IMG/VR virus record: IMGVR_UViG_3300017759_000006
Location: 1-54,367 of that record
Source of the DNA: a virus
Reading direction: 5' to 3' (one strand)
DNA: 54,367 bases
Notes under the pieces: model-generated
Database searches by the model: none
Told to the model about the DNA's origin: nothing
The model's input: only the letters and a program-made list of their open reading frames with translations
Part shown: positions 1-54,367 of the stretch, piece by piece
How positions within the stretch are numbered: position 1 is the stretch's first letter
Layout of the letters: the number at the start of each line of letters is the position of its first letter
Program-made: the position numbers and the translations under genes

Positions 1-1286
1 GTTGCTGTGTCAGCCGCCGCGTACTCTGCGATGCCTATGTAATTTTCTGCTGTTAGGTTTGTGCCGGTGTATGCCGCTTGATACACGACTGCCGTGCCGT
101 CTTCGCCGCTTTCATCATAAAAAGCAACCACCACATTGTCTGCGCTTGCATCATAAACAGAGCCTACTGAGCTTGAGCCAACACTTTTAAGCACTGAGGC
201 GGTGTTAAAACTAATCGACGTGCCGCTGACCGTTCCAACAATCGCAGTGATGTAGCCGGAGTTGCCTGTATCCCTGTACGAAATTACTGGTTTTTTGGCG
301 GCAACGTGATATACGACCCGCATTTCGCTACTGTTGGCGCTTTCAAATACAACAGGCGTTCCAAAAGATATTGATGTACCGCTAACAGTTCCCACGGCGG
401 CAGTACCGTAAGAAGAGTTTGCGCTATCACGATACGCAACAACCACTCTATTGGCGTTGGCATCATAAGTTGTTGATGTCTCCCTCATGCTTGCACTTTC
501 AAACACGGCGGCAGTACCAAAGCTAATAGATGTCCCACTGACTGTGCCCACAATAGCAGTGCCGTAATCACCATTGCCCTCATCTTCATAAGAAACTATT
601 ACCTTCTGGGCACTGGAATCGTAAGCAGATGAAATAAATTGCGTGGCGGCTTCTTCAAACACAACCTCAGAGCCAAAACTAATTGATGTTCCGCTAACAG
701 TTCCAACGATGGCGGTTCCGTAGTTTGAGTTGCCTTGATCCCTGTAAAACATTACTACTTTTTGAGCGTTTTCATCGTAAACGGCATTGACGTAAGAAGT
801 TGTGGCGCTTGCAAATACTACTGGGGTGCCGAAACTAATTGATGTACCCGATACAGTTCCCACTACAGCCGTGCCGTAATCAGAGTTATCGTCATCTTCG
901 TAAGCAATTACTATTTTTTGAGCGTTTGAATCATAAGCAATTCCAATGTATTGAGTCCCTCCAGTTTCAAACACAACCTCACTACCAAAACTGATTGACG
1001 TGCCACTAACCGTGCCAACAATAGCGGTTCCTCGATCTGAGTTACCGGAGTCTCGATAAGCAAATACCACTTTTTCAGCACTGGAGTCGTAAGCAAGCTG
1101 ATTGTATGTGGTGTTCCCTGAGTTATAAACAACAGATGTGCCAATCGCCTCTGAGACGTTAACGGCTGTGGCAGAAATCTGAGCCACATCACCATCAGCC
1201 TCAACAATTAAAGGCTTGCCTGCGGTGATTGAGCCACTGGCCTTAGCCTTGAACCGTCTTGGTAGTGTGTCGCCTATAGTCTTCAT
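1..1286 (-). CDS. Seven-repeat propeller-like fibre protein (partial, C-terminus cut)
   Basis: The reading frame is open from the ATG at 1286 to the left window edge, so the C-terminus is missing. The N-terminus (MKTIGDTLPRRFKAKASG) leads into a module that the next gene shares (SITAGKPLIVEADGDVAQ). Seven repeats of about 45 residues follow, each with a Y-D-S/A-x-A-x-K-V-V core, an A-Y-R/E-D-x-x-N-S-x-Y-G-T-A strand and V-G-T-V-S-G-T-S-I-S-F-G. Seven such units would fit a seven-bladed beta-propeller, which is inference. It overlaps the upstream paralog by 4 bases (ATGA), so the two are translationally coupled. The position at the end of the tail genes suggests a receptor-binding or virion surface role. 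Confidence 0.75.
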   Translation of the reverse strand, partial: MKTIGDTLPRRFKAKASGSITAGKPLIVEADGDVAQISATAVNVSEAIGTSVVYNSGNTTYNQLAYDSSAEKVVFAYRDSGNSDRGTAIVGTVSGTSISFGSEVVFETGGTQYIGIAYDSNAQKIVIAYEDDDNSDYGTAVVGTVSGTSISFGTPVVFASATTSYVNAVYDENAQKVVMFYRDQGNSNYGTAIVGTVSGTSISFGSEVVFEEAATQFISSAYDSSAQKVIVSYEDEGNGDYGTAIVGTVSGTSISFGTAAVFESASMRETSTTYDANANRVVVAYRDSANSSYGTAAVGTVSGTSISFGTPVVFESANSSEMRVVYHVAAKKPVISYRDTGNSGYITAIVGTVSGTSISFNTASVLKSVGSSSVGSVYDASADNVVVAFYDESGEDGTAVVYQAAYTGTNLTAENYIGIAEYAAADTA

Positions 1287-2743
1287 TCTTTAACCACCAA
1301 TTCCGTAGCGGATATAGCCGTACCCGCCAGCACAGAAGGATCGTCTGCTGTCGTAGCTAATGTGCCATCCGTCTGAACAAAGTATTGCTGGCCTGCTGTC
1401 AAGCTGGTCTGGTTACGGTCTATACAGCCGACTATGCCAATGGTGGAATCTTCGTTGTCAGCGTAGGTATCGGCGGCAATGCCTATGTAGTTTTCTGAGG
1501 TCAAGTTGGTAGGGGTGCTGGCGTTTTGGAAAATAACGCCTGTGCCGTAGTTTGAGTTAGCCGAATCTGAATACTGGATTGCAATCACATTTTCATTGCT
1601 ATCAAAGCAACAGCTTAAATAGGCCACATTTGCGCTTTCAAAAACTGTCTCTGTGCCTACGCTAAACCCTGTACCACTAATTGTGACAGGAACCGCAGTA
1701 CCGTAGTTGGAATTGCTTTCATCATCATAAATAACGACTACTTTGTTTGCGTTGCTATCAAATGTGCAAGATGAATCACGAGACTCACCACTATTAATGT
1801 TTGCCGCAGACCCAAAAGAAATGCTTGTAGAACTTACCGTGCCAACAACACCACGGTGGTTGTTACCTTCCTGATAACTGATAAAAACTTTGCCCACATT
1901 ACTGTCGAAGGTGATCGCAAGGTATTCTTTTATCGCGCTGGTTTCAAAAGTAGTTTCTGAGCCAAATGAGATAGCCGTGTCACTCACCGTGCCAACGACA
2001 GCTTTCCCTCTTGATGCATTGTCTTGGTCTTGATAAGCGATTACGACTTTGTTGTTAGTAGAATCAAAGGTTGCCACGTTGTATTCTGATCGACCCGACT
2101 CATAGACAACGGGCGTTCCGAAACTTATAGAAGTGGAGCTGACTGTGCCAACCGCCGCAGTGCCAGCATTAGAATTTCCACTATCTTTGTAGCATACGAC
2201 CACTCGATTATTTGATGTATCAAAAGTGATGCCCACACCGCTCACGTTGGCACTTTCAAAAACAGTGGCTGACCCGAAAGAAATACTGGTCGAAGACACG
2301 GTGCCAACAATTGCGGTTCCGTAATATGAATTACCACCGTCTCTATAGGCAATGACCACTTTATTATTGTTTGTATCGAAAGTGGCTGAAACATCTCCAC
2401 CCGTCTGTGCGCTTTCAAAAACAACGGGCGTACCAAAAGATATTGTGGTTCCACTTACAGTCGCCACGACAGCGGTGCCGTAACCAGAATTACCGTAGTC
2501 GCTATAACAAAAAACAACCTTGTTGTTACTGCTGTCAAACACGCTGGCGTGCTCGTTTGAGTATGCGGCGGCACTCTCAAAGACTACAGGGGAGCCAACA
2601 CCTTGGCTAACGCTCGTTTGAACGACCTGCGCGACATCCCCATCTGCCTCAACAATTACAGGTTTTCCAGCCGTAATCGCACCTTCAGCCGTAGCGGTGT
2701 AGTAGGCATCAATGATATTGGGGTCGCTACCAATAAACCTCAT
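1283..2743 (-). CDS. Seven-repeat propeller-like fibre protein
   Basis: A 486-residue paralog of the neighbouring partial gene. After an ITAGKPVIVEADGDVAQ module it has seven repeats of 43-48 residues with the core F-D-S/T-x-x-N-K-V-V and the strand Y-x-D-x-x-N-S-x-Y-G-T-A, ending V-G-T-V-S-S-T-S-I-S-F-G. The C-terminal segment after NLTSENYIGIA has an LTAGQQYFVQTDGTL motif, a capping module seen in other marine phage fibre-like proteins. No signal peptide is present. The repeat number suggests a beta-propeller, and a surface or adhesion role is inferred from position. The repeats drift most in the fifth and sixth units. Confidence 0.7.
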   Translation of the reverse strand: MRFIGSDPNIIDAYYTATAEGAITAGKPVIVEADGDVAQVVQTSVSQGVGSPVVFESAAAYSNEHASVFDSSNNKVVFCYSDYGNSGYGTAVVATVSGTTISFGTPVVFESAQTGGDVSATFDTNNNKVVIAYRDGGNSYYGTAIVGTVSSTSISFGSATVFESANVSGVGITFDTSNNRVVVCYKDSGNSNAGTAAVGTVSSTSISFGTPVVYESGRSEYNVATFDSTNNKVVIAYQDQDNASRGKAVVGTVSDTAISFGSETTFETSAIKEYLAITFDSNVGKVFISYQEGNNHRGVVGTVSSTSISFGSAANINSGESRDSSCTFDSNANKVVVIYDDESNSNYGTAVPVTISGTGFSVGTETVFESANVAYLSCCFDSNENVIAIQYSDSANSNYGTGVIFQNASTPTNLTSENYIGIAADTYADNEDSTIGIVGCIDRNQTSLTAGQQYFVQTDGTLATTADDPSVLAGTAISATELVVKE

Positions 2744-2752
2744 GGCTTAGAC

Positions 2753-3127
2753 CTAGCTTATTTCTTCGTAGCTGACGAAAACCTTGAGATCGTTTGCGGC
2801 ACTAGCTTGTGCCCCAAGACTGCGATCCTCTTCTAGATACAAAGAAGTATTCTTGTCGATTATCACAAGCGTTGAGTCCTGCGGTACAGAAACCGTCTTA
2901 ACAATCTCTGTAGCAGTGCCGCCAATATCGTCTTGGCTGTAGTAGCTAACTGTAATGTCAGCCGCTACAGACCCGTCTACATTTGCGACAGTAAGGCTGT
3001 TGATCTTAAACACCTTGCTAGAGCTTGCGGCATTAGACACCACAGCAGTGGCGTTAGTGTCAGTCAAGCTCACCACCGCAGACTTGCCTGTAATAGTGGC
3101 GACATTAACAATGTTTGGTGCGGCCAT
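2753..3127 (-). CDS. Putative virion protein, unknown function
   Basis: A 124-residue, Ala/Val/Thr-rich protein with alternating hydrophobic residues typical of an all-beta virion protein. It starts at an ATG with the ribosome site TAGGAGATAGAAA. It lies between the propeller-like proteins and a fibre-like protein, in the same orientation with short gaps. No catalytic motif, membrane segment or known domain is recognised. A tail or capsid accessory role is inferred only from context. Confidence 0.55.
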   Translation of the reverse strand: MAAPNIVNVATITGKSAVVSLTDTNATAVVSNAASSSKVFKINSLTVANVDGSVAADITVSYYSQDDIGGTATEIVKTVSVPQDSTLVIIDKNTSLYLEEDRSLGAQASAANDLKVFVSYEEIS

Positions 3128-3137
3128 TTTCTATCTC

Positions 3138-3800
3138 CTATCCAAATACAATCGCCATAGCGATGGCTTTGCCCGTGTTAATTCCTGCGGCTCCAAATGA
3201 CAACTTACCAGAACCATCGGTCAATAAAGCCTGACCGCTTGAACCATCTGCGTTAGGAAGCTCTAAGCTGTACGTTGCGGAGGCGCTATGCGGTGGCCCC
3301 TTTAGGGTTACACCGTGGCTGTTTGATTCGCAGTTAAACCTGATAGCACCAGCATTGGTGTTGCCGTATAGCTCTGTAAATCCTGTGCCATTTGGGAATA
3401 ACTGTATGTTGCCGTTAGTGTCTGTGGACTTAATGGCATTGGTGTTGATCTGAAGGTTCTCAATCGACACTATGCCATCTGCATCTTCAAATACTGACTT
3501 GTCAGCAGGATATGTAAGAATGACATCCTTGGTTCCTGCGGAGAAGTTAACTGCACTGTTGCTATTGGAACTCGACAGCACCGTTGTACGGGTTATCGTG
3601 TTGCCGCTGGTAGCATAAGTGCCAAGACCAACCTCAAAAGCAAGGTTGTTGTTATCGACAATCGCGTAATAGGTTGTGTCAGCATTAGACAGTACAGAGG
3701 CAAAGGTACGGAAGTTAGGCTCCGCACCAGCGAGCGAAACAGCCCCCGTGCCTGTTGTTGTCGTGGTTTCTTTTACGCGATCTGCTACGACCAAAGCCAT
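3138..3800 (-). CDS. Putative tail fibre-like virion protein
   Basis: A 220-residue protein. Its N-terminal part (VADRVKETTTTTGTGAVSLAGA, then a stretch describing time-varying beta repeats) resembles a module common in marine phage and metagenomic fibre proteins. The C-terminal half, with SHGVTLKGPPHSASATYSLELPNADGSSGQ-type sequence, resembles fibre tip segments found next to host-recognition domains. These assignments come from memory of such families, not a search. It sits directly before the small virion protein at 2753 and after the protein at 3803. Confidence 0.5.
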   Translation of the reverse strand: MALVVADRVKETTTTTGTGAVSLAGAEPNFRTFASVLSNADTTYYAIVDNNNLAFEVGLGTYATSGNTITRTTVLSSSNSNSAVNFSAGTKDVILTYPADKSVFEDADGIVSIENLQINTNAIKSTDTNGNIQLFPNGTGFTELYGNTNAGAIRFNCESNSHGVTLKGPPHSASATYSLELPNADGSSGQALLTDGSGKLSFGAAGINTGKAIAMAIVFG

Positions 3801-3802
3801 GA

Positions 3803-4246
3803 CTAGGCAATCCTGATGATGGCGTTAGAGGCGTCCGGTGTGGGGAACACAATAGTGAAGTCACCAGAACTTGATGATTTGTCGGAGCCAAAATCCAGCA
3901 CTAAAACGGTGTCTGTAGTGCCAGAGCCGCCGCTAGTCGTGGTGTTATAAATCAGCGCACCACGCGCCGTCAGTGTTGACGAGCCAAATGTGAGGTCTGC
4001 AAAGTCCGTCAGGGCTGTGGTTCCCGAGGTGGTCGGGGTCACATTGGTCAGTGTCCCGCCACCTGCTGAGTAGCCTGTACCGCTAATCTCATTGCCCGTT
4101 GTGTATGCCGTGGTCGCCGCATTAAAACTAGCTGAGTTGGTGTACATTGCCAGCTTGAATGTATGGGCACCGTTTGTAAAATTGTGAGCGCCAATAAGCA
4201 GTTCCTGCTTGAAGGACGTACACATAAAGTTTCCGCTGAAAGCCAT
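3803..4246 (-). CDS. Putative virion structural protein
   Basis: A 147-residue protein beginning MAFSGNFMCTSFKQELLIGAHNF. It is rich in Thr, Gly and Ser with regularly spaced hydrophobic residues, consistent with a beta-sandwich surface protein. The start has a clear ribosome site (AGGAGACTATGAT). This type of protein recurs beside fibre genes in marine phages, but I cannot name a biochemical role. It is tightly packed between two structural genes, which supports co-expression in late infection. Confidence 0.5.
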   Translation of the reverse strand: MAFSGNFMCTSFKQELLIGAHNFTNGAHTFKLAMYTNSASFNAATTAYTTGNEISGTGYSAGGGTLTNVTPTTSGTTALTDFADLTFGSSTLTARGALIYNTTTSGGSGTTDTVLVLDFGSDKSSSSGDFTIVFPTPDASNAIIRIA

Positions 4247-4247
4247 A

Positions 4248-4538
4248 TCATAGTCTCCTAATCATTTCGGCCAAGTCTTTGTGCCCTGCATCTAGCAAAG
4301 CGTTGTTAACAGTAGTCCTGTCGCTCTGAACGGCTTCTTTCATATAAAAAACAAGAACCGCTCGCATACGCTCCTTATAAGCTTTCGCTTGATCCCTGAT
4401 AGCGGGCGGGGCCGTATCAGAAACACTAAGAAGTTTGGTTAAGCATCGTTCCGCCACCTCTTCAGGGGTAAAACCACGATGTTGAGTAGTCTGAACTTCG
4501 ACTATGCCCGGTGATAGTGTAACTCCTTCAAAGTTCAT
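4248..4538 (-). CDS. Small conserved-type phage protein
   Basis: A 96-residue, mostly helical, charged protein (TPEEVAERCLTKLLSVSDTAPPAIRDQAKAYKERMRAVLVFYMKEAV) with no membrane segment. Its start overlaps the end of the adaptor gene at 4535 by four bases (ATGA), implying translational coupling. It may be a small tail-completion or chaperone-like protein; nothing in the sequence proves this. Confidence 0.5.
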   Translation of the reverse strand: MNFEGVTLSPGIVEVQTTQHRGFTPEEVAERCLTKLLSVSDTAPPAIRDQAKAYKERMRAVLVFYMKEAVQSDRTTVNNALLDAGHKDLAEMIRRL

Positions 4539-5182
4539 TGTTTAGGCCTTATAACCATACCGGTCATATATTGATCCGTTACCTCTTTGGATTCTCCAAA
4601 CTGCTTCATTCCGATAAGGGCATTTTGCAATTGAGCCGTGTACAGAGCTAGAACATCCTGCTCACCTTTCATAAAGGTGTACGCCTCTAGCAAACTGCCA
4701 TATAACAGCGCCAGAGGAGCGTTTTCACTAAGCCATGACTGACTTGTATCGCTCAAGCTGGTCAAACTAGCGGGTCGGTAGTAATAATGTAGCTCTGCTG
4801 TCAAAGCGGCATCTGGAGTAGGCGCTAAAATAAAATTACTGCTATCAAACATCGCGTAGTATTTAGGTGTTCCTGTAGTACTACTGTTGGGATTAAACGT
4901 CTGTAAGAAGTTAACGTCCTTGTACTCGACAAAGATTTTGGACGAGGAAACCTCAAAAGAAAGCGAAAAAGGGGCTAAAAAATCAGACGGGCAATCTAAA
5001 AATTGATTAGACGCCGTGGAAGTCCCAACCACATTTTTGCGAAATACTGAAAGCTGTACATTCTTAAGAATGCGCTCTTCCGCATTACGAATAAACACGG
5101 GAAGATTATTGGTAAACGTCGTTTCGTCGTTTTCCGTGTAATCTTTTATGGCCTGTTTTAGTTCAGCGTAAGTAAAGCTCAT
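4535..5182 (-). CDS. Head-tail adaptor-like protein
   Basis: A 215-residue protein with an N-terminal helical part (YAELKQAIKDYTENDETTFTNNLPVFIRNAEERILKNVQL), a central beta part (DFLAPFSLSFE, YKDVNFLQTFNP) and a helical C-terminus ending in a conserved-looking MTGMVIRPKQ. This organisation is typical of the adaptor proteins marine podoviruses carry between portal and tail genes. It overlaps the downstream gene by ATGA and is itself overlapped by the gene ending at 5179. Assignment rests on family resemblance and position. Confidence 0.55.
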   Translation of the reverse strand: MSFTYAELKQAIKDYTENDETTFTNNLPVFIRNAEERILKNVQLSVFRKNVVGTSTASNQFLDCPSDFLAPFSLSFEVSSSKIFVEYKDVNFLQTFNPNSSTTGTPKYYAMFDSSNFILAPTPDAALTAELHYYYRPASLTSLSDTSQSWLSENAPLALLYGSLLEAYTFMKGEQDVLALYTAQLQNALIGMKQFGESKEVTDQYMTGMVIRPKQ

Positions 5183-5538
5183 GAAGTTGTCACCGTAACT
5201 GAGCCCACGGAACCCGTTAAAGCGTCCGTCGCATTAAGCTCTGAGGGCAACTGAGACACACCGGAGGTAGCCCAATTTCCATTACCCAAATAACTAATAC
5301 CATTTGTAGTCTTAACCAAAAAGGCGCTGGTTGGGTTGTTTGTTTGGGGTCTAGGGTTTAACAAAGCTTGTGGGTCCACCGCTTTTCTGCGCGGTTCTAA
5401 CTGAGGCTGTTTGGGCTCATACTCATCAGGACCCACCAACAAGCCCGTCCACTCACGCTTCATTTCGTTTAACTTGTACCGAAATCCCGAGCGATCTGAT
5501 ATGCCATATGCAAACTTTCCGTTAGCAAACCTAGCCAT
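5179..5538 (-). CDS. Conserved-type virion protein with C-terminal GSVGSVTV module
   Basis: A 119-residue protein. The N-terminal half (FANGKFAYGISDRSGFRYKLNEMKREWTGLLVGPDEYEPKQPQL) matches a type often seen in marine phage tail modules; the function is unknown to me. The last residues (LTGSVGSVTVTTS) form a short beta module that recurs at the end of the protein at 50101-50400 and many times inside the protein at 53269. It overlaps the downstream gene by four bases and starts one base from the end of the gp4-like gene. Confidence 0.55.
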   Translation of the reverse strand: MARFANGKFAYGISDRSGFRYKLNEMKREWTGLLVGPDEYEPKQPQLEPRRKAVDPQALLNPRPQTNNPTSAFLVKTTNGISYLGNGNWATSGVSQLPSELNATDALTGSVGSVTVTTS

Positions 5539-6206
5539 TACAGAATCCTTGAGTAAGCCATTGAGGGTTGGATGTTAAAGGAAGACCTGTCCCTATCTTC
5601 AGAGGCGGCTCGCTCAAACTCTTCCTCATAAACCGCTTTAAGAAGCTGTACGCGTTCAGGGGCACGTTTCATTGAAAGGTAATACGCCAAACCTGCGGCC
5701 AAACAAGGGTAAAACCGAAACGGCAGATCCATGGTGTTTGTAAAGGTGTCTGCGTCATCCATACGCACAAGCTTGTCTATGAGAACAATGTCCGTACTAT
5801 TTTCAGGCACGGGCCACAGCTTCAAAACAGGATTGATCTGCCGGTCTACAAAAAACTGAGAAGGACGTGCTTTGGTCGTTTTAGTGGGTATGTTGATGTA
5901 ATCACCCCTACTAATCCTTTCCAGCGCAAAATCCGTGCCACTTCTTCGTATGACGGCGTCCAGAACATCGATGGTAGATGCTCCAAGCGTGTACTCCGCA
6001 GTGCCCTCGGTAAGCGAAACCGTTGTTTGATCAATTGTCCATTGATTCAAACCCCGGTTTGCCCAATCAGCCAACATCAAGTTCAAGGACCTTTTTGCAG
6101 TTTTAAGGTCATAACCGGTGCGGACTTCTAGCCCACAGCGTTCATAAGCCTCTTCGATGTAGTCACTTACATCTAACTCGAAGTCTGTTGAACTTGAAAC
6201 AGCCAT
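5538..6206 (-). CDS. P22 gp4-like tail accessory / head completion protein
   Basis: A 222-residue protein with an N-terminal YIEEAYERCGLEVRTGYDLKTAKRSLNLMLADWANRGLNQWTI segment. This is characteristic of the family of P22 gp4, which binds the portal ring after packaging and starts tail assembly. Further features are a central beta region (LTEGTAEYTLGASTIDVLDAVIRR) and a C-terminal helical region (PFRFYPCLAAGLAYYLSMKRAPERVQLL). The length is close to the usual 160-230 residues. Together with the gp10-like protein at 50397 it points to a P22-type short tail. Confidence 0.7.
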   Translation of the reverse strand: MAVSSSTDFELDVSDYIEEAYERCGLEVRTGYDLKTAKRSLNLMLADWANRGLNQWTIDQTTVSLTEGTAEYTLGASTIDVLDAVIRRSGTDFALERISRGDYINIPTKTTKARPSQFFVDRQINPVLKLWPVPENSTDIVLIDKLVRMDDADTFTNTMDLPFRFYPCLAAGLAYYLSMKRAPERVQLLKAVYEEEFERAASEDRDRSSFNIQPSMAYSRIL

Positions 6207-6373
6207 TACTTATACCCTCGTACCCGTGGCTTTGGACAAGGGCTCATAGCTTCCTGCTTGTGTGCGTTTACCGGACCACCGTGCTTCATGAAGCCCATCT
6301 TGTTTCGGACTTCAGTCGGTAGTTTTGGCAAACCTTTGTTCTCTTTTGGAACTGCTTTTAAGTCCTTAGCCAT
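6206..6373 (-). CDS. Small 55-residue phage protein
   Basis: This short gene reads MAKDLKAVPKENKGLPKLP and ends PCPKPRVRGYK. Its TAA stop overlaps the ATG of the gp4-like gene by one base (TAATG), and it follows the basic protein gene at 6376 by two bases, which supports it being real and coupled. The product is basic and contains a K-M-G-F-M-K-H-G-G-P-V segment that recalls the Gly/Met/Lys repeats of the neighbouring gene. Function unknown. Confidence 0.55.
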   Translation of the reverse strand: MAKDLKAVPKENKGLPKLPTEVRNKMGFMKHGGPVNAHKQEAMSPCPKPRVRGYK

Positions 6374-6375
6374 GG

Positions 6376-6696
6376 CTATAACTTCTTACTTGAGCTACTA
6401 CGAACACGGGGGCCTGAACCTACGCCGCCACCCATGCCTCTTTTAATAGGCTTGGCTTTTTTCTTAGGCGCACCACCGCCACGCATACCCGGAGGCTTGG
6501 CTTTCATCGCCATACCGCCACCACGCATTTTTTTAGGCGGTGCTTTTGCTTTAGGCGGTGGGTCCATCATGGCCTCGCCACCCTTTTTCATCCCCGGCGG
6601 CTTATCTTTCATCGACATACCGCCACCACGCATTTTTTTAACAGGCTTGGCTTTTTTCTTGGCCATACCATTCCTCATTCCCTTTGGTCCCGGCAT
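6376..6696 (-). CDS. Lys/Gly/Met/Pro-rich repetitive basic protein
   Basis: The chosen ATG at 6696 has a good ribosome site (CAGGAGACTTTGTG) and gives 106 residues. A longer frame to 6756 lacks this support. The protein is built from repeats such as K-K-M-R-G-G-G-M-S/A-M-K-x-K-P-P-G-M and K-K-K-A-K-P, and is strongly basic with no hydrophobic core. It may be disordered and bind DNA or RNA, perhaps packaged in the virion; this is inference. Its 5' end overlaps the 3' end of the DUF1415-like gene by 59 bases. Confidence 0.55.
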   Translation of the reverse strand: MPGPKGMRNGMAKKKAKPVKKMRGGGMSMKDKPPGMKKGGEAMMDPPPKAKAPPKKMRGGGMAMKAKPPGMRGGGAPKKKAKPIKRGMGGGVGSGPRVRSSSSKKL

Positions 6697-7240
6697 CACA
6701 AAGTCTCCTGTATAGTTCCTGACGCTCGCCCCACAAACCGGCGGTTTGCGGGTCATTTAGGTACTGATCATAGTACCCCTTTTCTCTCAGCATTTCTGCC
6801 GATTTTTCAATAGTAGATAGCCGTTGCACAAACAACATGGCGTATGGCTCGTCCACTAAATAATCAAATTCTTGGTCAAACGCCTCTTCGCCTTCGTCAT
6901 ACGGGTGAAAACCCATGACCCACAGGTCTTTTTGTGTAAAAATACCGGCAGATATGGCGTCGTTTAAAGCCCCGATATAATCGTGAAACTCTTGTGATTC
7001 CTCGACAAAATCAAACTGCACAAACAAAATTACGTCGTAGGTGTCATCAAACTGTGACAAAACTGTGTATAAAGCTTGCATAGATTTGTCGTGACTAAAC
7101 GAAAAACCTACTTTGTCAGATAAAAAAGCTTTTTTGGCGTAGGGACACGCCGGGATGTCGTTAAAAAAAGGGTTAGGCTTATCTAGAACTTGATTTGCCC
7201 ATTCTTTTATTTCTTCAATGACTTTTTGTTCTAGGTCCAT
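6638..7240 (-). CDS. DUF1415-like protein
   Basis: A 200-residue acidic protein. It has an N-terminal helix (EQKVIEEIKEWANQVLDK), then A-C-P-Y-A-K-K-A-F, a strand DVILFVQFDF, a helix-rich middle, the motif W-V-M-G-F-H-P-Y and a C-terminal PYAMLFVQRLSTIEKS. The order C-P-[FY]-A-K, then F-H-P, then P-Y/P-x-x-L-x-x-x-R matches my recollection of the bacterial DUF1415 family, whose function is unknown. A cellular-type protein in the middle of a structural block is unusual. No database comparison was possible. Confidence 0.5.
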   Translation of the reverse strand: MDLEQKVIEEIKEWANQVLDKPNPFFNDIPACPYAKKAFLSDKVGFSFSHDKSMQALYTVLSQFDDTYDVILFVQFDFVEESQEFHDYIGALNDAISAGIFTQKDLWVMGFHPYDEGEEAFDQEFDYLVDEPYAMLFVQRLSTIEKSAEMLREKGYYDQYLNDPQTAGLWGERQELYRRLCDAGTKGNEEWYGQEKSQAC

Positions 7241-7242
7241 GA

Positions 7243-7566
7243 CTAGTCATACCTAGTCTTCTTTCTACGGTCAGACATCACCGCACCACAACCCCGGTGA
7301 TTCTTACGTATTTCTCCACCCTTGGCGGCTTTACGGACTTTAGCGGCCTTAGTGTTAGACACGACCTGCTTACCTTTTGAACCCTCACGTTTCTTTTTAC
7401 GCGCCGTGGCGGCACGTTCTGATTTGCTCAAGCTATTGGCTTTAGAACGAGGCAAACAACGGTCTGGACGCTTTTTGTTCTTTGATGTTCCGCACTCTCC
7501 AACAATGTTTCCACTGCTGTCGATGCGGACCCAATCTTGATCCAGCCAATTTTTAAGCTCACCCAT
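7243..7566 (-). CDS. DUF5872-like small basic protein
   Basis: A 107-residue, Lys/Arg-rich protein with the signature W-V-R-I-D-S-S-G-N-I-V-G-E-C-G-T-S-K-N-K-K-R-P-D-R-C-L-P-R. A-x-S-L-S-K-S-E-R-A-A-T-A-R-K-K-K then follows. This matches a domain found in phages and large viruses that I recall as DUF5872. The pair of cysteines and the basic tail suggest nucleic acid binding, which is inference. Its ATG overlaps the stop of the next gene upstream by one base (TAATG). Confidence 0.6.
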   Translation of the reverse strand: MGELKNWLDQDWVRIDSSGNIVGECGTSKNKKRPDRCLPRSKANSLSKSERAATARKKKREGSKGKQVVSNTKAAKVRKAAKGGEIRKNHRGCGAVMSDRRKKTRYD

Positions 7567-7820
7567 TAGCGGCCTTTCCTTTTGCCGCCTTTGGATTTCT
7601 TAGCGTAATTAGGGTCTTTGCAATATTTACTAGCGGCTAAATTAGCGTAGGCCGAGGGGTATGTGTCAAAAGTACGCTTTGCCCACGCCTTACCTTCAGG
7701 GCAAATTTTACTGCCTTTACTCTTACTGGACGCCGCACCACCTTTACGCATGTAGGTGACTTGAACTTTTGCTTTTTTTGGCCCTGTTCTTACCCTTGAG
7801 CCGGAAACTCCCATACCCAT
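7566..7820 (-). CDS. Small basic conserved-type phage protein
   Basis: An 84-residue protein with a basic N-terminus and the segment K-I-C-P-E-G-K-A-W-A-K-R-T-F-D-T-Y-P-S-A-Y-A-N-L-A-A-S-K-Y-C, followed by a Lys/Gly-rich tail. The same kind of CPEGKAWAKRTFDTYPSAYANxAAS segment is common in marine phages next to DUF5872-like genes. Two cysteines flank the helical core. A structural or nucleic-acid-binding role is possible but unproven. Confidence 0.55.
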   Translation of the reverse strand: MGMGVSGSRVRTGPKKAKVQVTYMRKGGAASSKSKGSKICPEGKAWAKRTFDTYPSAYANLAASKYCKDPNYAKKSKGGKRKGR

Positions 7821-7824
7821 AACA

Positions 7825-8025
7825 TCATCCTATCATCTTACTAAAAATAGGGGCGCTTATAATTAAAACAGCTAAACCCCAAATTTTTATATCTAATCGA
7901 CGTAAAGAGTGTTTTTGATCATCAAGCCTTTCTTCAATACGAGCATAACGAAGCGCACACTCCGCTTCATGTTTTTCCAAACGCGCAGTCAAGCCTTGTC
8001 CGGCCAATGCCTCTTTAACATCCAT
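7825..8025 (-). CDS. Small coiled-coil protein with one C-terminal membrane segment
   Basis: From the ATG at 8025 the product has 66 residues: a charged coiled-coil half (LEKHEAECALRYARIEERLDDQKHSLRRLD) and a C-terminal hydrophobic segment (IWGLAVLIISAPIFSKMIG). This layout resembles haemolysin XhlA-like and other small lysis or membrane-anchoring proteins. It lies outside the main lysis cassette at 12.9-13.8 kb. It begins three bases after the stop of the gene at 8028. Role inferred only from topology. Confidence 0.5.
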   Translation of the reverse strand: MDVKEALAGQGLTARLEKHEAECALRYARIEERLDDQKHSLRRLDIKIWGLAVLIISAPIFSKMIG

Positions 8026-8027
8026 GA

Positions 8028-8312
8028 CTACCAAGCCTTACAAGACCAATAACGCGCCGAAAATTTATCCTTTGCTGTGTCACAATTGTGACGCGCTCTA
8101 AAATTACTTCTGCGGCCCGGCTGTGATTTTTTAATCGACATATTCGGATCGCCAAAACGAACAAGTTTTATTTCCTTGCCTTTTTTAGCTAAAACCGCAC
8201 TTTTTTTAGACTTTCCGGGTGTTTTCTTGGGCTTGTTATAGCCCGAAAAAGTTTCCCCTCGGTAGCTTAAACGACCGGAGGGGAGCCTTTTTACATCTTC
8301 GGTGGTCGCCAT
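8028..8312 (-). CDS. Conserved-type small basic phage protein
   Basis: A 94-residue basic protein. Its C-terminal half contains R-F-G-D-P-N-M-S-I-K-K-S-Q-P-G-R-R-S-N-F-R-A-R-H-N-C, then D-K-F-S-A-R-Y-W-S-C-K-A-W. This motif is very widespread in marine phages and large viruses. Conserved His/Cys residues (RHNC, WSC) could bind a metal. Its function is unknown to me. It shares one base with the next gene at 8312, in the same operon. Confidence 0.6.
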   Translation of the reverse strand: MATTEDVKRLPSGRLSYRGETFSGYNKPKKTPGKSKKSAVLAKKGKEIKLVRFGDPNMSIKKSQPGRRSNFRARHNCDTAKDKFSARYWSCKAW

Positions 8313-8584
8313 CAGCTAAAAAATACCGTGATTGCCGTAATGTTAGTTAAGACACTGACAAAAATGTCAGACACTTTAATCCCCTCATCGGGAATGTTGA
8401 CCGAGTGCGTTTCGCTCGCAGAAAAATCCAAATCCAGTACTGTGCTACCTCCACTAGCATTGGTGATGGTTAGTCTTGGAGTACCAGAAGTGGAAAAAAC
8501 CTGAATCTGACGAATACGAGCAGGCCCTACACCAGCAGAGCCTGTTCCGGTCAGACGTTTTGATCTTACGTCTGAATTGGCCAT
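8312..8584 (-). CDS. Small putative virion protein
   Basis: A 90-residue protein (MANSDVRSKRLTGTGSAGVGPARIRQIQVFST) with a predominantly beta character: RLTITNA, STVLDLDF, HSVNIPDEGIKVSDIFVSVL. No membrane segment or motif is recognised. It lies between the capsid-associated protein at 8597 and small basic proteins. A capsid or tail accessory role is suggested only by position. Confidence 0.5.
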   Translation of the reverse strand: MANSDVRSKRLTGTGSAGVGPARIRQIQVFSTSGTPRLTITNASGGSTVLDLDFSASETHSVNIPDEGIKVSDIFVSVLTNITAITVFFS

Positions 8585-8596
8585 GGTGACCTCCCG

Positions 8597-9079
8597 TTAT
8601 GATGCGTCAGAAGTACTAGAGATGCCGAAGAACTTGAGCACAATCACTGTGTCGCTTCCGGGGTCGCCAGAAACTACAAGCTCGACTTCATCGCCAACCA
8701 GACCGCTTGCGCCAGTGGTAAAACCAGACATGCCCAACACGCCGTTGCAACCAAAGAATCCTTTGAATCCGGTTGTGTTCAACGCGGCAGAGATGCCATC
8801 GACATAACCATCGGTGTCTGCGTCAGTACCAATGTCGTTGAGGCTTACAGCGTTTGTGGAAGCTGTGGTGACCGCTACGGTAACGCCCATAGGGATAAAG
8901 TTGACGGGAATTCCAACCGCAGTCTCTTTACCTGTCGTGTCCCCATTGGCTACGGTAATCGTGGCCTCATAGGTCTGCAACGTCATGGTGCTGGTAATAG
9001 CGCCTGTCGTGGAATTTTTGGTGATGTCTTGGAACCCGTTTTCAGAACGGACGGGACCGTTAAACGTAGTATTAGCCAT
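8597..9079 (-). CDS. Putative capsid-associated structural protein
   Basis: A 160-residue, Thr/Gly/Val-rich, beta-type protein (NTTFNGPVRSENGFQDITKN near the start). The start at 9079 has a strong ribosome site (CAGGAGAACCTC). It is the first gene downstream of the capsid terminator, so it needs its own promoter or read-through; an AT-rich stretch at 9121-9150 is a possible location. Position suggests a head decoration or head-tail joining protein; not proven. Confidence 0.5.
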   Translation of the reverse strand: MANTTFNGPVRSENGFQDITKNSTTGAITSTMTLQTYEATITVANGDTTGKETAVGIPVNFIPMGVTVAVTTASTNAVSLNDIGTDADTDGYVDGISAALNTTGFKGFFGCNGVLGMSGFTTGASGLVGDEVELVVSGDPGSDTVIVLKFFGISSTSDAS

Positions 9080-9149
9080 GAGGTTCTCCTGTCGTGGCCA
9101 GTGTCAGCCTCAGTATGGGGCTGTCAGGAAAAATTTATATTAACATAAA

Positions 9150-9165
9150 TGTTCCACGTGGAACA
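9150..9165. promoter_or_regulatory. parS-like 16-bp palindrome (copy 1)
   Basis: The sequence TGTTCCACGTGGAACA is a perfect palindrome and matches the chromosomal ParB-binding consensus tGTTnCACGTGnAACa. It lies in the gap after the capsid gene terminator; its last base overlaps the terminator T-tract. An identical copy lies at 12094. Binding by host ParB is inferred, not shown. Confidence 0.7.
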
Positions 9166-9188
9166 AAAAAAGCCGCCCGAAGGCGGCT
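9165..9188 (-). terminator. Rho-independent terminator after the major capsid gene
   Basis: On the minus strand a 7-bp GC-rich stem (AGCCGCC/GGCGGCT) with a TTCG tetraloop is followed by seven T. It ends 6 bases downstream of the capsid gene stop and separates that gene from the structural genes at 9079 and below. Confidence 0.85.
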
Positions 9189-9194
9189 CTGTTT

Positions 9195-10100
9195 TTAGGC
9201 ACCCGGTGTGCCGAAGACACAACGCCAATCGGAAACACCGAAACTGTAACGCTCACGCGCCTTGAAGCGCATGTTGCCAGTATCAAAGTCACCTTCCATT
9301 GCAGTCTTGATGGGGCTTCTGTTAAACATCTTGAAGCCGTTAGGTGCGTCAGTCTTAATGAAAAACGCATCTGTGTCGGTCAAGAAATGGTTAACTACCG
9401 CGCCATCTGGGAGCATTCCCATAGACTTGGTTGCGTTGAGGTCATTGTCCGCAGTTCCCGGACGCAGGTTAGAGTTGATTACCCGCTCTGCAATAAATTG
9501 CAGTTCTTTCGGAATAATCATCTTCATGCCACGTACCGCGATCTTCAGACCACGCTCATCCGTGAAACCGGCAATGTCAATCAGCATCTGCTCAAGAGAA
9601 GTCTCGTTGAGGTCTGCGGCGGTTGACAGCAAGTTACGCTGGTTCCCTGAAAGGGACGGGTGAGCGGAAGAGCAGAGAGCGGCACCATCTCCAACAGGAG
9701 AACCGGTGCTAAAGGCGTTGTTCAGAATTGAAGCGGCCTTAATCTGCTTGGTCTGGGACATGGATCGTGCCAAAGCACGGGTGTAACGAGAAGCAAGGCG
9801 GTCATACAGGTTGTCTTCAATCGCCTCTTCGGTGATTGAAAACGCCAGTGCAATCGTTTCGTGAGTATAACGTGCAGTAAATGTTTCCTGCGCGTCATCA
9901 AACGAGATGGCACCACCCTCTGACTTAACCGGCGCAGTGCCGAAGCCAGACAGCATTACTTCTTCTTCGAAAGCACGATCAGAAGTTTCTTCTTCAAAAA
10001 CTTCCGCGTGTTCCTGTTCGTAGCGATCATACTCAAGGCCAAAAAGAGCGTTAAGCCCCGGCTCAAGTTCCTTCGCCAACTGTGCGCGAGAAATAGCCAT
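9195..10100 (-). CDS. Major capsid protein (HK97 fold, Mu-like type)
   Basis: A 301-residue protein with the layout of phage major head subunits. It has an N-terminal helical arm (RAQLAKELEPGLNALFGLEYDRYEQEHAEVFEEE) and a region A-R-Y-T-H-E-T-I-A-L-A-F-S-I-T-E-E-A-I-E-D-N-L-Y-D typical of marine phage capsid proteins. A long helix (ALARSMSQTKQIKAASILNNAF) and domains ending in MRFKARERYSFGVSDWRCVFG follow. It lies after scaffold and decoration-type genes and is followed by a strong terminator, as expected for a highly expressed late gene. Mature capsids would contain several hundred copies. Confidence 0.85.
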   Translation of the reverse strand: MAISRAQLAKELEPGLNALFGLEYDRYEQEHAEVFEEETSDRAFEEEVMLSGFGTAPVKSEGGAISFDDAQETFTARYTHETIALAFSITEEAIEDNLYDRLASRYTRALARSMSQTKQIKAASILNNAFSTGSPVGDGAALCSSAHPSLSGNQRNLLSTAADLNETSLEQMLIDIAGFTDERGLKIAVRGMKMIIPKELQFIAERVINSNLRPGTADNDLNATKSMGMLPDGAVVNHFLTDTDAFFIKTDAPNGFKMFNRSPIKTAMEGDFDTGNMRFKARERYSFGVSDWRCVFGTPGA

Positions 10101-10113
10101 TACTTAATCCCCC

Positions 10114-10764
10114 TTAAATGCCGGTTGAGTCGGCAGTGGTTTGTGAAGCAAAACCACGTGTGCCAGCGTTGAAATGAGCGTTCAATCGAACAAGCAGATG
10201 TGCCCCTGCAGACGAATAATCATTGTTAGCATCATCGTCAACCAAACCTACAATACGCAAAGGTAGCGTTGCAGTAACAGCAATCGTACTTACGCCAAGT
10301 TGAGAGTTTGACTTACCTGTATCGGTAGAACCGGTACGAGCAGACGTTCCCAGACTTGCGTTAGCAAAAACAGCCGCTAATGCAGTAGCTCGGTCAGTGA
10401 GGGTGGCATCCGCCGCAACGACGAACAGTTGATCAGGGTTATCAGCCACAAGAGCCTTTACAGGGAAGTTGGTATCTACAGATACGCTTCCTGATCCGGG
10501 CCAATAATTAAGAAACACAGGTTTCTTTTGTGTGGCGTCTTGATATTCAACCCCTACTAGAACACCAAGGGCTTGTGTGGTGCCGCCATTGGTAGCTCCA
10601 GCTTGGTCAATAACGCCTGCGGCAGTGGGAACACAAATGCTTCCATTAAAAATAGCATTAGAGTTGTTACTAGCAATTTCATACTGAGTAACGCCGGTGG
10701 TGTTAGCACCGCTTCCTACAAGACCAACAGGACGAAGACCAAAGGCAGTTTCTTGATTTGCCAT
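10114..10764 (-). CDS. Putative capsid decoration / head structural protein
   Basis: A 216-residue protein starting MANQETAFGLRPVGLVGSGANTTGVTQYEI, a start pattern common in head proteins encoded next to marine phage capsid genes. The body is rich in Thr, Ala and Gly with beta-type alternation and contains YQDATQKKPVFLNYWPGSGSVSVDTNFPV. It lies immediately upstream of the capsid gene in the transcript. A decoration role is inferred from this position and composition. Confidence 0.6.
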   Translation of the reverse strand: MANQETAFGLRPVGLVGSGANTTGVTQYEIASNNSNAIFNGSICVPTAAGVIDQAGATNGGTTQALGVLVGVEYQDATQKKPVFLNYWPGSGSVSVDTNFPVKALVADNPDQLFVVAADATLTDRATALAAVFANASLGTSARTGSTDTGKSNSQLGVSTIAVTATLPLRIVGLVDDDANNDYSSAGAHLLVRLNAHFNAGTRGFASQTTADSTGI

Positions 10765-10790
10765 AATTTAGTTCCTCATGCTGTGCGGCC

Positions 10791-11273
10791 CTATTTCTTG
10801 GGGCCGCCAAAAGTTACACGACTCTGACGCTCGGGTTTGCCGATTGTCATTGTTGGATGAGCGTTTTCTCGCATCATATCGCTTTCAACAGCTTCAATTT
10901 GGTCCGCGTTACGTTGAGAAAAATACTCAGCGCGTTCCTGAACTGTTTCTATCGGTATACGAGCGAGCATCAATCCGCCAACACCAAACACACCCTCATA
11001 TTTACCCGAATCAATTACCGGAGACTCAAAATCTGGATACTCGTCTTGGCGAACAAGCTCATAGCCTTCTCGCAACCTTGCCGAAATATTCTTGGTGTCG
11101 TCAAAACCCCTTACTTCGGCGCGTATCCAACGATGTTTAAAGCCCTCTGGTGCGGGTGGGGCGTCTAACATAGACGGGGGAGTCCAAGGCTTACGCCGTC
11201 CCTGTTTCTCCCTTGACGCTGTTTCACGTGAGGAGCGATCAATACCCTCAAAGCCTTTCTTCTCTGCGGTCAT
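10791..11273 (-). CDS. Conserved-type head-region protein, unknown function
   Basis: A 160-residue protein with a charged N-terminus, a segment F-K-H-R-W-I-R-A-E-V-R-G-F-D-D-T-K-N-I-S, and then LREGYELVRQDEYPDF. VGGLMLARIPIETVQERAEYFSQRN follows, and the basic tail ends RQSRVTFGGPKK. The type recurs between scaffold and capsid genes of marine phages. No enzyme motif is seen. Within its coding sequence lies the degenerate parS-like half site at 11220. Confidence 0.55.
   Translation of the reverse strand: MTAEKKGFEGIDRSSRETASREKQGRRKPWTPPSMLDAPPAPEGFKHRWIRAEVRGFDDTKNISARLREGYELVRQDEYPDFESPVIDSGKYEGVFGVGGLMLARIPIETVQERAEYFSQRNADQIEAVESDMMRENAHPTMTIGKPERQSRVTFGGPKK
11220..11231. promoter_or_regulatory. 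Degenerate parS-like site
   Basis: TGTTTCACGTGA matches the first 12 of 16 bases of the other common chromosomal parS form (TGTTTCACGTGAAACA), but the last four positions do not match. It lies between the two perfect copies at 9150 and 12094. It may be chance because CACGTG is a short core. Confidence 0.3.
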
Positions 11274-11277
11274 CTTC

Positions 11278-12198
11278 TTACTCCTTTACGTATTTCGCGT
11301 ATTCTTCAAGCGGCACTCCCAACTTTTTAGCAATTGTTACTTGGGTCGGGGAGAGTTTGACCCTTTTACCACTGCGCCCAGTTTTGGTGGAGCGTGAGAC
11401 ACCGGCAACATTCTGAGCGGGCTTGCGGCCAGTGGATTGCTCCTCTCCAAATTTATGCGGGAACTCCCGCTTAATTCTAGAGTCCAATTCATTGTAGTAG
11501 TCATCCCCTTGCGGGTCAAACCCTTCTTCTTCTATTAACTTTTTGTGAATTCCGAAGGCGGCAAAGGTCATCGCCTCATCGTTTCCAAACCAAGAGTTCT
11601 TTTCGGCCCACTGTTCGGCTTTAGGGTCAGGCCTTTGGGCCTGTTGCGGAGCCTGCTGTTGCGGCGCGGATTGCGGAGCCTGCTGTTGCGGAACCTGCTG
11701 GTTAGCTTCAGCGCGTCTCTGAGCCTGAGCATATTGATTAGCCGCAATACTAATATCCGTCAGTTCTTTCTGAGCAACTACAGTCCCTTCCGCATCACCT
11801 AGCTCAACAGCGCGTTTAAGAGCCGCTTCAGCCTGCTGTTGTTGAAGTTGAATGCGCTGACCGTATTCGGTCATAAAACCTTGATCTAGGTTCTGCATCC
11901 TTTGTTTAATCTGCTCTGATTCAGCCTGCACATTTTGTGCAAACTTCACAGCCTCTTCTTCACGACGCTCGGCTTCGCGCATTTTTTTAGTCAGACGATT
12001 AATACGCTTCTGTACAGATTCGCTGTACTCTGCGATCTCATCGTCAGACGAAGCCTCTTGCTCTATTTCAATCTCAGGTTCTTCCGAAGCAATTGTTCCA
12101 CGTGGAACATCTTCTTCAGGTTGCTCAATCTCTACCTCTGTGGCTTCAGCATCTCCCACATCTAATTCAAATTGAGGTTCTTCGGCAGGCTCTCCCAT
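11278..12198 (-). CDS. Putative capsid scaffold protein
   Basis: A 306-residue protein. The N-terminus is very acidic (residues 1-60). A long coiled coil follows (SVQKRINRLTKKMREAERREEEAVKFAQNVQAESEQIKQRMQ), then a Gln/Ala/Pro-rich linker with repeated P-Q-Q-Q-A-P, and a basic C-terminus (SKTGRSGKRVKLSPTQVTIAKKLGVPLEEYAKYVKE). Acidic, helical proteins with a basic C-terminal end placed between portal and capsid genes are the usual scaffolds. The parS-like copy 2 is embedded in codons for EDVPRGTIA. Confidence 0.7.
   Translation of the reverse strand: MGEPAEEPQFELDVGDAEATEVEIEQPEEDVPRGTIASEEPEIEIEQEASSDDEIAEYSESVQKRINRLTKKMREAERREEEAVKFAQNVQAESEQIKQRMQNLDQGFMTEYGQRIQLQQQQAEAALKRAVELGDAEGTVVAQKELTDISIAANQYAQAQRRAEANQQVPQQQAPQSAPQQQAPQQAQRPDPKAEQWAEKNSWFGNDEAMTFAAFGIHKKLIEEEGFDPQGDDYYNELDSRIKREFPHKFGEEQSTGRKPAQNVAGVSRSTKTGRSGKRVKLSPTQVTIAKKLGVPLEEYAKYVKE
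12094..12109. promoter_or_regulatory. parS-like 16-bp palindrome (copy 2)
   Basis: A second exact copy of TGTTCCACGTGGAACA, this time inside the scaffold gene, coding for V-P-R-G-T. Its exact conservation inside a coding sequence, where synonymous codons could differ, argues for selection on the DNA sequence. See copy 1 at 9150. Confidence 0.65.
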
Positions 12199-12210
12199 GG
12201 TACTTCTCCT

Positions 12211-12657
12211 TTACAAACTAAGAATGTCTTCTGGATCGTCAATTGTTGCTAGGATCTCGTCGTCGTTCAAAATCCTGCACTCTCCGCCGTCAATACGGAA
12301 CCGAGAACCAGCATAACGAGCAAAGATTACCCACTGTTTTTCGGTGCACCACGGCCCGTCAGGGAACTTTTCAGCATCCTTATAACAAAGAGGGCCTTGT
12401 TTAACGACATATCCCACAACGGTCTGAAGCTGAGTGTCGTTCAAGACTTGGTTGGGGATATAAATACCGCCTTCAGTCGTTTCTTTGCCGCGGTATGGGA
12501 GGATTAACATGCGCCAGCCAGTAGGCTGTGGCATACGCTCCAAAAGACTTTTGTCCATGGCCTCGGGGTCGAGTACCTTGGGCTGTGGAGCTTTGTAAAG
12601 GGATTTGACGCCTTCTGCGGCGGCGTCTAGGTCAATTTCTTCAGCTAGATCAGTCAT
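12211..12657 (-). CDS. GroES-like co-chaperonin
   Basis: A 148-residue protein whose residues 45-148 follow the GroES fold: T-G-W-R-M-L-I-L-P-Y at the first strand, E-G-G-I-Y-I-P-N in the mobile-loop region, V-G-Y-V-V-K-Q-G-P, W-V-I-F-A-R-Y-A-G-S-R, then G-G-E-C-R-I-L-N-D-D-E-I-L-A-T-I. Host GroES proteins are about 95 residues; here a 45-residue extension precedes the fold. Phage GroES homologues such as T4 gp31 act with host GroEL to fold the capsid protein. Position just before scaffold and capsid genes fits that role. Confidence 0.75.
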   Translation of the reverse strand: MTDLAEEIDLDAAAEGVKSLYKAPQPKVLDPEAMDKSLLERMPQPTGWRMLILPYRGKETTEGGIYIPNQVLNDTQLQTVVGYVVKQGPLCYKDAEKFPDGPWCTEKQWVIFARYAGSRFRIDGGECRILNDDEILATIDDPEDILSL

Positions 12658-12847
12658 TTAGTTGCTCCTGTTTTTCTAGCAGGCCCGAGAGTTCCTGTGC
12701 TACATAATTCAAAGCCGATAGCTCACCCATAAGGTTTTGATACTGCTCCATCGACTTTACGCCGTTGTTTTCCAACAATTCTAAGACTTGTACGCGCCTG
12801 TCCTTTATAGACTTTTGAACAAACTGTACTAAGTATAATGAGTCCAC
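12650..12847 (-). CDS. Small coiled-coil protein
   Basis: A 65-residue, helical, Leu/Gln-rich protein (MDSLYLVQFVQKSIKDRRVQVLELLENNG). It starts with GTG at 12847, preceded by GATGGAGCGCAT. It overlaps the start of the GroES-like gene by 8 bases. It is the first gene after a good promoter at 12875-12903. Function unknown; it may be a partner of the chaperone or of the scaffold. Confidence 0.5.
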   Translation of the reverse strand: MDSLYLVQFVQKSIKDRRVQVLELLENNGVKSMEQYQNLMGELSALNYVAQELSGLLEKQEQLND

Positions 12848-12874
12848 ATGCGCTCCATCTCAGAAAGTCTTATC

Positions 12875-12903
12875 TATATACCACGACAGTCTAAAAGGAG
12901 CAA
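12875..12903 (-). promoter_or_regulatory. Sigma70-type promoter for the GroES-scaffold-capsid genes
   Basis: On the minus strand TTGCTC (+12898-12903) and TATATA (+12875-12880) are separated by exactly 17 bases. It lies in the only gap in this part of the late region, directly after the endolysin gene and 28 bases before the GTG of the gene at 12847. Confidence 0.6.
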
Positions 12904-13251
12904 CTAATATGTCCACATGACAGGTCCAGTGGTGCGGATATCGACGTGAACAAACGTCTTTGCAACACCTATGCCACCAAACCCCAACTTTAACGCTTCT
13001 TCTACGATTTTCCTGCGTTCAATCCCATTATCTGCATGAATATCCGCCGCAATGCCCTGTGCGTGGGTGCCGGGCTTTATCTTGGCCTTTTCAATAGAGT
13101 GCTTTGGGGAACGGTAACCAGAAGTAATATGGAAAGGAAAATCACACGCTTCGCGAAGCTCGTCCAAACGTGTAATAAAATCTGAAACTATTTTGTTTTC
13201 GCCCGTTTCCTTACAAGCAAATTCTTCTTCTTTGAAGTATTTGTAGATCAC
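12904..13251 (-). CDS. Endolysin, peptidase M15 type
   Basis: From a GTG start at 13251 that overlaps the upstream stop (GTGA) the protein has 115 residues: MIYKYFKEEEFACKETGEN and on. The zinc-site motifs of M15 D-Ala-D-Ala carboxypeptidases are visible: S-G-Y-R-S-P followed by T-H-A-Q-G-I-A-A-D-I (His and Asp ligands) and F-V-H-V-D-I (third His ligand). The small size is typical of phage M15_3 endolysins that cut peptidoglycan peptides. It is encoded with two membrane proteins that would release it. The longer frame upstream of 13251 has no support. Confidence 0.8.
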   Translation of the reverse strand: MIYKYFKEEEFACKETGENKIVSDFITRLDELREACDFPFHITSGYRSPKHSIEKAKIKPGTHAQGIAADIHADNGIERRKIVEEALKLGFGGIGVAKTFVHVDIRTTGPVMWTY

Positions 13252-13442
13252 TCTTTCTTGCCCAAAAACAACCCAAACGCGCCTGTTAGCGCACCGGTCA
13301 TAACACTGACCAATGCCGCTTGCTCTGGGTTTGGGTCGGGTAGAGACATAAACCACTCAACTGTCCGGTATGTCATCCCAATCATGGCAAACATTAGTAC
13401 CCGTGGAATGATGCGCCACGCGTTAAGCTGTTCTGGCGTCAT
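13248..13442 (-). CDS. Small membrane protein of the lysis cassette (holin-like)
   Basis: A 64-residue protein with two hydrophobic segments (PRVLMFAMIGMTYRTVEWFM and AALVSVMTGALTGAFGLFLG) and a short charged end (GKKE). Both its start and stop overlap neighbours by four bases, so it is coupled between the 3-TM holin and the endolysin. It may be a second holin, antiholin or pinholin; topology alone cannot tell. Confidence 0.6.
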   Translation of the reverse strand: MTPEQLNAWRIIPRVLMFAMIGMTYRTVEWFMSLPDPNPEQAALVSVMTGALTGAFGLFLGKKE

Positions 13443-13840
13443 TTTTCGCGAGCTACTTGTTTAGTCTTCTCAAAGGTCCGTAGACCACCGAGGCCCAACA
13501 TCCCAAGCAAAACTGTAAGAAGGCTCTCCATTTCAAACACAGGTAACGGAGGGGCTTCCACACCAGCAAATGTGATGACAAAAACAGCAATAGGCTGGCC
13601 GACAAAGTGCCAAGCCAGAGCAACACCGCAAGTCCACCCAACAAATGGTCGCCAGCCCGCGACAAACATAGATTTATGTGCCGCTTCAGCTTTATTAATT
13701 TCAATCTGACCTTGTGCAAGCTCTTGAGCATGACGCTCTGACATTGTTGCAATTTCATGTGCAAGCTTCGCCTTTTCGTCAGCATCCGGTATGAACTTGT
13801 CCAGTAAACCGGTAACGGGACCTATCAGTGCCTGTAGCAT
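13439..13840 (-). CDS. Holin of the 3-TM superfamily
   Basis: A 133-residue protein from the ATG at 13840 (ribosome site TTAGGGGG). An amphipathic N-terminal half (DKFIPDADEKAKLAHEIATMSERHAQELAQGQIEINKAEAAHKSMFVAGWRPFVGW) is followed by membrane segments (CGVALAWHFVGQPIAVFVITFAG and LLTVLLGMLGLGGLRTFEK). The sequence order matches the HOL_3TMs family, in which W-R-P-x-x-G-W precedes the first segment and L-G-x-x-G-x-R-x-x-E-K ends the last. It would open the inner membrane for the M15 endolysin. Confidence 0.75.
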   Translation of the reverse strand: MLQALIGPVTGLLDKFIPDADEKAKLAHEIATMSERHAQELAQGQIEINKAEAAHKSMFVAGWRPFVGWTCGVALAWHFVGQPIAVFVITFAGVEAPPLPVFEMESLLTVLLGMLGLGGLRTFEKTKQVAREK

Positions 13841-13854
13841 CAAAACCCCCTAAA

Positions 13855-14055
13855 TTAAGCGTTAGTGAAGCGTGAGCCACGTAAAGCCGCCCCCATACCA
13901 CGCTTTTTGCCTGTAGTTACCTTGGCAAACGTAATATCCGGAGTCTTTTCTTCCTTTGCTACAGCGTAAGGAATAGAGCCTTGACCTTGGATATCGGCCT
14001 TGGCTACAGGGTTTGGGGGGTTCTTGGGCGGTGCGCCATCTACCTTAACTTTCAT
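13855..14055 (-). CDS. Small basic phage protein
   Basis: A 66-residue basic, Pro/Lys-rich protein (MKVKVDGAPPKNPPNPVAKADIQG) ending TTGKKRGMGAALRGSRFTNA. It follows the portal gene with a one-base gap. Similar short proteins with a K-R-G-x-G-A-A-x-R-G-x-x-F end are common beside marine phage portal genes. Function unknown. Confidence 0.5.
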   Translation of the reverse strand: MKVKVDGAPPKNPPNPVAKADIQGQGSIPYAVAKEEKTPDITFAKVTTGKKRGMGAALRGSRFTNA

Positions 14056-14056
14056 A

Positions 14057-16492
14057 TCAATTACCTCGTTTTAACAATTCACGTTGTAAAGCCGCATCAA
14101 TCCTAGCCTGCGTCTGTCTTTCTTGACTAGCAAGCCGTTGCTGGAACTCCGTCTGCTTGTTGGACATACGCTGTTGGTCCATTTGCAACTCTGCCTGATC
14201 CATCTGCAAATCGGCCTGTTGCTTCTGAGCATCCAACTGAAGCTCCTGTTGCTTGAGTTGCACCAGCGGGTCACCTTGATTCTGGCCCGTAATCTGTGCC
14301 GTAAGCTGTTTCAGCTTGGCAAACTCTTGTGCATTGATTTGAGCGACCATGGCTTCTAGCTCAAGCTCCATATCCGCATTCAAAGGTTGACCACCTGTTT
14401 GCTGTAAAAGTTGTGCCGTAGCAATCTCTTGGCTCTTAACCTTAACGTGTTCCATTACGTGCTTTTGCAACGAAATAGCAGACTGTGGCAAGGCCTGTAG
14501 CGTCCCAGAAGTGCCGAATGTCAGGTGCGTCATAATGTGAGCATCGTGATCCTGACCTTCAAACACCTTGAGTTGTACGCTATCCAAGGCGTCAATATTT
14601 TCTTGAGCAGGGTCTTTCGGTATCGGATCGTCTGAGGACGGCGCTATCAATATCTTGTCTACGTCATTGACCCCCAAAGCCTCGTACATACGACGATAGG
14701 CTTCATGCAAATCGTGTATTTGCGGGGCCTGCATAGCCATCTGTAGCTGGGCTTGCGCCAGTGAAATACGCTGTGCCTGCGAGAAAGAGTTGGGATTTGA
14801 TACCGGAACCACGTCTATCCGATCATCAAAGTCCCGTTGCATGATCGCACGATCACCGCCCATCACCGCATAGGGGTACTCCTGCGGTAAATACTCAGAC
14901 ATCACCCGCGCAAGAAGCTTGAACTCCTGACGCATCCCATAGTGCAGACGCTTATGCACCGCACTCATGACCCGTGAGCCCTGTTCCAACAACGCTACCG
15001 TCGTGCCGACAGCCGCCTGCTGGTTACCGTCGCCCACCTTCATGTCCGTAATCGTCGCGAACCGACGACCCGCATCCACCACAAAGCCCAAAAGCTGGAA
15101 TAACGTGGTGTCCGGACCCTTGAAGGGCAACGGCATGAGAGAGTCTCTGATAGCCCCGCCGGGCGCATCTACGTCCCTGAACTCACCGGGCTGTAGCGGC
15201 TCCTCATCGTCCCTGACCCGTAGGCCGCGGGCCTTGAAGCCTGCCGGTAGATTTGACAACGTACCCGCATCAATCAACTGACGTAAGGCCGCAGTGGCTG
15301 TGCGAGACAAGCCCCCAATGGTGTGGATCAGGCCAAGGCCATAAAACCCAAAACCGGGCAAAAACTTGTAATGCACGAAGTACTGGATTTTTTTCTTTAC
15401 GTCGCTTTCTTCTTTGAAATTGCGTCGAATAGACAAAACTTGTCCGCTATCTTCGCTTATCGTGACGATATACGGAACTTTGATGCCCGTTGGCTCGCCA
15501 TCTTCCCCCGTGTCTTCAAAACCTTCTAGGTCCAGATTGACATGGCACTCAAGCAAAGTGCAGTCATAATCCAGATTACTGGGCTCTACCCCGTCCAGTT
15601 TATTGATCTCCCCCGTAATCTCGTCCTCTGCGCCTTGCGCCGGAATAACGGGAATGTCCCTGTAAAAACCCATGACCTGCCGAATACGCAGATCATTCAA
15701 TGTCATCTTCACAACCTGAGTGATGTTTTCACAAGAATCTAAATCACTGGCGCCGTACGGCACCACAATGTCCTCTGCCGGGACAAACTTGCTGACAGCG
15801 CGATCTATCGCCTCGTCATAGTAAACTTTCTTGAAAGTAGAACCGGCCAGTGGCAGGTAAAACAACATCTGATCAAACTCAGGCGTGTACTCCTCCATCA
15901 CATTGGTGATGTAGTAGTTCATAAACTCTTTTACACGAAACGCCTGTGCCTCGTTTTCCCGCGTCTTCTCACCAATAATCTGAGTGCGGACAGGACCGGA
16001 TGGCGGCAAAAGCTCGTTAAAAGCCTGTGCCTGAAACTGTGTGGCCGCTTCTGCAAGCAAAGGGTGCGTTACGCCGGTAGCCCCTCTGAAGGGCATTGTG
16101 CGCTCTTCATAGTTATATCCCAAAAGCTCCAAGCCCTTGGAATACGCGTCTTCCCACTCGGAACGAGATGATTTGTTGGCATCAAACTCGCCTAGAAGCT
16201 CTGAAGATAGGCGGCCAAGCTCTCTATCGTCCAACTCCTCTGCCAAGTTGCGATAGAAATCGCCGTCATCAAGGCCAACCATGGCCATAGGATCAAAATC
16301 GACAATAACTCCACCATCTTCTTCGGCCTCAATCTCTATGCCCTCTGGCAAAACTTCGTTGACTTTACCTACAAAAGTACCGGGTGCGGCTACCTCAATG
16401 TCCAACTCAAGATCGGAATCTTCTAATTCAGAAAGAGGGGCCGTGCTATCCATCAACGAGGATAGCTGTGCTTTATCGTCACCATTGGCCAT
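14057..16492 (-). CDS. Portal protein (P22-like type)
   Basis: An 811-residue protein. An acidic N-terminus is followed by R-S-E-W-E-D-A-Y-S-K-G-L-E-L-L-G and P-F-R-G-A-T-G-V-T-H-P-L-L-A-E-A-A-T-Q-F-Q-A-Q-A, a hallmark of large podoviral portals of this type. The central domain has FDQMLFYLPLAGSTFKKVYYDEA and PGFGFYGLGLIHTIGGLSR. A long Gln-rich coiled C-terminus (LKQQELQLDAQKQQADLQMDQAELQ) could form the barrel. P22 gp1 has 725 residues, so the size fits. It forms the dodecameric DNA gate at one capsid vertex. It lies two genes from the large terminase. Confidence 0.85.
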   Translation of the reverse strand: MANGDDKAQLSSLMDSTAPLSELEDSDLELDIEVAAPGTFVGKVNEVLPEGIEIEAEEDGGVIVDFDPMAMVGLDDGDFYRNLAEELDDRELGRLSSELLGEFDANKSSRSEWEDAYSKGLELLGYNYEERTMPFRGATGVTHPLLAEAATQFQAQAFNELLPPSGPVRTQIIGEKTRENEAQAFRVKEFMNYYITNVMEEYTPEFDQMLFYLPLAGSTFKKVYYDEAIDRAVSKFVPAEDIVVPYGASDLDSCENITQVVKMTLNDLRIRQVMGFYRDIPVIPAQGAEDEITGEINKLDGVEPSNLDYDCTLLECHVNLDLEGFEDTGEDGEPTGIKVPYIVTISEDSGQVLSIRRNFKEESDVKKKIQYFVHYKFLPGFGFYGLGLIHTIGGLSRTATAALRQLIDAGTLSNLPAGFKARGLRVRDDEEPLQPGEFRDVDAPGGAIRDSLMPLPFKGPDTTLFQLLGFVVDAGRRFATITDMKVGDGNQQAAVGTTVALLEQGSRVMSAVHKRLHYGMRQEFKLLARVMSEYLPQEYPYAVMGGDRAIMQRDFDDRIDVVPVSNPNSFSQAQRISLAQAQLQMAMQAPQIHDLHEAYRRMYEALGVNDVDKILIAPSSDDPIPKDPAQENIDALDSVQLKVFEGQDHDAHIMTHLTFGTSGTLQALPQSAISLQKHVMEHVKVKSQEIATAQLLQQTGGQPLNADMELELEAMVAQINAQEFAKLKQLTAQITGQNQGDPLVQLKQQELQLDAQKQQADLQMDQAELQMDQQRMSNKQTEFQQRLASQERQTQARIDAALQRELLKRGN

Positions 16493-18408
16493 CAGGCTCT
16501 CCTAGTGTATGGGGCAAATGCGCCCACGCCGCGTCGTATATCATACCCTTGGAACATGTTCCGTGCTACGGGGGCCATAGAACCCACACCGCCGCCCATA
16601 GCGGCCTCCAAAGGTATACGCCGTGCCCGCATTTCCTCTTCCGTCAACCTACGACGAGTGGGCTCTTCCTCTTCCTCTCGTATCTTTGAAGCCGTTGCTC
16701 CCGCACCTAATGTTGCCGCCGCCCCCAAAGATCCCGCTATTGCTTTGTCTTTAACAGATGATTGGTTTGAAGGTGGAGGCACCCCGCGGGAACGAGTGTC
16801 TTCTCCTATTGGGTAAATATACTGGCCGGGGTCAAGGGCTCTTTCCGGATTGGCCTGCTCTGTTCGTAAGGTGGGGTAAATGTCTCTGCCCGCACCTTTT
16901 TGTTCCAGATAAGTAGATTCTACTGTACGAGATTCAACCTCACCCGGAACTTTTAAATAAGCTTTACCACTTTCCATAGACATTTCAGCAATATCGCGAA
17001 CACCTTTTTCAATGCTATAAAAACGGGGTAAAAATTCCTCAATGGCCCCCCTTACCGCTAACATTTTGTCTACGTCACCAAATTGCTTGATAGTCTTTTG
17101 AACGTCATTAACGGCTGTTTCCATACTTCCACGGGTGTACTCATTACCACGAGTATTTGTTCTGCCTTTGTATTTTTCTGCCAAAGCGTCTAGAGCCAAT
17201 TCTCTTTGCTCTGGACTGTATTTTGAAAACTCTGCTATTTTTCTAATGTCACTTACATCAAGCCCAAGCCCCTCAACAACAAGCACTTGGTTGATAGGTT
17301 TAAAAGGAAGTATTGATTGTGCTTCTTGAGAAAGTTTTTGCCTAAGTTCTACTGTCGCGTTGTCTATTAAATTTCTTTTCTCTTCGTCAAAAGCTGTCTG
17401 AGCGTTATCAAGGCTGGGGTACAAAAATGTACTAGAAGCTCCTCGCTCAAACCCCTCTCTTCCTTGCACAGCATGTTGCACTTCATGCAATAAAGCCGCC
17501 AAAGTCGGTTTATCCAAACCCATTTCAGGATCAACGCCAAGTCTAATAGCATCGCCAGCTTCGTTGTAATCAGCCTTCAAATACACCGATTTATTGTTAT
17601 TCATTTCGGGCGTTAATCTAGTTATTTTCAGCTTTCTAAGATCGGGATATTCTTCATACAACTCTGGAAAATCCATCACGTCTTCAAGATTTGTGCCTGT
17701 ATACGGCTTTAAATCTAGGGTGTCTGAAGCAAACTTGGCATCAGAGGTGTCTATTTCAAAACGAAACAAACCATCGGATTCCCCGTAATAACCTTTGTGT
17801 TTCTGGCCGCTTTGCGCGTCCCAAAGGTCTTGTTCCTCAAGTCCTTTTTTTTGCAATTTATCTACTTGTCGCTTCGTTTTCTTGCCACTTTTTGCACGTG
17901 TGCCGCCCATTATCCCAAGCACCGTGCCACCTGCATCGCCCGCTTGGGCAATACTTATGGCTGTTCCGGGGGCATTGAGCATTGGTGCGCCTAAAAGAGC
18001 TTCTGACGAATCTACAAGAGTTCCTGTTTGGGGGTCATATACTTTCTCTTTACCCTCCAAGGCGGCTTGTGATGAGATTAATGCCCTGCGTTTAAACTGC
18101 TCAACGGCCTGCGGAATATCCATGTTTTGAAGAGTCTCGGGCAAAGATGCAATACCTTCTGCAATCATGCCCGGAACTTCAGATAACACCGAAATTGCTT
18201 GAGGGGCGGCAAACTCCGGCTCGCCATACTGACCGGGTGTTGCCGTTCTATCTACATATATTTGTCCATCGGGACCAACGTAAGATTCTGAAAAAGTTTC
18301 TTGATACGGTTCTATGACTTCCCGGCGAACAGGCAGTAAAGGGCTAAGTAACTGTCCAATGCCAGAACCTTCCGGGCCTACGCCATAAAGATATTCTTTT
18401 TCAGCCAT
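16492..18408 (-). CDS. Large virion-type protein with HExxH zincin motif
   Basis: A 638-residue protein encoded between portal and terminase. Residues 300-330 contain L-L-H-E-V-Q-H-A-V-Q-G-R-E-G-F-E-R-G, an HExxH zinc-binding motif (H308-E309-x-x-H312) in the form I associate with the LPD23-type domains of large polyvalent proteins of phages and conjugative elements. The region before it (LRKLKITRLTPEMNNNKSVYLKAD) would supply the active-site strand. The C-terminus is hydrophobic then basic. It may be carried in the virion and injected; proteolysis of a host target is inference. Confidence 0.55.
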   Translation of the reverse strand: MAEKEYLYGVGPEGSGIGQLLSPLLPVRREVIEPYQETFSESYVGPDGQIYVDRTATPGQYGEPEFAAPQAISVLSEVPGMIAEGIASLPETLQNMDIPQAVEQFKRRALISSQAALEGKEKVYDPQTGTLVDSSEALLGAPMLNAPGTAISIAQAGDAGGTVLGIMGGTRAKSGKKTKRQVDKLQKKGLEEQDLWDAQSGQKHKGYYGESDGLFRFEIDTSDAKFASDTLDLKPYTGTNLEDVMDFPELYEEYPDLRKLKITRLTPEMNNNKSVYLKADYNEAGDAIRLGVDPEMGLDKPTLAALLHEVQHAVQGREGFERGASSTFLYPSLDNAQTAFDEEKRNLIDNATVELRQKLSQEAQSILPFKPINQVLVVEGLGLDVSDIRKIAEFSKYSPEQRELALDALAEKYKGRTNTRGNEYTRGSMETAVNDVQKTIKQFGDVDKMLAVRGAIEEFLPRFYSIEKGVRDIAEMSMESGKAYLKVPGEVESRTVESTYLEQKGAGRDIYPTLRTEQANPERALDPGQYIYPIGEDTRSRGVPPPSNQSSVKDKAIAGSLGAAATLGAGATASKIREEEEEPTRRRLTEEEMRARRIPLEAAMGGGVGSMAPVARNMFQGYDIRRGVGAFAPYTRRA

Positions 18409-20021
18409 TATCTAACCGTAGGCATGATGCCCATTTGCATCGTGGGCCGTGGTGCGGTTTTCGCGAGGTTACGGCGAAGGGTCGCTTTAGATCGTTCTGG
18501 GTTTAGAAAAGTCTCCAACCCTTGGCCGGTCATCGACATGTCCATACCGCCGGTCAAATCCACGATTCCGCCCATGGCAAACTGACCAGTTGTTGATTGA
18601 ACTGAAGCTTCTTTCGCCGCCGCATCCGACGCCGCTTTTGCCGCCTCCGCCGCTTCTGCCGCTTTACGCTCTTCCATGGCTTTAATTGCGGCTTGCGTAG
18701 TGGTTAATCCTGTCGGACCGGTAGGTAGGAAATCTGAGGCCTTAACAGTAATCCCTTGCTGGTAAGCCACATCGCCGGGGTCTACATCAACATTGCCCTG
18801 TCCGCTAACATCCCCAGCAATCAGACTTGAAAGTATGTTGTTGTCTCGCCCTGCCGCATCGTAAGCACTTAAAATTTGGTTGGCTTCCTTGTTTGTTAAT
18901 ACGTTAGCGGGCATAACAGTAGAGGGGAGAAAACCCACGCCCTCTCTTCTATTTTCAATAACAAATTTAATAACGTCATAAACATTTTTTAGCTCGTCAT
19001 CCATCTCCATAAGATTTTCGTCAACAAAAGGCGTAGGTGGAGGAGCCGTAGTTGTGGTGGCGGGAGTAGTAGTCGTATAGGTTGTTTGGGGCTGTGGTTG
19101 AGACGTGGACGTATAAACATTTCCACGGCCCTGTGTATCAGCCAAATTAACCGGCTGTGCGTCAGCCGTCGTAGCAATCAAGGGGGGTGTTGGGCCAGCG
19201 GGCGGAACATAAGGGTAAGCCAGATCAGACGCCGGAGTCAGGTATGGATTAACCGGACCCGGTTGGGTCATGGGATCAAACTGACCTTCATTGTAAGTGT
19301 AAAGGTTAGGTTGTTCCGAAGAATCAACCAGCACATCACTCGTAGTAAAGAAAGGCGATCTTGGCGTACCGCCCGTGGGACGAACCGCGCCAAAAGTAGA
19401 GCGAATCCCTTGGTCGGTATACTGCATCAAAAAGTTATCGTCTGTCGCAAATCCGCCCGTTTTGCTGGCAGAATCTATCGAATCAAATATCCGGTTCCAT
19501 CTCGCGTCTGTCTCGGGATCAAACTCTGTGCGTTCAAAAAACCGTTCTCGCTGAAAGTTTTCATCCGGACGATTAAAGTAAGCATTGAGCCACGTGGCAT
19601 CTCCGCTTTCGTTTGCAAAGTGATTGCTAAACCACGCGTAGTCTTCATCGCTTACCAGACCCAAAAGACGTAGTGTGTCTATCATCTGACGGTTATTGGT
19701 TTCGCGATAAGGTACAACCATGTTGCCGTCAAAATACAAATAAGAGGGCAACGGCGTCTTAGCTTGTCCGGCATTGGCCCCTTGAGGGCCACCTTGTCCA
19801 CCTTTTCCGGTGCCCGTTGGTCCTGCTCCCGTTACGTTGTAACCAACGCCCATATTGGCCATTTGTTGTTTTTGTTCTTCCGTTAAAGCGTCGTAACTAA
19901 AAGCTCCGGATAAATTAAATCCGGCGGGGTTTGAGCCGCCAACAAGCGGTACTCCACCCCCGGTGTTCATGTACTGAGGGGCATATGAACCAATGCCGGA
20001 CATCAACATTTTATTTCCCAT
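18408..20021 (-). CDS. Large virion-type protein, low complexity
   Basis: A 537-residue protein with a Gly-rich start (GIGSYAPQYMNTGGGVPLVGG), a Pro/Thr-rich middle including a run of Thr/Ala/Pro near residues 315-340, an Ala/Lys/Glu coiled stretch (AIKAMEERKAAEAAEAAKAASDAAAKEA) and a C-terminal M-G-G-I-V-D-L-T-G-G. No known domain. Proteins of this character between terminase and portal of marine phages are normally structural or internal virion proteins. Inference from context. Confidence 0.5.
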   Translation of the reverse strand: MGNKMLMSGIGSYAPQYMNTGGGVPLVGGSNPAGFNLSGAFSYDALTEEQKQQMANMGVGYNVTGAGPTGTGKGGQGGPQGANAGQAKTPLPSYLYFDGNMVVPYRETNNRQMIDTLRLLGLVSDEDYAWFSNHFANESGDATWLNAYFNRPDENFQRERFFERTEFDPETDARWNRIFDSIDSASKTGGFATDDNFLMQYTDQGIRSTFGAVRPTGGTPRSPFFTTSDVLVDSSEQPNLYTYNEGQFDPMTQPGPVNPYLTPASDLAYPYVPPAGPTPPLIATTADAQPVNLADTQGRGNVYTSTSQPQPQTTYTTTTPATTTTAPPPTPFVDENLMEMDDELKNVYDVIKFVIENRREGVGFLPSTVMPANVLTNKEANQILSAYDAAGRDNNILSSLIAGDVSGQGNVDVDPGDVAYQQGITVKASDFLPTGPTGLTTTQAAIKAMEERKAAEAAEAAKAASDAAAKEASVQSTTGQFAMGGIVDLTGGMDMSMTGQGLETFLNPERSKATLRRNLAKTAPRPTMQMGIMPTVR

Positions 20022-20026
20022 AAGAT

Positions 20027-21505
20027 CTACCCGTAATATTGCATTGGCCGAAGATTTGCACTCTCATCTTCCCAATAGTCTGATGGCAACTGAACAAAGT
20101 TACCCTGTCGGTATCGCATCAACGCCTGCGTGGTGCTGTCTACCAAGTCATCATACTCCCCATTAGGGAACGCCGCACACTCTTCTATTACATCGTGCGC
20201 CCAAGACTCATCCGGTGCCCAAATCATACCGCTTTCAAAAAGCGGAGAGACACTGTGTACCCGCGATACCTTATCGTTACCGCGACTCGGCGTAAAGTTT
20301 ACCACAGGGATGCCCATATTCCGTAGTTCGTGGGTCAAAGGCATACCACTCGCCTTCGCTTCAATAATTACCGTCTCAGGCTCCCAAAATTTGTAGGATT
20401 CCATCGCAACTTGCTTCAATTCAGGGAAATCCCAGCGCCCCTTCTTAGCATCAAGCAAAATAAGACCCGCAACCGTCCCCTCTTCAGGATAAAACACGCC
20501 CCAAGTCGTAATGGCACTGTAATCCGCCCGCGTATTCTTGGAAAAAGCCGTGTCATAGCTCTGAATCACGTACTGCAACTGCGGAATCTGCTGTTTATCC
20601 CACACATTCCACCACTCACGCTTGATAATCGCGTTCTCATCACCCGTAGGGTTCTGCTGGTACTGGGCATTCCACTTCGGCAACGGAATTGATCCCTTTA
20701 CCGCCTGCATTTCCTCAAATGACCAGAACTCAGGCCACAAAGGTTGTCCCGAAGGCATCTCCATCGGGAACTCAATGACCTCCCAGTTGTCCGCTAACTC
20801 GTCCCGACCCTGTGCCCGGATCAATTGACCCGTCAAATCTTTCTCTGACCACCTAGTCATCACCACAATGATGGCCCCGCCCGGTTGCAAACGCTGTCGA
20901 GGTCCGCCCGTGTACCAATCCCACGCGTCATCAAAGCCACTCAGTGACATCGCCGTCTGCTCAGAGTGCGGATCGTCAATAATGATCAAATCACCACCAC
21001 GTCCCGCCAAGTTTGACCCCACACCTACGCCGTAATACATACCACCACGGGCCGTGTCCCACCTACCGGACGCCTTCGAGTCGGCAGAAAGCGCCGCATC
21101 CGGGAAAATCTCCAGATAATCATCCCTCTCCAGCAGATTTTTGATCTTCCGGCCAAAGTTGACCGCAAGCTCCGTGGTGTGCGTAGCCTGAATAATCTTC
21201 ATCGCCGGGTTTTTACCAATCATCCAAGCCGGGAACAGGAAACTCGCAAACTCTGACTTGGTGTGACGCGGCGGCATATTGATAATCAACCGTTTCAACT
21301 CCCCACTGGCCACCCGCTCAAGCTTTTCCGCCATGATCTTATGGTGCCGACCCGCAATAAACTCGGGCCACATCGTCCGGACAAAGCTCAAATAGTCCGT
21401 CTGACAAGACTCAACCTGCTCAATCTGCGCCAGCCGGTATTCAAGCTTCAGAATCTTCTCTTCCGCTTCCTCTAAGGACTCAAAACTAGAACCATCATTC
21501 CGCAT
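20027..21505 (-). CDS. terL: Large terminase subunit
   Basis: About 492 residues from the ATG at 21505 (a GTG two codons upstream at 21511 is possible). ATPase motifs are clear: Walker A-like M-P-P-R-H-T-K-S-E (about residue 80), Walker B L-I-I-I-D-D-P-H-S-E (about 176-184), and the coupling segment V-M-T-R-W-S-E-K-D. The C-terminal RNase H-like nuclease has Y-D-T-A-F-S, V-I-I-E-A-K-A-S-G and Y-D-D-L-V-D-S, carrying the acidic residues. It pumps DNA into the capsid through the portal. The small subunit is not adjacent: it lies 5.2 kb upstream across the early genes. Confidence 0.92.
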   Translation of the reverse strand: MRNDGSSFESLEEAEEKILKLEYRLAQIEQVESCQTDYLSFVRTMWPEFIAGRHHKIMAEKLERVASGELKRLIINMPPRHTKSEFASFLFPAWMIGKNPAMKIIQATHTTELAVNFGRKIKNLLERDDYLEIFPDAALSADSKASGRWDTARGGMYYGVGVGSNLAGRGGDLIIIDDPHSEQTAMSLSGFDDAWDWYTGGPRQRLQPGGAIIVVMTRWSEKDLTGQLIRAQGRDELADNWEVIEFPMEMPSGQPLWPEFWSFEEMQAVKGSIPLPKWNAQYQQNPTGDENAIIKREWWNVWDKQQIPQLQYVIQSYDTAFSKNTRADYSAITTWGVFYPEEGTVAGLILLDAKKGRWDFPELKQVAMESYKFWEPETVIIEAKASGMPLTHELRNMGIPVVNFTPSRGNDKVSRVHSVSPLFESGMIWAPDESWAHDVIEECAAFPNGEYDDLVDSTTQALMRYRQGNFVQLPSDYWEDESANLRPMQYYG

Positions 21506-21525
21506 AAACACTAGCTCTCGGGGTT

Positions 21526-21539
21526 AGTAAGTACTCACT
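21526..21539. repeat. Near-palindromic repeat, copy 1
   Basis: AGTAAGTACTCACT is a near-palindrome (2 mismatched base pairs) lying just downstream of a TATAAT at 21543-21548 and upstream of terL. A 13/14 copy occurs at 21764-21777. This is where an operator would sit. Confidence 0.5.
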
Positions 21540-21542
21540 TCA

Positions 21543-21548
21543 ATTATA
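21543..21548 (-). promoter_or_regulatory. Possible -10 element (TATAAT) before terL
   Basis: A perfect TATAAT on the minus strand lies about 40 bases upstream of the terL start. No good -35 is visible at 17 bases; a TATGCG-like element (21554-21560 on the plus strand) lies in the spacer. Late control by an activator would fit the missing -35. Confidence 0.35.
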
Positions 21549-21687
21549 AACATATATGCGATCCGGTAGCTCTCAATTTTTTGCAAAATTTTTGAGGCTC
21601 TGGGACTCCTATACACGTTTTTTTTGAACCGTAGCACGTTTCAGGGACCTCGGCTCGGGGCTTACGGGTTTTTTCTAAAAAATTCAT
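21544..21687 (-). CDS. Possible 47-residue protein upstream of terL
   Basis: A short open frame from ATG at 21687 (MNFLEKTRKPRAEVPETCYGS and on) with four cysteines and a basic composition. A weak ribosome site (GAAGTGAG) precedes it. It could be real or chance in a tract that otherwise looks non-coding; there is no domain or overlap with neighbours to support it. Confidence 0.2.
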   Translation of the reverse strand: MNFLEKTRKPRAEVPETCYGSKKTCIGVPEPQKFCKKLRATGSHICL

Positions 21688-21763
21688 ATGGTTTTCTCAC
21701 TTCATTGTTCGTGAAAAATCTAGGTTTGCACTGTCTACCGCGAGACGTGGCGGCGTTGCGTGA

Positions 21764-21777
21764 AGTAAGTGCTCACT
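21764..21777. repeat. Near-palindromic repeat, copy 2
   Basis: AGTAAGTGCTCACT differs from copy 1 at 21526 by one base. With extended flanks (GGTTAGT and TGAAGT) the two copies also form an imperfect inverted repeat of about 20 bases around a 220-bp interval just upstream of terL. Confidence 0.5.
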
Positions 21778-21897
21778 AACCTCGGCGGCGGCGCGGTGAC
21801 GCGATCCGAGTCTGGGTCCCGCTGAAATCATAAGTGCCTTAAACGTGTATTTAAGACAGTTAGACGTGCCAGCGGCCCGTTGCCATCGTCATGACGC

Positions 21898-21937
21898 GCC
21901 GCCGCGTGTCCGGTTATCGTCCCGCCGCGTGTCCGGT
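21898..21937. repeat. Direct repeat in the GC-rich tract
   Basis: The 16-mer CCGCCGCGTGTCCGGT occurs at 21899-21914 and again at 21922-21937, 23 bases apart. It lies in the candidate RNA or packaging tract. Confidence 0.6.
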
Positions 21938-22147
21938 CCGCGGGGCGCGGCCCGCGGTACGTTTTGGACGGCGCTCGGGGCGCGGACCCCGCGCCCGTTG
22001 TTACCGGTGCAAGTTAAAGTAGATTCGAGGGGGCGTTTTGGGGCTTTGTGAAAACTCGGCCCAAAAAAATGGCCTAGGCATTGATCTGGCGGGGGTGTTC
22101 CTCCAGGGGAGGCGCTGCCGAACGGGTAGCCGTGCCAGAAACCAAAA

Positions 22148-22170
22148 ACTGTCGCAAACGGCAGGCAAAA
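22148..22170 (-). promoter_or_regulatory. Early-type promoter copy 1, no gene behind it
   Basis: Minus-strand GCCTGCCGTTTGCGACAGT follows the terminator T-tract and aligns with GCCTGTTGTATGCGATAGT before the gene at 24299. The -10 is GACAGT (+22148-22153) and the -35 would be the T-tract. Downstream are a hairpin (22114-22130) and TGGAGGAA (22098-22105), but no start codon at the expected distance. Confidence 0.5.
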
Positions 22171-22191
22171 AAAACCCCGCCGAGGCGGGGT
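22167..22191 (-). terminator. Rho-independent terminator
   Basis: Minus-strand stem CCCCGCC/GGCGGGG with a 2-base spacer, followed by eight T. It ends the operon 22711-22212 and its T-tract merges into promoter copy 1. Confidence 0.85.
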
Positions 22192-22211
22192 CCAGTGGTG
22201 GCCGCTACTGG

Positions 22212-22469
22212 TCAGCGGCGGGCGGGTATGCGGATCAGATCGCACTCGAGATCATCCGAGATCCCCCAGCGGACGAACGTGTCCCCCGTGGGCTTCAACC
22301 TGCCATTCACCGCTCGATAGATCAGCGGCTCCGCGTTCGCGGTTTTGCAGACAAGATACTCGGACTCATCAGTCAGCCCTTTCGACTGATCAAAGTCCCG
22401 TAGGCGCTTCACGCAGAACCAAACCATCATGCTCCCGTAAACCTGTTCGATCGGTGCGATCCGGATCAT
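22212..22469 (-). CDS. Early protein, unknown function
   Basis: An 85-residue protein (MIRIAPIEQVYGSMMVWFCVKRL and on) with mixed alpha/beta character and no recognisable domain. Its start overlaps the upstream gene by four bases (ATGA), so the two are co-translated. It is the last gene of a two-gene operon closed by the terminator at 22167. Small, individually regulated early proteins often modify host functions; no target is visible. Confidence 0.55.
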   Translation of the reverse strand: MIRIAPIEQVYGSMMVWFCVKRLRDFDQSKGLTDESEYLVCKTANAEPLIYRAVNGRLKPTGDTFVRWGISDDLECDLIRIPARR

Positions 22470-22711
22470 GCCTTGCCACCCTTGGCGCGCTTGAACTTTA
22501 CGCCCATCTCCGCCAGTAGGGTTTCGTCAAACTTCGCGAATTCTTCCGCGACTTGCAGGAATGCGGGGTAATGCTTTGCCAGTACCTTTCGGTTCTGGAT
22601 ATCCAGCGCGCACACTGCAGTGTGGATTCGATCGGCGGCAGTGGCCAATTCCCATACGCGGGTCTTCGCTACGCCTACCGTCTCAAGCTCGTTTTGAAAA
22701 TTGTTAGACAT
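22466..22711 (-). CDS. Early protein, unknown function
   Basis: The start is set at ATG 22711 (MSNNFQNELETVGVAKTRVW), 7 bases after the conserved ribosome site TTTGGAGA; a longer frame would run through the leader. The 81-residue product is helical with a basic tail (VKFKRAKGGKA). It is the first gene of its operon. No domain recognised. Confidence 0.6.
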   Translation of the reverse strand: MSNNFQNELETVGVAKTRVWELATAADRIHTAVCALDIQNRKVLAKHYPAFLQVAEEFAKFDETLLAEMGVKFKRAKGGKA

Positions 22712-22718
22712 ATGTCTG

Positions 22719-22747
22719 TCTCCAAAGTGTCGCCGCGACATTGCGGC
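22719..22747 (-). promoter_or_regulatory. Leader hairpin plus TTTGGAGA ribosome site
   Basis: Stem GCCGC/GCGGC (22732-22747) then TTTGGAGA (22719-22726) upstream of ATG 22711. Same architecture as the leaders at 23199, 24299, 25538 and 26328, with different stem sequence. Confidence 0.6.
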
Positions 22748-22753
22748 CCGCCT

Positions 22754-22780
22754 AGTATGCGATAAACGCCGGACAAAAAA
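22754..22780 (-). promoter_or_regulatory. Early-type promoter copy 2
   Basis: The -10 CATACT (+22754-22759) is 43 bases before the ATG at 22711. Seventeen bases upstream lies the T-tract of the preceding terminator, which would have to serve as the -35. Confidence 0.5.
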
Positions 22781-22799
22781 AACCCCGCCGTGGCGGGGT
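22775..22799 (-). terminator. Rho-independent terminator
   Basis: Stem CCCCGCC/GGCGGGG followed by eight T on the minus strand, 20 bases after the stop of the gene ending at 22819. Nearly identical to the one at 22167. Confidence 0.85.
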
Positions 22800-22818
22800 A
22801 GGTAAAAGCCGGAATTGC

Positions 22819-23199
22819 TTAGGCGGTTTTCTGATCAGCCGCGGACATTCTATCGATGGTCTCCCGCAACTGAATATTTGCTCGCTCAGTGTTCTCGAGA
22901 TCCAAGCGCAAACCGACCAGCGCGCTACCGATAATTTTGATGTATTGATCGCCCTCGGCCCCGCGGCCATCGAGAAACGCCATTACCCGGTCAAAAGTAA
23001 CGGTGTGCGCTTCGGGCACATCAATTCCATTAAATACGGCGGCTTCGATAACTTCGGCCACGGTGATATTGCTGTTATCCATCAACTCAAGAATATCTTC
23101 GGCATTATCGGCCCTAATATAATCGGGCACTTCGTCGCATACCTCAAAAGTCGCTGTGACTTCTACTTCCTGATCTTGGCTCAAATCAATTCGTATCAT
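22819..23199 (-). CDS. Early acidic protein, unknown function
   Basis: A 126-residue acidic protein from ATG 23199 (MIRIDLSQDQEVEVTATFEVCDEVPDYI), placed directly after the conserved TTTGGAGA site. A beta-type N-terminus is followed by helices (NAEDILELMDNSNITVAEVIEAAVFNG) and a coiled C-terminus. The N-I-T-V-A-E-V segment resembles N-I-T-L-A-E-L of the protein at 24180, so the two may be distantly related. It forms a one-gene operon with its own promoter and terminator. Confidence 0.6.
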   Translation of the reverse strand: MIRIDLSQDQEVEVTATFEVCDEVPDYIRADNAEDILELMDNSNITVAEVIEAAVFNGIDVPEAHTVTFDRVMAFLDGRGAEGDQYIKIIGSALVGLRLDLENTERANIQLRETIDRMSAADQKTA

Positions 23200-23243
23200 G
23201 GTTCTATTCTCCAAAATGAAAGCCGCAAAATTACGACACAGCT

Positions 23244-23270
23244 AGTGTCGCATACCCCGCGGACAAAAAA
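23244..23270 (-). promoter_or_regulatory. Early-type promoter copy 3
   Basis: The -10 GACACT (+23244-23249) inside GTATGCGACACT is 45 bases before ATG 23199. The terminator T-tract lies 17 bases upstream. The leader has a stem CGTAA/TTGCG at 23224-23235 and TTTTGGAGA. Confidence 0.5.
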
Positions 23271-23290
23271 AACCCCGCTCGAGGCGGGGT
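23265..23290 (-). terminator. Rho-independent terminator
   Basis: Stem CCCCGC/GCGGGG with a 5-base loop, then eight T on the minus strand. It closes the three-gene operon 24299-23297. Confidence 0.85.
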
Positions 23291-23296
23291 CAAATG

Positions 23297-23488
23297 TCAC
23301 TCAGGGTGATACCAACTAGGGGCGCGGGCTTGCTCCCCGTGGCGTTGCCAGTAGTCGGCATAGTGTCGCGCCTCCTGATACATTCGGAACCAATCCGGAT
23401 TGCTCTCGGGAAATCGTGAACGCATCGCCGCCCGATGCCAGCGCAAATAGCGCGCCGCCTTCACTCGCCATTGATCCCGCTTAATCAT
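23297..23488 (-). CDS. Small basic early protein
   Basis: A 63-residue basic, Trp/Arg/Tyr-rich protein (MIKRDQWRVKAARYLRWHRAAM) ending WYHPE. Its start overlaps the GP88-like gene by four bases. Possibly a nucleic acid binding or host-interaction peptide; no domain recognised. Confidence 0.5.
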   Translation of the reverse strand: MIKRDQWRVKAARYLRWHRAAMRSRFPESNPDWFRMYQEARHYADYWQRHGEQARAPSWYHPE

Positions 23489-24180
23489 GACGCGGCCCCT
23501 ATCAAATCGGGGTTATCCACTACAAAGCCGGACCGATCGTAACGGGCCGATCCTTTTGGGGTTAGCCCGACAATTTGACCAGTGGCAAACGCGTTGGCGA
23601 TATCGTCGCGATCCCCATCGATAACGGGCCGCCCGCGGAACATCCGCGGAAACCCGCCCCGAAAAACTACCGCCACGGGGGCGTCAGTTTGGAAAGCGCG
23701 CCGGTTTTGGTTTCGGTATTGGGGCCGCCCGCTATAGCTGAAAATGAGCTTGTAGTTATCGGGGGTTTTCCCAAGCCGGACCGCTTGCTTTGAATAGTCC
23801 ACAAATAAAAGCTCGGGGTGCGCTTGCGGTATGCCGTACCGTTCCCATTTAACATCTGAAACAACATTAAGCCGGACCGCGCCACGCTCGCCGGTGCGCT
23901 CACAAAGCTTTGTAAAGTTTGTTAGCTCACGGTGCAATTGCTCGAGAAACCCCGCCCGATCATTATGCAAGTATGCCGCCTTACGCTGGCGCGCCTCTCG
24001 CACGTTATCGAACCGCCCGCGGCCCTCATTTACTAAGCACCAGTCCATGCATCCCGCCGCTTTTGCTCCGGCACAAAGCACGTTATCCGGATAAAGCGAT
24101 AGCCCCGCATAGCGGAACGGGGCCGCCTTGCCCGTTTTTTTCAGTTTGGGGTTCGCGCCCCGAGTATCCAATAATTGCAT
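23485..24180 (-). CDS. GP88-family-like phage protein
   Basis: A 231-residue protein. The order G-A-N-P-K-L-K-K-T-G-K-A, A-G-L-S-L-Y-P, C-A-G-A-K-A-A-G-C-M-D-W-C-L-V-N-E-G-R-G, V-R-E-A-R-Q-R-K-A, and then V-R-L-N-V-V-S-D-V-K-W-E matches the GP88 domain family of phages as I remember it. The three closely spaced cysteines are conserved there. The biochemical role is unknown to me. It overlaps both neighbours (TAATG upstream, ATGA downstream), so the operon is coupled. Confidence 0.6.
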   Translation of the reverse strand: MQLLDTRGANPKLKKTGKAAPFRYAGLSLYPDNVLCAGAKAAGCMDWCLVNEGRGRFDNVREARQRKAAYLHNDRAGFLEQLHRELTNFTKLCERTGERGAVRLNVVSDVKWERYGIPQAHPELLFVDYSKQAVRLGKTPDNYKLIFSYSGRPQYRNQNRRAFQTDAPVAVVFRGGFPRMFRGRPVIDGDRDDIANAFATGQIVGLTPKGSARYDRSGFVVDNPDLIGAAS

Positions 24181-24299
24181 TAGTCCACCCCCATCAAAAG
24201 CTTTTTAAGATCCGCCACAGAACGGCCCGATTTTGCGGATAGCTCGGCAAGGGTAATGTTGGTTCTATCGAATAAATTAATAATTTGTTGATCACTCAT
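24180..24299 (-). CDS. 39-residue early protein
   Basis: Start at ATG 24299 behind TTTGGAGA: MSDQQIINLFDRTNITLAEL and on, ending KKLLMGVD. It looks like a single helix-turn-helix-sized unit (ITLAELSAKSGRSVADLKKLL), which could bind DNA, but it is too short to be sure. Its TAA overlaps the ATG of the GP88-like gene by one base. Confidence 0.55.
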   Translation of the reverse strand: MSDQQIINLFDRTNITLAELSAKSGRSVADLKKLLMGVD

Positions 24300-24341
24300 T
24301 TTTGTATTCTCCAAAGTCACCGCCCATCGCGGCCCGCTTAG

Positions 24342-24368
24342 ACTATCGCATACAACAGGCAAAAAAAA
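24342..24368 (-). promoter_or_regulatory. Early-type promoter copy 4
   Basis: The -10 GATAGT (+24342-24347) in GTATGCGATAGT is 43 bases before ATG 24299; the terminator T-tract is at the -35 position. The leader hairpin is CCGC/GCGG at 24320-24332. Confidence 0.55.
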
Positions 24369-24386
24369 GCCCCGCCGGAGCGGGGC
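24361..24386 (-). terminator. Rho-independent terminator
   Basis: Stem GCCCCGC/GCGGGGC with a 4-base loop followed by eight T on the minus strand, just after the DUF932 gene. A small extra inverted repeat ACACT/AGTGT lies between the gene and the stem. Confidence 0.85.
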
Positions 24387-24404
24387 ACACTTTGGAGTGT
24401 TAGA

Positions 24405-25538
24405 TCAGGCGGCCATGGCCACGCGTTGCCAATCGGATCGGGGCAGGTCCAACACGCGCCCGCCCAGCTTCTGCCAATCGTCCACACTGTCCGCGTCCGC
24501 GGTATGCGCTACCGCCGTGACCGCGTTTACCATTGTGGCACGGGTGACCGGCTGACCGGCATATCCGGACTGCCCGATAGTGGCCAGCAAGCCGTCCATT
24601 AAACTGGCGGTATCTTTTTTGGTCAGCGCCAGCACTTTGCCCATGGCCTCAACTGCCGATTGTGGCGAGCCTTCGACTTTGTCATCATGCGCGGTTTTTA
24701 TCTTTTCCAACACTTCATCGAATGATTCACGGCTAGCGTATGCGGCGGTCACGTCCCGCATCTGAAGCGCCAGCGCGTGATTATCAGCATCCTTTGCCTC
24801 ATCAGTCAGTAAACCCCACGTATCAGCATCGCCTCGAGCGCCAGTAATGTGAGACTTGCGTGTACGCTTTTCGGTTTGCATACCGTTTAAACAGGCTAGC
24901 GTCCAAAACATTTGGTACACGTTAACGCTACCGCACCCGACTTCACTGTTAGACATACCAATACCAAGCGCCATGATGTCGCCCACCGCCGCGCCCTCAC
25001 CGGTAATAACCGCTGACTTCAGTCGGAGGTACAGGCGCTTATCAGTCACAGTGCCGTTTACCACTTGCCACTGGGCATCGCTTTCCATTAGCTCGGGCAG
25101 GGCCGAATTCAACAGGTGCACATTGTCGAAAGTCTTAAACTTATCGCTGACAAACGCTCGAGCCGTGCCCGCGTTATCAGTGTGCTGGAATGAACGAATC
25201 ATTCGCACCGCTGGCTCTTTCTGCCAGATGGCATTGATCAGGCCATCGAATTCAGTGGAGTAATCCTGCTGAAGGCGGCGGGCAGTCCGGACATCAATAC
25301 CGGCCCGCTGGCTGATCTGATCAAACGCCACATCATTAGCGGACAGGATTTGAGTAGGTGCACCCCCCGTCTGCTCCATGATGATCTGACTGACTTTGCT
25401 ACCGTCACCCGCATCACCGGTCACAAGCTGAAGCTGATTCGTCGGGGCCAGAAAGTCCTGCGATCTGGCGGCTTGATCCTGTACCTGTTGAAGCAAACGG
25501 GTCAGGGTCTGGTCTGAGTTTTCAATTGAATTTTGCAT
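24405..25538 (-). CDS. DUF932-like protein
   Basis: Start at ATG 25538, 10 bases after TTTGGAGA, giving 377 residues (MQNSIENSDQTLTRLLQQVQ). The central part follows the DUF932 (LGT-like) plasmid and phage family: A-N-D-V-A-F-D-Q-I-S-Q-R-A-G-I, R-A-F-V-S-D-K-F-K-T-F-D-N, L-Y-L-R-L, I-G-M-S-N-S-E-V-G-C-G-S-V-N-V-Y, and L-A-C-L-N-G-M. The function is not established; it is often near genes acting on DNA. It is a one-gene operon with its own promoter and terminator. Confidence 0.65.
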   Translation of the reverse strand: MQNSIENSDQTLTRLLQQVQDQAARSQDFLAPTNQLQLVTGDAGDGSKVSQIIMEQTGGAPTQILSANDVAFDQISQRAGIDVRTARRLQQDYSTEFDGLINAIWQKEPAVRMIRSFQHTDNAGTARAFVSDKFKTFDNVHLLNSALPELMESDAQWQVVNGTVTDKRLYLRLKSAVITGEGAAVGDIMALGIGMSNSEVGCGSVNVYQMFWTLACLNGMQTEKRTRKSHITGARGDADTWGLLTDEAKDADNHALALQMRDVTAAYASRESFDEVLEKIKTAHDDKVEGSPQSAVEAMGKVLALTKKDTASLMDGLLATIGQSGYAGQPVTRATMVNAVTAVAHTADADSVDDWQKLGGRVLDLPRSDWQRVAMAA

Positions 25539-25558
25539 AGTTGCTCTCCAAAGCAAGC

Positions 25559-25574
25559 GCGGCAGGATTGCCGC
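25559..25574 (-). promoter_or_regulatory. Leader hairpin of the DUF932 gene
   Basis: Perfect 6-bp stem GCGGCA/TGCCGC with a 4-base loop, between the promoter at 25581 and TTTGGAGA. Counterpart of the hairpins at 22732, 24320 and 26346. Confidence 0.6.
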
Positions 25575-25580
25575 ATAGCC

Positions 25581-25609
25581 ACTATCGCATACGGGGCGGT
25601 GCGGGGCAA
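25581..25609 (-). promoter_or_regulatory. Early-type promoter copy 5
   Basis: TTGCCC (+25604-25609), exactly 17 bases, then GATAGT (+25581-25586) on the minus strand; -10 is 43 bases before ATG 25538. Here the -35 does not overlap a terminator, which supports reading the copies as sigma70 promoters. Confidence 0.6.
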
Positions 25610-25638
25610 CAGCTTTTTTAAAAATTTCTACAGGCATG

Positions 25639-25660
25639 AAAAAGCCGCCCGTGGGCGGCT
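25639..25660 (-). terminator. Rho-independent terminator
   Basis: Minus-strand stem AGCCGCCC/GGGCGGCT with a 2-base spacer, then TTTTT; it ends the operon 26328-25665. Confidence 0.8.
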
Positions 25661-25664
25661 ATTG

Positions 25665-25904
25665 TCACTTCAAAGTACGGTCTCGGATTTGCTGGACATA
25701 TTTCAAATCTCGACAAAGTTTACTGAGCATCACTTCGCCTTGCTCTGTGATGGGCGCTGGTCTACCAACGGGATCGTCGAAGAGCCAAACAAAATGACCT
25801 GTCACATTAAAGCCCTTACGGGCGCATTCCAGTGACCACGATTTGGGCAACGCATAAGAATATCTATGGTCAGGAAATAAGGCTTGAATTTCAGCGTCAG
25901 TCAT
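25665..25904 (-). CDS. Early protein, unknown function
   Basis: A 79-residue protein (MTDAEIQALFPDHRYSYALPKSW and on) with a short helix, a beta-rich middle (GFNVTGHFVWLFDDP) and a basic helical tail. Last gene of a three-gene operon; its ATG overlaps the preceding stop by four bases. No domain recognised. Confidence 0.5.
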   Translation of the reverse strand: MTDAEIQALFPDHRYSYALPKSWSLECARKGFNVTGHFVWLFDDPVGRPAPITEQGEVMLSKLCRDLKYVQQIRDRTLK

Positions 25905-26152
25905 ACGAGCCGCTTAAAATCAATTGGTGGATAAGCCCCTAACTGCGACTCGCCCACTTCAGTGAAGCCCTCGATGTGATTCAGAATCTCACACAGCTCG
26001 AGATCATCCCAGATGACCTTGTGGCCAATGAAAGGCACACCATCGTCTTCCTTCTGCCACGTGTCATGGGCATAGAGCCTCGCGGCTTTCTCGGTAACAA
26101 ACCACCGGCACTTTTCTCCAGACTCCACGGTCCACAATGTGATCAGACTCAT
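25901..26152 (-). CDS. Early protein, unknown function
   Basis: An 83-residue protein (MSLITLWTVESGEKCRWFVTEKAARLYAHDTW). Beta strands and a helix alternate as in a small alpha/beta fold. Both ends overlap neighbours by ATGA. No motif points to a function. Confidence 0.5.
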   Translation of the reverse strand: MSLITLWTVESGEKCRWFVTEKAARLYAHDTWQKEDDGVPFIGHKVIWDDLELCEILNHIEGFTEVGESQLGAYPPIDFKRLV

Positions 26153-26328
26153 GACTTATCCTCCAAACGTAAAAGCATGGCTTCACAGTCCTTCAAAGAT
26201 ACGCTGTCGCCCACTTCATCATCATAGGCATATTCATTGCCGCTCAGATTTTTGCTGTTCTGTAGCAGACACCGAAACATTTTTGTCAGCAATTCTTCGT
26301 TCGTTTTTGTCAGCAATTCTGCTTTCAT
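26149..26328 (-). CDS. Small helical early protein
   Basis: Start at ATG 26328 behind TTTGGAGA: MKAELLTKTNEELLTKMFRC and on, 59 residues, ending LRLEDKS. Two near-repeats ELLTKTN/ELLTKMF occur at the start. Acidic and helical; function unknown. First gene of its operon. Confidence 0.55.
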   Translation of the reverse strand: MKAELLTKTNEELLTKMFRCLLQNSKNLSGNEYAYDDEVGDSVSLKDCEAMLLRLEDKS

Positions 26329-26345
26329 TGTTTTCTCCAAATAGC

Positions 26346-26394
26346 GGGCAACATTGCCCACCGCCACTATATGCGGGTCAGCGCATACTTGCAA
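26346..26394 (-). promoter_or_regulatory. Early-type promoter copy 6 with leader hairpin
   Basis: TTGCAA (+26389-26394), 17 bases, then TATAGT (+26366-26371): the best sigma70 match of the set. A perfect 6-bp hairpin GGGCAA/TTGCCC (26346-26359) follows, then TTTGGAGA. The promoter overlaps the 3' end of the nuclease gene (stop at 26378), so it is internal to that transcript. Confidence 0.65.
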
Positions 26395-26812
26395 TACTTG
26401 TGAGGACCTCTCTGTAGGAAACAGGGAAACTAAAGTGCTTATCCGGTGTAGCCCGCAATCCGTCCTGCCATACGTCCACTGCTCGGTTGCCTCGGTAGAG
26501 GAACACCTCATGTCCTGTGGCGCTGGTCAGCTTGACGGCTATCCAGACACTGCCCTTGGCGTGTTGGGTCAGGAAGGCGACTTGGTGGGGAGACATCTTC
26601 ACGCTCATGTTGGCTGTGGTCTTCAATTCCACCATGTGCCAATTACCCTGACTGTCCATGATCAGGACATCCGGCACACCCAAGGTGGCTCTGGATTCTA
26701 AGCGTGTGGCTGACCAATCAGGAAAGTTGTCCCTCATCGCTTTCTTCAGAGACTGCCAAAAGCTCGCCTCCCTCTGTTTCTTCGTCTTCGGCTTCCCGTC
26801 CAGTATGTCCAT
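26378..26812 (-). CDS. PD-(D/E)XK nuclease (VRR-NUC-like)
   Basis: A 144-residue protein with the ordered nuclease core: an N-terminal helix (ASFWQSLKKAMRDNF), E in R-L-E-S-R-A-T, G-V-P-D-V-L-I-M, and H-M-V-E-L-K-T-T, followed by S-P-H-Q-V-A-F-L. The P-D...E-x-K set is the catalytic signature of small VRR-NUC and Holliday-junction-type enzymes. The start at 26812 has a strong ribosome site (GCGGAGGAAACAG) that lies inside terS, so the two genes overlap by 95 bases. It may resolve or trim concatemers before packaging. Confidence 0.7.
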   Translation of the reverse strand: MDILDGKPKTKKQREASFWQSLKKAMRDNFPDWSATRLESRATLGVPDVLIMDSQGNWHMVELKTTANMSVKMSPHQVAFLTQHAKGSVWIAVKLTSATGHEVFLYRGNRAVDVWQDGLRATPDKHFSFPVSYREVLTSIASMR

Positions 26813-27407
26813 CTGTTTCCTCCGCTAAACGCTCTCGAGCGCGTTTTCGATTACCAGCGTCCTCTGCCCCCGCGTCATGGGTCAAAGGGGCGTAGGTTTG
26901 CTTTAGTTCGTTCAAAGCTTTCATGACCTCTTCTTTGCTCATCTGCTCAATCGTGCCGTGACGAATCTCTGTCTTGTTAACGTAGATGTCACCCTGCGCC
27001 TGACCCCTGCGGTACTCAGCCTGCACTGCCGCACTGAACGCGCCTTGCTCGAGGGCGGCATCCCGAATAAGTTGCAGATCTCTCAAGTGGCGCTGGTATT
27101 CCACGCCGTACTTCTGATCAAGCTCCTGCCGATACTCTCGGATGGCTCTGCACACATGGGGAGAAATGCGGGGGTTAGTTAGCTCAGAAGCGCGAACGTG
27201 GGCAGACTTTTCAGGATAGCCCGCGTTGATGGCCGCTTCCCGCATGGTGATCTGACCATCTTTTGCTACAAGCTCACGTACAAATAACTCCTGCCGCCTG
27301 TTTAGCCGTTTCTCCGCCAAAGGGGGTCGGTTCGTCTGCTGGCGCTTTGCCTCGGGCAATGCCGCCGCCTTGGTATCTAAAACATTGGCGTATCTGTTCT
27401 TGGCCAT
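26718..27407 (-). CDS. terS: Small terminase subunit
   Basis: A 229-residue protein. The N-terminal DNA-binding part has L-N-R-R-Q-E-L-F-V-R-E-L-V-A-K-D-G-Q-I-T-M-R-E-A-A-I-N-A-G-Y, the helix-turn-helix pattern of Terminase_2-type subunits. This is followed by Y-P-E-K-S-A-H-V-R-A-S-E-L-T-N-P and a coiled middle. The segment G-D-I-Y-V-N-K-T-E-I-R-H-G-T-I-E-Q-M-S-K-E-E-V, and an acidic tail, complete it. It would recognise the packaging site. A ribosome site (GGAGG) lies 5 bases before ATG. Confidence 0.75.
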   Translation of the reverse strand: MAKNRYANVLDTKAAALPEAKRQQTNRPPLAEKRLNRRQELFVRELVAKDGQITMREAAINAGYPEKSAHVRASELTNPRISPHVCRAIREYRQELDQKYGVEYQRHLRDLQLIRDAALEQGAFSAAVQAEYRRGQAQGDIYVNKTEIRHGTIEQMSKEEVMKALNELKQTYAPLTHDAGAEDAGNRKRARERLAEETDGHTGREAEDEETEGGELLAVSEESDEGQLS

Positions 27408-27688
27408 GGGGCCTCCGTATCCGAGTAAGTTGCGATAACTTAGCTTAAAAAGCCCGATCTATATAGTATTTCTACAGAAAAACAAAAATATTTTTTTCAA
27501 AACTCAGAGCCCTATATGAAATAAGCTTGATTAAGCTCCGAAAATCACAGTGGTGTAGACAGTGGTACGGGTCCGGTACAGCAAAAAGTGAGCTTTTATG
27601 CGGGCTCCAAGGCCACCGTACCGCCGTACCGCCTGTACCGCCATTTTTCAATTTTATTTTTTATTTTTTTTATTTCTCTGGGAAAACT
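27408..27688. other. AT-rich intergenic region with GTACCG repeats (possible origin or packaging site)
   Basis: No gene is visible. It has a long AT-rich stretch (27655-27680) and, beside it, three direct copies of GTACCGCC at 27618, 27626 and 27635. Two inverted GGTAC copies lie at 27564 and 27575. On the minus strand TTGTTT and TATAGA spaced by 16 bases around 27462-27490 could be the terS promoter. Confidence 0.5.
27618..27642 (+). repeat. Three tandem GTACCGCC iterons
   Basis: GTACCGCC occurs three times with 8- and 9-base periods, and inverted GGTAC copies lie 40-55 bases upstream. Arrays like this commonly bind initiators or small terminases. Confidence 0.65.
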
Positions 27689-28423
27689 CTATATAGAAAG
27701 GCGTTTTAAGAGTTTGTAGTATTTCCGAGCTTCGGCTATTTCATTTTCGGCCACCAGCCGTTTCATCTCTTCGATAATCATCCGCTTTTTAAGCCGCTGG
27801 TCCTTATCCCACATTCTTTTTTCAACCTGTTGTTCCTTCCAACGCTTCTGTGCCGCGGACGCTGACCTGTGAAGCAAGAGCCGTTCTTCGCGCACCTGCT
27901 CCAGACTCTTTTCTTTGGTGGCCCTGATAACGCCCGCCTCAATGCCCCGTGGCCCGTGTTCCGTGGCGTCATCTTCTTTTCGCCTGATCCACCGCGCCTG
28001 CTCGGGCATACGCGGTCTGATGTTCAGTTCTTCGGGTCGTTTGTATTTTCTTTTATGTGGACGGCCCGTTGTCCGTTTTTTCCTCAGACCATCATCTTCA
28101 AACAGACGCTTGCGTTGGATGTACCTGCCATGGTTGTCGTGGGTGTCGTATTTACGTGGATCGTCGCAGTCCACCAGTTCCCCGTAGCTGTAGATCAAGT
28201 CTCTGCTGGGCTCAAAGTTTTCCAGACAGGGGGTGTCGTAGGGGTAGGTGCATTCGTTGTTGAGTCGAACCAGTTCATCGACATAGTAGTCTGGAAGTTT
28301 AAGTACGCGTGGTTTACGGCGTTTTAACGGACGATACTTTTGAGGACGCGTTATAAATTTATTTCCAGCCCACATCCCATCAGAGTAAGGGTTGAAATGA
28401 CGATCTTTTTTAAAATCAGCCAT
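27689..28423 (-). CDS. Basic phage protein, unknown function
   Basis: From ATG 28423 (MADFKKDRHFNPYSDGMWAGN) the protein has 244 residues and is strongly basic. It has K-R-R-K-P-R, a K-K-R-T-T-G-R-P-H-K-R-K-Y-K-R-P patch, and a long Arg/Lys/Glu coiled C-terminus. It may bind DNA or RNA. The last gene of the operon starting at 30179, upstream of the GTACCG repeats. No domain recognised. Confidence 0.5.
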   Translation of the reverse strand: MADFKKDRHFNPYSDGMWAGNKFITRPQKYRPLKRRKPRVLKLPDYYVDELVRLNNECTYPYDTPCLENFEPSRDLIYSYGELVDCDDPRKYDTHDNHGRYIQRKRLFEDDGLRKKRTTGRPHKRKYKRPEELNIRPRMPEQARWIRRKEDDATEHGPRGIEAGVIRATKEKSLEQVREERLLLHRSASAAQKRWKEQQVEKRMWDKDQRLKKRMIIEEMKRLVAENEIAEARKYYKLLKRLSI

Positions 28424-28437
28424 GCGACATAGCCCGT

Positions 28438-28797
28438 TTAAGAATCTCGGTCCGAAACTTCTGACCCAAAGTCCGTGAGCACACACCAGTTGTTCAAGCG
28501 CGTGTCCCAGAGCAGATACACTTTGTAGCCCGCGGAGAGGGCGATCTTGTACGCAATCAGGGCACTAAGCCTCTCCTCCACCCAGTACATACCAAAGCCT
28601 TTCTGAGGCGTGGTTGGTGGTTCGTCGCCGATATTTGCTGAAAGGGCTTCTACGGCTTCAAAGCGGCCTTCTTGTTCTGGTTCCCAGTAAATTGCTCCGC
28701 AAAAGGTGTGCCACAGGAAATCGAAATCATCCATGTCAAAGGACAGGGTGTGCCTGTCGGTTTCTTCAAGGACTTTGAGCAGTACGGTAGCTTCCAT
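28438..28797 (-). CDS. Hypothetical protein
   Basis: A 119-residue acidic protein (MEATVLLKVLEETDRHTLSFDM). It contains DFDFLWHTFCGAIYWEP and a helix AYKIALSAGYKVYLLWD, giving an alpha/beta impression. Ribosome site CGAGGATAAAACA. No motif identified. Confidence 0.5.
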   Translation of the reverse strand: MEATVLLKVLEETDRHTLSFDMDDFDFLWHTFCGAIYWEPEQEGRFEAVEALSANIGDEPPTTPQKGFGMYWVEERLSALIAYKIALSAGYKVYLLWDTRLNNWCVLTDFGSEVSDRDS

Positions 28798-28801
28798 TGT
28801 T

Positions 28802-28999
28802 TTATCCTCGTTTACTGGTCATGGGACGCATGTATCGTTCTTCGGCAAGTTGCACACGTTTCTTGGAACCGTCTGCCCACATGATCTCCATCCACTTGCG
28901 GCCTCGCTTCAAGATAGCCGCGGTCCGTTGTCCGTTATCCGTGTGGTATAGCACGGGTTCCCAGCCCCTGTTGAGGGCTTTTCGATAAGTCAGTTTCAT
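28802..28999 (-). CDS. Small basic hypothetical protein
   Basis: The start at 28999 is preferred because TGGGAGAAAGCT precedes it, close in form to the TTTGGAGA leaders. The 65-residue product (MKLTYRKALNRGWEPVLYHTD) is basic, with beta-rich A-A-I-L-K-R-G-R-K-W-M-E-I-M-W. It might bind nucleic acid. Stops 5 bases before the next gene. Confidence 0.5.
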   Translation of the reverse strand: MKLTYRKALNRGWEPVLYHTDNGQRTAAILKRGRKWMEIMWADGSKKRVQLAEERYMRPMTSKRG

Positions 29000-29090
29000 A
29001 GCTTTCTCCCAGTAGCCATAAAACATCTTACCACGCTTTACTCTCATACGTCAAATGATAGAAAAACGGAAAGGGTTGCGTTTTGGTTTT

Positions 29091-29351
29091 CTATCGAAAC
29101 TTGCGTTGGATGTATTTGAAGGCGCTGTAGATAGTCAGCACGTAGAAGGCTATGACGGTCATGGGTATGGAGATGTAGGCCAGTTCCCACGGGGACAGGA
29201 ACAGAAGCTCCCACGTAAATTGAAGAGCAGACTCAACGTCCCCCATGGGCGCTAAATCATAGGCTATGTCGTTTTCGTCTAGCAGGAACTGGAGGTCATC
29301 CCATTCTTCGGGCGTGTAGCACCGGACGTAATCTTCCGGACAGGGTTGCAT
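29091..29351 (-). CDS. Small membrane protein
   Basis: An 86-residue protein with an acidic N-terminal part (PEDYVRCYTPEEWDDLQFLLDENDIAYDL) and C-terminal hydrophobic segments (LLFLSPWELAYISIPMTVIAFYVLTIY), ending in a basic tail (FKYIQRKFR). Start ATG overlaps the preceding TGA by one base. Function unknown; a membrane-associated early protein. Confidence 0.5.
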   Translation of the reverse strand: MQPCPEDYVRCYTPEEWDDLQFLLDENDIAYDLAPMGDVESALQFTWELLFLSPWELAYISIPMTVIAFYVLTIYSAFKYIQRKFR

Positions 29352-29629
29352 CAATGAAGCATGGACCCGTGGGCCGAGTTCACATAATCCTCATGCTTCT
29401 CGAGGAGATAGTCGGTGTAGATTTCAAAGCCCATGTGGCACAGCCCTGCAAAGAACTCCTGCTCGCTTTCGGCGGACAGGATTTTCATCATGCTTTGGCA
29501 GGTTTCATCCCCGAGCCATGAGTCGTTTGTGGTTTCGTTTATGACAAAGTCGAGGAAAGCCTGATCGTCTTCCAACAACTGGGCAATCTCTCGACGTTGG
29601 TTAGTGGTCACTAACTTTTTATCGCTCAT
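29351..29629 (-). CDS. Hypothetical acidic protein
   Basis: A 92-residue acidic, helical protein (MSDKKLVTTNQRREIAQLLEDDQAFL). It overlaps upstream (ATGA) and downstream (TGATG) genes. No motif recognised. Confidence 0.5.
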   Translation of the reverse strand: MSDKKLVTTNQRREIAQLLEDDQAFLDFVINETTNDSWLGDETCQSMMKILSAESEQEFFAGLCHMGFEIYTDYLLEKHEDYVNSAHGSMLH

Positions 29630-29964
29630 CTAAACCTGTTGCCTAGCAAGGCTTTGGACCTCTCGAGGCAACGATTGTAAGACTTACAGCAGTAATTGTC
29701 TGCCCGCGGCGTCAGTAGCGTGTCGAGGATTCTACGGACGATTCTCCAAAAACAACTTTCAGTGGTTCTGAAGGCGCGGCTGGATATTGTTTCGGCAGGG
29801 TTTCCGCCAAATAAAATGTTTAGCGCAATGGATAGACCGTCAATCAAGTCAACCACATAAACTTTCGCTCGTTTTAGCTTCGAGTTTTTCAACATTTTTT
29901 TCATCCGAGGATAATGGTCGGGGTGTAAAGCTGAAACGTCTATGATAATTGTGGTTTCGCTCAT
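29626..29964 (-). CDS. Hypothetical basic protein
   Basis: From ATG 29964 (MSETTIIIDVSALHPDHYPR) the product has 112 residues: a beta strand TIIIDVSA, a helix MKKMLKNSKLKRAKVYVVDLIDGLSIALNILFGG and a basic Cys-containing end (YCCKSYNRCLERSKALLG). The start overlaps the upstream membrane protein gene by four bases. Function unknown. Confidence 0.5.
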   Translation of the reverse strand: MSETTIIIDVSALHPDHYPRMKKMLKNSKLKRAKVYVVDLIDGLSIALNILFGGNPAETISSRAFRTTESCFWRIVRRILDTLLTPRADNYCCKSYNRCLERSKALLGNRFR

Positions 29965-30179
29965 GCAACTATGCCCACTAAGCTCATAATCAAAAGGATA
30001 CCACCAAGGATGGCGTATTCTTTCCATGTCATGGGCTTGAATTGCTCGGGCTCTGCTTCGTTGTCCGTGGTCCCTGACGCTTCGACGCCGCCCACTGTGA
30101 CCCATGCCTCATTCTCTGGCGTGTTTGGATCGTCTGCCACAAACTGACCGCTCTTGGTTCTTGCTCGTTTTTTAGCCAT
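29961..30179 (-). CDS. Single-span membrane protein of common phage type
   Basis: A 72-residue protein: basic start M-A-K-K-R-A-R-T-K-S-G-Q-F-V-A-D-D-P, an acidic middle (NEAWVTVGGVEAS), and a C-terminal span (YAILGGILLIMSLVGIVA). Proteins with this MAKKRARTKxGxFxADDPxTP start are frequent in phages of marine bacteria; the role is unknown to me. First gene of the operon at 30.2-27.7 kb, with ribosome site TAGGAG. Confidence 0.55.
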   Translation of the reverse strand: MAKKRARTKSGQFVADDPNTPENEAWVTVGGVEASGTTDNEAEPEQFKPMTWKEYAILGGILLIMSLVGIVA

Positions 30180-30221
30180 CACGCTCTCCTATATCGGTGT
30201 ACGATGGTTCCCATAAACTAA

Positions 30222-30248
30222 CATATATGCGGACCCCGCGCAAAAAAA
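30222..30248 (-). promoter_or_regulatory. Early-type promoter copy 7
   Basis: The -10-like TATATG (+30222-30227) in CCGCATATATG aligns with CCGCATATAGT of copy 6 and lies 43 bases before ATG 30179, the same distance as copies 2, 4 and 5. The T-tract of the terminator at 30242 lies about 16 bases upstream. Confidence 0.45.
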
Positions 30249-30268
30249 ACCCGGCTCTAGGGCCGGGT
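30242..30268 (-). terminator. Rho-independent terminator
   Basis: Minus-strand stem ACCCGGC/GCCGGGT with a 6-base loop followed by eight T. It closes the replication block whose last gene ends at 30377. Confidence 0.8.
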
Positions 30269-30289
30269 CGGGATCATCATTTTGCAGTC

Positions 30290-30319
30290 ACTTTGGAGAA
30301 AACTATGGTTGATCCCTAA
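30290..30319 (+). other. Orphan plus-strand leader with 4-codon frame
   Basis: CACTTTGGAGAAAACTATG on the plus strand copies the ribosome site of the early leaders, but the frame is only M-V-D-P then stop (30305-30319). It is either a remnant or a leader peptide. Confidence 0.3.
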
Positions 30320-30334
30320 TTACTTTTAGGAGTC

Positions 30335-30364
30335 CTGCGATCCCCCCATGAAAGGTTATCGCAG
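30335..30364. repeat. Inverted repeat
   Basis: CTGCGAT (30335-30341) and ATCGCAG (30358-30364) form a perfect 7-bp stem with a 16-base loop, just after the stop at 30377. CGAT/ATCG echoes the early promoter motif. Confidence 0.4.
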
Positions 30365-30376
30365 AAGTTCAAGGTA

Positions 30377-30550
30377 TCACTCAGGTCGGATAATTTCAAG
30401 AACCTCCATGGTAGCCTCTGACAAAGGCGTAATGGACAGATCTTTTTGAATAGCTATAGGCTGTTTGAGCCGGTTAGCGGTTTGCTGTCCGGCTTGTATT
30501 GAAATCAGCACGTCTTCAATTTCTTCTTGGGTTATTAATATCTTTTGCAT
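30377..30550 (-). CDS. Small hypothetical protein
   Basis: Start at ATG 30550 (MQKILITQEEIEDVLISIQA), 57 residues, with a possible ribosome site GGAGCGGG. It overlaps the preceding small gene by 35 bases. Helical and acidic; no function visible. Confidence 0.45.
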   Translation of the reverse strand: MQKILITQEEIEDVLISIQAGQQTANRLKQPIAIQKDLSITPLSEATMEVLEIIRPE

Positions 30551-30695
30551 TATGTTCCCGCTCCGCTTCACCTTTAGCTTGGAGCAATTGTTGCCAGACT
30601 TCCAGCTTGTCGAACTGGTCCTTGGACACCGTACCGTTTGCAAAGTCCTCTTCAAACTTTTTCAAAGCTTTATCGAATTCTTGCTGGATGGTCAT
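30516..30695 (-). CDS. Small helical protein
   Basis: A 59-residue gene: ATG 30695 overlaps the stop of the RHH-type gene by four bases. The product (MTIQQEFDKALKKFEEDFAN and on) is a charged, probably helical protein ending NNPRRN. It could be a partner of the adjacent DNA-binding protein. Confidence 0.5.
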   Translation of the reverse strand: MTIQQEFDKALKKFEEDFANGTVSKDQFDKLEVWQQLLQAKGEAEREHNAKDINNPRRN

Positions 30696-30922
30696 ATGCT
30701 GAAGCTTTTGGAACTCAGAGGGGTGTCGTTCTCTTTCTTGAACGTGTCCACCTGCTCAGAGATGTACTCCTGATCGCGGTTAGACAGGTTCTGCATCTTC
30801 CATTGCTCAATGATATAGCGCAGTTGTCCGCTGATCGTGCGGCCTTCGACGCGGGCAATGACCACCACTTCCTCGTAAACGTCCCGAGGTAACAAAGTGG
30901 ATTTCCATTTGGTTGTATCCAT
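30692..30922 (-). CDS. Ribbon-helix-helix type DNA-binding protein (putative regulator)
   Basis: A 76-residue protein. Residues 5-45 (K-W-K-S-T-L-L-P-R-D-V-Y-E-E-V-V-V-I-A, then R-V-E-G-R-T-I-S-G-Q-L-R-Y-I-I-E-Q-W) fit the Arc/CopG pattern: one basic beta strand, a helix, a turn with G-R-T-I-S and a second helix. A charged tail follows. It is the only evident transcription factor candidate in the window and could control the early promoter set, which is inference. Confidence 0.6.
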   Translation of the reverse strand: MDTTKWKSTLLPRDVYEEVVVIARVEGRTISGQLRYIIEQWKMQNLSNRDQEYISEQVDTFKKENDTPLSSKSFSI

Positions 30923-30931
30923 TTGATTCTC

Positions 30932-31360
30932 CTAGATATTACCAAGTTTTTTGTGGTGAGCCACACACATTTTATGTTGCTCAAGAACTAAAGATTTGTT
31001 TTGCCCGTGATACGGGATGGCTAATCGTTCTGCCACCATGAAGTCGTTTAACGAGTCTTCGTCGCCGTCAATCATGACGGTGGCCAACACCCTGCCAAAT
31101 TTACCTTTGGAATCTAATGAGGTCTTGATGGTCACTTCTGTACCAACGGGCAACAAATTGTTCACAAACTGTTTGGCAAACCGGCCCAGTGCCTTGAGGT
31201 CCTCAGTTCCCCCGCTCACCCTACGCGTCTCCGCTGTATCGATCCCGTACAGGCGGACGCTCATTTTGAGGGACACGTCAAATCCCAACCGGACGTTTAG
31301 AGACAGGCTGTCCCCGTCAATGACGCGTAGCACTTCGGCGCGGTAGCAGTAGAGTTCCAT
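30932..31360 (-). CDS. Thermonuclease-like (SNase) protein
   Basis: A 142-residue protein matching staphylococcal nuclease order: V-L-R-V-I-D-G-D-S-L, V-R-L-Y-G-I-D-T-A-E-T-R-R (catalytic Arg, Asp and Glu), G-T-E-V-T-I-K-T, K-G-K-F-G-R-V-L-A (second catalytic Arg), and L-N-D-F-M-V-A-E-R-L-A. No signal peptide is present, so it acts in the cell. It may degrade host DNA to supply nucleotides; downstream of the polymerase gene. Confidence 0.8.
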   Translation of the reverse strand: MELYCYRAEVLRVIDGDSLSLNVRLGFDVSLKMSVRLYGIDTAETRRVSGGTEDLKALGRFAKQFVNNLLPVGTEVTIKTSLDSKGKFGRVLATVMIDGDEDSLNDFMVAERLAIPYHGQNKSLVLEQHKMCVAHHKKLGNI

Positions 31361-31389
31361 GCTATACGATTCTACGCATAGTTATGAGA

Positions 31390-33291
31390 TTAATCAAGCT
31401 CTTCGCCCTCACCCCAGCTTGGCCCGTAGTCCACGTCGCATTTGTTGGGAACCTGTAGCGGCACGGCGTTTTGCATGATGTCGGCAAGCTCTCGGGCGTG
31501 GTCTTCGCTCTCGACTGAGAAGGCCAGTTCGTCATGCACTTGGAGCATGGGCACGTGCCCTGCTTCACACACGTCCACCATGGACTGCTTGGTCATGTCG
31601 GCGGCAGACGCTTGGATCAGACGGTTCAAGGCTTTGTAGGTGTAGGCCCGCCGTAGTCTGGTCGTTGGTCCGTGAGCCGCGATGGCTTCTTCGCGAGGCA
31701 GGGCTTTGTGCATCTCAAAGGCGTCAGGCTCCCAGAGGTCAAAGCGGCACTTTCTGCCGCGCAGGGACCGCACACTACCGGATGACCGCGGGTCCTCCAG
31801 TTTCTTCTGTACGCCTTTCATGAGTCCTTTTACGAAGGGGACGCGCTTGTGATATTGCTGGGTCAGGGCTTTGGCTTCGTCCACGCTGACATCCAGTTGA
31901 TCTGACAATTTATTGACACCCATCCCATACATCATTCCGAGGTTGATGACCTTGGCTTGCTTACGGGGGATGCGGGCCATGTCGCTGACCATGGTGTGGA
32001 AATCCATGTTGGGGTCGTTACGGTACGCGTCTACAAAAGCCTCGACGCCTTCTAAGGGCATACCTTTGTAATCGCCGTAGTTCTTGGCGAAATGCACCAA
32101 GATCCGCGGCTCTTGTTGCGAGAAGTCTATTGCCGCCCACTGCTGACCCTCCTCTGGTAGAAACAACGAGCGAATCATGGGGCCTAGCTCTGGATCGCGG
32201 GCCGGTATCTGTTGCAGATTAGGCGAGTTCATGGAGATGCGGCCTGAGACGGTGCCCCCGTCATCAGACCGTAGCTGGTTGATGTGGCTATGAATCCTGC
32301 CGTCATGCACGTACTTCAGGATGCCGTCGATAAACGAGCCGCTGGTCTTGTTGAGGTTGCGGGCTTTGACGATCCACTTGGCGAGGTCGTGGTTATGCTC
32401 CGACAGGAACGATTTGGTGAAGCTGGGTGACCCTTTCTCTGTGCTGGGGTAGGGGATGCTCAGTTTGTCGAAAGCTTTGGAGATAGATTGCGCCGCCCAG
32501 ATCTCTACGTCCATGCCTGCCAGTGATTTGATCTGTTTGATGGCCTCTTTTTCCTGTTTCATCAAGACTTGCTTGGTCCGTTCAGCGCGGTCCAAATCCA
32601 CCCGTATGCCGCGCTTGGTCATCTCGACAAGATGCGGTAGCAAGCGAATCTCTAGATTCCACACGTCCCACAGGTCTTCACGGTTGAGCAGGGTTTTGAA
32701 GTGATTCCATAGCTCCAGCGTAATCTCTGCGTCTGTCTCCGCGTAGGGACCGACATACATAGCAGGGAGCTTCCACATCTCGCCCTTGGGGTCCACGCCA
32801 AACTCTTTGGCGGCTTCTACCAGTGTCTTCTCAGACTTCGTCTTGCCGAGGTAGTCGTAGCACAGGGCGTTCAGGCTGTAGCTGAAGCGGTTTTCGTCAA
32901 TCAAGCTGGCGGTGATCATGGTATCGATCACGCGGCCTTTGACCTCGAAGCCCTCTGCACGTAGCCATCCAAGGTCGTATTGGGCGTTGTGCATGATTTT
33001 ATCGGCAGGGCACTCAAAGACCTTCTTGAGCCATTTGCTGACAATACGCTTGTCTAGGTTGCCGCCGCCTGCATGACCTACGGGGATGTAGCATTTCCAG
33101 CCGCCTACCGCTATCGCATAACCCACCACCTCGCCATCCTTCGTAGGCCAGCCCGGTCCCTTCTGTTTGAGGTTCGGGTCGCGTGTTTCAACGTCTATGG
33201 CTATTTCGTCGGCGTCAAAGATATCCGGTAGCTCTACTGGGGGCACCCAATCTGATTTGGGCGGGAACATCGCCATCTGTAGTTTTGTCAT
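31390..33291 (-). CDS. Family A DNA polymerase with 3'-5' exonuclease
   Basis: A 633-residue protein. The exonuclease motifs are I-D-V-E-T (D33, E35), H-N-A-Q-Y-D and Y-A-E-T-D-A. The polymerase has motif A D-F-S-Q-Q-E-P-R-I (D389), the O-helix R443-K-Q-A-K447-V-I-N-L451-G-M-M-Y455-G and motif C V-H-D-E-L. No 5'-3' exonuclease domain. The residue matching E. coli Phe762 is Leu451, a type known from virioplankton polymerases. Its ATG overlaps the stop of a zinc-ribbon gene. It replicates the phage genome. Confidence 0.93.
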   Translation of the reverse strand: MTKLQMAMFPPKSDWVPPVELPDIFDADEIAIDVETRDPNLKQKGPGWPTKDGEVVGYAIAVGGWKCYIPVGHAGGGNLDKRIVSKWLKKVFECPADKIMHNAQYDLGWLRAEGFEVKGRVIDTMITASLIDENRFSYSLNALCYDYLGKTKSEKTLVEAAKEFGVDPKGEMWKLPAMYVGPYAETDAEITLELWNHFKTLLNREDLWDVWNLEIRLLPHLVEMTKRGIRVDLDRAERTKQVLMKQEKEAIKQIKSLAGMDVEIWAAQSISKAFDKLSIPYPSTEKGSPSFTKSFLSEHNHDLAKWIVKARNLNKTSGSFIDGILKYVHDGRIHSHINQLRSDDGGTVSGRISMNSPNLQQIPARDPELGPMIRSLFLPEEGQQWAAIDFSQQEPRILVHFAKNYGDYKGMPLEGVEAFVDAYRNDPNMDFHTMVSDMARIPRKQAKVINLGMMYGMGVNKLSDQLDVSVDEAKALTQQYHKRVPFVKGLMKGVQKKLEDPRSSGSVRSLRGRKCRFDLWEPDAFEMHKALPREEAIAAHGPTTRLRRAYTYKALNRLIQASAADMTKQSMVDVCEAGHVPMLQVHDELAFSVESEDHARELADIMQNAVPLQVPNKCDVDYGPSWGEGEELD

Positions 33292-33428
33292 GCCACTTTC
33301 CTCTCTCGCAGTACCGCTTTTTCAAAGTGGTGACAGACTCTGCACCACCAACCCACACGCTTGTTTTCTGAAGCAAGAATGATCTCTTCGGCTTTGTTCT
33401 TACACTTGGGACACTGGATATGACTCAT
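33288..33428 (-). CDS. Small zinc-ribbon protein
   Basis: A 46-residue protein: MSHIQCPKCKNKAEEIILAS, then G-W-W-C-R-V-C-H-H-F-E. Two C-x-x-C pairs make a typical zinc ribbon. Ribosome site AAAAAGGAAACC. Its TGA overlaps the polymerase ATG by four bases, indicating coupling. It may bind DNA or a replication protein. Confidence 0.65.
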   Translation of the reverse strand: MSHIQCPKCKNKAEEIILASENKRVGWWCRVCHHFEKAVLRERKVA

Positions 33429-33442
33429 TTCGGTTTCCTTTT

Positions 33443-34945
33443 TCATAACGCATAGGCCCTTAGATAGTCGTCCGGTTCAAGGATGTAGAGGTTTTTCAAT
33501 GTGCGGGTGACCCCCACATAGAAAACGCGGTGTAGATCATCGCCGCCTTCTTCCATGGCCGCGGCAGTGAGGTCCGGCAGGATCACTACGTTCTCTGCTT
33601 CGCCGCCTTTTGTGCCGTGGATCGTGGACAGTCGGATGCGGGGCTTGGCGTTAAACTTCTCGCCGCTCCGTAGGAGAGCCGTTATGTAGGCCCTGTCGGC
33701 ATCTGGGATGCGATCCATGGCCTCATGCCAGATCATTTCGTCAGTGGCCAGTAAGCCGTAATGGTCTTGCAGTTGCTTGAGGTCGAACATGTCCTCGTCG
33801 TCTGCGGCTATGTTTTTGTGACCACGTTTTATCCGTGCGCCATTTCCGGTCATGTAGCCGTAGATTGCTTGCACTGCACCAAAAGGGATTGCCTTGCCTT
33901 TCCGCATGGTTTCCCAGCCGTTAATGGCCAAGGACATCTTTTCGGGAATGGAACGCGCACCATTTTGTCGCTCAAACAAATATCCGCCGTTTTTTATTTC
34001 TTGCTCTATTTCTCTAAGCATATATCGAGCTTGAGCCATGATGAGCCAACTACCCTCGGACATGTCTATTGTTCTGATGTCTGGCACACGAAATATCTGT
34101 CCCTGCTCTTTTTTGGGGTGGTAGATTTTTGGGAAACGATTTTGTATACGCGAGGCGATTTTTTCTGCCAAGGCGTGAATTGCCGCAGGGACGCGGTAGC
34201 TTTGTTCTAAAACTTCCGCATCACCGGACAAGTTGATGAAATGGTCAACGTCCGCCCCAGCCCAGCGATAAATAGCCTGATCGTCATCTCCTGCCACGTA
34301 CATCCGCTCGGACTTTTCATCCAGCTTATGAGCAATGTCCCACTGCAAGGGCGATAAATCCTGCGCTTCATCCAGAAAGCATATCTTCAGCGGGGGCATC
34401 AAATGGTCGGCCTCGTTGGCAAAACGCATGATCAAGTCTGTAAAGTCCATCAGGCCAAAGGTGCTTTTGTAGTTGGCGTAAGAGTCCGCCACATACTTCA
34501 CTTCTACCCACGTGAAGTTGACGTTGGAGTGGTTGTACTCATGCTCCAGCGTGGTTTTCTTGGTCTTTGACAGGTTGATCAGTTGCAAGATAGGGTGATC
34601 TGTAGCCTTAAACGACACATTTTCGTCATCGCTGGCCGAGCTACTGAGGGCAAAACCTATAGCTTGGGACAACTCTTTGTAATTCTGCGAACCCATCAAC
34701 TCCGTCTCTTTGACGCCCATCAGTCGGTATGCGAGAGAGTGAATGGTGCGGAAGTACGGCAGATCCTTGTCAGGGTCCAAGTCAAACCGCTTGGCCGCAC
34801 GTTCTTTAGCCTCTGTAGCCGCCTTACGGGTAAACGCAAAGAAACCCACCTGTGACGGTGGGACGCCTTTGTCGAGGGTTTGTTCCACCATGTTCAACAA
34901 CGTGGTGGTCTTCCCGGTTCCGGGCGGGCCGAATATCCTGAACAT
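33443..34945 (-). CDS. UvrD/PcrA-type SF1A helicase
   Basis: A 500-residue protein with ordered helicase motifs: Q/I G-P-P-G-T-G-K-T-T (residues 6-14), Ia A-F-T-R-K-A-A-T-E-A, II F-L-D-E-A-Q-D-L-S-P, III G-D-D-D-Q-A-I-Y-R-W-A-G-A-D, V T-I-H-G-T-K-G-G-E-A-E, VI Y-V-G-V-T-R-T-L. It unwinds DNA 3'-5'. It is shorter than UvrD (720). It lies between primase and polymerase and shares one base with the primase stop (TGATG), suggesting it is the replicative or repair helicase here. Confidence 0.9.
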   Translation of the reverse strand: MFRIFGPPGTGKTTTLLNMVEQTLDKGVPPSQVGFFAFTRKAATEAKERAAKRFDLDPDKDLPYFRTIHSLAYRLMGVKETELMGSQNYKELSQAIGFALSSSASDDENVSFKATDHPILQLINLSKTKKTTLEHEYNHSNVNFTWVEVKYVADSYANYKSTFGLMDFTDLIMRFANEADHLMPPLKICFLDEAQDLSPLQWDIAHKLDEKSERMYVAGDDDQAIYRWAGADVDHFINLSGDAEVLEQSYRVPAAIHALAEKIASRIQNRFPKIYHPKKEQGQIFRVPDIRTIDMSEGSWLIMAQARYMLREIEQEIKNGGYLFERQNGARSIPEKMSLAINGWETMRKGKAIPFGAVQAIYGYMTGNGARIKRGHKNIAADDEDMFDLKQLQDHYGLLATDEMIWHEAMDRIPDADRAYITALLRSGEKFNAKPRIRLSTIHGTKGGEAENVVILPDLTAAAMEEGGDDLHRVFYVGVTRTLKNLYILEPDDYLRAYAL

Positions 34946-36483
34946 CAGAACGGGTCCGGGGTCCGTGGTTCAAAGCTTTTAGGCTCTGGATCGCCTGTAA
35001 CGGTATCTGGTATCGGGACGCGCCACACACGGACAGGTTTACCTTTAATGCGTATCTGGACAGCCTCGCCATTGATATCCCGCAGGCGCTGGGCCACTTT
35101 GTGAGTCTTGAACTCACTGAAGCGGTTTTTACGCAGGAAGCCTTCAAAGTCCTTGAGCCGGAAATGAACGGCGTCGCCTTCTTCATCCACCCATGGACGG
35201 CGGAGCAGGATCTCTTCTTTGTCCTCCGCTTTTTGTGTAGAAGTGCAGAACTCATCCAAAAACTCGTAAAACTGGCCGTTGATACTGGCGTCCTCGCTCA
35301 CCTCCATGATGGCCCCGTCTGTTTCAGCCATTTCCTTCATAAGCTGGTTAATGCGGCCCTCCCACCCGCGGCGAGGCATGGTCTGGGGCATAAAGTTAAG
35401 CTGTTCGATACAGGCTTTTTGAAAGATGGTCTGATTCTGGAGCGCGTCGGTGTCCAGTTCCAGCGGTACGCCGTTCACGTCTAGGAACCAGACAGGCGGA
35501 ATGGAGTTGTATTTACGTAGGTTGGCCACGGCCATGTCGCTGACAGCCGCCCCGATACCAAATTTGCGAGTTTGGCATAGCTCACGGTTGCAGTACGGCT
35601 GGATAGGCGGCTCATTGCAACGGTAGGCGTAGTCCTTCTTTTCTAGCTGTTTGACCACGATATTGACCTCATTCAGAGGCAAAGGCGGGTCGATGTAGGC
35701 CATGTTGTGGTGGAGAATTTCGTCCTGCCATGTGTCAGGGTGCGCCTTCCGCAGGTATACGCCTACGCTAAAGAGTCCGTTGTTTCGGCCTCCTTCACTA
35801 ATTTTCTGGGAACATAGGGTTTGGAGACAGGGCGGACCGTCCACAATCGCTGTTCCTTCGACGGTGGCCTGCGTGAGTGCTTGTATTTGCTCTGAGGTCT
35901 GGACGTGCGCGGCATGTAAGCCAAAGAACTCCTGCAATGTCGCGGCGGACCCATCGTCGTTAAAGGCGTAGCGCAACCCCTCTTCCGCATTGAAATACGG
36001 CATATTGAGGAAGTTACCGATATCGCCCCGGTCTAGGAAAAGTTTGATTTGCTTCGGAAATATCTCGCTACCGCCGTAGCCCAGCCCACTAGCTAGATGC
36101 TGAAGTGTGGACTGCATGGTCTTGGCGGGCACCCAATCGGTGCTGAAGATGAAGCAGTGTGCGCCCCCGCTCTTGGAGCGACAGACTACCAGAGGAAGCT
36201 TGGCGTGGCGAATCCGCTCCACCAGCTTTGCATGGTCCAAAGGGTATTCATCTATATCGATGCAACCCCAGATGCACTTGTCGTCTTCGTTAATCGGGAT
36301 GATCCCGATCCCTGCTCCCTCTCCAGCCAGATGTTGCTGGAAATGCTCCATGGTCCGTGGTTCGCGAATGACTCGCGCTTTACCTTGTGATTTGCCATTA
36401 GAGCTTGTTCTGTCGATTTCAAACGTGCCGTAAGCCTGTTTGAGGCCATCAAATATGGCCGAGAAACGATCTGCATCAGACAT
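34945..36483 (-). CDS. Archaeo-eukaryotic (AEP) primase
   Basis: A 512-residue protein. The catalytic D-x-D is in G-C-I-D-I-D-E-Y-P, followed by V-V-C-R-S-K-S-G-G-A-H-C-F-I-F and E-I-F-P-K-Q with G-N-F-L-N-M-P-Y-F, the set I associate with AEP primases of the TOTE-conflict type. A helical PriCT-like middle (GGRNNGLFSVGVYLRKAHPD) and a Cys-bearing part follow. It would make primers for the polymerase; no DnaG-type primase is present. Its leader has a GGGGGC/GCCCCC hairpin and TTTGGCGA, a variant of the early leader. Confidence 0.75.
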   Translation of the reverse strand: MSDADRFSAIFDGLKQAYGTFEIDRTSSNGKSQGKARVIREPRTMEHFQQHLAGEGAGIGIIPINEDDKCIWGCIDIDEYPLDHAKLVERIRHAKLPLVVCRSKSGGAHCFIFSTDWVPAKTMQSTLQHLASGLGYGGSEIFPKQIKLFLDRGDIGNFLNMPYFNAEEGLRYAFNDDGSAATLQEFFGLHAAHVQTSEQIQALTQATVEGTAIVDGPPCLQTLCSQKISEGGRNNGLFSVGVYLRKAHPDTWQDEILHHNMAYIDPPLPLNEVNIVVKQLEKKDYAYRCNEPPIQPYCNRELCQTRKFGIGAAVSDMAVANLRKYNSIPPVWFLDVNGVPLELDTDALQNQTIFQKACIEQLNFMPQTMPRRGWEGRINQLMKEMAETDGAIMEVSEDASINGQFYEFLDEFCTSTQKAEDKEEILLRRPWVDEEGDAVHFRLKDFEGFLRKNRFSEFKTHKVAQRLRDINGEAVQIRIKGKPVRVWRVPIPDTVTGDPEPKSFEPRTPDPF

Positions 36484-36502
36484 TTTTTATTCGCCAAAGT
36501 AA

Positions 36503-36518
36503 GGGGGCCGAAGCCCCC
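36503..36518. promoter_or_regulatory. Hairpin in the primase leader
   Basis: GGGGGC-CGAA-GCCCCC, read as a TTCG tetraloop hairpin on the minus strand. It is followed by ACTTTGGCGA and ATG, matching the early leaders. No T-run follows on the minus strand, so it is probably not a terminator for the upstream gene. Confidence 0.5.
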
Positions 36519-36525
36519 GTTTTCC

Positions 36526-37305
36526 TTAAAAGGGTGCGTCTTCTCCTGCACCCGCGCCATCGTCGGTGTGTTTGACTTCAACCTCACCGCGCAGAATGGA
36601 TTCGGAAAACTCTTTGGCTTGCTTGTAGTGTGCGCCGTTTTCGACGACACCTTCCAAGCTGATGTCCCAGCCATGCCAGCTACCCTTGCTGTTCTCTTCA
36701 GAGACAGTCTTGAGCAGATAGATGTGGCTGAAACGGGGTGGTGTGAACGGCCCGTTCTTGCCCACCAAAGTGCGCTGGGCAATCGTGGAGTTCCACCTGC
36801 GGCTTTTCTTCAACTGCGTAGATTTCATGGGGATCAAAGCAGTTGTAGTCGTACCATCTTCCTCAAGAATGACGACGAAGTGCTGGTGCGTCTCCTCGAG
36901 GTACGTCCCGTTACCGCCAACAACATAGTCTTTGTTGTCGTTCGGGTCCCGCTCGACTTTCGGCAGAGTGTCGTCCGGCGTGTAGATGTTCACAGGAGCG
37001 CCACTGCCAGAGCCCCGAGGAGCCCACTCAATAAAGCGCCGCTGATAAGCTGAAGGTATGACACGAATACCTGTCTTACCAGAATAGACCGTATTCGATA
37101 CGGTATTGAGGATATCGCCTGCTTTCGCGTCGTCCAGATCATCCAGCACTGGGTCCTGACGGCTAAGAAGCTTGAGGAAAGGTAACGCCAGATCGTCTTG
37201 GCCCAAGTTTTCAAGGCCAAGATTGGCGTCTTGTTCAAAGATGTCCGGGCTAAACGGTACAATTTCATTAGCCTCTTCCTTCTTCACTGCTTTTGATGCA
37301 CTCAT
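36526..37305 (-). CDS. SSB-like protein
   Basis: From ATG 37305 (ribosome site AAGGAGCAAATC) the protein has 259 residues. The C-terminus is an acidic flexible tail ending D-D-G-A-G-A-G-E-D-A-P-F, like the protein-binding tip of bacterial and phage single-stranded DNA binding proteins. The middle has basic beta segments (YQRRFIEWAPRG, KKSRRWNSTIAQRTLVGKNGPFTPPRFSHIYLLKT). Position between a coiled-coil DNA protein and the primase supports the role. An OB fold is not provable by eye. Confidence 0.6.
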   Translation of the reverse strand: MSASKAVKKEEANEIVPFSPDIFEQDANLGLENLGQDDLALPFLKLLSRQDPVLDDLDDAKAGDILNTVSNTVYSGKTGIRVIPSAYQRRFIEWAPRGSGSGAPVNIYTPDDTLPKVERDPNDNKDYVVGGNGTYLEETHQHFVVILEEDGTTTTALIPMKSTQLKKSRRWNSTIAQRTLVGKNGPFTPPRFSHIYLLKTVSEENSKGSWHGWDISLEGVVENGAHYKQAKEFSESILRGEVEVKHTDDGAGAGEDAPF

Positions 37306-37877
37306 GATTTGCTCCTTGCAATCTTGGCCCGCTGGCCTGTGTACGCGCCGAAAAGGTCCATGGGAAAAGAGTCCCCAGTTTCCACCCGCTCTTTGACCCA
37401 CGCTTTCAGCGTTTGCGCGTGGACCTCGGTTTTTTGCTCTGGGATGTAACCCATTCGCTGTGCCGCCTCCATAAAGTCCACGGCCTGTTGGTCTTCGCCG
37501 CGGGCAAAGTTACAACTGACTGTGTTCTTAATGATGTCCCCAAAATCGTTATCTCGGAGCCATTGGAAGGCGTTTTCACGGTCCGCCACTTTGATGTGAG
37601 CACCATATGTCGCCTGTACGGTCACTTTGGAACCATCATCGAGTTCGATGGCATTGAGGCCGAGTTCCGCCAGCATGGCCGGTAGGTCCTCGTCGGTCAG
37701 CTTCAGGAGGTCACGTTTGGCCTCTTTCAGCTTGTCATCAAGTTGTGACACCAGATCTTCTTGATTACGGATTGCCCGTGCGATCTCAGCGACACTACTC
37801 AAGCCAGTGTTGTCCATCTTCTCGATGGCGGAAGCCGTGACTTGGTCGGCTTCCATATCTAAGAGCATCTCGCTCAT
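37302..37877 (-). CDS. Coiled-coil protein of the replication block
   Basis: From ATG 37877 (ribosome site CAGGAGATGCA) the protein has 191 residues (MSEMLLDMEADQVTASAIEK). A coiled coil (EIARAIRNQEDLVSQLDDKLKEAKRDLLKL) is followed by a compact alpha/beta part (SKVTVQATYGAHIKVADRENAFQWLRDNDFG). The start overlaps nothing, and its ATGA end overlaps the SSB-like gene. It could act in recombination or replication as a partner of the SSB; unproven. Confidence 0.5.
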   Translation of the reverse strand: MSEMLLDMEADQVTASAIEKMDNTGLSSVAEIARAIRNQEDLVSQLDDKLKEAKRDLLKLTDEDLPAMLAELGLNAIELDDGSKVTVQATYGAHIKVADRENAFQWLRDNDFGDIIKNTVSCNFARGEDQQAVDFMEAAQRMGYIPEQKTEVHAQTLKAWVKERVETGDSFPMDLFGAYTGQRAKIARSKS

Positions 37878-37914
37878 TGCATCTCCTGTCGTGGTTAGGC
37901 CCTTTTTTGAGGGC

Positions 37915-37952
37915 TGGACAGCCAGCGTACCATCGCATATTATTGCAGTCAA
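37915..37952. promoter_or_regulatory. Overlapping divergent promoters
   Basis: Plus strand: TGGACA (37915-37920), 17 bases, TATTAT (37938-37943), for the helicase gene. Minus strand: TTGACT (+37947-37952), 17 bases, TACGCT (+37924-37929), for the replication block; TATGCGATGGT of the early motif family lies in its spacer. The two face apart and overlap, so they would compete. Confidence 0.65.
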
Positions 37953-37968
37953 CACGCAGAGGGCCTAT

Positions 37969-39420
37969 ATGTACACTTTCGCGACACAACCTTACGAACA
38001 TCAACAACAAGTCTTTAATGATTCGTGGCAACGGCCTTACTTCGGGCTTTTTATGGAGATGGGTACAGGAAAGTCCAAAGTCGCCATCGACACGATGGGC
38101 GCGCTGTATGAGGCGAAGGAGATTAACACAGCTTTGGTGATTGCACCGAAGGGCGTCTTCGACAACTGGGTGAAGAAAGAAATACCCGCGCATTTGCCCG
38201 AGCGTATTCAGACAAAAATGGTCAAGTGGCAACCCAACTTTACCCAGAAGTTCCGTGAGGCAATACGCGAGATAGCTGACCCAGAGAAGCGTGAGCCGGG
38301 GTTCCTGCACATTCTGGTGATGAACACAGAAGCGTTCAGCACCGCCAAGGGTGCAACAGCCGCGGAGCGGTTCGTGAAGATCAACCCTAACTGCATCACC
38401 ATTCTTGATGAAAGCACAACAATCAAGAACAAGGGTGCCCAGCGTACCAAGAACCTGATCAAGATAGGACAGATGTCAAAATACCGACGCATCCTGACAG
38501 GTTCGCCCATCACTAAAAGCCCCATGGATTTGTTTAGCCAGTGTGCGTTTCTGGAGCAAGAGGCGCTGGGCTTCAACAGCTTCTATGGCTTTCAGGGCCG
38601 GTATGCGGTAGTTCAGCGCAGGAACATGGGGCCGCATAGTTTTAACGAGGTTGTTGGATATCGTCGCTTAGATGAGCTTGGAGAGAAGCTGGACAGGTTC
38701 AGTAGCCGGGTGCTGAAAGAGGAGTGCCTCGACCTGCCGGAAAAGGTGTACCTGCGGCGTGAGGTCAATCTGAGCAAAGAACAGGTGGTGGTCTACAAGC
38801 AGATGCAGGATTTGGCGCTGGCACGGCTGGAGAAAGGCGAGTTGGCCACTACAGCGTCTGTCCTGACACAGATCATGCGGCTACAGCAAATCTGCTGTGG
38901 TCACCTGCAACCGGACGAAGGCCCTCTACAACCTATAAAAAACAATAGGTTACCGGAACTTCTTGATGTGGTTGAAGAAGTTCAGGGTAAGGCAATCATC
39001 TGGGCGACGTGGACGCATGACATCCACGCCATCGAAGAGGCGTTGGCCAAGAAGTATGGTCCGGGGTCCGTGGCAAGCTATTTCGGAGAAACGGCGCAGG
39101 AAGACCGGCAGGACATCATTGAACGCTTTCAAGACCCGGATTCGGAGCTACGGTTCTTTGTAGGTCAGCCACGCACTGGAGGCTACGGCATTACCCTGAC
39201 AGAGGCCAACACCGTCATTTACTTCAGCAACTCTTACGACTTGGAGATTCGGTTGCAGTCCGAGGACCGTGCCCACCGCATCGGTCAGAAAGACACCGTG
39301 ACCTATGTTGATCTGGTAAGTCCGGGCACCATAGACGAAAAGATCCTGTCCGCGTTACGGGACAAGATCAATATCGCTGGTGATGTACTGGGCGAAAGCG
39401 CCAAGGATTGGCTCATTTAA
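37969..39420 (+). CDS. SNF2-type SF2 helicase
   Basis: The only plus-strand gene. From ATG 37969 (ribosome site GAGGG) it has 483 residues. Motifs: I M-E-M-G-T-G-K-S, Ia I-A-P-K-G-V, II I-L-D-E-S-T-T-I-K-N, III L-T-G-S-P-I, then V G-G-Y-G-I-T-L-T, VI S-E-D-R-A-H-R-I-G-Q. The R-A-H-R-I-G-Q form is typical of SNF2/Rad54-like ATPases. It may remodel or unwind DNA during replication or repair. Frames upstream of 37969 fall in the promoter and are rejected. Its TAA overlaps the opposing gene stop. Confidence 0.88.
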   Translation: MYTFATQPYEHQQQVFNDSWQRPYFGLFMEMGTGKSKVAIDTMGALYEAKEINTALVIAPKGVFDNWVKKEIPAHLPERIQTKMVKWQPNFTQKFREAIREIADPEKREPGFLHILVMNTEAFSTAKGATAAERFVKINPNCITILDESTTIKNKGAQRTKNLIKIGQMSKYRRILTGSPITKSPMDLFSQCAFLEQEALGFNSFYGFQGRYAVVQRRNMGPHSFNEVVGYRRLDELGEKLDRFSSRVLKEECLDLPEKVYLRREVNLSKEQVVVYKQMQDLALARLEKGELATTASVLTQIMRLQQICCGHLQPDEGPLQPIKNNRLPELLDVVEEVQGKAIIWATWTHDIHAIEEALAKKYGPGSVASYFGETAQEDRQDIIERFQDPDSELRFFVGQPRTGGYGITLTEANTVIYFSNSYDLEIRLQSEDRAHRIGQKDTVTYVDLVSPGTIDEKILSALRDKINIAGDVLGESAKDWLI

Positions 39421-42400
39421 ACAGGCTTATCTTGCATCATCATTTCAGCGGCAAGCATTCCTATGTCGTCTTGAGGACCTAACACTCTTGCGGCTCGCTG
39501 AATAGACTGCGGTGTTGCTCTCGCCGCCACTGGAGGTGATGCGGGCGGTGGTGTAGGTGTAGGTGCTTGCGCGACAGGCGGTGGTGTAGTTTCGGCCCGC
39601 ATTTCATCACCAAAGAAATAACGCAGAGCCAACGTACCGCCCTCAAATTCCACGATTGCACGGGCTATGTCGCGAACTAAAAATTCTGGGACTTTTCTGT
39701 TTCTGGGTACACCCGTCCTCTGCTCCATGAACCGGATGTAACCGTCTGTGTCATTTTCTGACGGAGGTGCATACTTGGTTATGAACTCACCCAACGTCAG
39801 ACCTCGCGTTTGCGTATCGAGGACAATCTGACGGGTCAAAGCGTTGAGGCCCTGACCGGGGGTAGAGAAGGATGCAAAGCCTTCTAAGCCCTCTTCGGCT
39901 CCGGGCTGTCCTACCATTCGTAGATTGCCGGGGTTGTTGTTCTTGACTGACAACGGTGCATCAGCAAGCTGTCCTTGCATTGCTTCAAATTCGCGGAGAG
40001 TGTCTAGTTGCTGGGCAGGAACTCTCCCCGCACCAGCAAGCTGTCCTTGCATCGCCTCAAATTCGCGGAGAGTGTCTAACGGGGTGCCGCGGGGTTCAGG
40101 TGAAGACAAGTTGGTTGGGCGCTGTGCAACACGGGCCATGATTGGATCAGGTGCGGGCTCTGGCGTACTGTCAGTAACCTGCTCTACTTTCTGTGTTTCT
40201 ATGGCCGGGGGCACTTGTGAGACAGCTTCTCTCTGTTCACTCTGCGGAATACTTTCAATAGGAATGAGATGCGTCACTCCCGGCATTGGCTTCGAGGGCA
40301 ACGGAACATTTAACATTCCTCTCCGCTGACCCTCTTCATCAATAACATCTCGTCGCGGGTCAAAAAGTTCAAGATCTTCTTTAAGTTGTTCTCTTGTTTC
40401 TTCCGTGCCGGTCAGGGTACGGCGTGGGAGGGCAAAGCCTTTCGATATTAAAAACCTTTTGGCGTTGGCCCAAAAACCTTCTACACCGCCACGATCTATT
40501 TTGGTTTTTGACAAGTACTCACCCAGTTCTTTGGGGTTCTGCAACATGTAGATCAAGCCCTCAATGTTTAGAACTTGAGACTCAGCACTTACCAAAGCTC
40601 TACCCAAGGCCGCACCACGGCCCGCGATAATCAAAGATTCCGCACCCGCAGGGCCGCCCAATAGCTCATTCAGGTTTATCGCTAATTTTGATCCAGCCAC
40701 ACTCGCAACCAGTTCTAACAACTGGTTTTTTTGGCTTCTTGGCAACTCTTGATAACTTTTAACTGTTTGATTTTGAGCAATTTGAGCTTTGTTTAAGGTG
40801 TCTAAAAGGAACGATTCTTCAAAATCGTTAAATAAATCATATTCTCTTAATACACTGGCAAGTGAGACGTAATCTTTTGTGCCAGATATTATGCTCGGAT
40901 CTTCTGTTCCTAATTTACCTTGAATACGCCCCACTACAAAATTTTTAATTTTTTCAGCATCAATCATGCCTTGCGAGTTTGTGCCTTGGCGAACCGCATA
41001 ACGCATTATGTTTTTAAACAAAGTGTTTTTTGCGGTTGCTACCCCTACAGGGTCCATACCAAAATCGTCAACCGCACGATCAAATAATTTAAATGCGTCT
41101 CTTAAATGTTTAAGCGGGTTACTTGAATTAAAAACATTACTTACAAACACGTCCGCAGTAGCATCTCCAAGCCCCAGATCGGAAAGCATATGTTTTAGTA
41201 GAAGGTTATTTTTTGCTTCCTCTATATTTTGATTGATCCGGTTTTTTTCCGTGTCAAATAAAGCTTTGGCGCTTATGGGGGTTCTTAAATCATTTTCCAA
41301 ATACGGGTCAAACAAATCCAGAACTTTTCTGAAGCTTGGGTCGTTAAATAATCGACGGTATTCTTCTAAATTTAAACTGTCTAATTGCTCAAACTCAGCC
41401 GCAGAGGCAGGCGTCGGCGTTCCTTGTGCCGTTTGCAAAAGTTCAGATCTAAAACCGGGTCGTAAAGCTTGTGCGCGACCATATACGATGGCTTTACTTA
41501 AAGCTGTCTGTAAATCATCGGCAATTCTGTAAGCTTCTCGGTCCGCCGGTAACATTGCCGAAGGTAGGTTAGGCGTCGGCAAAAAGATAGCCATGGCTTG
41601 GATATCTTTTGCTGTTTCATACAACTCACTAGATCTATTCCCAGAAAATAACTTCTCAATCAACTGAGAATCGGGTATGAACATTTCTCCGCTTTCTGTT
41701 TTCCTGCGTAATTTACTACCCGTCAAGCCATTGAAGGTGTTTTTAAATGCCGCGTAATAAGCTTGGGCAATACCTAAACTGCCCGCGATAAATTCCGGAA
41801 GATCTCTTGTATTGAGAGTACCGTCTATGTCTCGCTGAAGTAATTTGGCAAATTCGCCATTCAAGGCCAAAGCCACATCATTTACGTTGCCAGCCTCCGC
41901 GGATCTTTTAGCCCCTAAAGTAAGACTACGTGTTTTGCGGAGATCACTAAATGGGACGACAACAGGGAAACCAGATTGCTCTAATTCGTCACGTAGCACC
42001 CGCAAGTTAATTATTGTATTGGCCAGCCTCCTGTTTTCGTTAGAAACAGATTCTTCTACCGGTTGTCTAACCTGCTCCAAATTTGTTCTTTGAACAACTG
42101 CGTCTAATCTTCTGGTCAATATATCTCGAACATATCGCAGGTCACCAATGTTGAAGGTAGGCGTTCCTCTGTCAAACCCAGTTACCCCTTCTCGTATGTC
42201 TTGAGCTTCCGAGATAGCTTCATCCGTTAACTGAAGTTCTCTTTCCAAAACAGCTTGCTGGTCAGCAAAACTTAGTGAGGAAAATTCTGGGTCACTGCTT
42301 CGGTATGGCGGTGGAACACCTCTACTGCCGGAGCGAAGATCATCTGTCCCGGTCAACAAAATGCGTTGGTCCTGATTCATATTTCGCGTCAGCCGGTCTA

Positions 42401-44558
42401 AACGAGCTTCTATTCGCGTTATTGAGTTTTCAACGGCAGTAACCGCTCCATCCCCTACCCCAACCCCGTCCTCAATTTTATTAAGACGTGCCGTGTCAAT
42501 CCCAGACTCTCGTAGCACGTCGATCATAAAATCAACGATGGGCTTTACGTTGCCCCTTGTCTGACTCAATTGAGAAGGCAATCTTGGGAATTGGCGAGCG
42601 TCCAAGATGTCAAAAAAGTTTGGTAAACCCCTAAGAATAGGCTGTCCGTCTGGACCTAGTTCAGGCTCCCAAAACTCTTCTACGTCAAACTCAGGCACCT
42701 CATCATAAAGTTTTTCCGCTCTATTGCGGTTGTAATCATAGGCTTGCTTGAGCCGCTCCCTTAACACTGAGCCCAACTCTTCGGGATCAACGTCTCGACC
42801 CAAGGACCGGTTAAATGTATCTATTGTGTCTCCGGCAATCTGCATCAGCCTGCTGTTGTTTACTAACTCTATGTTTTTTGAAACATCACCTAACAAATGA
42901 CGGAGAAGTTCCATATCCCCGTATTCATACGCCGCTAAAATAACCCTTCCCTGCTGATTAATTGTATCGAGCAGGGATTGATCCATGCGGTCTTGAAACT
43001 CCGGACTGATGCGACTTACTTCACTAAGTAATTGCTTAAAAGTAAGCACACCCTCTTCTTGTTGTTCCTCCAACAAAGCCGCAATGTTCTTGCCGTCGCT
43101 GGTTGTGCCCAATTCTTGTAATAGACGGCCTAACTCTCTTATTTCTTCTTGAGTCAGGTTTTCATCTCGGCCTTCTAATTGTTTTTCAATAAAATTGGTG
43201 GCGGATATTTTTTCACCCTCAGTTAAACGGGTGATGCCCTCGTCATCACGAACTGCCTTACTAATTTTTCTTTTGAGAAAATTGTAAAACCCCGGAGCTT
43301 TTTCAGTTATGAAAGAAGGAACGCCGACAAAGCTGGAAAAAGCACCTAAACCAACAAAACCACCAAGCATTTCGGTGGTTAGATTGGCCGCACCACTAGG
43401 TTGCTCGGCCCCCATTTCGGAGATATATCTTCCTGCCGCGGCACCCGTGCCAAAAGCCACTTCTTCCGAACCAGCCATCAAACCTTTTATCGGTATCCGC
43501 GTTTGTGTGAAGGGGATCATTGACTGTTCTCGACCTCGTTGACCTACTCTGGTGACGAGGTTTTCTATACCACGAACAAACTTTGCAGAGCGCGGATCAC
43601 GGAGTGCCTTCTCTGCAACCTCGCCCGCGGCAATAATTTCGTCAATTTGGGCCGCCGCCGCCTTGTTTATAGGCTTGCCTGCATCATCAGTAAGCGGCCT
43701 TGTCTTTTCAATAAGGCTTTCAAGAAGGCCAGCGCGCTGTTTTTCTAGCCCTTGAAATATTTCTCTGGTCCCAAAATTTAAAGTGGTTGCCGTCATTCGA
43801 GGGACAGGCGCAAAGCCCACGCCAAAGGCTAAGGTTTCAGCCGCCTTCTGTTTGGCTCTATCTCTTCTCGTAGGTAAAAAAAGCTCATCTTCCCCAAAAA
43901 GAAACTTTCTGGATAGAGCGTCAGCCCCTTCTGCGCCAAGTATTGATCCCACCACGGCTCCTGCAACGGGGACGCCAACACGAACAGCCAGAGTCCATGG
44001 CGTTGCTGGTGGAAGGCCCGACGTTAGGGCCATCCCAAGCTTAAAACCGCCTTTAGCCCCTAGAACTGTTCCGCCCGCCGCACCAACGCCCGCCGGTAAG
44101 CCCTCTGTCAAAAAGGTTTTTAGAAAACTTTTTGACCCCATGGGTTTGTTGTCAGGGTTCCGTAAAAAATTGGCTACGATGTCTTGATCTCTAAGAGGCT
44201 TTATTTCTTCGTCCGCAAAACGTAGCCAAGGCACATCTGAGCTTCGCATGTACGTGTAGGGGTTTACCTCCTCTGGGAAAAGCTCTGGATTTGTTGCTTG
44301 TAGGTCATAAGCAACGTCCACTGCCGTTTGTTTTAAAGCGGATATGTTTTTACCATCAACACGTACTGAGTCCCTTGACAGCCTTCCTTCATATTCGTCC
44401 AAAGACACTTTCGGATAATTTTTTATCCCTTCAACTTCTGTGGGTAAAAACTGAATTCCGGAAGAATCTTCAGGCACGTCCCCTTGTGCCTCAAAAGCTC
44501 GTTCTGCGACATCTACAAATGCTTTTCTTTGAAGACCCGTAGGGGCTAATTTAGGCAT
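39417..44558 (-). CDS. Giant internal virion protein with lysozyme-like C-terminal domain
   Basis: A 1713-residue protein. Residues about 165-240 hold Gly/Ala-rich hydrophobic segments (GLPAGVGAAGGTVLGAKGGFKLG and VRVGVPVAGAVVGSILGAEG) that could insert in a membrane. A very long helical middle follows. Near the C-terminus is N-N-N-P-G-N-L-R followed by G-F-A-S-F, Y-A-P-P-S-E-N-D-T and Y-I-R-F-M-E-Q-R-T-G-V, the pattern of lytic-transglycosylase-like virion domains. A 24-residue tandem duplication precedes it. Probably injected to open cell wall and membrane, as with T7 gp16. Confidence 0.7.
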   Translation of the reverse strand: MPKLAPTGLQRKAFVDVAERAFEAQGDVPEDSSGIQFLPTEVEGIKNYPKVSLDEYEGRLSRDSVRVDGKNISALKQTAVDVAYDLQATNPELFPEEVNPYTYMRSSDVPWLRFADEEIKPLRDQDIVANFLRNPDNKPMGSKSFLKTFLTEGLPAGVGAAGGTVLGAKGGFKLGMALTSGLPPATPWTLAVRVGVPVAGAVVGSILGAEGADALSRKFLFGEDELFLPTRRDRAKQKAAETLAFGVGFAPVPRMTATTLNFGTREIFQGLEKQRAGLLESLIEKTRPLTDDAGKPINKAAAAQIDEIIAAGEVAEKALRDPRSAKFVRGIENLVTRVGQRGREQSMIPFTQTRIPIKGLMAGSEEVAFGTGAAAGRYISEMGAEQPSGAANLTTEMLGGFVGLGAFSSFVGVPSFITEKAPGFYNFLKRKISKAVRDDEGITRLTEGEKISATNFIEKQLEGRDENLTQEEIRELGRLLQELGTTSDGKNIAALLEEQQEEGVLTFKQLLSEVSRISPEFQDRMDQSLLDTINQQGRVILAAYEYGDMELLRHLLGDVSKNIELVNNSRLMQIAGDTIDTFNRSLGRDVDPEELGSVLRERLKQAYDYNRNRAEKLYDEVPEFDVEEFWEPELGPDGQPILRGLPNFFDILDARQFPRLPSQLSQTRGNVKPIVDFMIDVLRESGIDTARLNKIEDGVGVGDGAVTAVENSITRIEARLDRLTRNMNQDQRILLTGTDDLRSGSRGVPPPYRSSDPEFSSLSFADQQAVLERELQLTDEAISEAQDIREGVTGFDRGTPTFNIGDLRYVRDILTRRLDAVVQRTNLEQVRQPVEESVSNENRRLANTIINLRVLRDELEQSGFPVVVPFSDLRKTRSLTLGAKRSAEAGNVNDVALALNGEFAKLLQRDIDGTLNTRDLPEFIAGSLGIAQAYYAAFKNTFNGLTGSKLRRKTESGEMFIPDSQLIEKLFSGNRSSELYETAKDIQAMAIFLPTPNLPSAMLPADREAYRIADDLQTALSKAIVYGRAQALRPGFRSELLQTAQGTPTPASAAEFEQLDSLNLEEYRRLFNDPSFRKVLDLFDPYLENDLRTPISAKALFDTEKNRINQNIEEAKNNLLLKHMLSDLGLGDATADVFVSNVFNSSNPLKHLRDAFKLFDRAVDDFGMDPVGVATAKNTLFKNIMRYAVRQGTNSQGMIDAEKIKNFVVGRIQGKLGTEDPSIISGTKDYVSLASVLREYDLFNDFEESFLLDTLNKAQIAQNQTVKSYQELPRSQKNQLLELVASVAGSKLAINLNELLGGPAGAESLIIAGRGAALGRALVSAESQVLNIEGLIYMLQNPKELGEYLSKTKIDRGGVEGFWANAKRFLISKGFALPRRTLTGTEETREQLKEDLELFDPRRDVIDEEGQRRGMLNVPLPSKPMPGVTHLIPIESIPQSEQREAVSQVPPAIETQKVEQVTDSTPEPAPDPIMARVAQRPTNLSSPEPRGTPLDTLREFEAMQGQLAGAGRVPAQQLDTLREFEAMQGQLADAPLSVKNNNPGNLRMVGQPGAEEGLEGFASFSTPGQGLNALTRQIVLDTQTRGLTLGEFITKYAPPSENDTDGYIRFMEQRTGVPRNRKVPEFLVRDIARAIVEFEGGTLALRYFFGDEMRAETTPPPVAQAPTPTPPPASPPVAARATPQSIQRAARVLGPQDDIGMLAAEMMMQDKPV
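39962..40078. repeat. 72-bp tandem repeat in the giant virion gene
   Basis: A 45-bp sequence at 39962-40006 recurs at 40034-40078 with two mismatches, period 72 bases. It encodes L-D-T-L-R-E-F-E-A-M-Q-G-Q-L-A twice, a likely linker before the cell wall domain. Confidence 0.75.
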
Positions 44559-44570
44559 CGTAAATCCTTA

Positions 44571-46889
44571 TCATGACGTAAAGGGTTTGGGCTCATATCC
44601 AGAGACATCGTCATCATCGGAGCCACGTCCTCGGAAAGCGTTATAACGCTCGGTCACGGGACCCATCATGTTTTTAAGCATCTTTATCTGACGGATTGAA
44701 TGCATTGCGGCTTCAATATCCTCTTTTGTCGCGTTCCTCTCTGACAAGATGCTCAAATTGTTTAAATACAAATTATCTAATTGTTCATTAAGCACGTTCC
44801 AGTTACTTGCCGCTAATTCCGCATTCTGGAAGAAAGCTCTGTCTGGATCATTCAGCAACGCCGCCGCAGGACCTAGTTCTGCTACAGGTATTCGTGGGTT
44901 AGCAATAAATGCCACTTTACCCATGAACGCAATTGTCCTTAGATACTGACGCATTTGAGACGCCGCCATTTGTGCTTCGGACGTTTCAAAAAAGTCACCC
45001 GTTATATTCGCAAACCATTCTTGAATGTTTTCTATCGGGCCTAACGCCTGTAAAGATGCGTCAATGACGTTTAGGGCTTGCTCATCTCCAAATTCATCGA
45101 TATACCGCATATGCATCTCAGCGGCATCTAATACATTAAGCTCTCTAGTTTTTCTTTGGCCTTTTGTAAAACCAGCCATCATAGGCTCTATTTCTTCAAG
45201 CGAATAATGTAATTTATTCGGATCAAGATCTAATTTTTCTCTAAGATATTTAGAGTCGGGATCATCTCCCTCCAGAACCTCTCGTATTCTGACCATGTTT
45301 TTAATTCGATCCGCTCTACCATATATAGTAGCGCCCGTATTAAAGGTGATTTTCCCCTTCGGACCTGTTCGCTTTAATACTTCTTCTCCGCTATCTGGGT
45401 CTTCGCTCACAACCTCAAGACCCTGACTAAAGTCGTTAAATGCGTCGTTAACTTCGTCCATGCGTCTATTAACTGTTCTTTTTTCTCGGGCCTCTTTAGG
45501 CGTGATCTCATATATTTGAGCGTCTGCAAGATCGTCTAGGGATAATACCTTGCCACCTTCAATAGTAAATTCTTGTCCGGTTTTACTAGTGCCGAGCATA
45601 ACGGTTTTGTCGTCAAAAACTATTTCATAGCTCTTTGGCTTTGTTACGTCTTGTGCAGAAGCTTCTGTTCTTGTTATGTATAAAGGGTTTCCGTCTGCGT
45701 CTTTCTCCTGCAATTGAGCATTCAACAGCAGTCCCATGCGAGGGATTGACGTATTGTACCCTCCCATAAATTTACCATCGCTTATACGATAGAGGTTTTC
45801 AATTTTACCTTCCAACATCTGAGAGCCTGCCTTGAGGCCTGCCGAAATTAGCTCTGTTCCCAACTGCTCGCGTAACAAGGCTATATCCCGGTCCATTTTA
45901 CGGTCTTCACCCGCACGTTGAACGGCCCCCGAAAGAGCCGCTTGGTTAACAGCTAAATCAAATTCTCGCTGTTGCGCCGCTCTGGCCTGTATGGAACTGG
46001 GAAGGTCTTTTGCCGCCGTTGCCAACTGAGCGCCTAGCGGTTGATTGGTAACAAGTTGACCTGTTTCTGGGTCACGGCCCGAGGCAAAAGCTAAACCGGC
46101 TTTTGCAATGTCAAAAAACGTCTGCGCTTGGTTGTATTGTTTTGTTTCTTCAGTGTCCCCTAAAACTTCTTTATATAGGGGGGACATTTCTTCATAGTAT
46201 TCCCGCACACTTTTTGCTTCGTCCAAAGTGCTGACCCCTTGACCCAGCATTTTTAGGCCGCTCAAAAAATATTGCTGTGAAGGGTCTCTCAATAATGGCT
46301 TTAAAGATCCTGACGGTGCCGCAGAGTTTCCCTCTTTGGGAGTCCCATTAGAGAGATACTTTACTTCACCGCCTTGTCTAAAATTTTGTGGAGCAGGGGC
46401 CTCCGGTGCCCCTGCCATCATCAAGCTTCCTACCCCCTGACCCATGTCAGTTGGTTGCCCGGCTTCCGTCATCATGTCGATGTCGCCGGTAAGTTGTTGC
46501 ATCAGGTTGCCAATCCCACTGTTCATGGCCCCCTCTTCCGTCATCATGATCACCGGCTGGACCATGGCCAGTACAGACTCTGGCGTCTGGTCCGCGTCCC
46601 CTTGTCCGACATAATCGGCCAGTTCATCACGGCGGGCGTCCAGTGGCATTTGGTTGCCTCTGAACGCGTTGATTAAGTCCTCAGTAGACTGCGCGGCATC
46701 AATGCCCTGCATCATCTGCTCCGCGTATGCCTGCCCCAACTGTTGCCCTTGCTCGGCAGATACCTGCTCCACCTGTTCCAACATAGCCGCCTCTGGCGGC
46801 AATTGTTGTGGAGGAGGAGCCATATCTTGTGGCATGGGCTGTGCGGGACCGCCCATCTGCCGAAATAATGGTCTGTTATATACACTCAT
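44571..46889 (-). CDS. Large virion-type protein
   Basis: A 772-residue protein (MSVYNRPLFRQMGGPAQPMP) with a Pro/Gln/Met-rich N-terminus, a part containing G-D-I-D-M-M-T-E-A-G-Q-P and F-R-Q-G-G-E-V-K-Y-L-S-N-G, and a long helical remainder. M-x-x-G-G or F-R-x-G-G segments recur in internal virion proteins of marine phages. No enzyme motif. It lies between two other internal-type proteins, in the order expected for ejection proteins; role inferred. Confidence 0.6.
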   Translation of the reverse strand: MSVYNRPLFRQMGGPAQPMPQDMAPPPQQLPPEAAMLEQVEQVSAEQGQQLGQAYAEQMMQGIDAAQSTEDLINAFRGNQMPLDARRDELADYVGQGDADQTPESVLAMVQPVIMMTEEGAMNSGIGNLMQQLTGDIDMMTEAGQPTDMGQGVGSLMMAGAPEAPAPQNFRQGGEVKYLSNGTPKEGNSAAPSGSLKPLLRDPSQQYFLSGLKMLGQGVSTLDEAKSVREYYEEMSPLYKEVLGDTEETKQYNQAQTFFDIAKAGLAFASGRDPETGQLVTNQPLGAQLATAAKDLPSSIQARAAQQREFDLAVNQAALSGAVQRAGEDRKMDRDIALLREQLGTELISAGLKAGSQMLEGKIENLYRISDGKFMGGYNTSIPRMGLLLNAQLQEKDADGNPLYITRTEASAQDVTKPKSYEIVFDDKTVMLGTSKTGQEFTIEGGKVLSLDDLADAQIYEITPKEAREKRTVNRRMDEVNDAFNDFSQGLEVVSEDPDSGEEVLKRTGPKGKITFNTGATIYGRADRIKNMVRIREVLEGDDPDSKYLREKLDLDPNKLHYSLEEIEPMMAGFTKGQRKTRELNVLDAAEMHMRYIDEFGDEQALNVIDASLQALGPIENIQEWFANITGDFFETSEAQMAASQMRQYLRTIAFMGKVAFIANPRIPVAELGPAAALLNDPDRAFFQNAELAASNWNVLNEQLDNLYLNNLSILSERNATKEDIEAAMHSIRQIKMLKNMMGPVTERYNAFRGRGSDDDDVSGYEPKPFTS

Positions 46890-46901
46890 AGTTTTTAAGC
46901 C

Positions 46902-48119
46902 CTAACTATCAAAGAGTCCTATTTTCTTGGCACCAGCGGCGGCGCTCAACCCAGCGATACCCAGACCCGCAACCTGCTGGAACATAGAGGGGTCTTGTGT
47001 CTGAGACATTTGTGTTACTTGTTGCGAGGACGGTGTGCCTTTGTACACGTCGCTCAAGAAAGCATACTGTTGATAGGGGAACTGTTGGAGTTGCAGGTTG
47101 CTCTGTCGCTGTGCGTCCAATATGGCTTGTTGCAGAGCCTGATCCCGCGCACCAAGAGCTTCCAGAGTCTTAACATCTCCAAGGTTTAGCTGTTGTTGCA
47201 ACTGACCCAGACCGGCCTGCTGAAGGCCCCTGTTAGCCAACTCATTGCTCAACTGACCCCCTGCCTGAGCCAATGTGCCGAAGCCTTGACCCATCTGGGC
47301 ACTAGCTTGCCCCAAAGACTGAAGCTGGCCAACGTCTGCCTGACCCAATTGACCAAACTGAAGGCCTAAGTTGCCCACTTGTTGGGCTTGTTGCAAACGT
47401 CTGGCCTGTGCGGCTTCAAAGGATCGCTGTGCATCTTGGCTCGACTGCTGGAATCCAGCCAAACGAAGTTGTGCCGCGGTCCGTGCTTTCTGTTCCTCTA
47501 ACGCACGGTTTAATTCACCCTCGGCCACGGCTTGTCGGGAGCCACCAAAGGCCCCCGTAGCGGCGGCTTGAGCGCCTAACTGTTGTCGTTGTTGCTGACT
47601 ACCGCGATCAATGTCAGCCAAGGCTTGCTGAACCACTTGGTCTTCAAACGGGTTCATAAACATGCCAATGCCGCGTGGGTCAAAGGCCGCGTCCGTTCCA
47701 ACCAGAGCCTGTGTAGCGGCTTGCTGGTACGCAAAGGGCTGTGCCCTTTGTGCCGCCGCAAGCTGTGCCGCCTGTGATAGGGCCTGTTGCCCCTCACGGG
47801 TAGCGCCTAAACCTTCACTAATCCCGCCAAAACCATAGGTTTCTGCGTAATCTTCGCTCCTTCGCAACGCATCCAGTGTGTTGTCTACGAAAGGCTGGAA
47901 AGCCCCTACGCCCTGTGCCGCACGGGCCGCGGCTTGTTGCTGTAAGGGCGTTAGCCCTGCTACCTGAAAGGAGGGTGGTAAAACGGGTGGCGGGGCTTCT
48001 TGGCCTACCGCAAATAGGTTTTGATCTACAAAGTTTCGGACAGCGTTTAAAAGTTCAAGGCGTTTTGCCTCTATCTCAGGCGCTTCCTGAATAATCTGGC
48101 GAGTAGTTTCAGTAGCCAC
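46902..48119 (-). CDS. Ala/Gln-rich internal virion protein
   Basis: The GTG at 48119 lies one base after the upstream stop and has GAGGGG at a good distance; 405 residues result. The protein is Ala/Gln/Leu-rich and helical, with repeated L-G-Q-A-x-x-G-Q-L and Q-Q-Q-R-Q-Q-L-G-A-Q-A-A-A-T-G-A-F-G-G-S-R-Q. The last motif is common in marine podovirus internal proteins. A Gly/Ala hydrophobic segment (AGLGIAGLSAAAGAKK) ends it. Likely an ejected or core protein. Confidence 0.6.
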   Translation of the reverse strand: MATETTRQIIQEAPEIEAKRLELLNAVRNFVDQNLFAVGQEAPPPVLPPSFQVAGLTPLQQQAAARAAQGVGAFQPFVDNTLDALRRSEDYAETYGFGGISEGLGATREGQQALSQAAQLAAAQRAQPFAYQQAATQALVGTDAAFDPRGIGMFMNPFEDQVVQQALADIDRGSQQQRQQLGAQAAATGAFGGSRQAVAEGELNRALEEQKARTAAQLRLAGFQQSSQDAQRSFEAAQARRLQQAQQVGNLGLQFGQLGQADVGQLQSLGQASAQMGQGFGTLAQAGGQLSNELANRGLQQAGLGQLQQQLNLGDVKTLEALGARDQALQQAILDAQRQSNLQLQQFPYQQYAFLSDVYKGTPSSQQVTQMSQTQDPSMFQQVAGLGIAGLSAAAGAKKIGLFDS

Positions 48120-48120
48120 G

Positions 48121-50061
48121 TTACGCGTTCCCCTCAAAGCGGCTCATCATGTTGTACATGTTCCGCATTCCTGCCTCACGGCTACCATTCCCTGCACCAC
48201 GGACGGCTCTGGCGGTCATGACAAACTCGCCATCAGACAGCATGGCGGGGATGTCGTCAGAGGTTTCTGTGCCGGGGCCACTTATTTTGCCATTACGGCG
48301 AGGGAACTTGCTTGTATCGATGCCACCCCCGTCAGCCGCCGCCATGGAGGGCGCTACGTATGCGCCGGGGGTAGATAGGGTGTACTGTGAGGGGTACATG
48401 TCAATCAGCTTTTGACCCGTCAAGCCGCCATAGGCATCGGTTAGTGGGTCCATTTGGGGCACATCAAAAAACCCTGCCGCCGAAGCTATTCCAGTTCCAG
48501 CAATAGCGCCCGGAAGATATTTTCTTAGCAAGCCGGGATTTATTCCCTGCTGTGCCAAGCTGTCTAAAATATTAGCTCCTACCTCGGGGGTATACCCTGC
48601 AATGCCTTGCTCAGTAAAAAATTGTTTAAGCTCGCCTGCCGTAATCGAATCCGGAATAAAGGCTTGCTTTAAAAATTCCGGCTTACCTGTAGTAAAGAAT
48701 TTTTTAATTGAATCTAAAAAGCTTAATTTGTTTAAGCCCGCATCTTTAGAAAGCTGTGCAATTCCCTCTTTTGTCAGCATTTCGGTGCTTGGGCTAAACA
48801 AATTGGAAGTGTCTGCTGAAGTCGTTCCTGCGGCGTCTACGGCTGTTGTGGCGGCGTCCCTCCCTGCTGGAACAAAAGGATCAAGTTGTGTTGAAGCTTT
48901 TTGTAACGATCTTTCAGCAATTGTTTTGGCAGAGGCCCCCGGAGTATCGTATGACGGAGCCCCCGGAGGCGTTAGACCGGCTGTTATGTTAGTGTTTGCC
49001 GTTCCGGTGGCTAACCCTTGAGCCTTTAATTTAGCGGCCTCTTGCGCCGCAAGGTCTGCGGCAGTATTAGCACTTTGACTTAAAGCCCCTGCGCCACCTT
49101 CAGGGGAGAAAAAGCCCCCTGCCGGAGGACTAGAAAGCGTGGGCGCTTGCATTTGTGCAAGTTGTGCGGCTGTCGGACCCTTTTCAAGCAGTGAGGCTCG
49201 CGCAAGGTCTGCGGCTCTGTTAGAACTTTGACTTAAAGCTCCTGCGCCACCTTCAGGGGAGAAAAAACCTCCTTGTTGCACAGCTTCAGCCGCAGTAAGC
49301 GCCGTGGGGTCTGCCACTTCAGATGCTATAAAGTCTGGCGTGGCCTCAGAAATTTTGCTGATATCAGGACCGGGCAATGTTGGGTTAATTCCGCCCCCAA
49401 AACCAGTAGGCAAGCCACTCTTAACACCGGCCAAGAATTCACCGCCCTGCATCACGCTTCCAACACCCGACGCAAGGCCACCAACAGCGCCACCAAGAGC
49501 CGCCGCTTTAAACGCGTCTTTAAGACTACCGCCTTGAACCAGTGTTCCAATACCTGATCCCAAAGCACCCGCGGCTATAGTCCCCAAGCCGGGGAACATA
49601 TAGTTCAAACCGACCGATAGAATAACGGGGGCAAGCTTCTTGAATACTTTGACCACACCCTTAACGGCTTTTTTGACGCCCTTGAATATCTTCTTCAAGA
49701 AAAACTCAGGCTGGCCTGTGACAGGGTTGATGCTATTTAAATCGCTACCCACGATGTAACGCTCTGGGTCAATGCCCATGTCTCGCATACGTGCAAATAG
49801 AGCTTCTTTTAGTGCAGGGTCTTCTTCAAAGACCGCCATGGGAATAATGGTTTCGCCAGTGGCAACGTGCGCTATGCGATCATCTTCTTCTCGCCCAAAC
49901 TCAGCCAGTTGATCTGCGGTGGGCTTAACAATGTCATAGTAATTGTCGGCGTTCAGCGCCTCGTCTGACCAATCCCCAACCGTTGCAGTTAGAAATGACG
50001 CAAGGCCCCCTTCTGGGACCTCATATGGCTCTGGATTTCGTGATACGGCGGCGGCTGTCAT
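48121..50061 (-). CDS. Large virion-type protein with hydrophobic core and conserved C-terminal motif
   Basis: A 646-residue protein. Near residue 68 it has H-V-A-T-G-E-T-I-I-P and R-M-R-D-M-G-I-D-P-E-R-Y-I-V-G-S-D-L-N-S-I-N-P. A basic amphipathic helix (KKIFKGVKKAVKGVVKVFKKL) and Gly/Ala-rich hydrophobic segments follow, suitable for membrane insertion. The C-terminus has K-I-S-G-P-G-T-E-T-S-D-D-I-P-A-M-L-S-D-G-E-F-V-M-T-A, a motif widespread in marine phage virion proteins. Probably part of the ejection machinery. Confidence 0.65.
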   Translation of the reverse strand: MTAAAVSRNPEPYEVPEGGLASFLTATVGDWSDEALNADNYYDIVKPTADQLAEFGREEDDRIAHVATGETIIPMAVFEEDPALKEALFARMRDMGIDPERYIVGSDLNSINPVTGQPEFFLKKIFKGVKKAVKGVVKVFKKLAPVILSVGLNYMFPGLGTIAAGALGSGIGTLVQGGSLKDAFKAAALGGAVGGLASGVGSVMQGGEFLAGVKSGLPTGFGGGINPTLPGPDISKISEATPDFIASEVADPTALTAAEAVQQGGFFSPEGGAGALSQSSNRAADLARASLLEKGPTAAQLAQMQAPTLSSPPAGGFFSPEGGAGALSQSANTAADLAAQEAAKLKAQGLATGTANTNITAGLTPPGAPSYDTPGASAKTIAERSLQKASTQLDPFVPAGRDAATTAVDAAGTTSADTSNLFSPSTEMLTKEGIAQLSKDAGLNKLSFLDSIKKFFTTGKPEFLKQAFIPDSITAGELKQFFTEQGIAGYTPEVGANILDSLAQQGINPGLLRKYLPGAIAGTGIASAAGFFDVPQMDPLTDAYGGLTGQKLIDMYPSQYTLSTPGAYVAPSMAAADGGGIDTSKFPRRNGKISGPGTETSDDIPAMLSDGEFVMTARAVRGAGNGSREAGMRNMYNMMSRFEGNA

Positions 50062-50100
50062 ATAACTATCCCATGATTATCAGCGATTGTATCAAAGCCC

Positions 50101-50400
50101 TCATGGCGTTGATACCGTCACAGAACCTACGGAACCCGTGCCCGCTAATCCGGCAGGATGCGGCTTATTAGCGATCACTATTTTCAACGTACCATCTTGC
50201 TGAAACACTGCGCCAGTTTCTAGGTTGTAGTCGTTCTGCTGTAAATTCGTCAAGGTAAGCTCCGTGTGCCGTGCATCGCCGGGGTTGTTAAATAGCTCAA
50301 GAAATACAGAAAATGAGCGTACAACCTCCGACATATACGTGGCATCGTATTGTTCCGGTGCCCGTGGAAACTGAGGTAATACTAAGCGGCGTCCGCTCAT
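50101..50400 (-). CDS. Small virion-type protein with C-terminal GSVGSVTV module
   Basis: From ATG 50400, which overlaps the gp10-like gene stop by four bases, the protein has 99 residues (MSGRRLVLPQFPRAPEQYDA). The part Y-D-A-T-Y-M-S-E-V-V-R-S-F-S-V-F-L-E-L-F-N-N-P-G looks like an oligomerisation helix. The end G-T-G-S-V-G-S-V-T-V-S-T-P matches the end of the protein at 5179. Tail accessory role inferred. Confidence 0.55.
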   Translation of the reverse strand: MSGRRLVLPQFPRAPEQYDATYMSEVVRSFSVFLELFNNPGDARHTELTLTNLQQNDYNLETGAVFQQDGTLKIVIANKPHPAGLAGTGSVGSVTVSTP

Positions 50401-52280
50401 CTGCGGCCATCCGGGCGCACGTCTAGTCGGGCAGAGCCCAACCGCCATTGCGTTTCTGTGTTAGAGGAGGCTATACGAAGCGCAAAGCTACGGCCTCTCA
50501 GACGTAAATGTACCTGATTTGTAAACTGTTCTACAGGGGTAGTTGCAGATCGTGTAACAGTCGCCGCATCCTCTGAATCGTAGTTACCGCCGGGGAAATC
50601 ACGGACTTTGGTGGTAAAGACGACGTTTGGCGAAGCCGCAGTAGAGTTTTCAAAGGTTATGTCGGGGATAAGGCGACGTATAAAGGCAAACTGCTCACCG
50701 TCCGCAAGGTCAATCTGGCTAGATTCTATGTGGGCATTAATAGCCACAGCAGGATTAACAGTAGCGTCATCCAGACCCAGTTCTTGGAAATATTGCCTGC
50801 CATCAGTGAACGTAGCAACCGGGAAGTCGTTGATGCCACGGTCAACCCAAGCTGTACGCACCAAAGTACCGTAATACCAAGCATTCTCTTGATAATTAAA
50901 TACAACGTAGCGATCAATTTCATTAGCTGTTGACGACGGGTAGAACCACCAGATTTCGCTGTACGCCGAGTTCGACGCCGCAAAGACCTTCTCTTTCTGT
51001 TCACGGTTAAAATCATCAAAAACGTATGACCTTACCGTACAGGGAATACGCTGTACTTGGCCACTAAACACGTAGAACTCTTCAAAGCCCATCCAGTACA
51101 CGACATCGTCGTGTGCGATAGCCGCAAGAGGCGACATGATGGTGGTGTTTTCCGATACGAGATTGATACCAAACGTGAACGGCGGTCCCAAAAACTGCAT
51201 GGCGTGGAGCGAAACGTCGGTATACACAAGTATTTGCTGACGTGTTTCTACCGCCGCCACAATCTCGGAACCCGAGCCAATACGCAGATCACCTGCTGTA
51301 TTGGACGGCAAAGACTGCCACGTAGTGGGGTCTTCTTGATCACTAAACCGAATCAACAAAGGGTCTTGAGTGCCAATAGATGTCTCTGAATCGCAACCAA
51401 AGGCAATAATGTGTCTATCTCTGTCGGACACTAACACCTGTTTGGCTATCGTCGGGGTGGTCGAATCAGCGTTGGTACGGTCGGAAATCGCCACGGCCCG
51501 TGAAGACAGGCCCAAGGTTTTGTCCCAGTAAAAAATGCCTGCATCTCGGACATTTATGATCAAGTCTTCACCGAAGTTGTCATGTGTCCAGATACGTAGA
51601 ATGGCGGTCGTGCCGGTTGCGGCGGCGGCGTCACCCCAGCCTTCTCTACCCCACGTGCCCACGCCCCAGCCTGTGCCACTTACAGAGGTATCCAGACCGG
51701 TATTGATCTGATATGCGCCTACCGTAGAACCCCCGCCATTACCGCTGTCACTGGAGTTGGCTGTAACTGTCGCGTCAGAAGTGTCTTTGGCTATGATGGT
51801 AAAACTGTTGTCATTAACAACCGTATCTATGCGATACTCTTGGTTAAGGACTGCCGCCGTAATATTACCACCCAAGGATGCCGCGCCTGAAAAGGTGACA
51901 TAGTCCCCTGCCACAGCCCCGTGGGCCGTGTCTGCTACCGTGATAGTTGAGGAACCGTTGGTGGCGCTAAACGTTACATCCCCTGCGCTCGTTGTAGAAC
52001 GAATAGGGGTGATGTCGTTATAGATGCCGCCTTCTTCAATGTAGTATTTGAGGTGTGTTCCGAGGCCCATGAACCTTGAGCCGTCGAGCGCGACAAACGG
52101 TTTAAGGGCACGACAGGTGCCAAGAAAGGTGCTTTCCGTGGCGCGTTCCCAGCCACCTATTTTTTCAGGCACACCAAACCTAAAACGTACTTTATCGCCA
52201 TCAAACCACCCGCCCTCGTTTGTGTACGAGGTTGTTTCGCGATTTATTCCGGGTCTAAATTGTAATTTTGTTAGGGGCAT
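50397..52280 (-). CDS. P22 gp10-like tail hub / DNA stabilisation protein
   Basis: A 627-residue protein beginning M-P-L-T-K-L-Q-F-R-P-G-I-N-R-E-T-T-S-Y-T-N-E-G-G-W-F-D-G-D-K-V-R-F-R. This start and the later W-G-R-E-G-W-G, R-I-W-T-H-D-N-F-G-E-D-L-I-I-N, V-Y-W-M-G and Y-S-E-I-W-W-F-Y-P-S motifs are typical of P22 gp10-type tail proteins of marine phages, probably beta-propeller-like. An inserted beta domain (TFSATNGSSTITVADTAHGAVAGDYVTFSG) interrupts the N-terminal third. It plugs the portal together with the gp4-like protein. Confidence 0.75.
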   Translation of the reverse strand: MPLTKLQFRPGINRETTSYTNEGGWFDGDKVRFRFGVPEKIGGWERATESTFLGTCRALKPFVALDGSRFMGLGTHLKYYIEEGGIYNDITPIRSTTSAGDVTFSATNGSSTITVADTAHGAVAGDYVTFSGAASLGGNITAAVLNQEYRIDTVVNDNSFTIIAKDTSDATVTANSSDSGNGGGSTVGAYQINTGLDTSVSGTGWGVGTWGREGWGDAAAATGTTAILRIWTHDNFGEDLIINVRDAGIFYWDKTLGLSSRAVAISDRTNADSTTPTIAKQVLVSDRDRHIIAFGCDSETSIGTQDPLLIRFSDQEDPTTWQSLPSNTAGDLRIGSGSEIVAAVETRQQILVYTDVSLHAMQFLGPPFTFGINLVSENTTIMSPLAAIAHDDVVYWMGFEEFYVFSGQVQRIPCTVRSYVFDDFNREQKEKVFAASNSAYSEIWWFYPSSTANEIDRYVVFNYQENAWYYGTLVRTAWVDRGINDFPVATFTDGRQYFQELGLDDATVNPAVAINAHIESSQIDLADGEQFAFIRRLIPDITFENSTAASPNVVFTTKVRDFPGGNYDSEDAATVTRSATTPVEQFTNQVHLRLRGRSFALRIASSNTETQWRLGSARLDVRPDGRR

Positions 52281-52286
52281 GTTTAG

Positions 52287-53258
52287 TTAAAACGTAGATA
52301 CCGCTACACGTTTCCAAGTGTTTGTGGCCACGCAAATGTACAAATACTCTGTGTCATAAGCTAACTCACCTTTTGTTCCCGAAGCAGAGGAACTTGCGGG
52401 AGTTTGTGATGTTTGTATCGTAATGCTATCTCCAGTGGTAGCTAGAGCATTAAACGTGCCCGCACCGGGCGTCGATGCGCCTATGTTTGTACCGTCTATT
52501 TCGCCACCCGCCACGTCTATTGAAGGGATTGTCGCCGTGCCCGTGGTGCTTAAAGTAGTAAACGCACCCGTAGCAGGAGAATTAGCCCCGACAGGAGTGC
52601 CGTCCACCGCTCCACCATTGATGTCAACGGTGGCAAAAGTAGAAGTTCCGCTAGAAGCAATGTTACCCGTGACGTTCCCTGTGACGTTGCCAGTAACATT
52701 ACCCGTGACGTTCCCTGTCAAATTACCGCCAACATTACCGGTAATCGCGCCAGTGACGTTACCCGTCACGTTACCCGTCAAATTACCGGTAACATTTGTA
52801 GCTACAAGATCAACAAACACCTGCGTGACCGTAGCGCCCGTACCGCCACCGTTAAACTTCAATATAACGTCTTTTCCGTTGGCTATTTCAAAATCATTGG
52901 ATGCGTTGTAAGTGCCTTGAAAAACAATGATTGATCGACTGCCACTTAAAGAATTACGAATATGAACGATTTTTTCGGCATTGTTAGGGGTTAACTGCAC
53001 GTATGCGGTGCCGCCAAGGTCTCCCCCATCTGTAAATTCAATGAACTTGTTCCGCCCGTTAGACGTGGACCCGTCCGTTATAGGAAGGTCGGTAGGGCTA
53101 CCTGAACTACCGGCAGAAGACAACGTGACGGAAATAATGCCGTCTATGGCGCTGTCGATCAGATCAAAGTTTGTGTTTGTGGTTGTTCCCCACGTACCCG
53201 ACTGCTCGCCAGTAGCAATCTTTTCAATACCAAGGTTTGTCGTATATGTACTAGGCAT
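52287..53258 (-). CDS. Tail fibre protein with (G-N-V-T) repeats
   Basis: A 323-residue protein. The N-terminal part (MPSTYTTNLGIEKIATGEQSGTWGTTTNTNFDLID) is a common attachment domain of marine phage fibres. Residues about 155-200 consist of G-N-V-T / G-N-L-T / G-A-I-T tetrapeptides. Ala/Thr/Gly-rich strands and a C-terminal Y-D-T-E-Y-L-Y-I-C-V-A-T-N-T-W-K-R-V-A domain follow. The latter often ends fibre proteins. A beta-helix-like shaft is inferred. Probably adsorbs to the host surface. Confidence 0.7.
   Translation of the reverse strand: MPSTYTTNLGIEKIATGEQSGTWGTTTNTNFDLIDSAIDGIISVTLSSAGSSGSPTDLPITDGSTSNGRNKFIEFTDGGDLGGTAYVQLTPNNAEKIVHIRNSLSGSRSIIVFQGTYNASNDFEIANGKDVILKFNGGGTGATVTQVFVDLVATNVTGNLTGNVTGNVTGAITGNVGGNLTGNVTGNVTGNVTGNVTGNIASSGTSTFATVDINGGAVDGTPVGANSPATGAFTTLSTTGTATIPSIDVAGGEIDGTNIGASTPGAGTFNALATTGDSITIQTSQTPASSSASGTKGELAYDTEYLYICVATNTWKRVAVSTF
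52660..52800. repeat. Short-period repeat coding for G-N-V-T units
   Basis: Near-identical 12-base units (GTTACCCGTGAC, CTTCCCTGTGAC and variants) repeat about a dozen times within the fibre gene. Such a tract can change length by slippage or recombination. Confidence 0.65.
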
Positions 53259-53268
53259 GATGTCCTCG

Positions 53269-54048
53269 CTACGCCGCTATTTCTACCCAATTGGCCGTCT
53301 GATCCGGAACTATGGGGTTCCAAGCAAAAGGAGTCACCTGACCCACTTCCCCTGTCGCCGCTACGCCCGTCACCTGAATTTGTATCTCACCTATTGCACT
53401 AGCGACTCCAACGCGGCCCACGGCAAAAGATCCCGTAACCGCTACATTTACACCAGTGCCCTGCGTAACAGTGACAGAACCAACGCCACCGGTGACCCCT
53501 ACTCCTGTAACTTCAACTTGTCCTGCGGCATTTACGGTGGCAGAACCAACGCCACCGGTAGCCGCTATGCCCGTAACAGAAACATTTGCCGGTCCTGTGA
53601 TTGTTACACTGCCAACGTCACCGGCGGCGGCAACACCCGTCACCAAGCCGCCAGTTCCTAGCTCAAACGATACCTTTAGGGCGGTATCCGCTTGTGTGGC
53701 AAAAGACTCTTCTGCAAAGCCCACGCCACCAAAGAACCCGCCGCCCGCTCCCGTTGCCGTCATCGGCATGGTTGCCGAAACGCCAGTTACGGAAACATTT
53801 TCAGGCAGAGATGGCACGGCTGTGCCCACACCGCCCGTGGCCGCGATTCCGGTAACATTTATACCGATTGAAAAAACTACCTGACCAACACTGCTCGTTG
53901 CCTGTAGCCCCGTGACTACAGCGTCTGCGGTGCCGTTTATGGATGCACTGCCAAGACCGCTAGTGGCAGACAGCCCTGTAACGCCTACCGGACCAAAAGC
54001 GGAGGGAGTGCTGAATGGTGTCGCTGAAAATCCGGTTAAACCAAACAT
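53269..54048 (-). CDS. Repetitive virion protein (V-T-G-x-A-A-T-G-G-V-G-S units)
   Basis: A 259-residue protein made mostly of 20-30-residue units of the form V-S-V-T-G-I-A-A-T-G-G-V-G-S-A-T-V. A different, less repetitive centre has TATGAGGGFFGGVGFAEESFATQADTALKVSFELGTGG. The unit is shared with the ends of the proteins at 5179 and 50101. It looks like a beta-solenoid or assembly of small strands, probably a fibre or baseplate component; function inferred. Confidence 0.55.
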   Translation of the reverse strand: MFGLTGFSATPFSTPSAFGPVGVTGLSATSGLGSASINGTADAVVTGLQATSSVGQVVFSIGINVTGIAATGGVGTAVPSLPENVSVTGVSATMPMTATGAGGGFFGGVGFAEESFATQADTALKVSFELGTGGLVTGVAAAGDVGSVTITGPANVSVTGIAATGGVGSATVNAAGQVEVTGVGVTGGVGSVTVTQGTGVNVAVTGSFAVGRVGVASAIGEIQIQVTGVAATGEVGQVTPFAWNPIVPDQTANWVEIAA

Positions 54049-54092
54049 AGGCGTTAGTTAGGCCCGCTCTGAGTGTGCGCTATCACAGTATA

Positions 54093-54367
54093 CTACCCCT
54101 TACTTGACACCGCTTCAAAAATAACAGCTATGATCCCACCCCCTATTGCCACCAACACGATAATCCAGAAAGACTTGACTATTGTGTCCTTGGCCTCCTG
54201 CTGGGCATAAACCTCCCGCTGACGCTGGGCCTGCACTTCTTTCATGCAATTTCTATATTCTTCAAGACCCTCATTGCCGTATGCGTATTGCAACAGCGTA
54301 ATTATTTCTTTGCGTTGATTTTCTATGCGCTTTTTTGCGGCAAACATCTGCGCGGCTTCTGCTTCAA
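54093..54367 (-). CDS. Coiled-coil protein with C-terminal membrane segment (partial)
   Basis: The frame runs to the right window edge (E-A-E-A-A-Q before MFAAKKRIENQRKEI), so the true start may lie outside; an internal ATG at 54347 would give 84 residues. A charged coiled coil (CMKEVQAQRQREVYAQQEAKD) is followed by one hydrophobic span (SFWIIVLVAIGGGIIAVIFEAV). It could be a lysis-related or virion membrane protein; topology alone cannot decide. Confidence 0.5.
   Translation of the reverse strand, partial: EAEAAQMFAAKKRIENQRKEIITLLQYAYGNEGLEEYRNCMKEVQAQRQREVYAQQEAKDTIVKSFWIIVLVAIGGGIIAVIFEAVSSKG

What the first reader, a model, noticed from the sequence alone, without database searches (positions are those of the whole stretch)
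22098..30248. Repeated early-gene cassette: terminator, promoter, variable hairpin, TTTGGAGA, start
At least six early genes (22711, 23199, 24299, 25538, 26328, 30179) share a promoter motif (TATGCGATAGT or ATCGCATACT forms) whose -10 lies 38-45 bases before the ATG, four of them at exactly 43. Between them is a hairpin, then TTTGGAGA (TAGGAGAG at 30179). Stems differ (GCCGC/GCGGC, CCGC/GCGG, GCGGCA/TGCCGC, GGGCAA/TTGCCC) but pairing is kept, i.e. compensatory change. A variant leader (GGGGGC/GCCCCC, TTTGGCGA) lies before the primase gene. This recalls start-associated sequences of some mycobacteriophages but is a different sequence and includes a hairpin. It may set translation efficiency or RNA stability, or bind a phage protein.
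Basis: partly seen in the sequence, partly recalled or inferred. Interest (0 to 1): 0.85.

Follow-up and report, generated by a model that had tools for sequence, protein, structure and literature searches.

The report
Phage RNA matching its early-gene ribosome sites
The early genes of this marine virus start with a small RNA hairpin and a shared ribosome-binding block, and the same virus carries a small structured RNA whose loop is the reverse complement of that block and changes in step with it across relatives, so one RNA probably controls translation of the whole early gene set.

Summary
The leaders are real. Five of the six have an extended -10 promoter, a hairpin starting at the predicted transcript 5' end, then TTTGGAGA; 30179 fits poorly. 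In about 65 distinct leaders from relatives, pairing is kept while stem sequence changes (own halves -10.3 kcal/mol, swapped halves about -7.2; 0/300).

The larger result lies beside them. At window 30364-30242 (-) is an unannotated RNA with its own sigma70-like promoter and terminator, found once per phage in about 60 relatives downstream of polA. Its stems covary (62 two-sided changes against 24 shuffled). Its loop UCUCCAAAGUG is the reverse complement of the leader block CACUUUGGAGA. The match co-evolves: TTTGGAGA leaders go with CTCCAAAG loops, TTTGGGAGA leaders with CTCCCAAAG loops; leader type changed at least twice on the tree, matched both times. More distant phages with ACTACGGAG or ACTACGGGA leaders carry a matching small RNA. 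In the window the five leaders are the top five of 67 genes for predicted pairing.

Best reading: a phage antisense RNA blocking the Shine-Dalgarno blocks of the early regulon. Binding and repression are not shown.

The parts
22711..22764 (-). Early leader 1: -10 TATCGCATACT, hairpin GCCGC/GCGGC, TTTGGAGA, ATG
23199..23254 (-). Early leader 2: TATGCGACACT, hairpin, TTTGGAGA, ATG
24299..24352 (-). Early leader 3: TATGCGATAGT, hairpin, GACTTTGGAGA block, ATG
25538..25591 (-). Early leader 4 (phrog_1362 gene): TATGCGATAGT, hairpin GCGGCA/TGCCGC, TTTGGAGA, ATG; orthologous leader seen in about 45 relatives
26328..26375 (-). Early leader 5: CGCATATAGT, hairpin GGGCAA/TTGCCC, TTTGGAGA, ATG
30179..30231 (-). 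Atypical leader 6: GCATATATG, weak fold, TAGGAGAG, ATG
30371..30399 (-). Predicted sigma70-like promoter of the anti-SD RNA: TTGAAA-N17-TACCTT (weak -10 in the window; TATACT, TATATT or TATTAT in relatives)
30242..30364 (-). Anti-SD RNA (about 123 nt): SL1 30364-30335, linker ACTCCTAA, SL2 with anti-SD loop, SL3 terminator. The covariance-model match covers 30328-30245
30270..30316 (-). SL2: outer stem GGGATC/GATCCC, inner stem AGU/ACU, loop UUUCUCCAAAGUG
30289..30299 (-). Anti-SD loop TCTCCAAAGTG, reverse complement of CACTTTGGAGA
30242..30268 (-). Intrinsic terminator of the RNA (ACCCGGCCCTAGAGCCGGGT + T8)
24361..24401 (-). Element A: second anti-SD hairpin ACACT-CCAA-AGTGT plus terminator, 3' end of the phrog_1362 mRNA

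Best explanation
The early genes form a translational regulon. Each is transcribed by host RNA polymerase from an extended -10 promoter. Its mRNA begins with a hairpin at the 5' end, followed by a shared Shine-Dalgarno (SD) block (CACUUUGGAGA here). The phage also makes a separate small structured RNA (window 30364-30242, minus) from its own sigma70-like promoter. A loop of this RNA presents UCUCCAAAGUG, complementary to the SD block. Pairing in trans covers the SD block and stops ribosome loading on all targets at once, perhaps with RNase III cleavage, so early translation is shut off or capped. The 5' hairpin leaves the SD block single-stranded and accessible, and probably shields the mRNA 5' end from decay. 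A second copy of the anti-SD hairpin in the 3' UTR of one target (24401-24361) could act on its own mRNA. Shown: structure, covariation, co-evolution of block and loop. Inferred: transcription, binding, direction and timing of the effect.
For: One copy per phage at a fixed place downstream of polA in about 60 contigs. Covarying stems: 62 two-sided cells against 23.6 +- 3.7 in shuffles, 0/500; inner stem 4.2 bp own against 2.2 swapped, 0/2000. Block and loop types agree in essentially every contig that has both. The tree forces at least two changes of block type, each matched; L088 is close to the window but carries the other type in leaders and in both anti elements. Scan for SD words whose reverse complement lies upstream of a terminator: 40 contigs, 0 for reversed-word controls. 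Independent SD families ACTACGGAG and ACTACGGGA have matching RNAs with their own promoters. The five leaders rank 1-5 of 67 genes for predicted pairing. Promoter TTGARR-N17-TANNNT in most of the 33 relatives examined. No Rfam family matches.
Against: No expression data; the host is unknown. The -10 in the window (TACCTT) is weak, and part of the -35 overlaps a conserved coding end. The element-B loop of L065/L068 is of the CC type although their leaders are GGG. Leaders of L060, L061 and L067 are mixed. Some polA-74% relatives and the isolates DSL-LC04, HTVC023P and HTVC027P showed no matching pair by this scan. An early-made repressor of early genes needs a timing argument that is not available.
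Confidence: 0.72

Rival explanations
1. The leaders alone are the story: a 5'-terminal hairpin that stabilises early mRNAs (ompA-like) with a strong SD. The reversed SD elements near terminators are incidental or parts of terminator structures.
For: The hairpin starts at the predicted +1, varies in sequence but not in pairing, and does not cover the SD. Known principle for ompA (own knowledge).
Against: Does not explain the conserved SD block beyond GGAG, the covarying RNA with the complementary loop, or matched switches of block and loop. Reversed-word control found none.
Confidence: 0.12
2. Cis 5'-3' UTR pairing as in S. aureus icaR: the anti-SD element acts mainly on its own mRNA, and element B is a 3' UTR, not a free RNA.
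For: Element A sits in the 3' UTR of a gene that has the leader. icaR precedent (PMC3868564).
Against: Element B and the family-2 RNAs have their own promoters just upstream, and element B follows a gene that is not among the promoter-plus-TTTGGAGA leader genes found.
Confidence: 0.15
3. The RNA is an attenuator or leader of the gene behind it, and the anti-SD match reflects a structural switch in cis.
For: In family 2 the next gene starts about 20 nt after the terminator with no visible second promoter.
Against: In the window a separate promoter follows the terminator; the match is to leaders of many distant genes and follows their sequence.
Confidence: 0.08
4. The reversed element is a leader of an opposite-strand gene, or an inverted copy kept alike by recombination.
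For: At 30292 (+) it reads TTTGGAGAAAACTATG. TATGCGATA and TATCGCATA are mirror forms.
Against: Opposite-strand ORF is four codons; the start codon is absent in L088 and L016; family-2 loop lengths break any frame; covarying stems on the sense strand.
Confidence: 0.04

Closest known systems
C4 RNA of phages P1 and P7, and sar RNA of P22
   Same: Phage-made antisense RNA that blocks a ribosome-binding site; in C4 the complementary parts probably sit in loops (PMC12197685).
   Different: One target (ant) in a temperate immunity circuit; here one RNA matches the shared SD block of at least five early genes.
icaR 3' UTR of S. aureus (UCCCCUG anti-SD motif)
   Same: Anti-SD motif near the 3' end pairs with the SD, blocks ribosomes and exposes the mRNA to RNase III (PMC3868564).
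   Different: Bacterial, mainly one mRNA with itself; here a separate RNA with several leaders as predicted targets.
Start-associated sequences (SAS/ESAS) of cluster K mycobacteriophages
   Same: A repeated SD-containing block at many early genes of one phage, with an upstream inverted repeat at about half of them; function unknown (PMC3203893).
   Different: Unrelated sequence; ESAS repeats contain promoters and are much longer. A matching anti-SAS hairpin was seen only in some K1 phages.
S. aureus Rsa-type sRNAs with UCCC loops (own knowledge)
   Same: C-rich loop targets SD sequences of many mRNAs.
   Different: Host sRNAs using a generic SD complement; no co-evolving private SD block.
ompA 5'-terminal stabilising hairpin (own knowledge)
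   Same: Hairpin at the very 5' end of the mRNA, clear of the SD.
   Different: Single bacterial gene; here reused across phage early genes.

Membership tests
Trans-acting antisense sRNA | Own promoter and terminator | tested here: met
   By sequence only: TTGARR-N17-TANNNT and intrinsic terminator conserved; the -10 in the window is weak.
Trans-acting antisense sRNA | Conserved secondary structure | tested here: met
   0/500 shuffles, 0/2000.
Trans-acting antisense sRNA | Complementarity to targets kept by co-variation | tested here: met
   Four block types matched; at least two changes forced on the tree; exception L065/L068.
Trans-acting antisense sRNA | Expressed and regulates the targets | not testable with these tools
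   No RNA data for these phages.
SAS/ESAS of cluster K | 13-bp GGGATAGGAGCCC at start codons | tested here: not met
   The block here is CACTTTGG(G)AGA.
icaR-type 5'-3' UTR pairing | Anti-SD motif in the 3' UTR of the same mRNA | tested here: inconclusive
   Element A yes; element B follows another gene and has its own promoter.
ompA-like 5' stabiliser | Stem within a few nt of the 5' end, SD free | tested here: inconclusive
   First paired base at predicted +1 in most leaders; true 5' ends unmapped.
Known Rfam family | Reaches a gathering score | tested here: not met
P1 C4 RNA | Homology or single ant target | tested here: not met
   No Rfam match; targets are several early genes.

The most novel reading that the evidence does not exclude
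A class of lytic-phage riboregulators: each lineage marks its early genes with a private SD block and encodes one small RNA whose loop is the exact complement, so a single RNA silences the whole early regulon. The pair drifts together, which would give incompatibility groups and exclusion of superinfecting kin. The same logic may underlie the unexplained SAS of cluster K mycobacteriophages.
Probability: 0.4. Interest if true: 0.92.

Novelty: new variant of a known kind. Interest (0 to 1): 0.82.

Why it matters
Small RNAs of lytic phages are few and mostly of unknown function. Here a phage-made RNA, its whole target set and the exact pairing rule can be read from sequence, and nature has already made the compensatory mutants (CTCC with GGAGA, CTCCC with GGGAGA, CTCCGTAG with CTACGGAG). 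It would explain why some phages carry a repeated start-site block, a question open for mycobacteriophages since 2011, and it gives a method: look for the reverse complement of the block next to a terminator.

Tried and rejected
Megablast against phage records: no relatives. Rfam: nothing at the leaders or the RNA. Outer-stem permutation test: no power, because most relatives share GGGTTC/GAACCC; the covariance-model alignment shows two-sided changes instead. DSL-LC04, HTVC023P and HTVC027P: no block and anti-block pair by the word scan. polA-74% relatives: terminator-linked RNAs with promoters exist, but a match to their leaders was not shown, except L257. Cluster K: a single reversed SAS in Adephagia lies in a long hairpin in a non-coding gap and is kept in some K1 phages, but is lost in others and absent in Pixie and in K6 phages, so it is only a lead. 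TM4 record not held. Host search: five hits in metagenome-assembled bins of unrelated phyla, so the host is unresolved. Opposite-strand gene reading rejected: no conserved start or frame. Literature searches found no description of such an RNA, but the held library is incomplete. Two paper searches failed on term format.
Full report
What the window is. The record is a 54,367-base linear virus contig from IMG/VR, 50% GC. Portal, large terminase, polA, helicase and primase families are present. Its polA is nearest, at 49-56% identity, to Phage DSL-LC04, phage 023Pt_psg01 and the Pelagibacter phages HTVC023P and HTVC027P. The host is unknown.

Checking the observation. Five leaders (ATG at 22711, 23199, 24299, 25538, 26328) have the described order: promoter-like motif, hairpin, TTTGGAGA, ATG. 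Distance from motif end to ATG is 42, 44, 42, 42 and 37 bases. The sixth (30179) has another -10, another SD and a weak fold. Relatives of the 25538 gene show what the motif is: TTGCA - about 17 - (TATGC)GATAGT, a sigma70-type promoter with an extended -10 (the assignment is inference from consensus). About 130 leaders from relatives were collected. After removal of near-copies 70 remain; their fold z-score averages -2.4, and the first paired base lies 5-9 nt after the -10 in 55 of 66, with the mode at 7, which is the predicted transcript start. Joining the 5' half of one leader with the 3' half of another weakens the fold from -10.3 to about -7.2 kcal/mol in every one of 300 permutations.

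The unexpected part. TTTGGAGA also occurs reversed, directly upstream of terminators. One such place is 30298-30291 (minus strand). In relatives the same place reads as a folded RNA: an outer stem (GGGATC/GATCCC, GGGTTCA/TGAACCC, GGATTC/GAATCC), an inner stem (AGU/ACU, AUGUU/AACAU, AAAUA/UAUUU, UUUCA/UGAAA) and a loop UUCUCC(C)AAAGUG, followed by the terminator. A covariance model finds one copy per phage in about 60 distinct contigs, always downstream of polA, including window 30245-30328 (-) at 71 bits. On 34 distinct rows 89% of cells pair, with 62 two-sided changes against 23.6 +- 3.7 in shuffles (0/500) and a covariation score of 0.35 against 0.13 (the alignment was fitted to the model, which leans towards the structure). 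Independently of that alignment, the inner stem has 4.2 pairs on average against 2.2 with swapped partners (0/2000). Upstream lies TTGA(A/G)(A/G)-N17-TANNNT in most of 33 relatives. In the window this puts the transcript start at 30364, which is the first base of another hairpin, SL1. The RNA is therefore probably an independent gene of about 123 nt.

Co-evolution with the leaders. The loop is the reverse complement of the SD block. Phages whose leaders read TTTGGAGA have two C's in the loop; phages whose leaders read TTTGGGAGA have three. This holds in essentially all contigs that carry both, for this RNA (element B) and for a second, shorter anti-SD hairpin at the 3' end of the phrog_1362 gene (element A, window 24401-24361). 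The exception is element B of L065/L068; L060, L061 and L067 have mixed leaders. A tree of the phrog_1617 protein forces at least two changes of leader type: the window clade against its near sister L088/L184, and L165. The anti-SD elements present follow both times (elements A and B in the window clade, element A in L165). A blind scan asked which 9-base words of SD regions recur in a contig and have their reverse complement just upstream of a terminator: 40 contigs, and none for reversed words. It found a further type, L257, with AACTACGGGAG leaders and TCCCGTAGT. Searching for the analogue in phages with TACGGAG leaders gave one copy of CTCCGTAGTTGA plus terminator in three contigs, L124, L130 and L137. 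A scan of viral contigs gave more than ten further examples with a promoter (TTGCTT...TATACT or TATAAT), a 5' hairpin GAACAUG/CAUGUUC, the anti-SD stretch and a terminator. There CTCC goes with GGAG leaders and TCCC with GGGA leaders. The pairing is thus kept across four versions of the block.

Specificity in the window. Predicted duplex energy between the loop and the start regions of 67 genes puts exactly the five early leaders on top (-22.2 to -17.9 kcal/mol; median -7.1), followed by 28999 (-17.3).

Mechanism. The most economical reading is an antisense RNA that covers the SD block of the early mRNAs. Shown: the elements, their structures, their conservation and their matched change. Inferred: that the RNA is made, binds, and lowers translation. 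Timing (early shut-off, dosage control or exclusion of kin) is open. The 5' hairpin may stabilise the mRNA and keep the block single-stranded; its loop also has a recurrent AAU or GAU, so protein binding is not excluded.

Compared with what is known. P1 C4 and P22 sar block one ribosome site each (PMC12197685). icaR pairs its 3' UTR with its own SD (PMC3868564). Cluster K phages have a repeated start block of unknown function (PMC3203893; PMC11373665). In Adephagia the only reversed copy of that block sits in the loop of a long hairpin in a 432-base non-coding gap. It is kept in CrimD, Stinson, Anaya, Curiosium and SgtBeansprout but not in KiSi, Chris, Yuna, Unicorn or Pixie, so this is a lead only.

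Limits. All evidence is comparative. Many contigs are fragments and near-copies; independent events were counted only on the tree. Covariance-model E-values are rough. The first-stage idea of RNA stability is untested. My notebook entry 7 misplaces the parS-like sites; the correct positions are 9150-9165 and 12094-12109.

Noticed in passing
window 9077-9129 (-): Strong match (65 bits, gathering 49) to Rfam RF03012 Mu-gpT-DE RNA, downstream of the 9195-10100 gene, in capsid-like position; a parS-like palindrome TGTTCCACGTGGAACA lies between them at 9150-9165.
   Followed up: no
L031 5880, L036 659, L050 6559, L014 1878, L017 4246; window 9150-9165 and 12094-12109: In several relatives the leader hairpin is TGTTCCACGTGGAACA or a near form, which looks like a chromosomal parS site, in front of small genes of unknown function.
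   Followed up: partly
L259:32695 (Adephagia record about 58694): The single reversed SAS of cluster K1 mycobacteriophages lies in the loop of a long hairpin in an intergenic gap: a candidate anti-SAS RNA.
   Followed up: partly
L237, L241, L244, L248 and related loci, 1.1-2.5 kb downstream of polA: polA-74% relatives have terminator-linked short transcription units with TTGACA-type promoters at the same place; targets not identified.
   Followed up: partly
window 30334-30320 (-): The linker of the RNA holds a conserved ACTCCTAA, complementary to the TAGGAG SD of the gene behind it (30179) and also able to pair with TTAGG of SL2.
   Followed up: no
window 22711-26328, motif TATGCGATA / TATCGCATA: The two -10 forms are exact mirror images, so these promoters may fire in both directions.
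   Followed up: no
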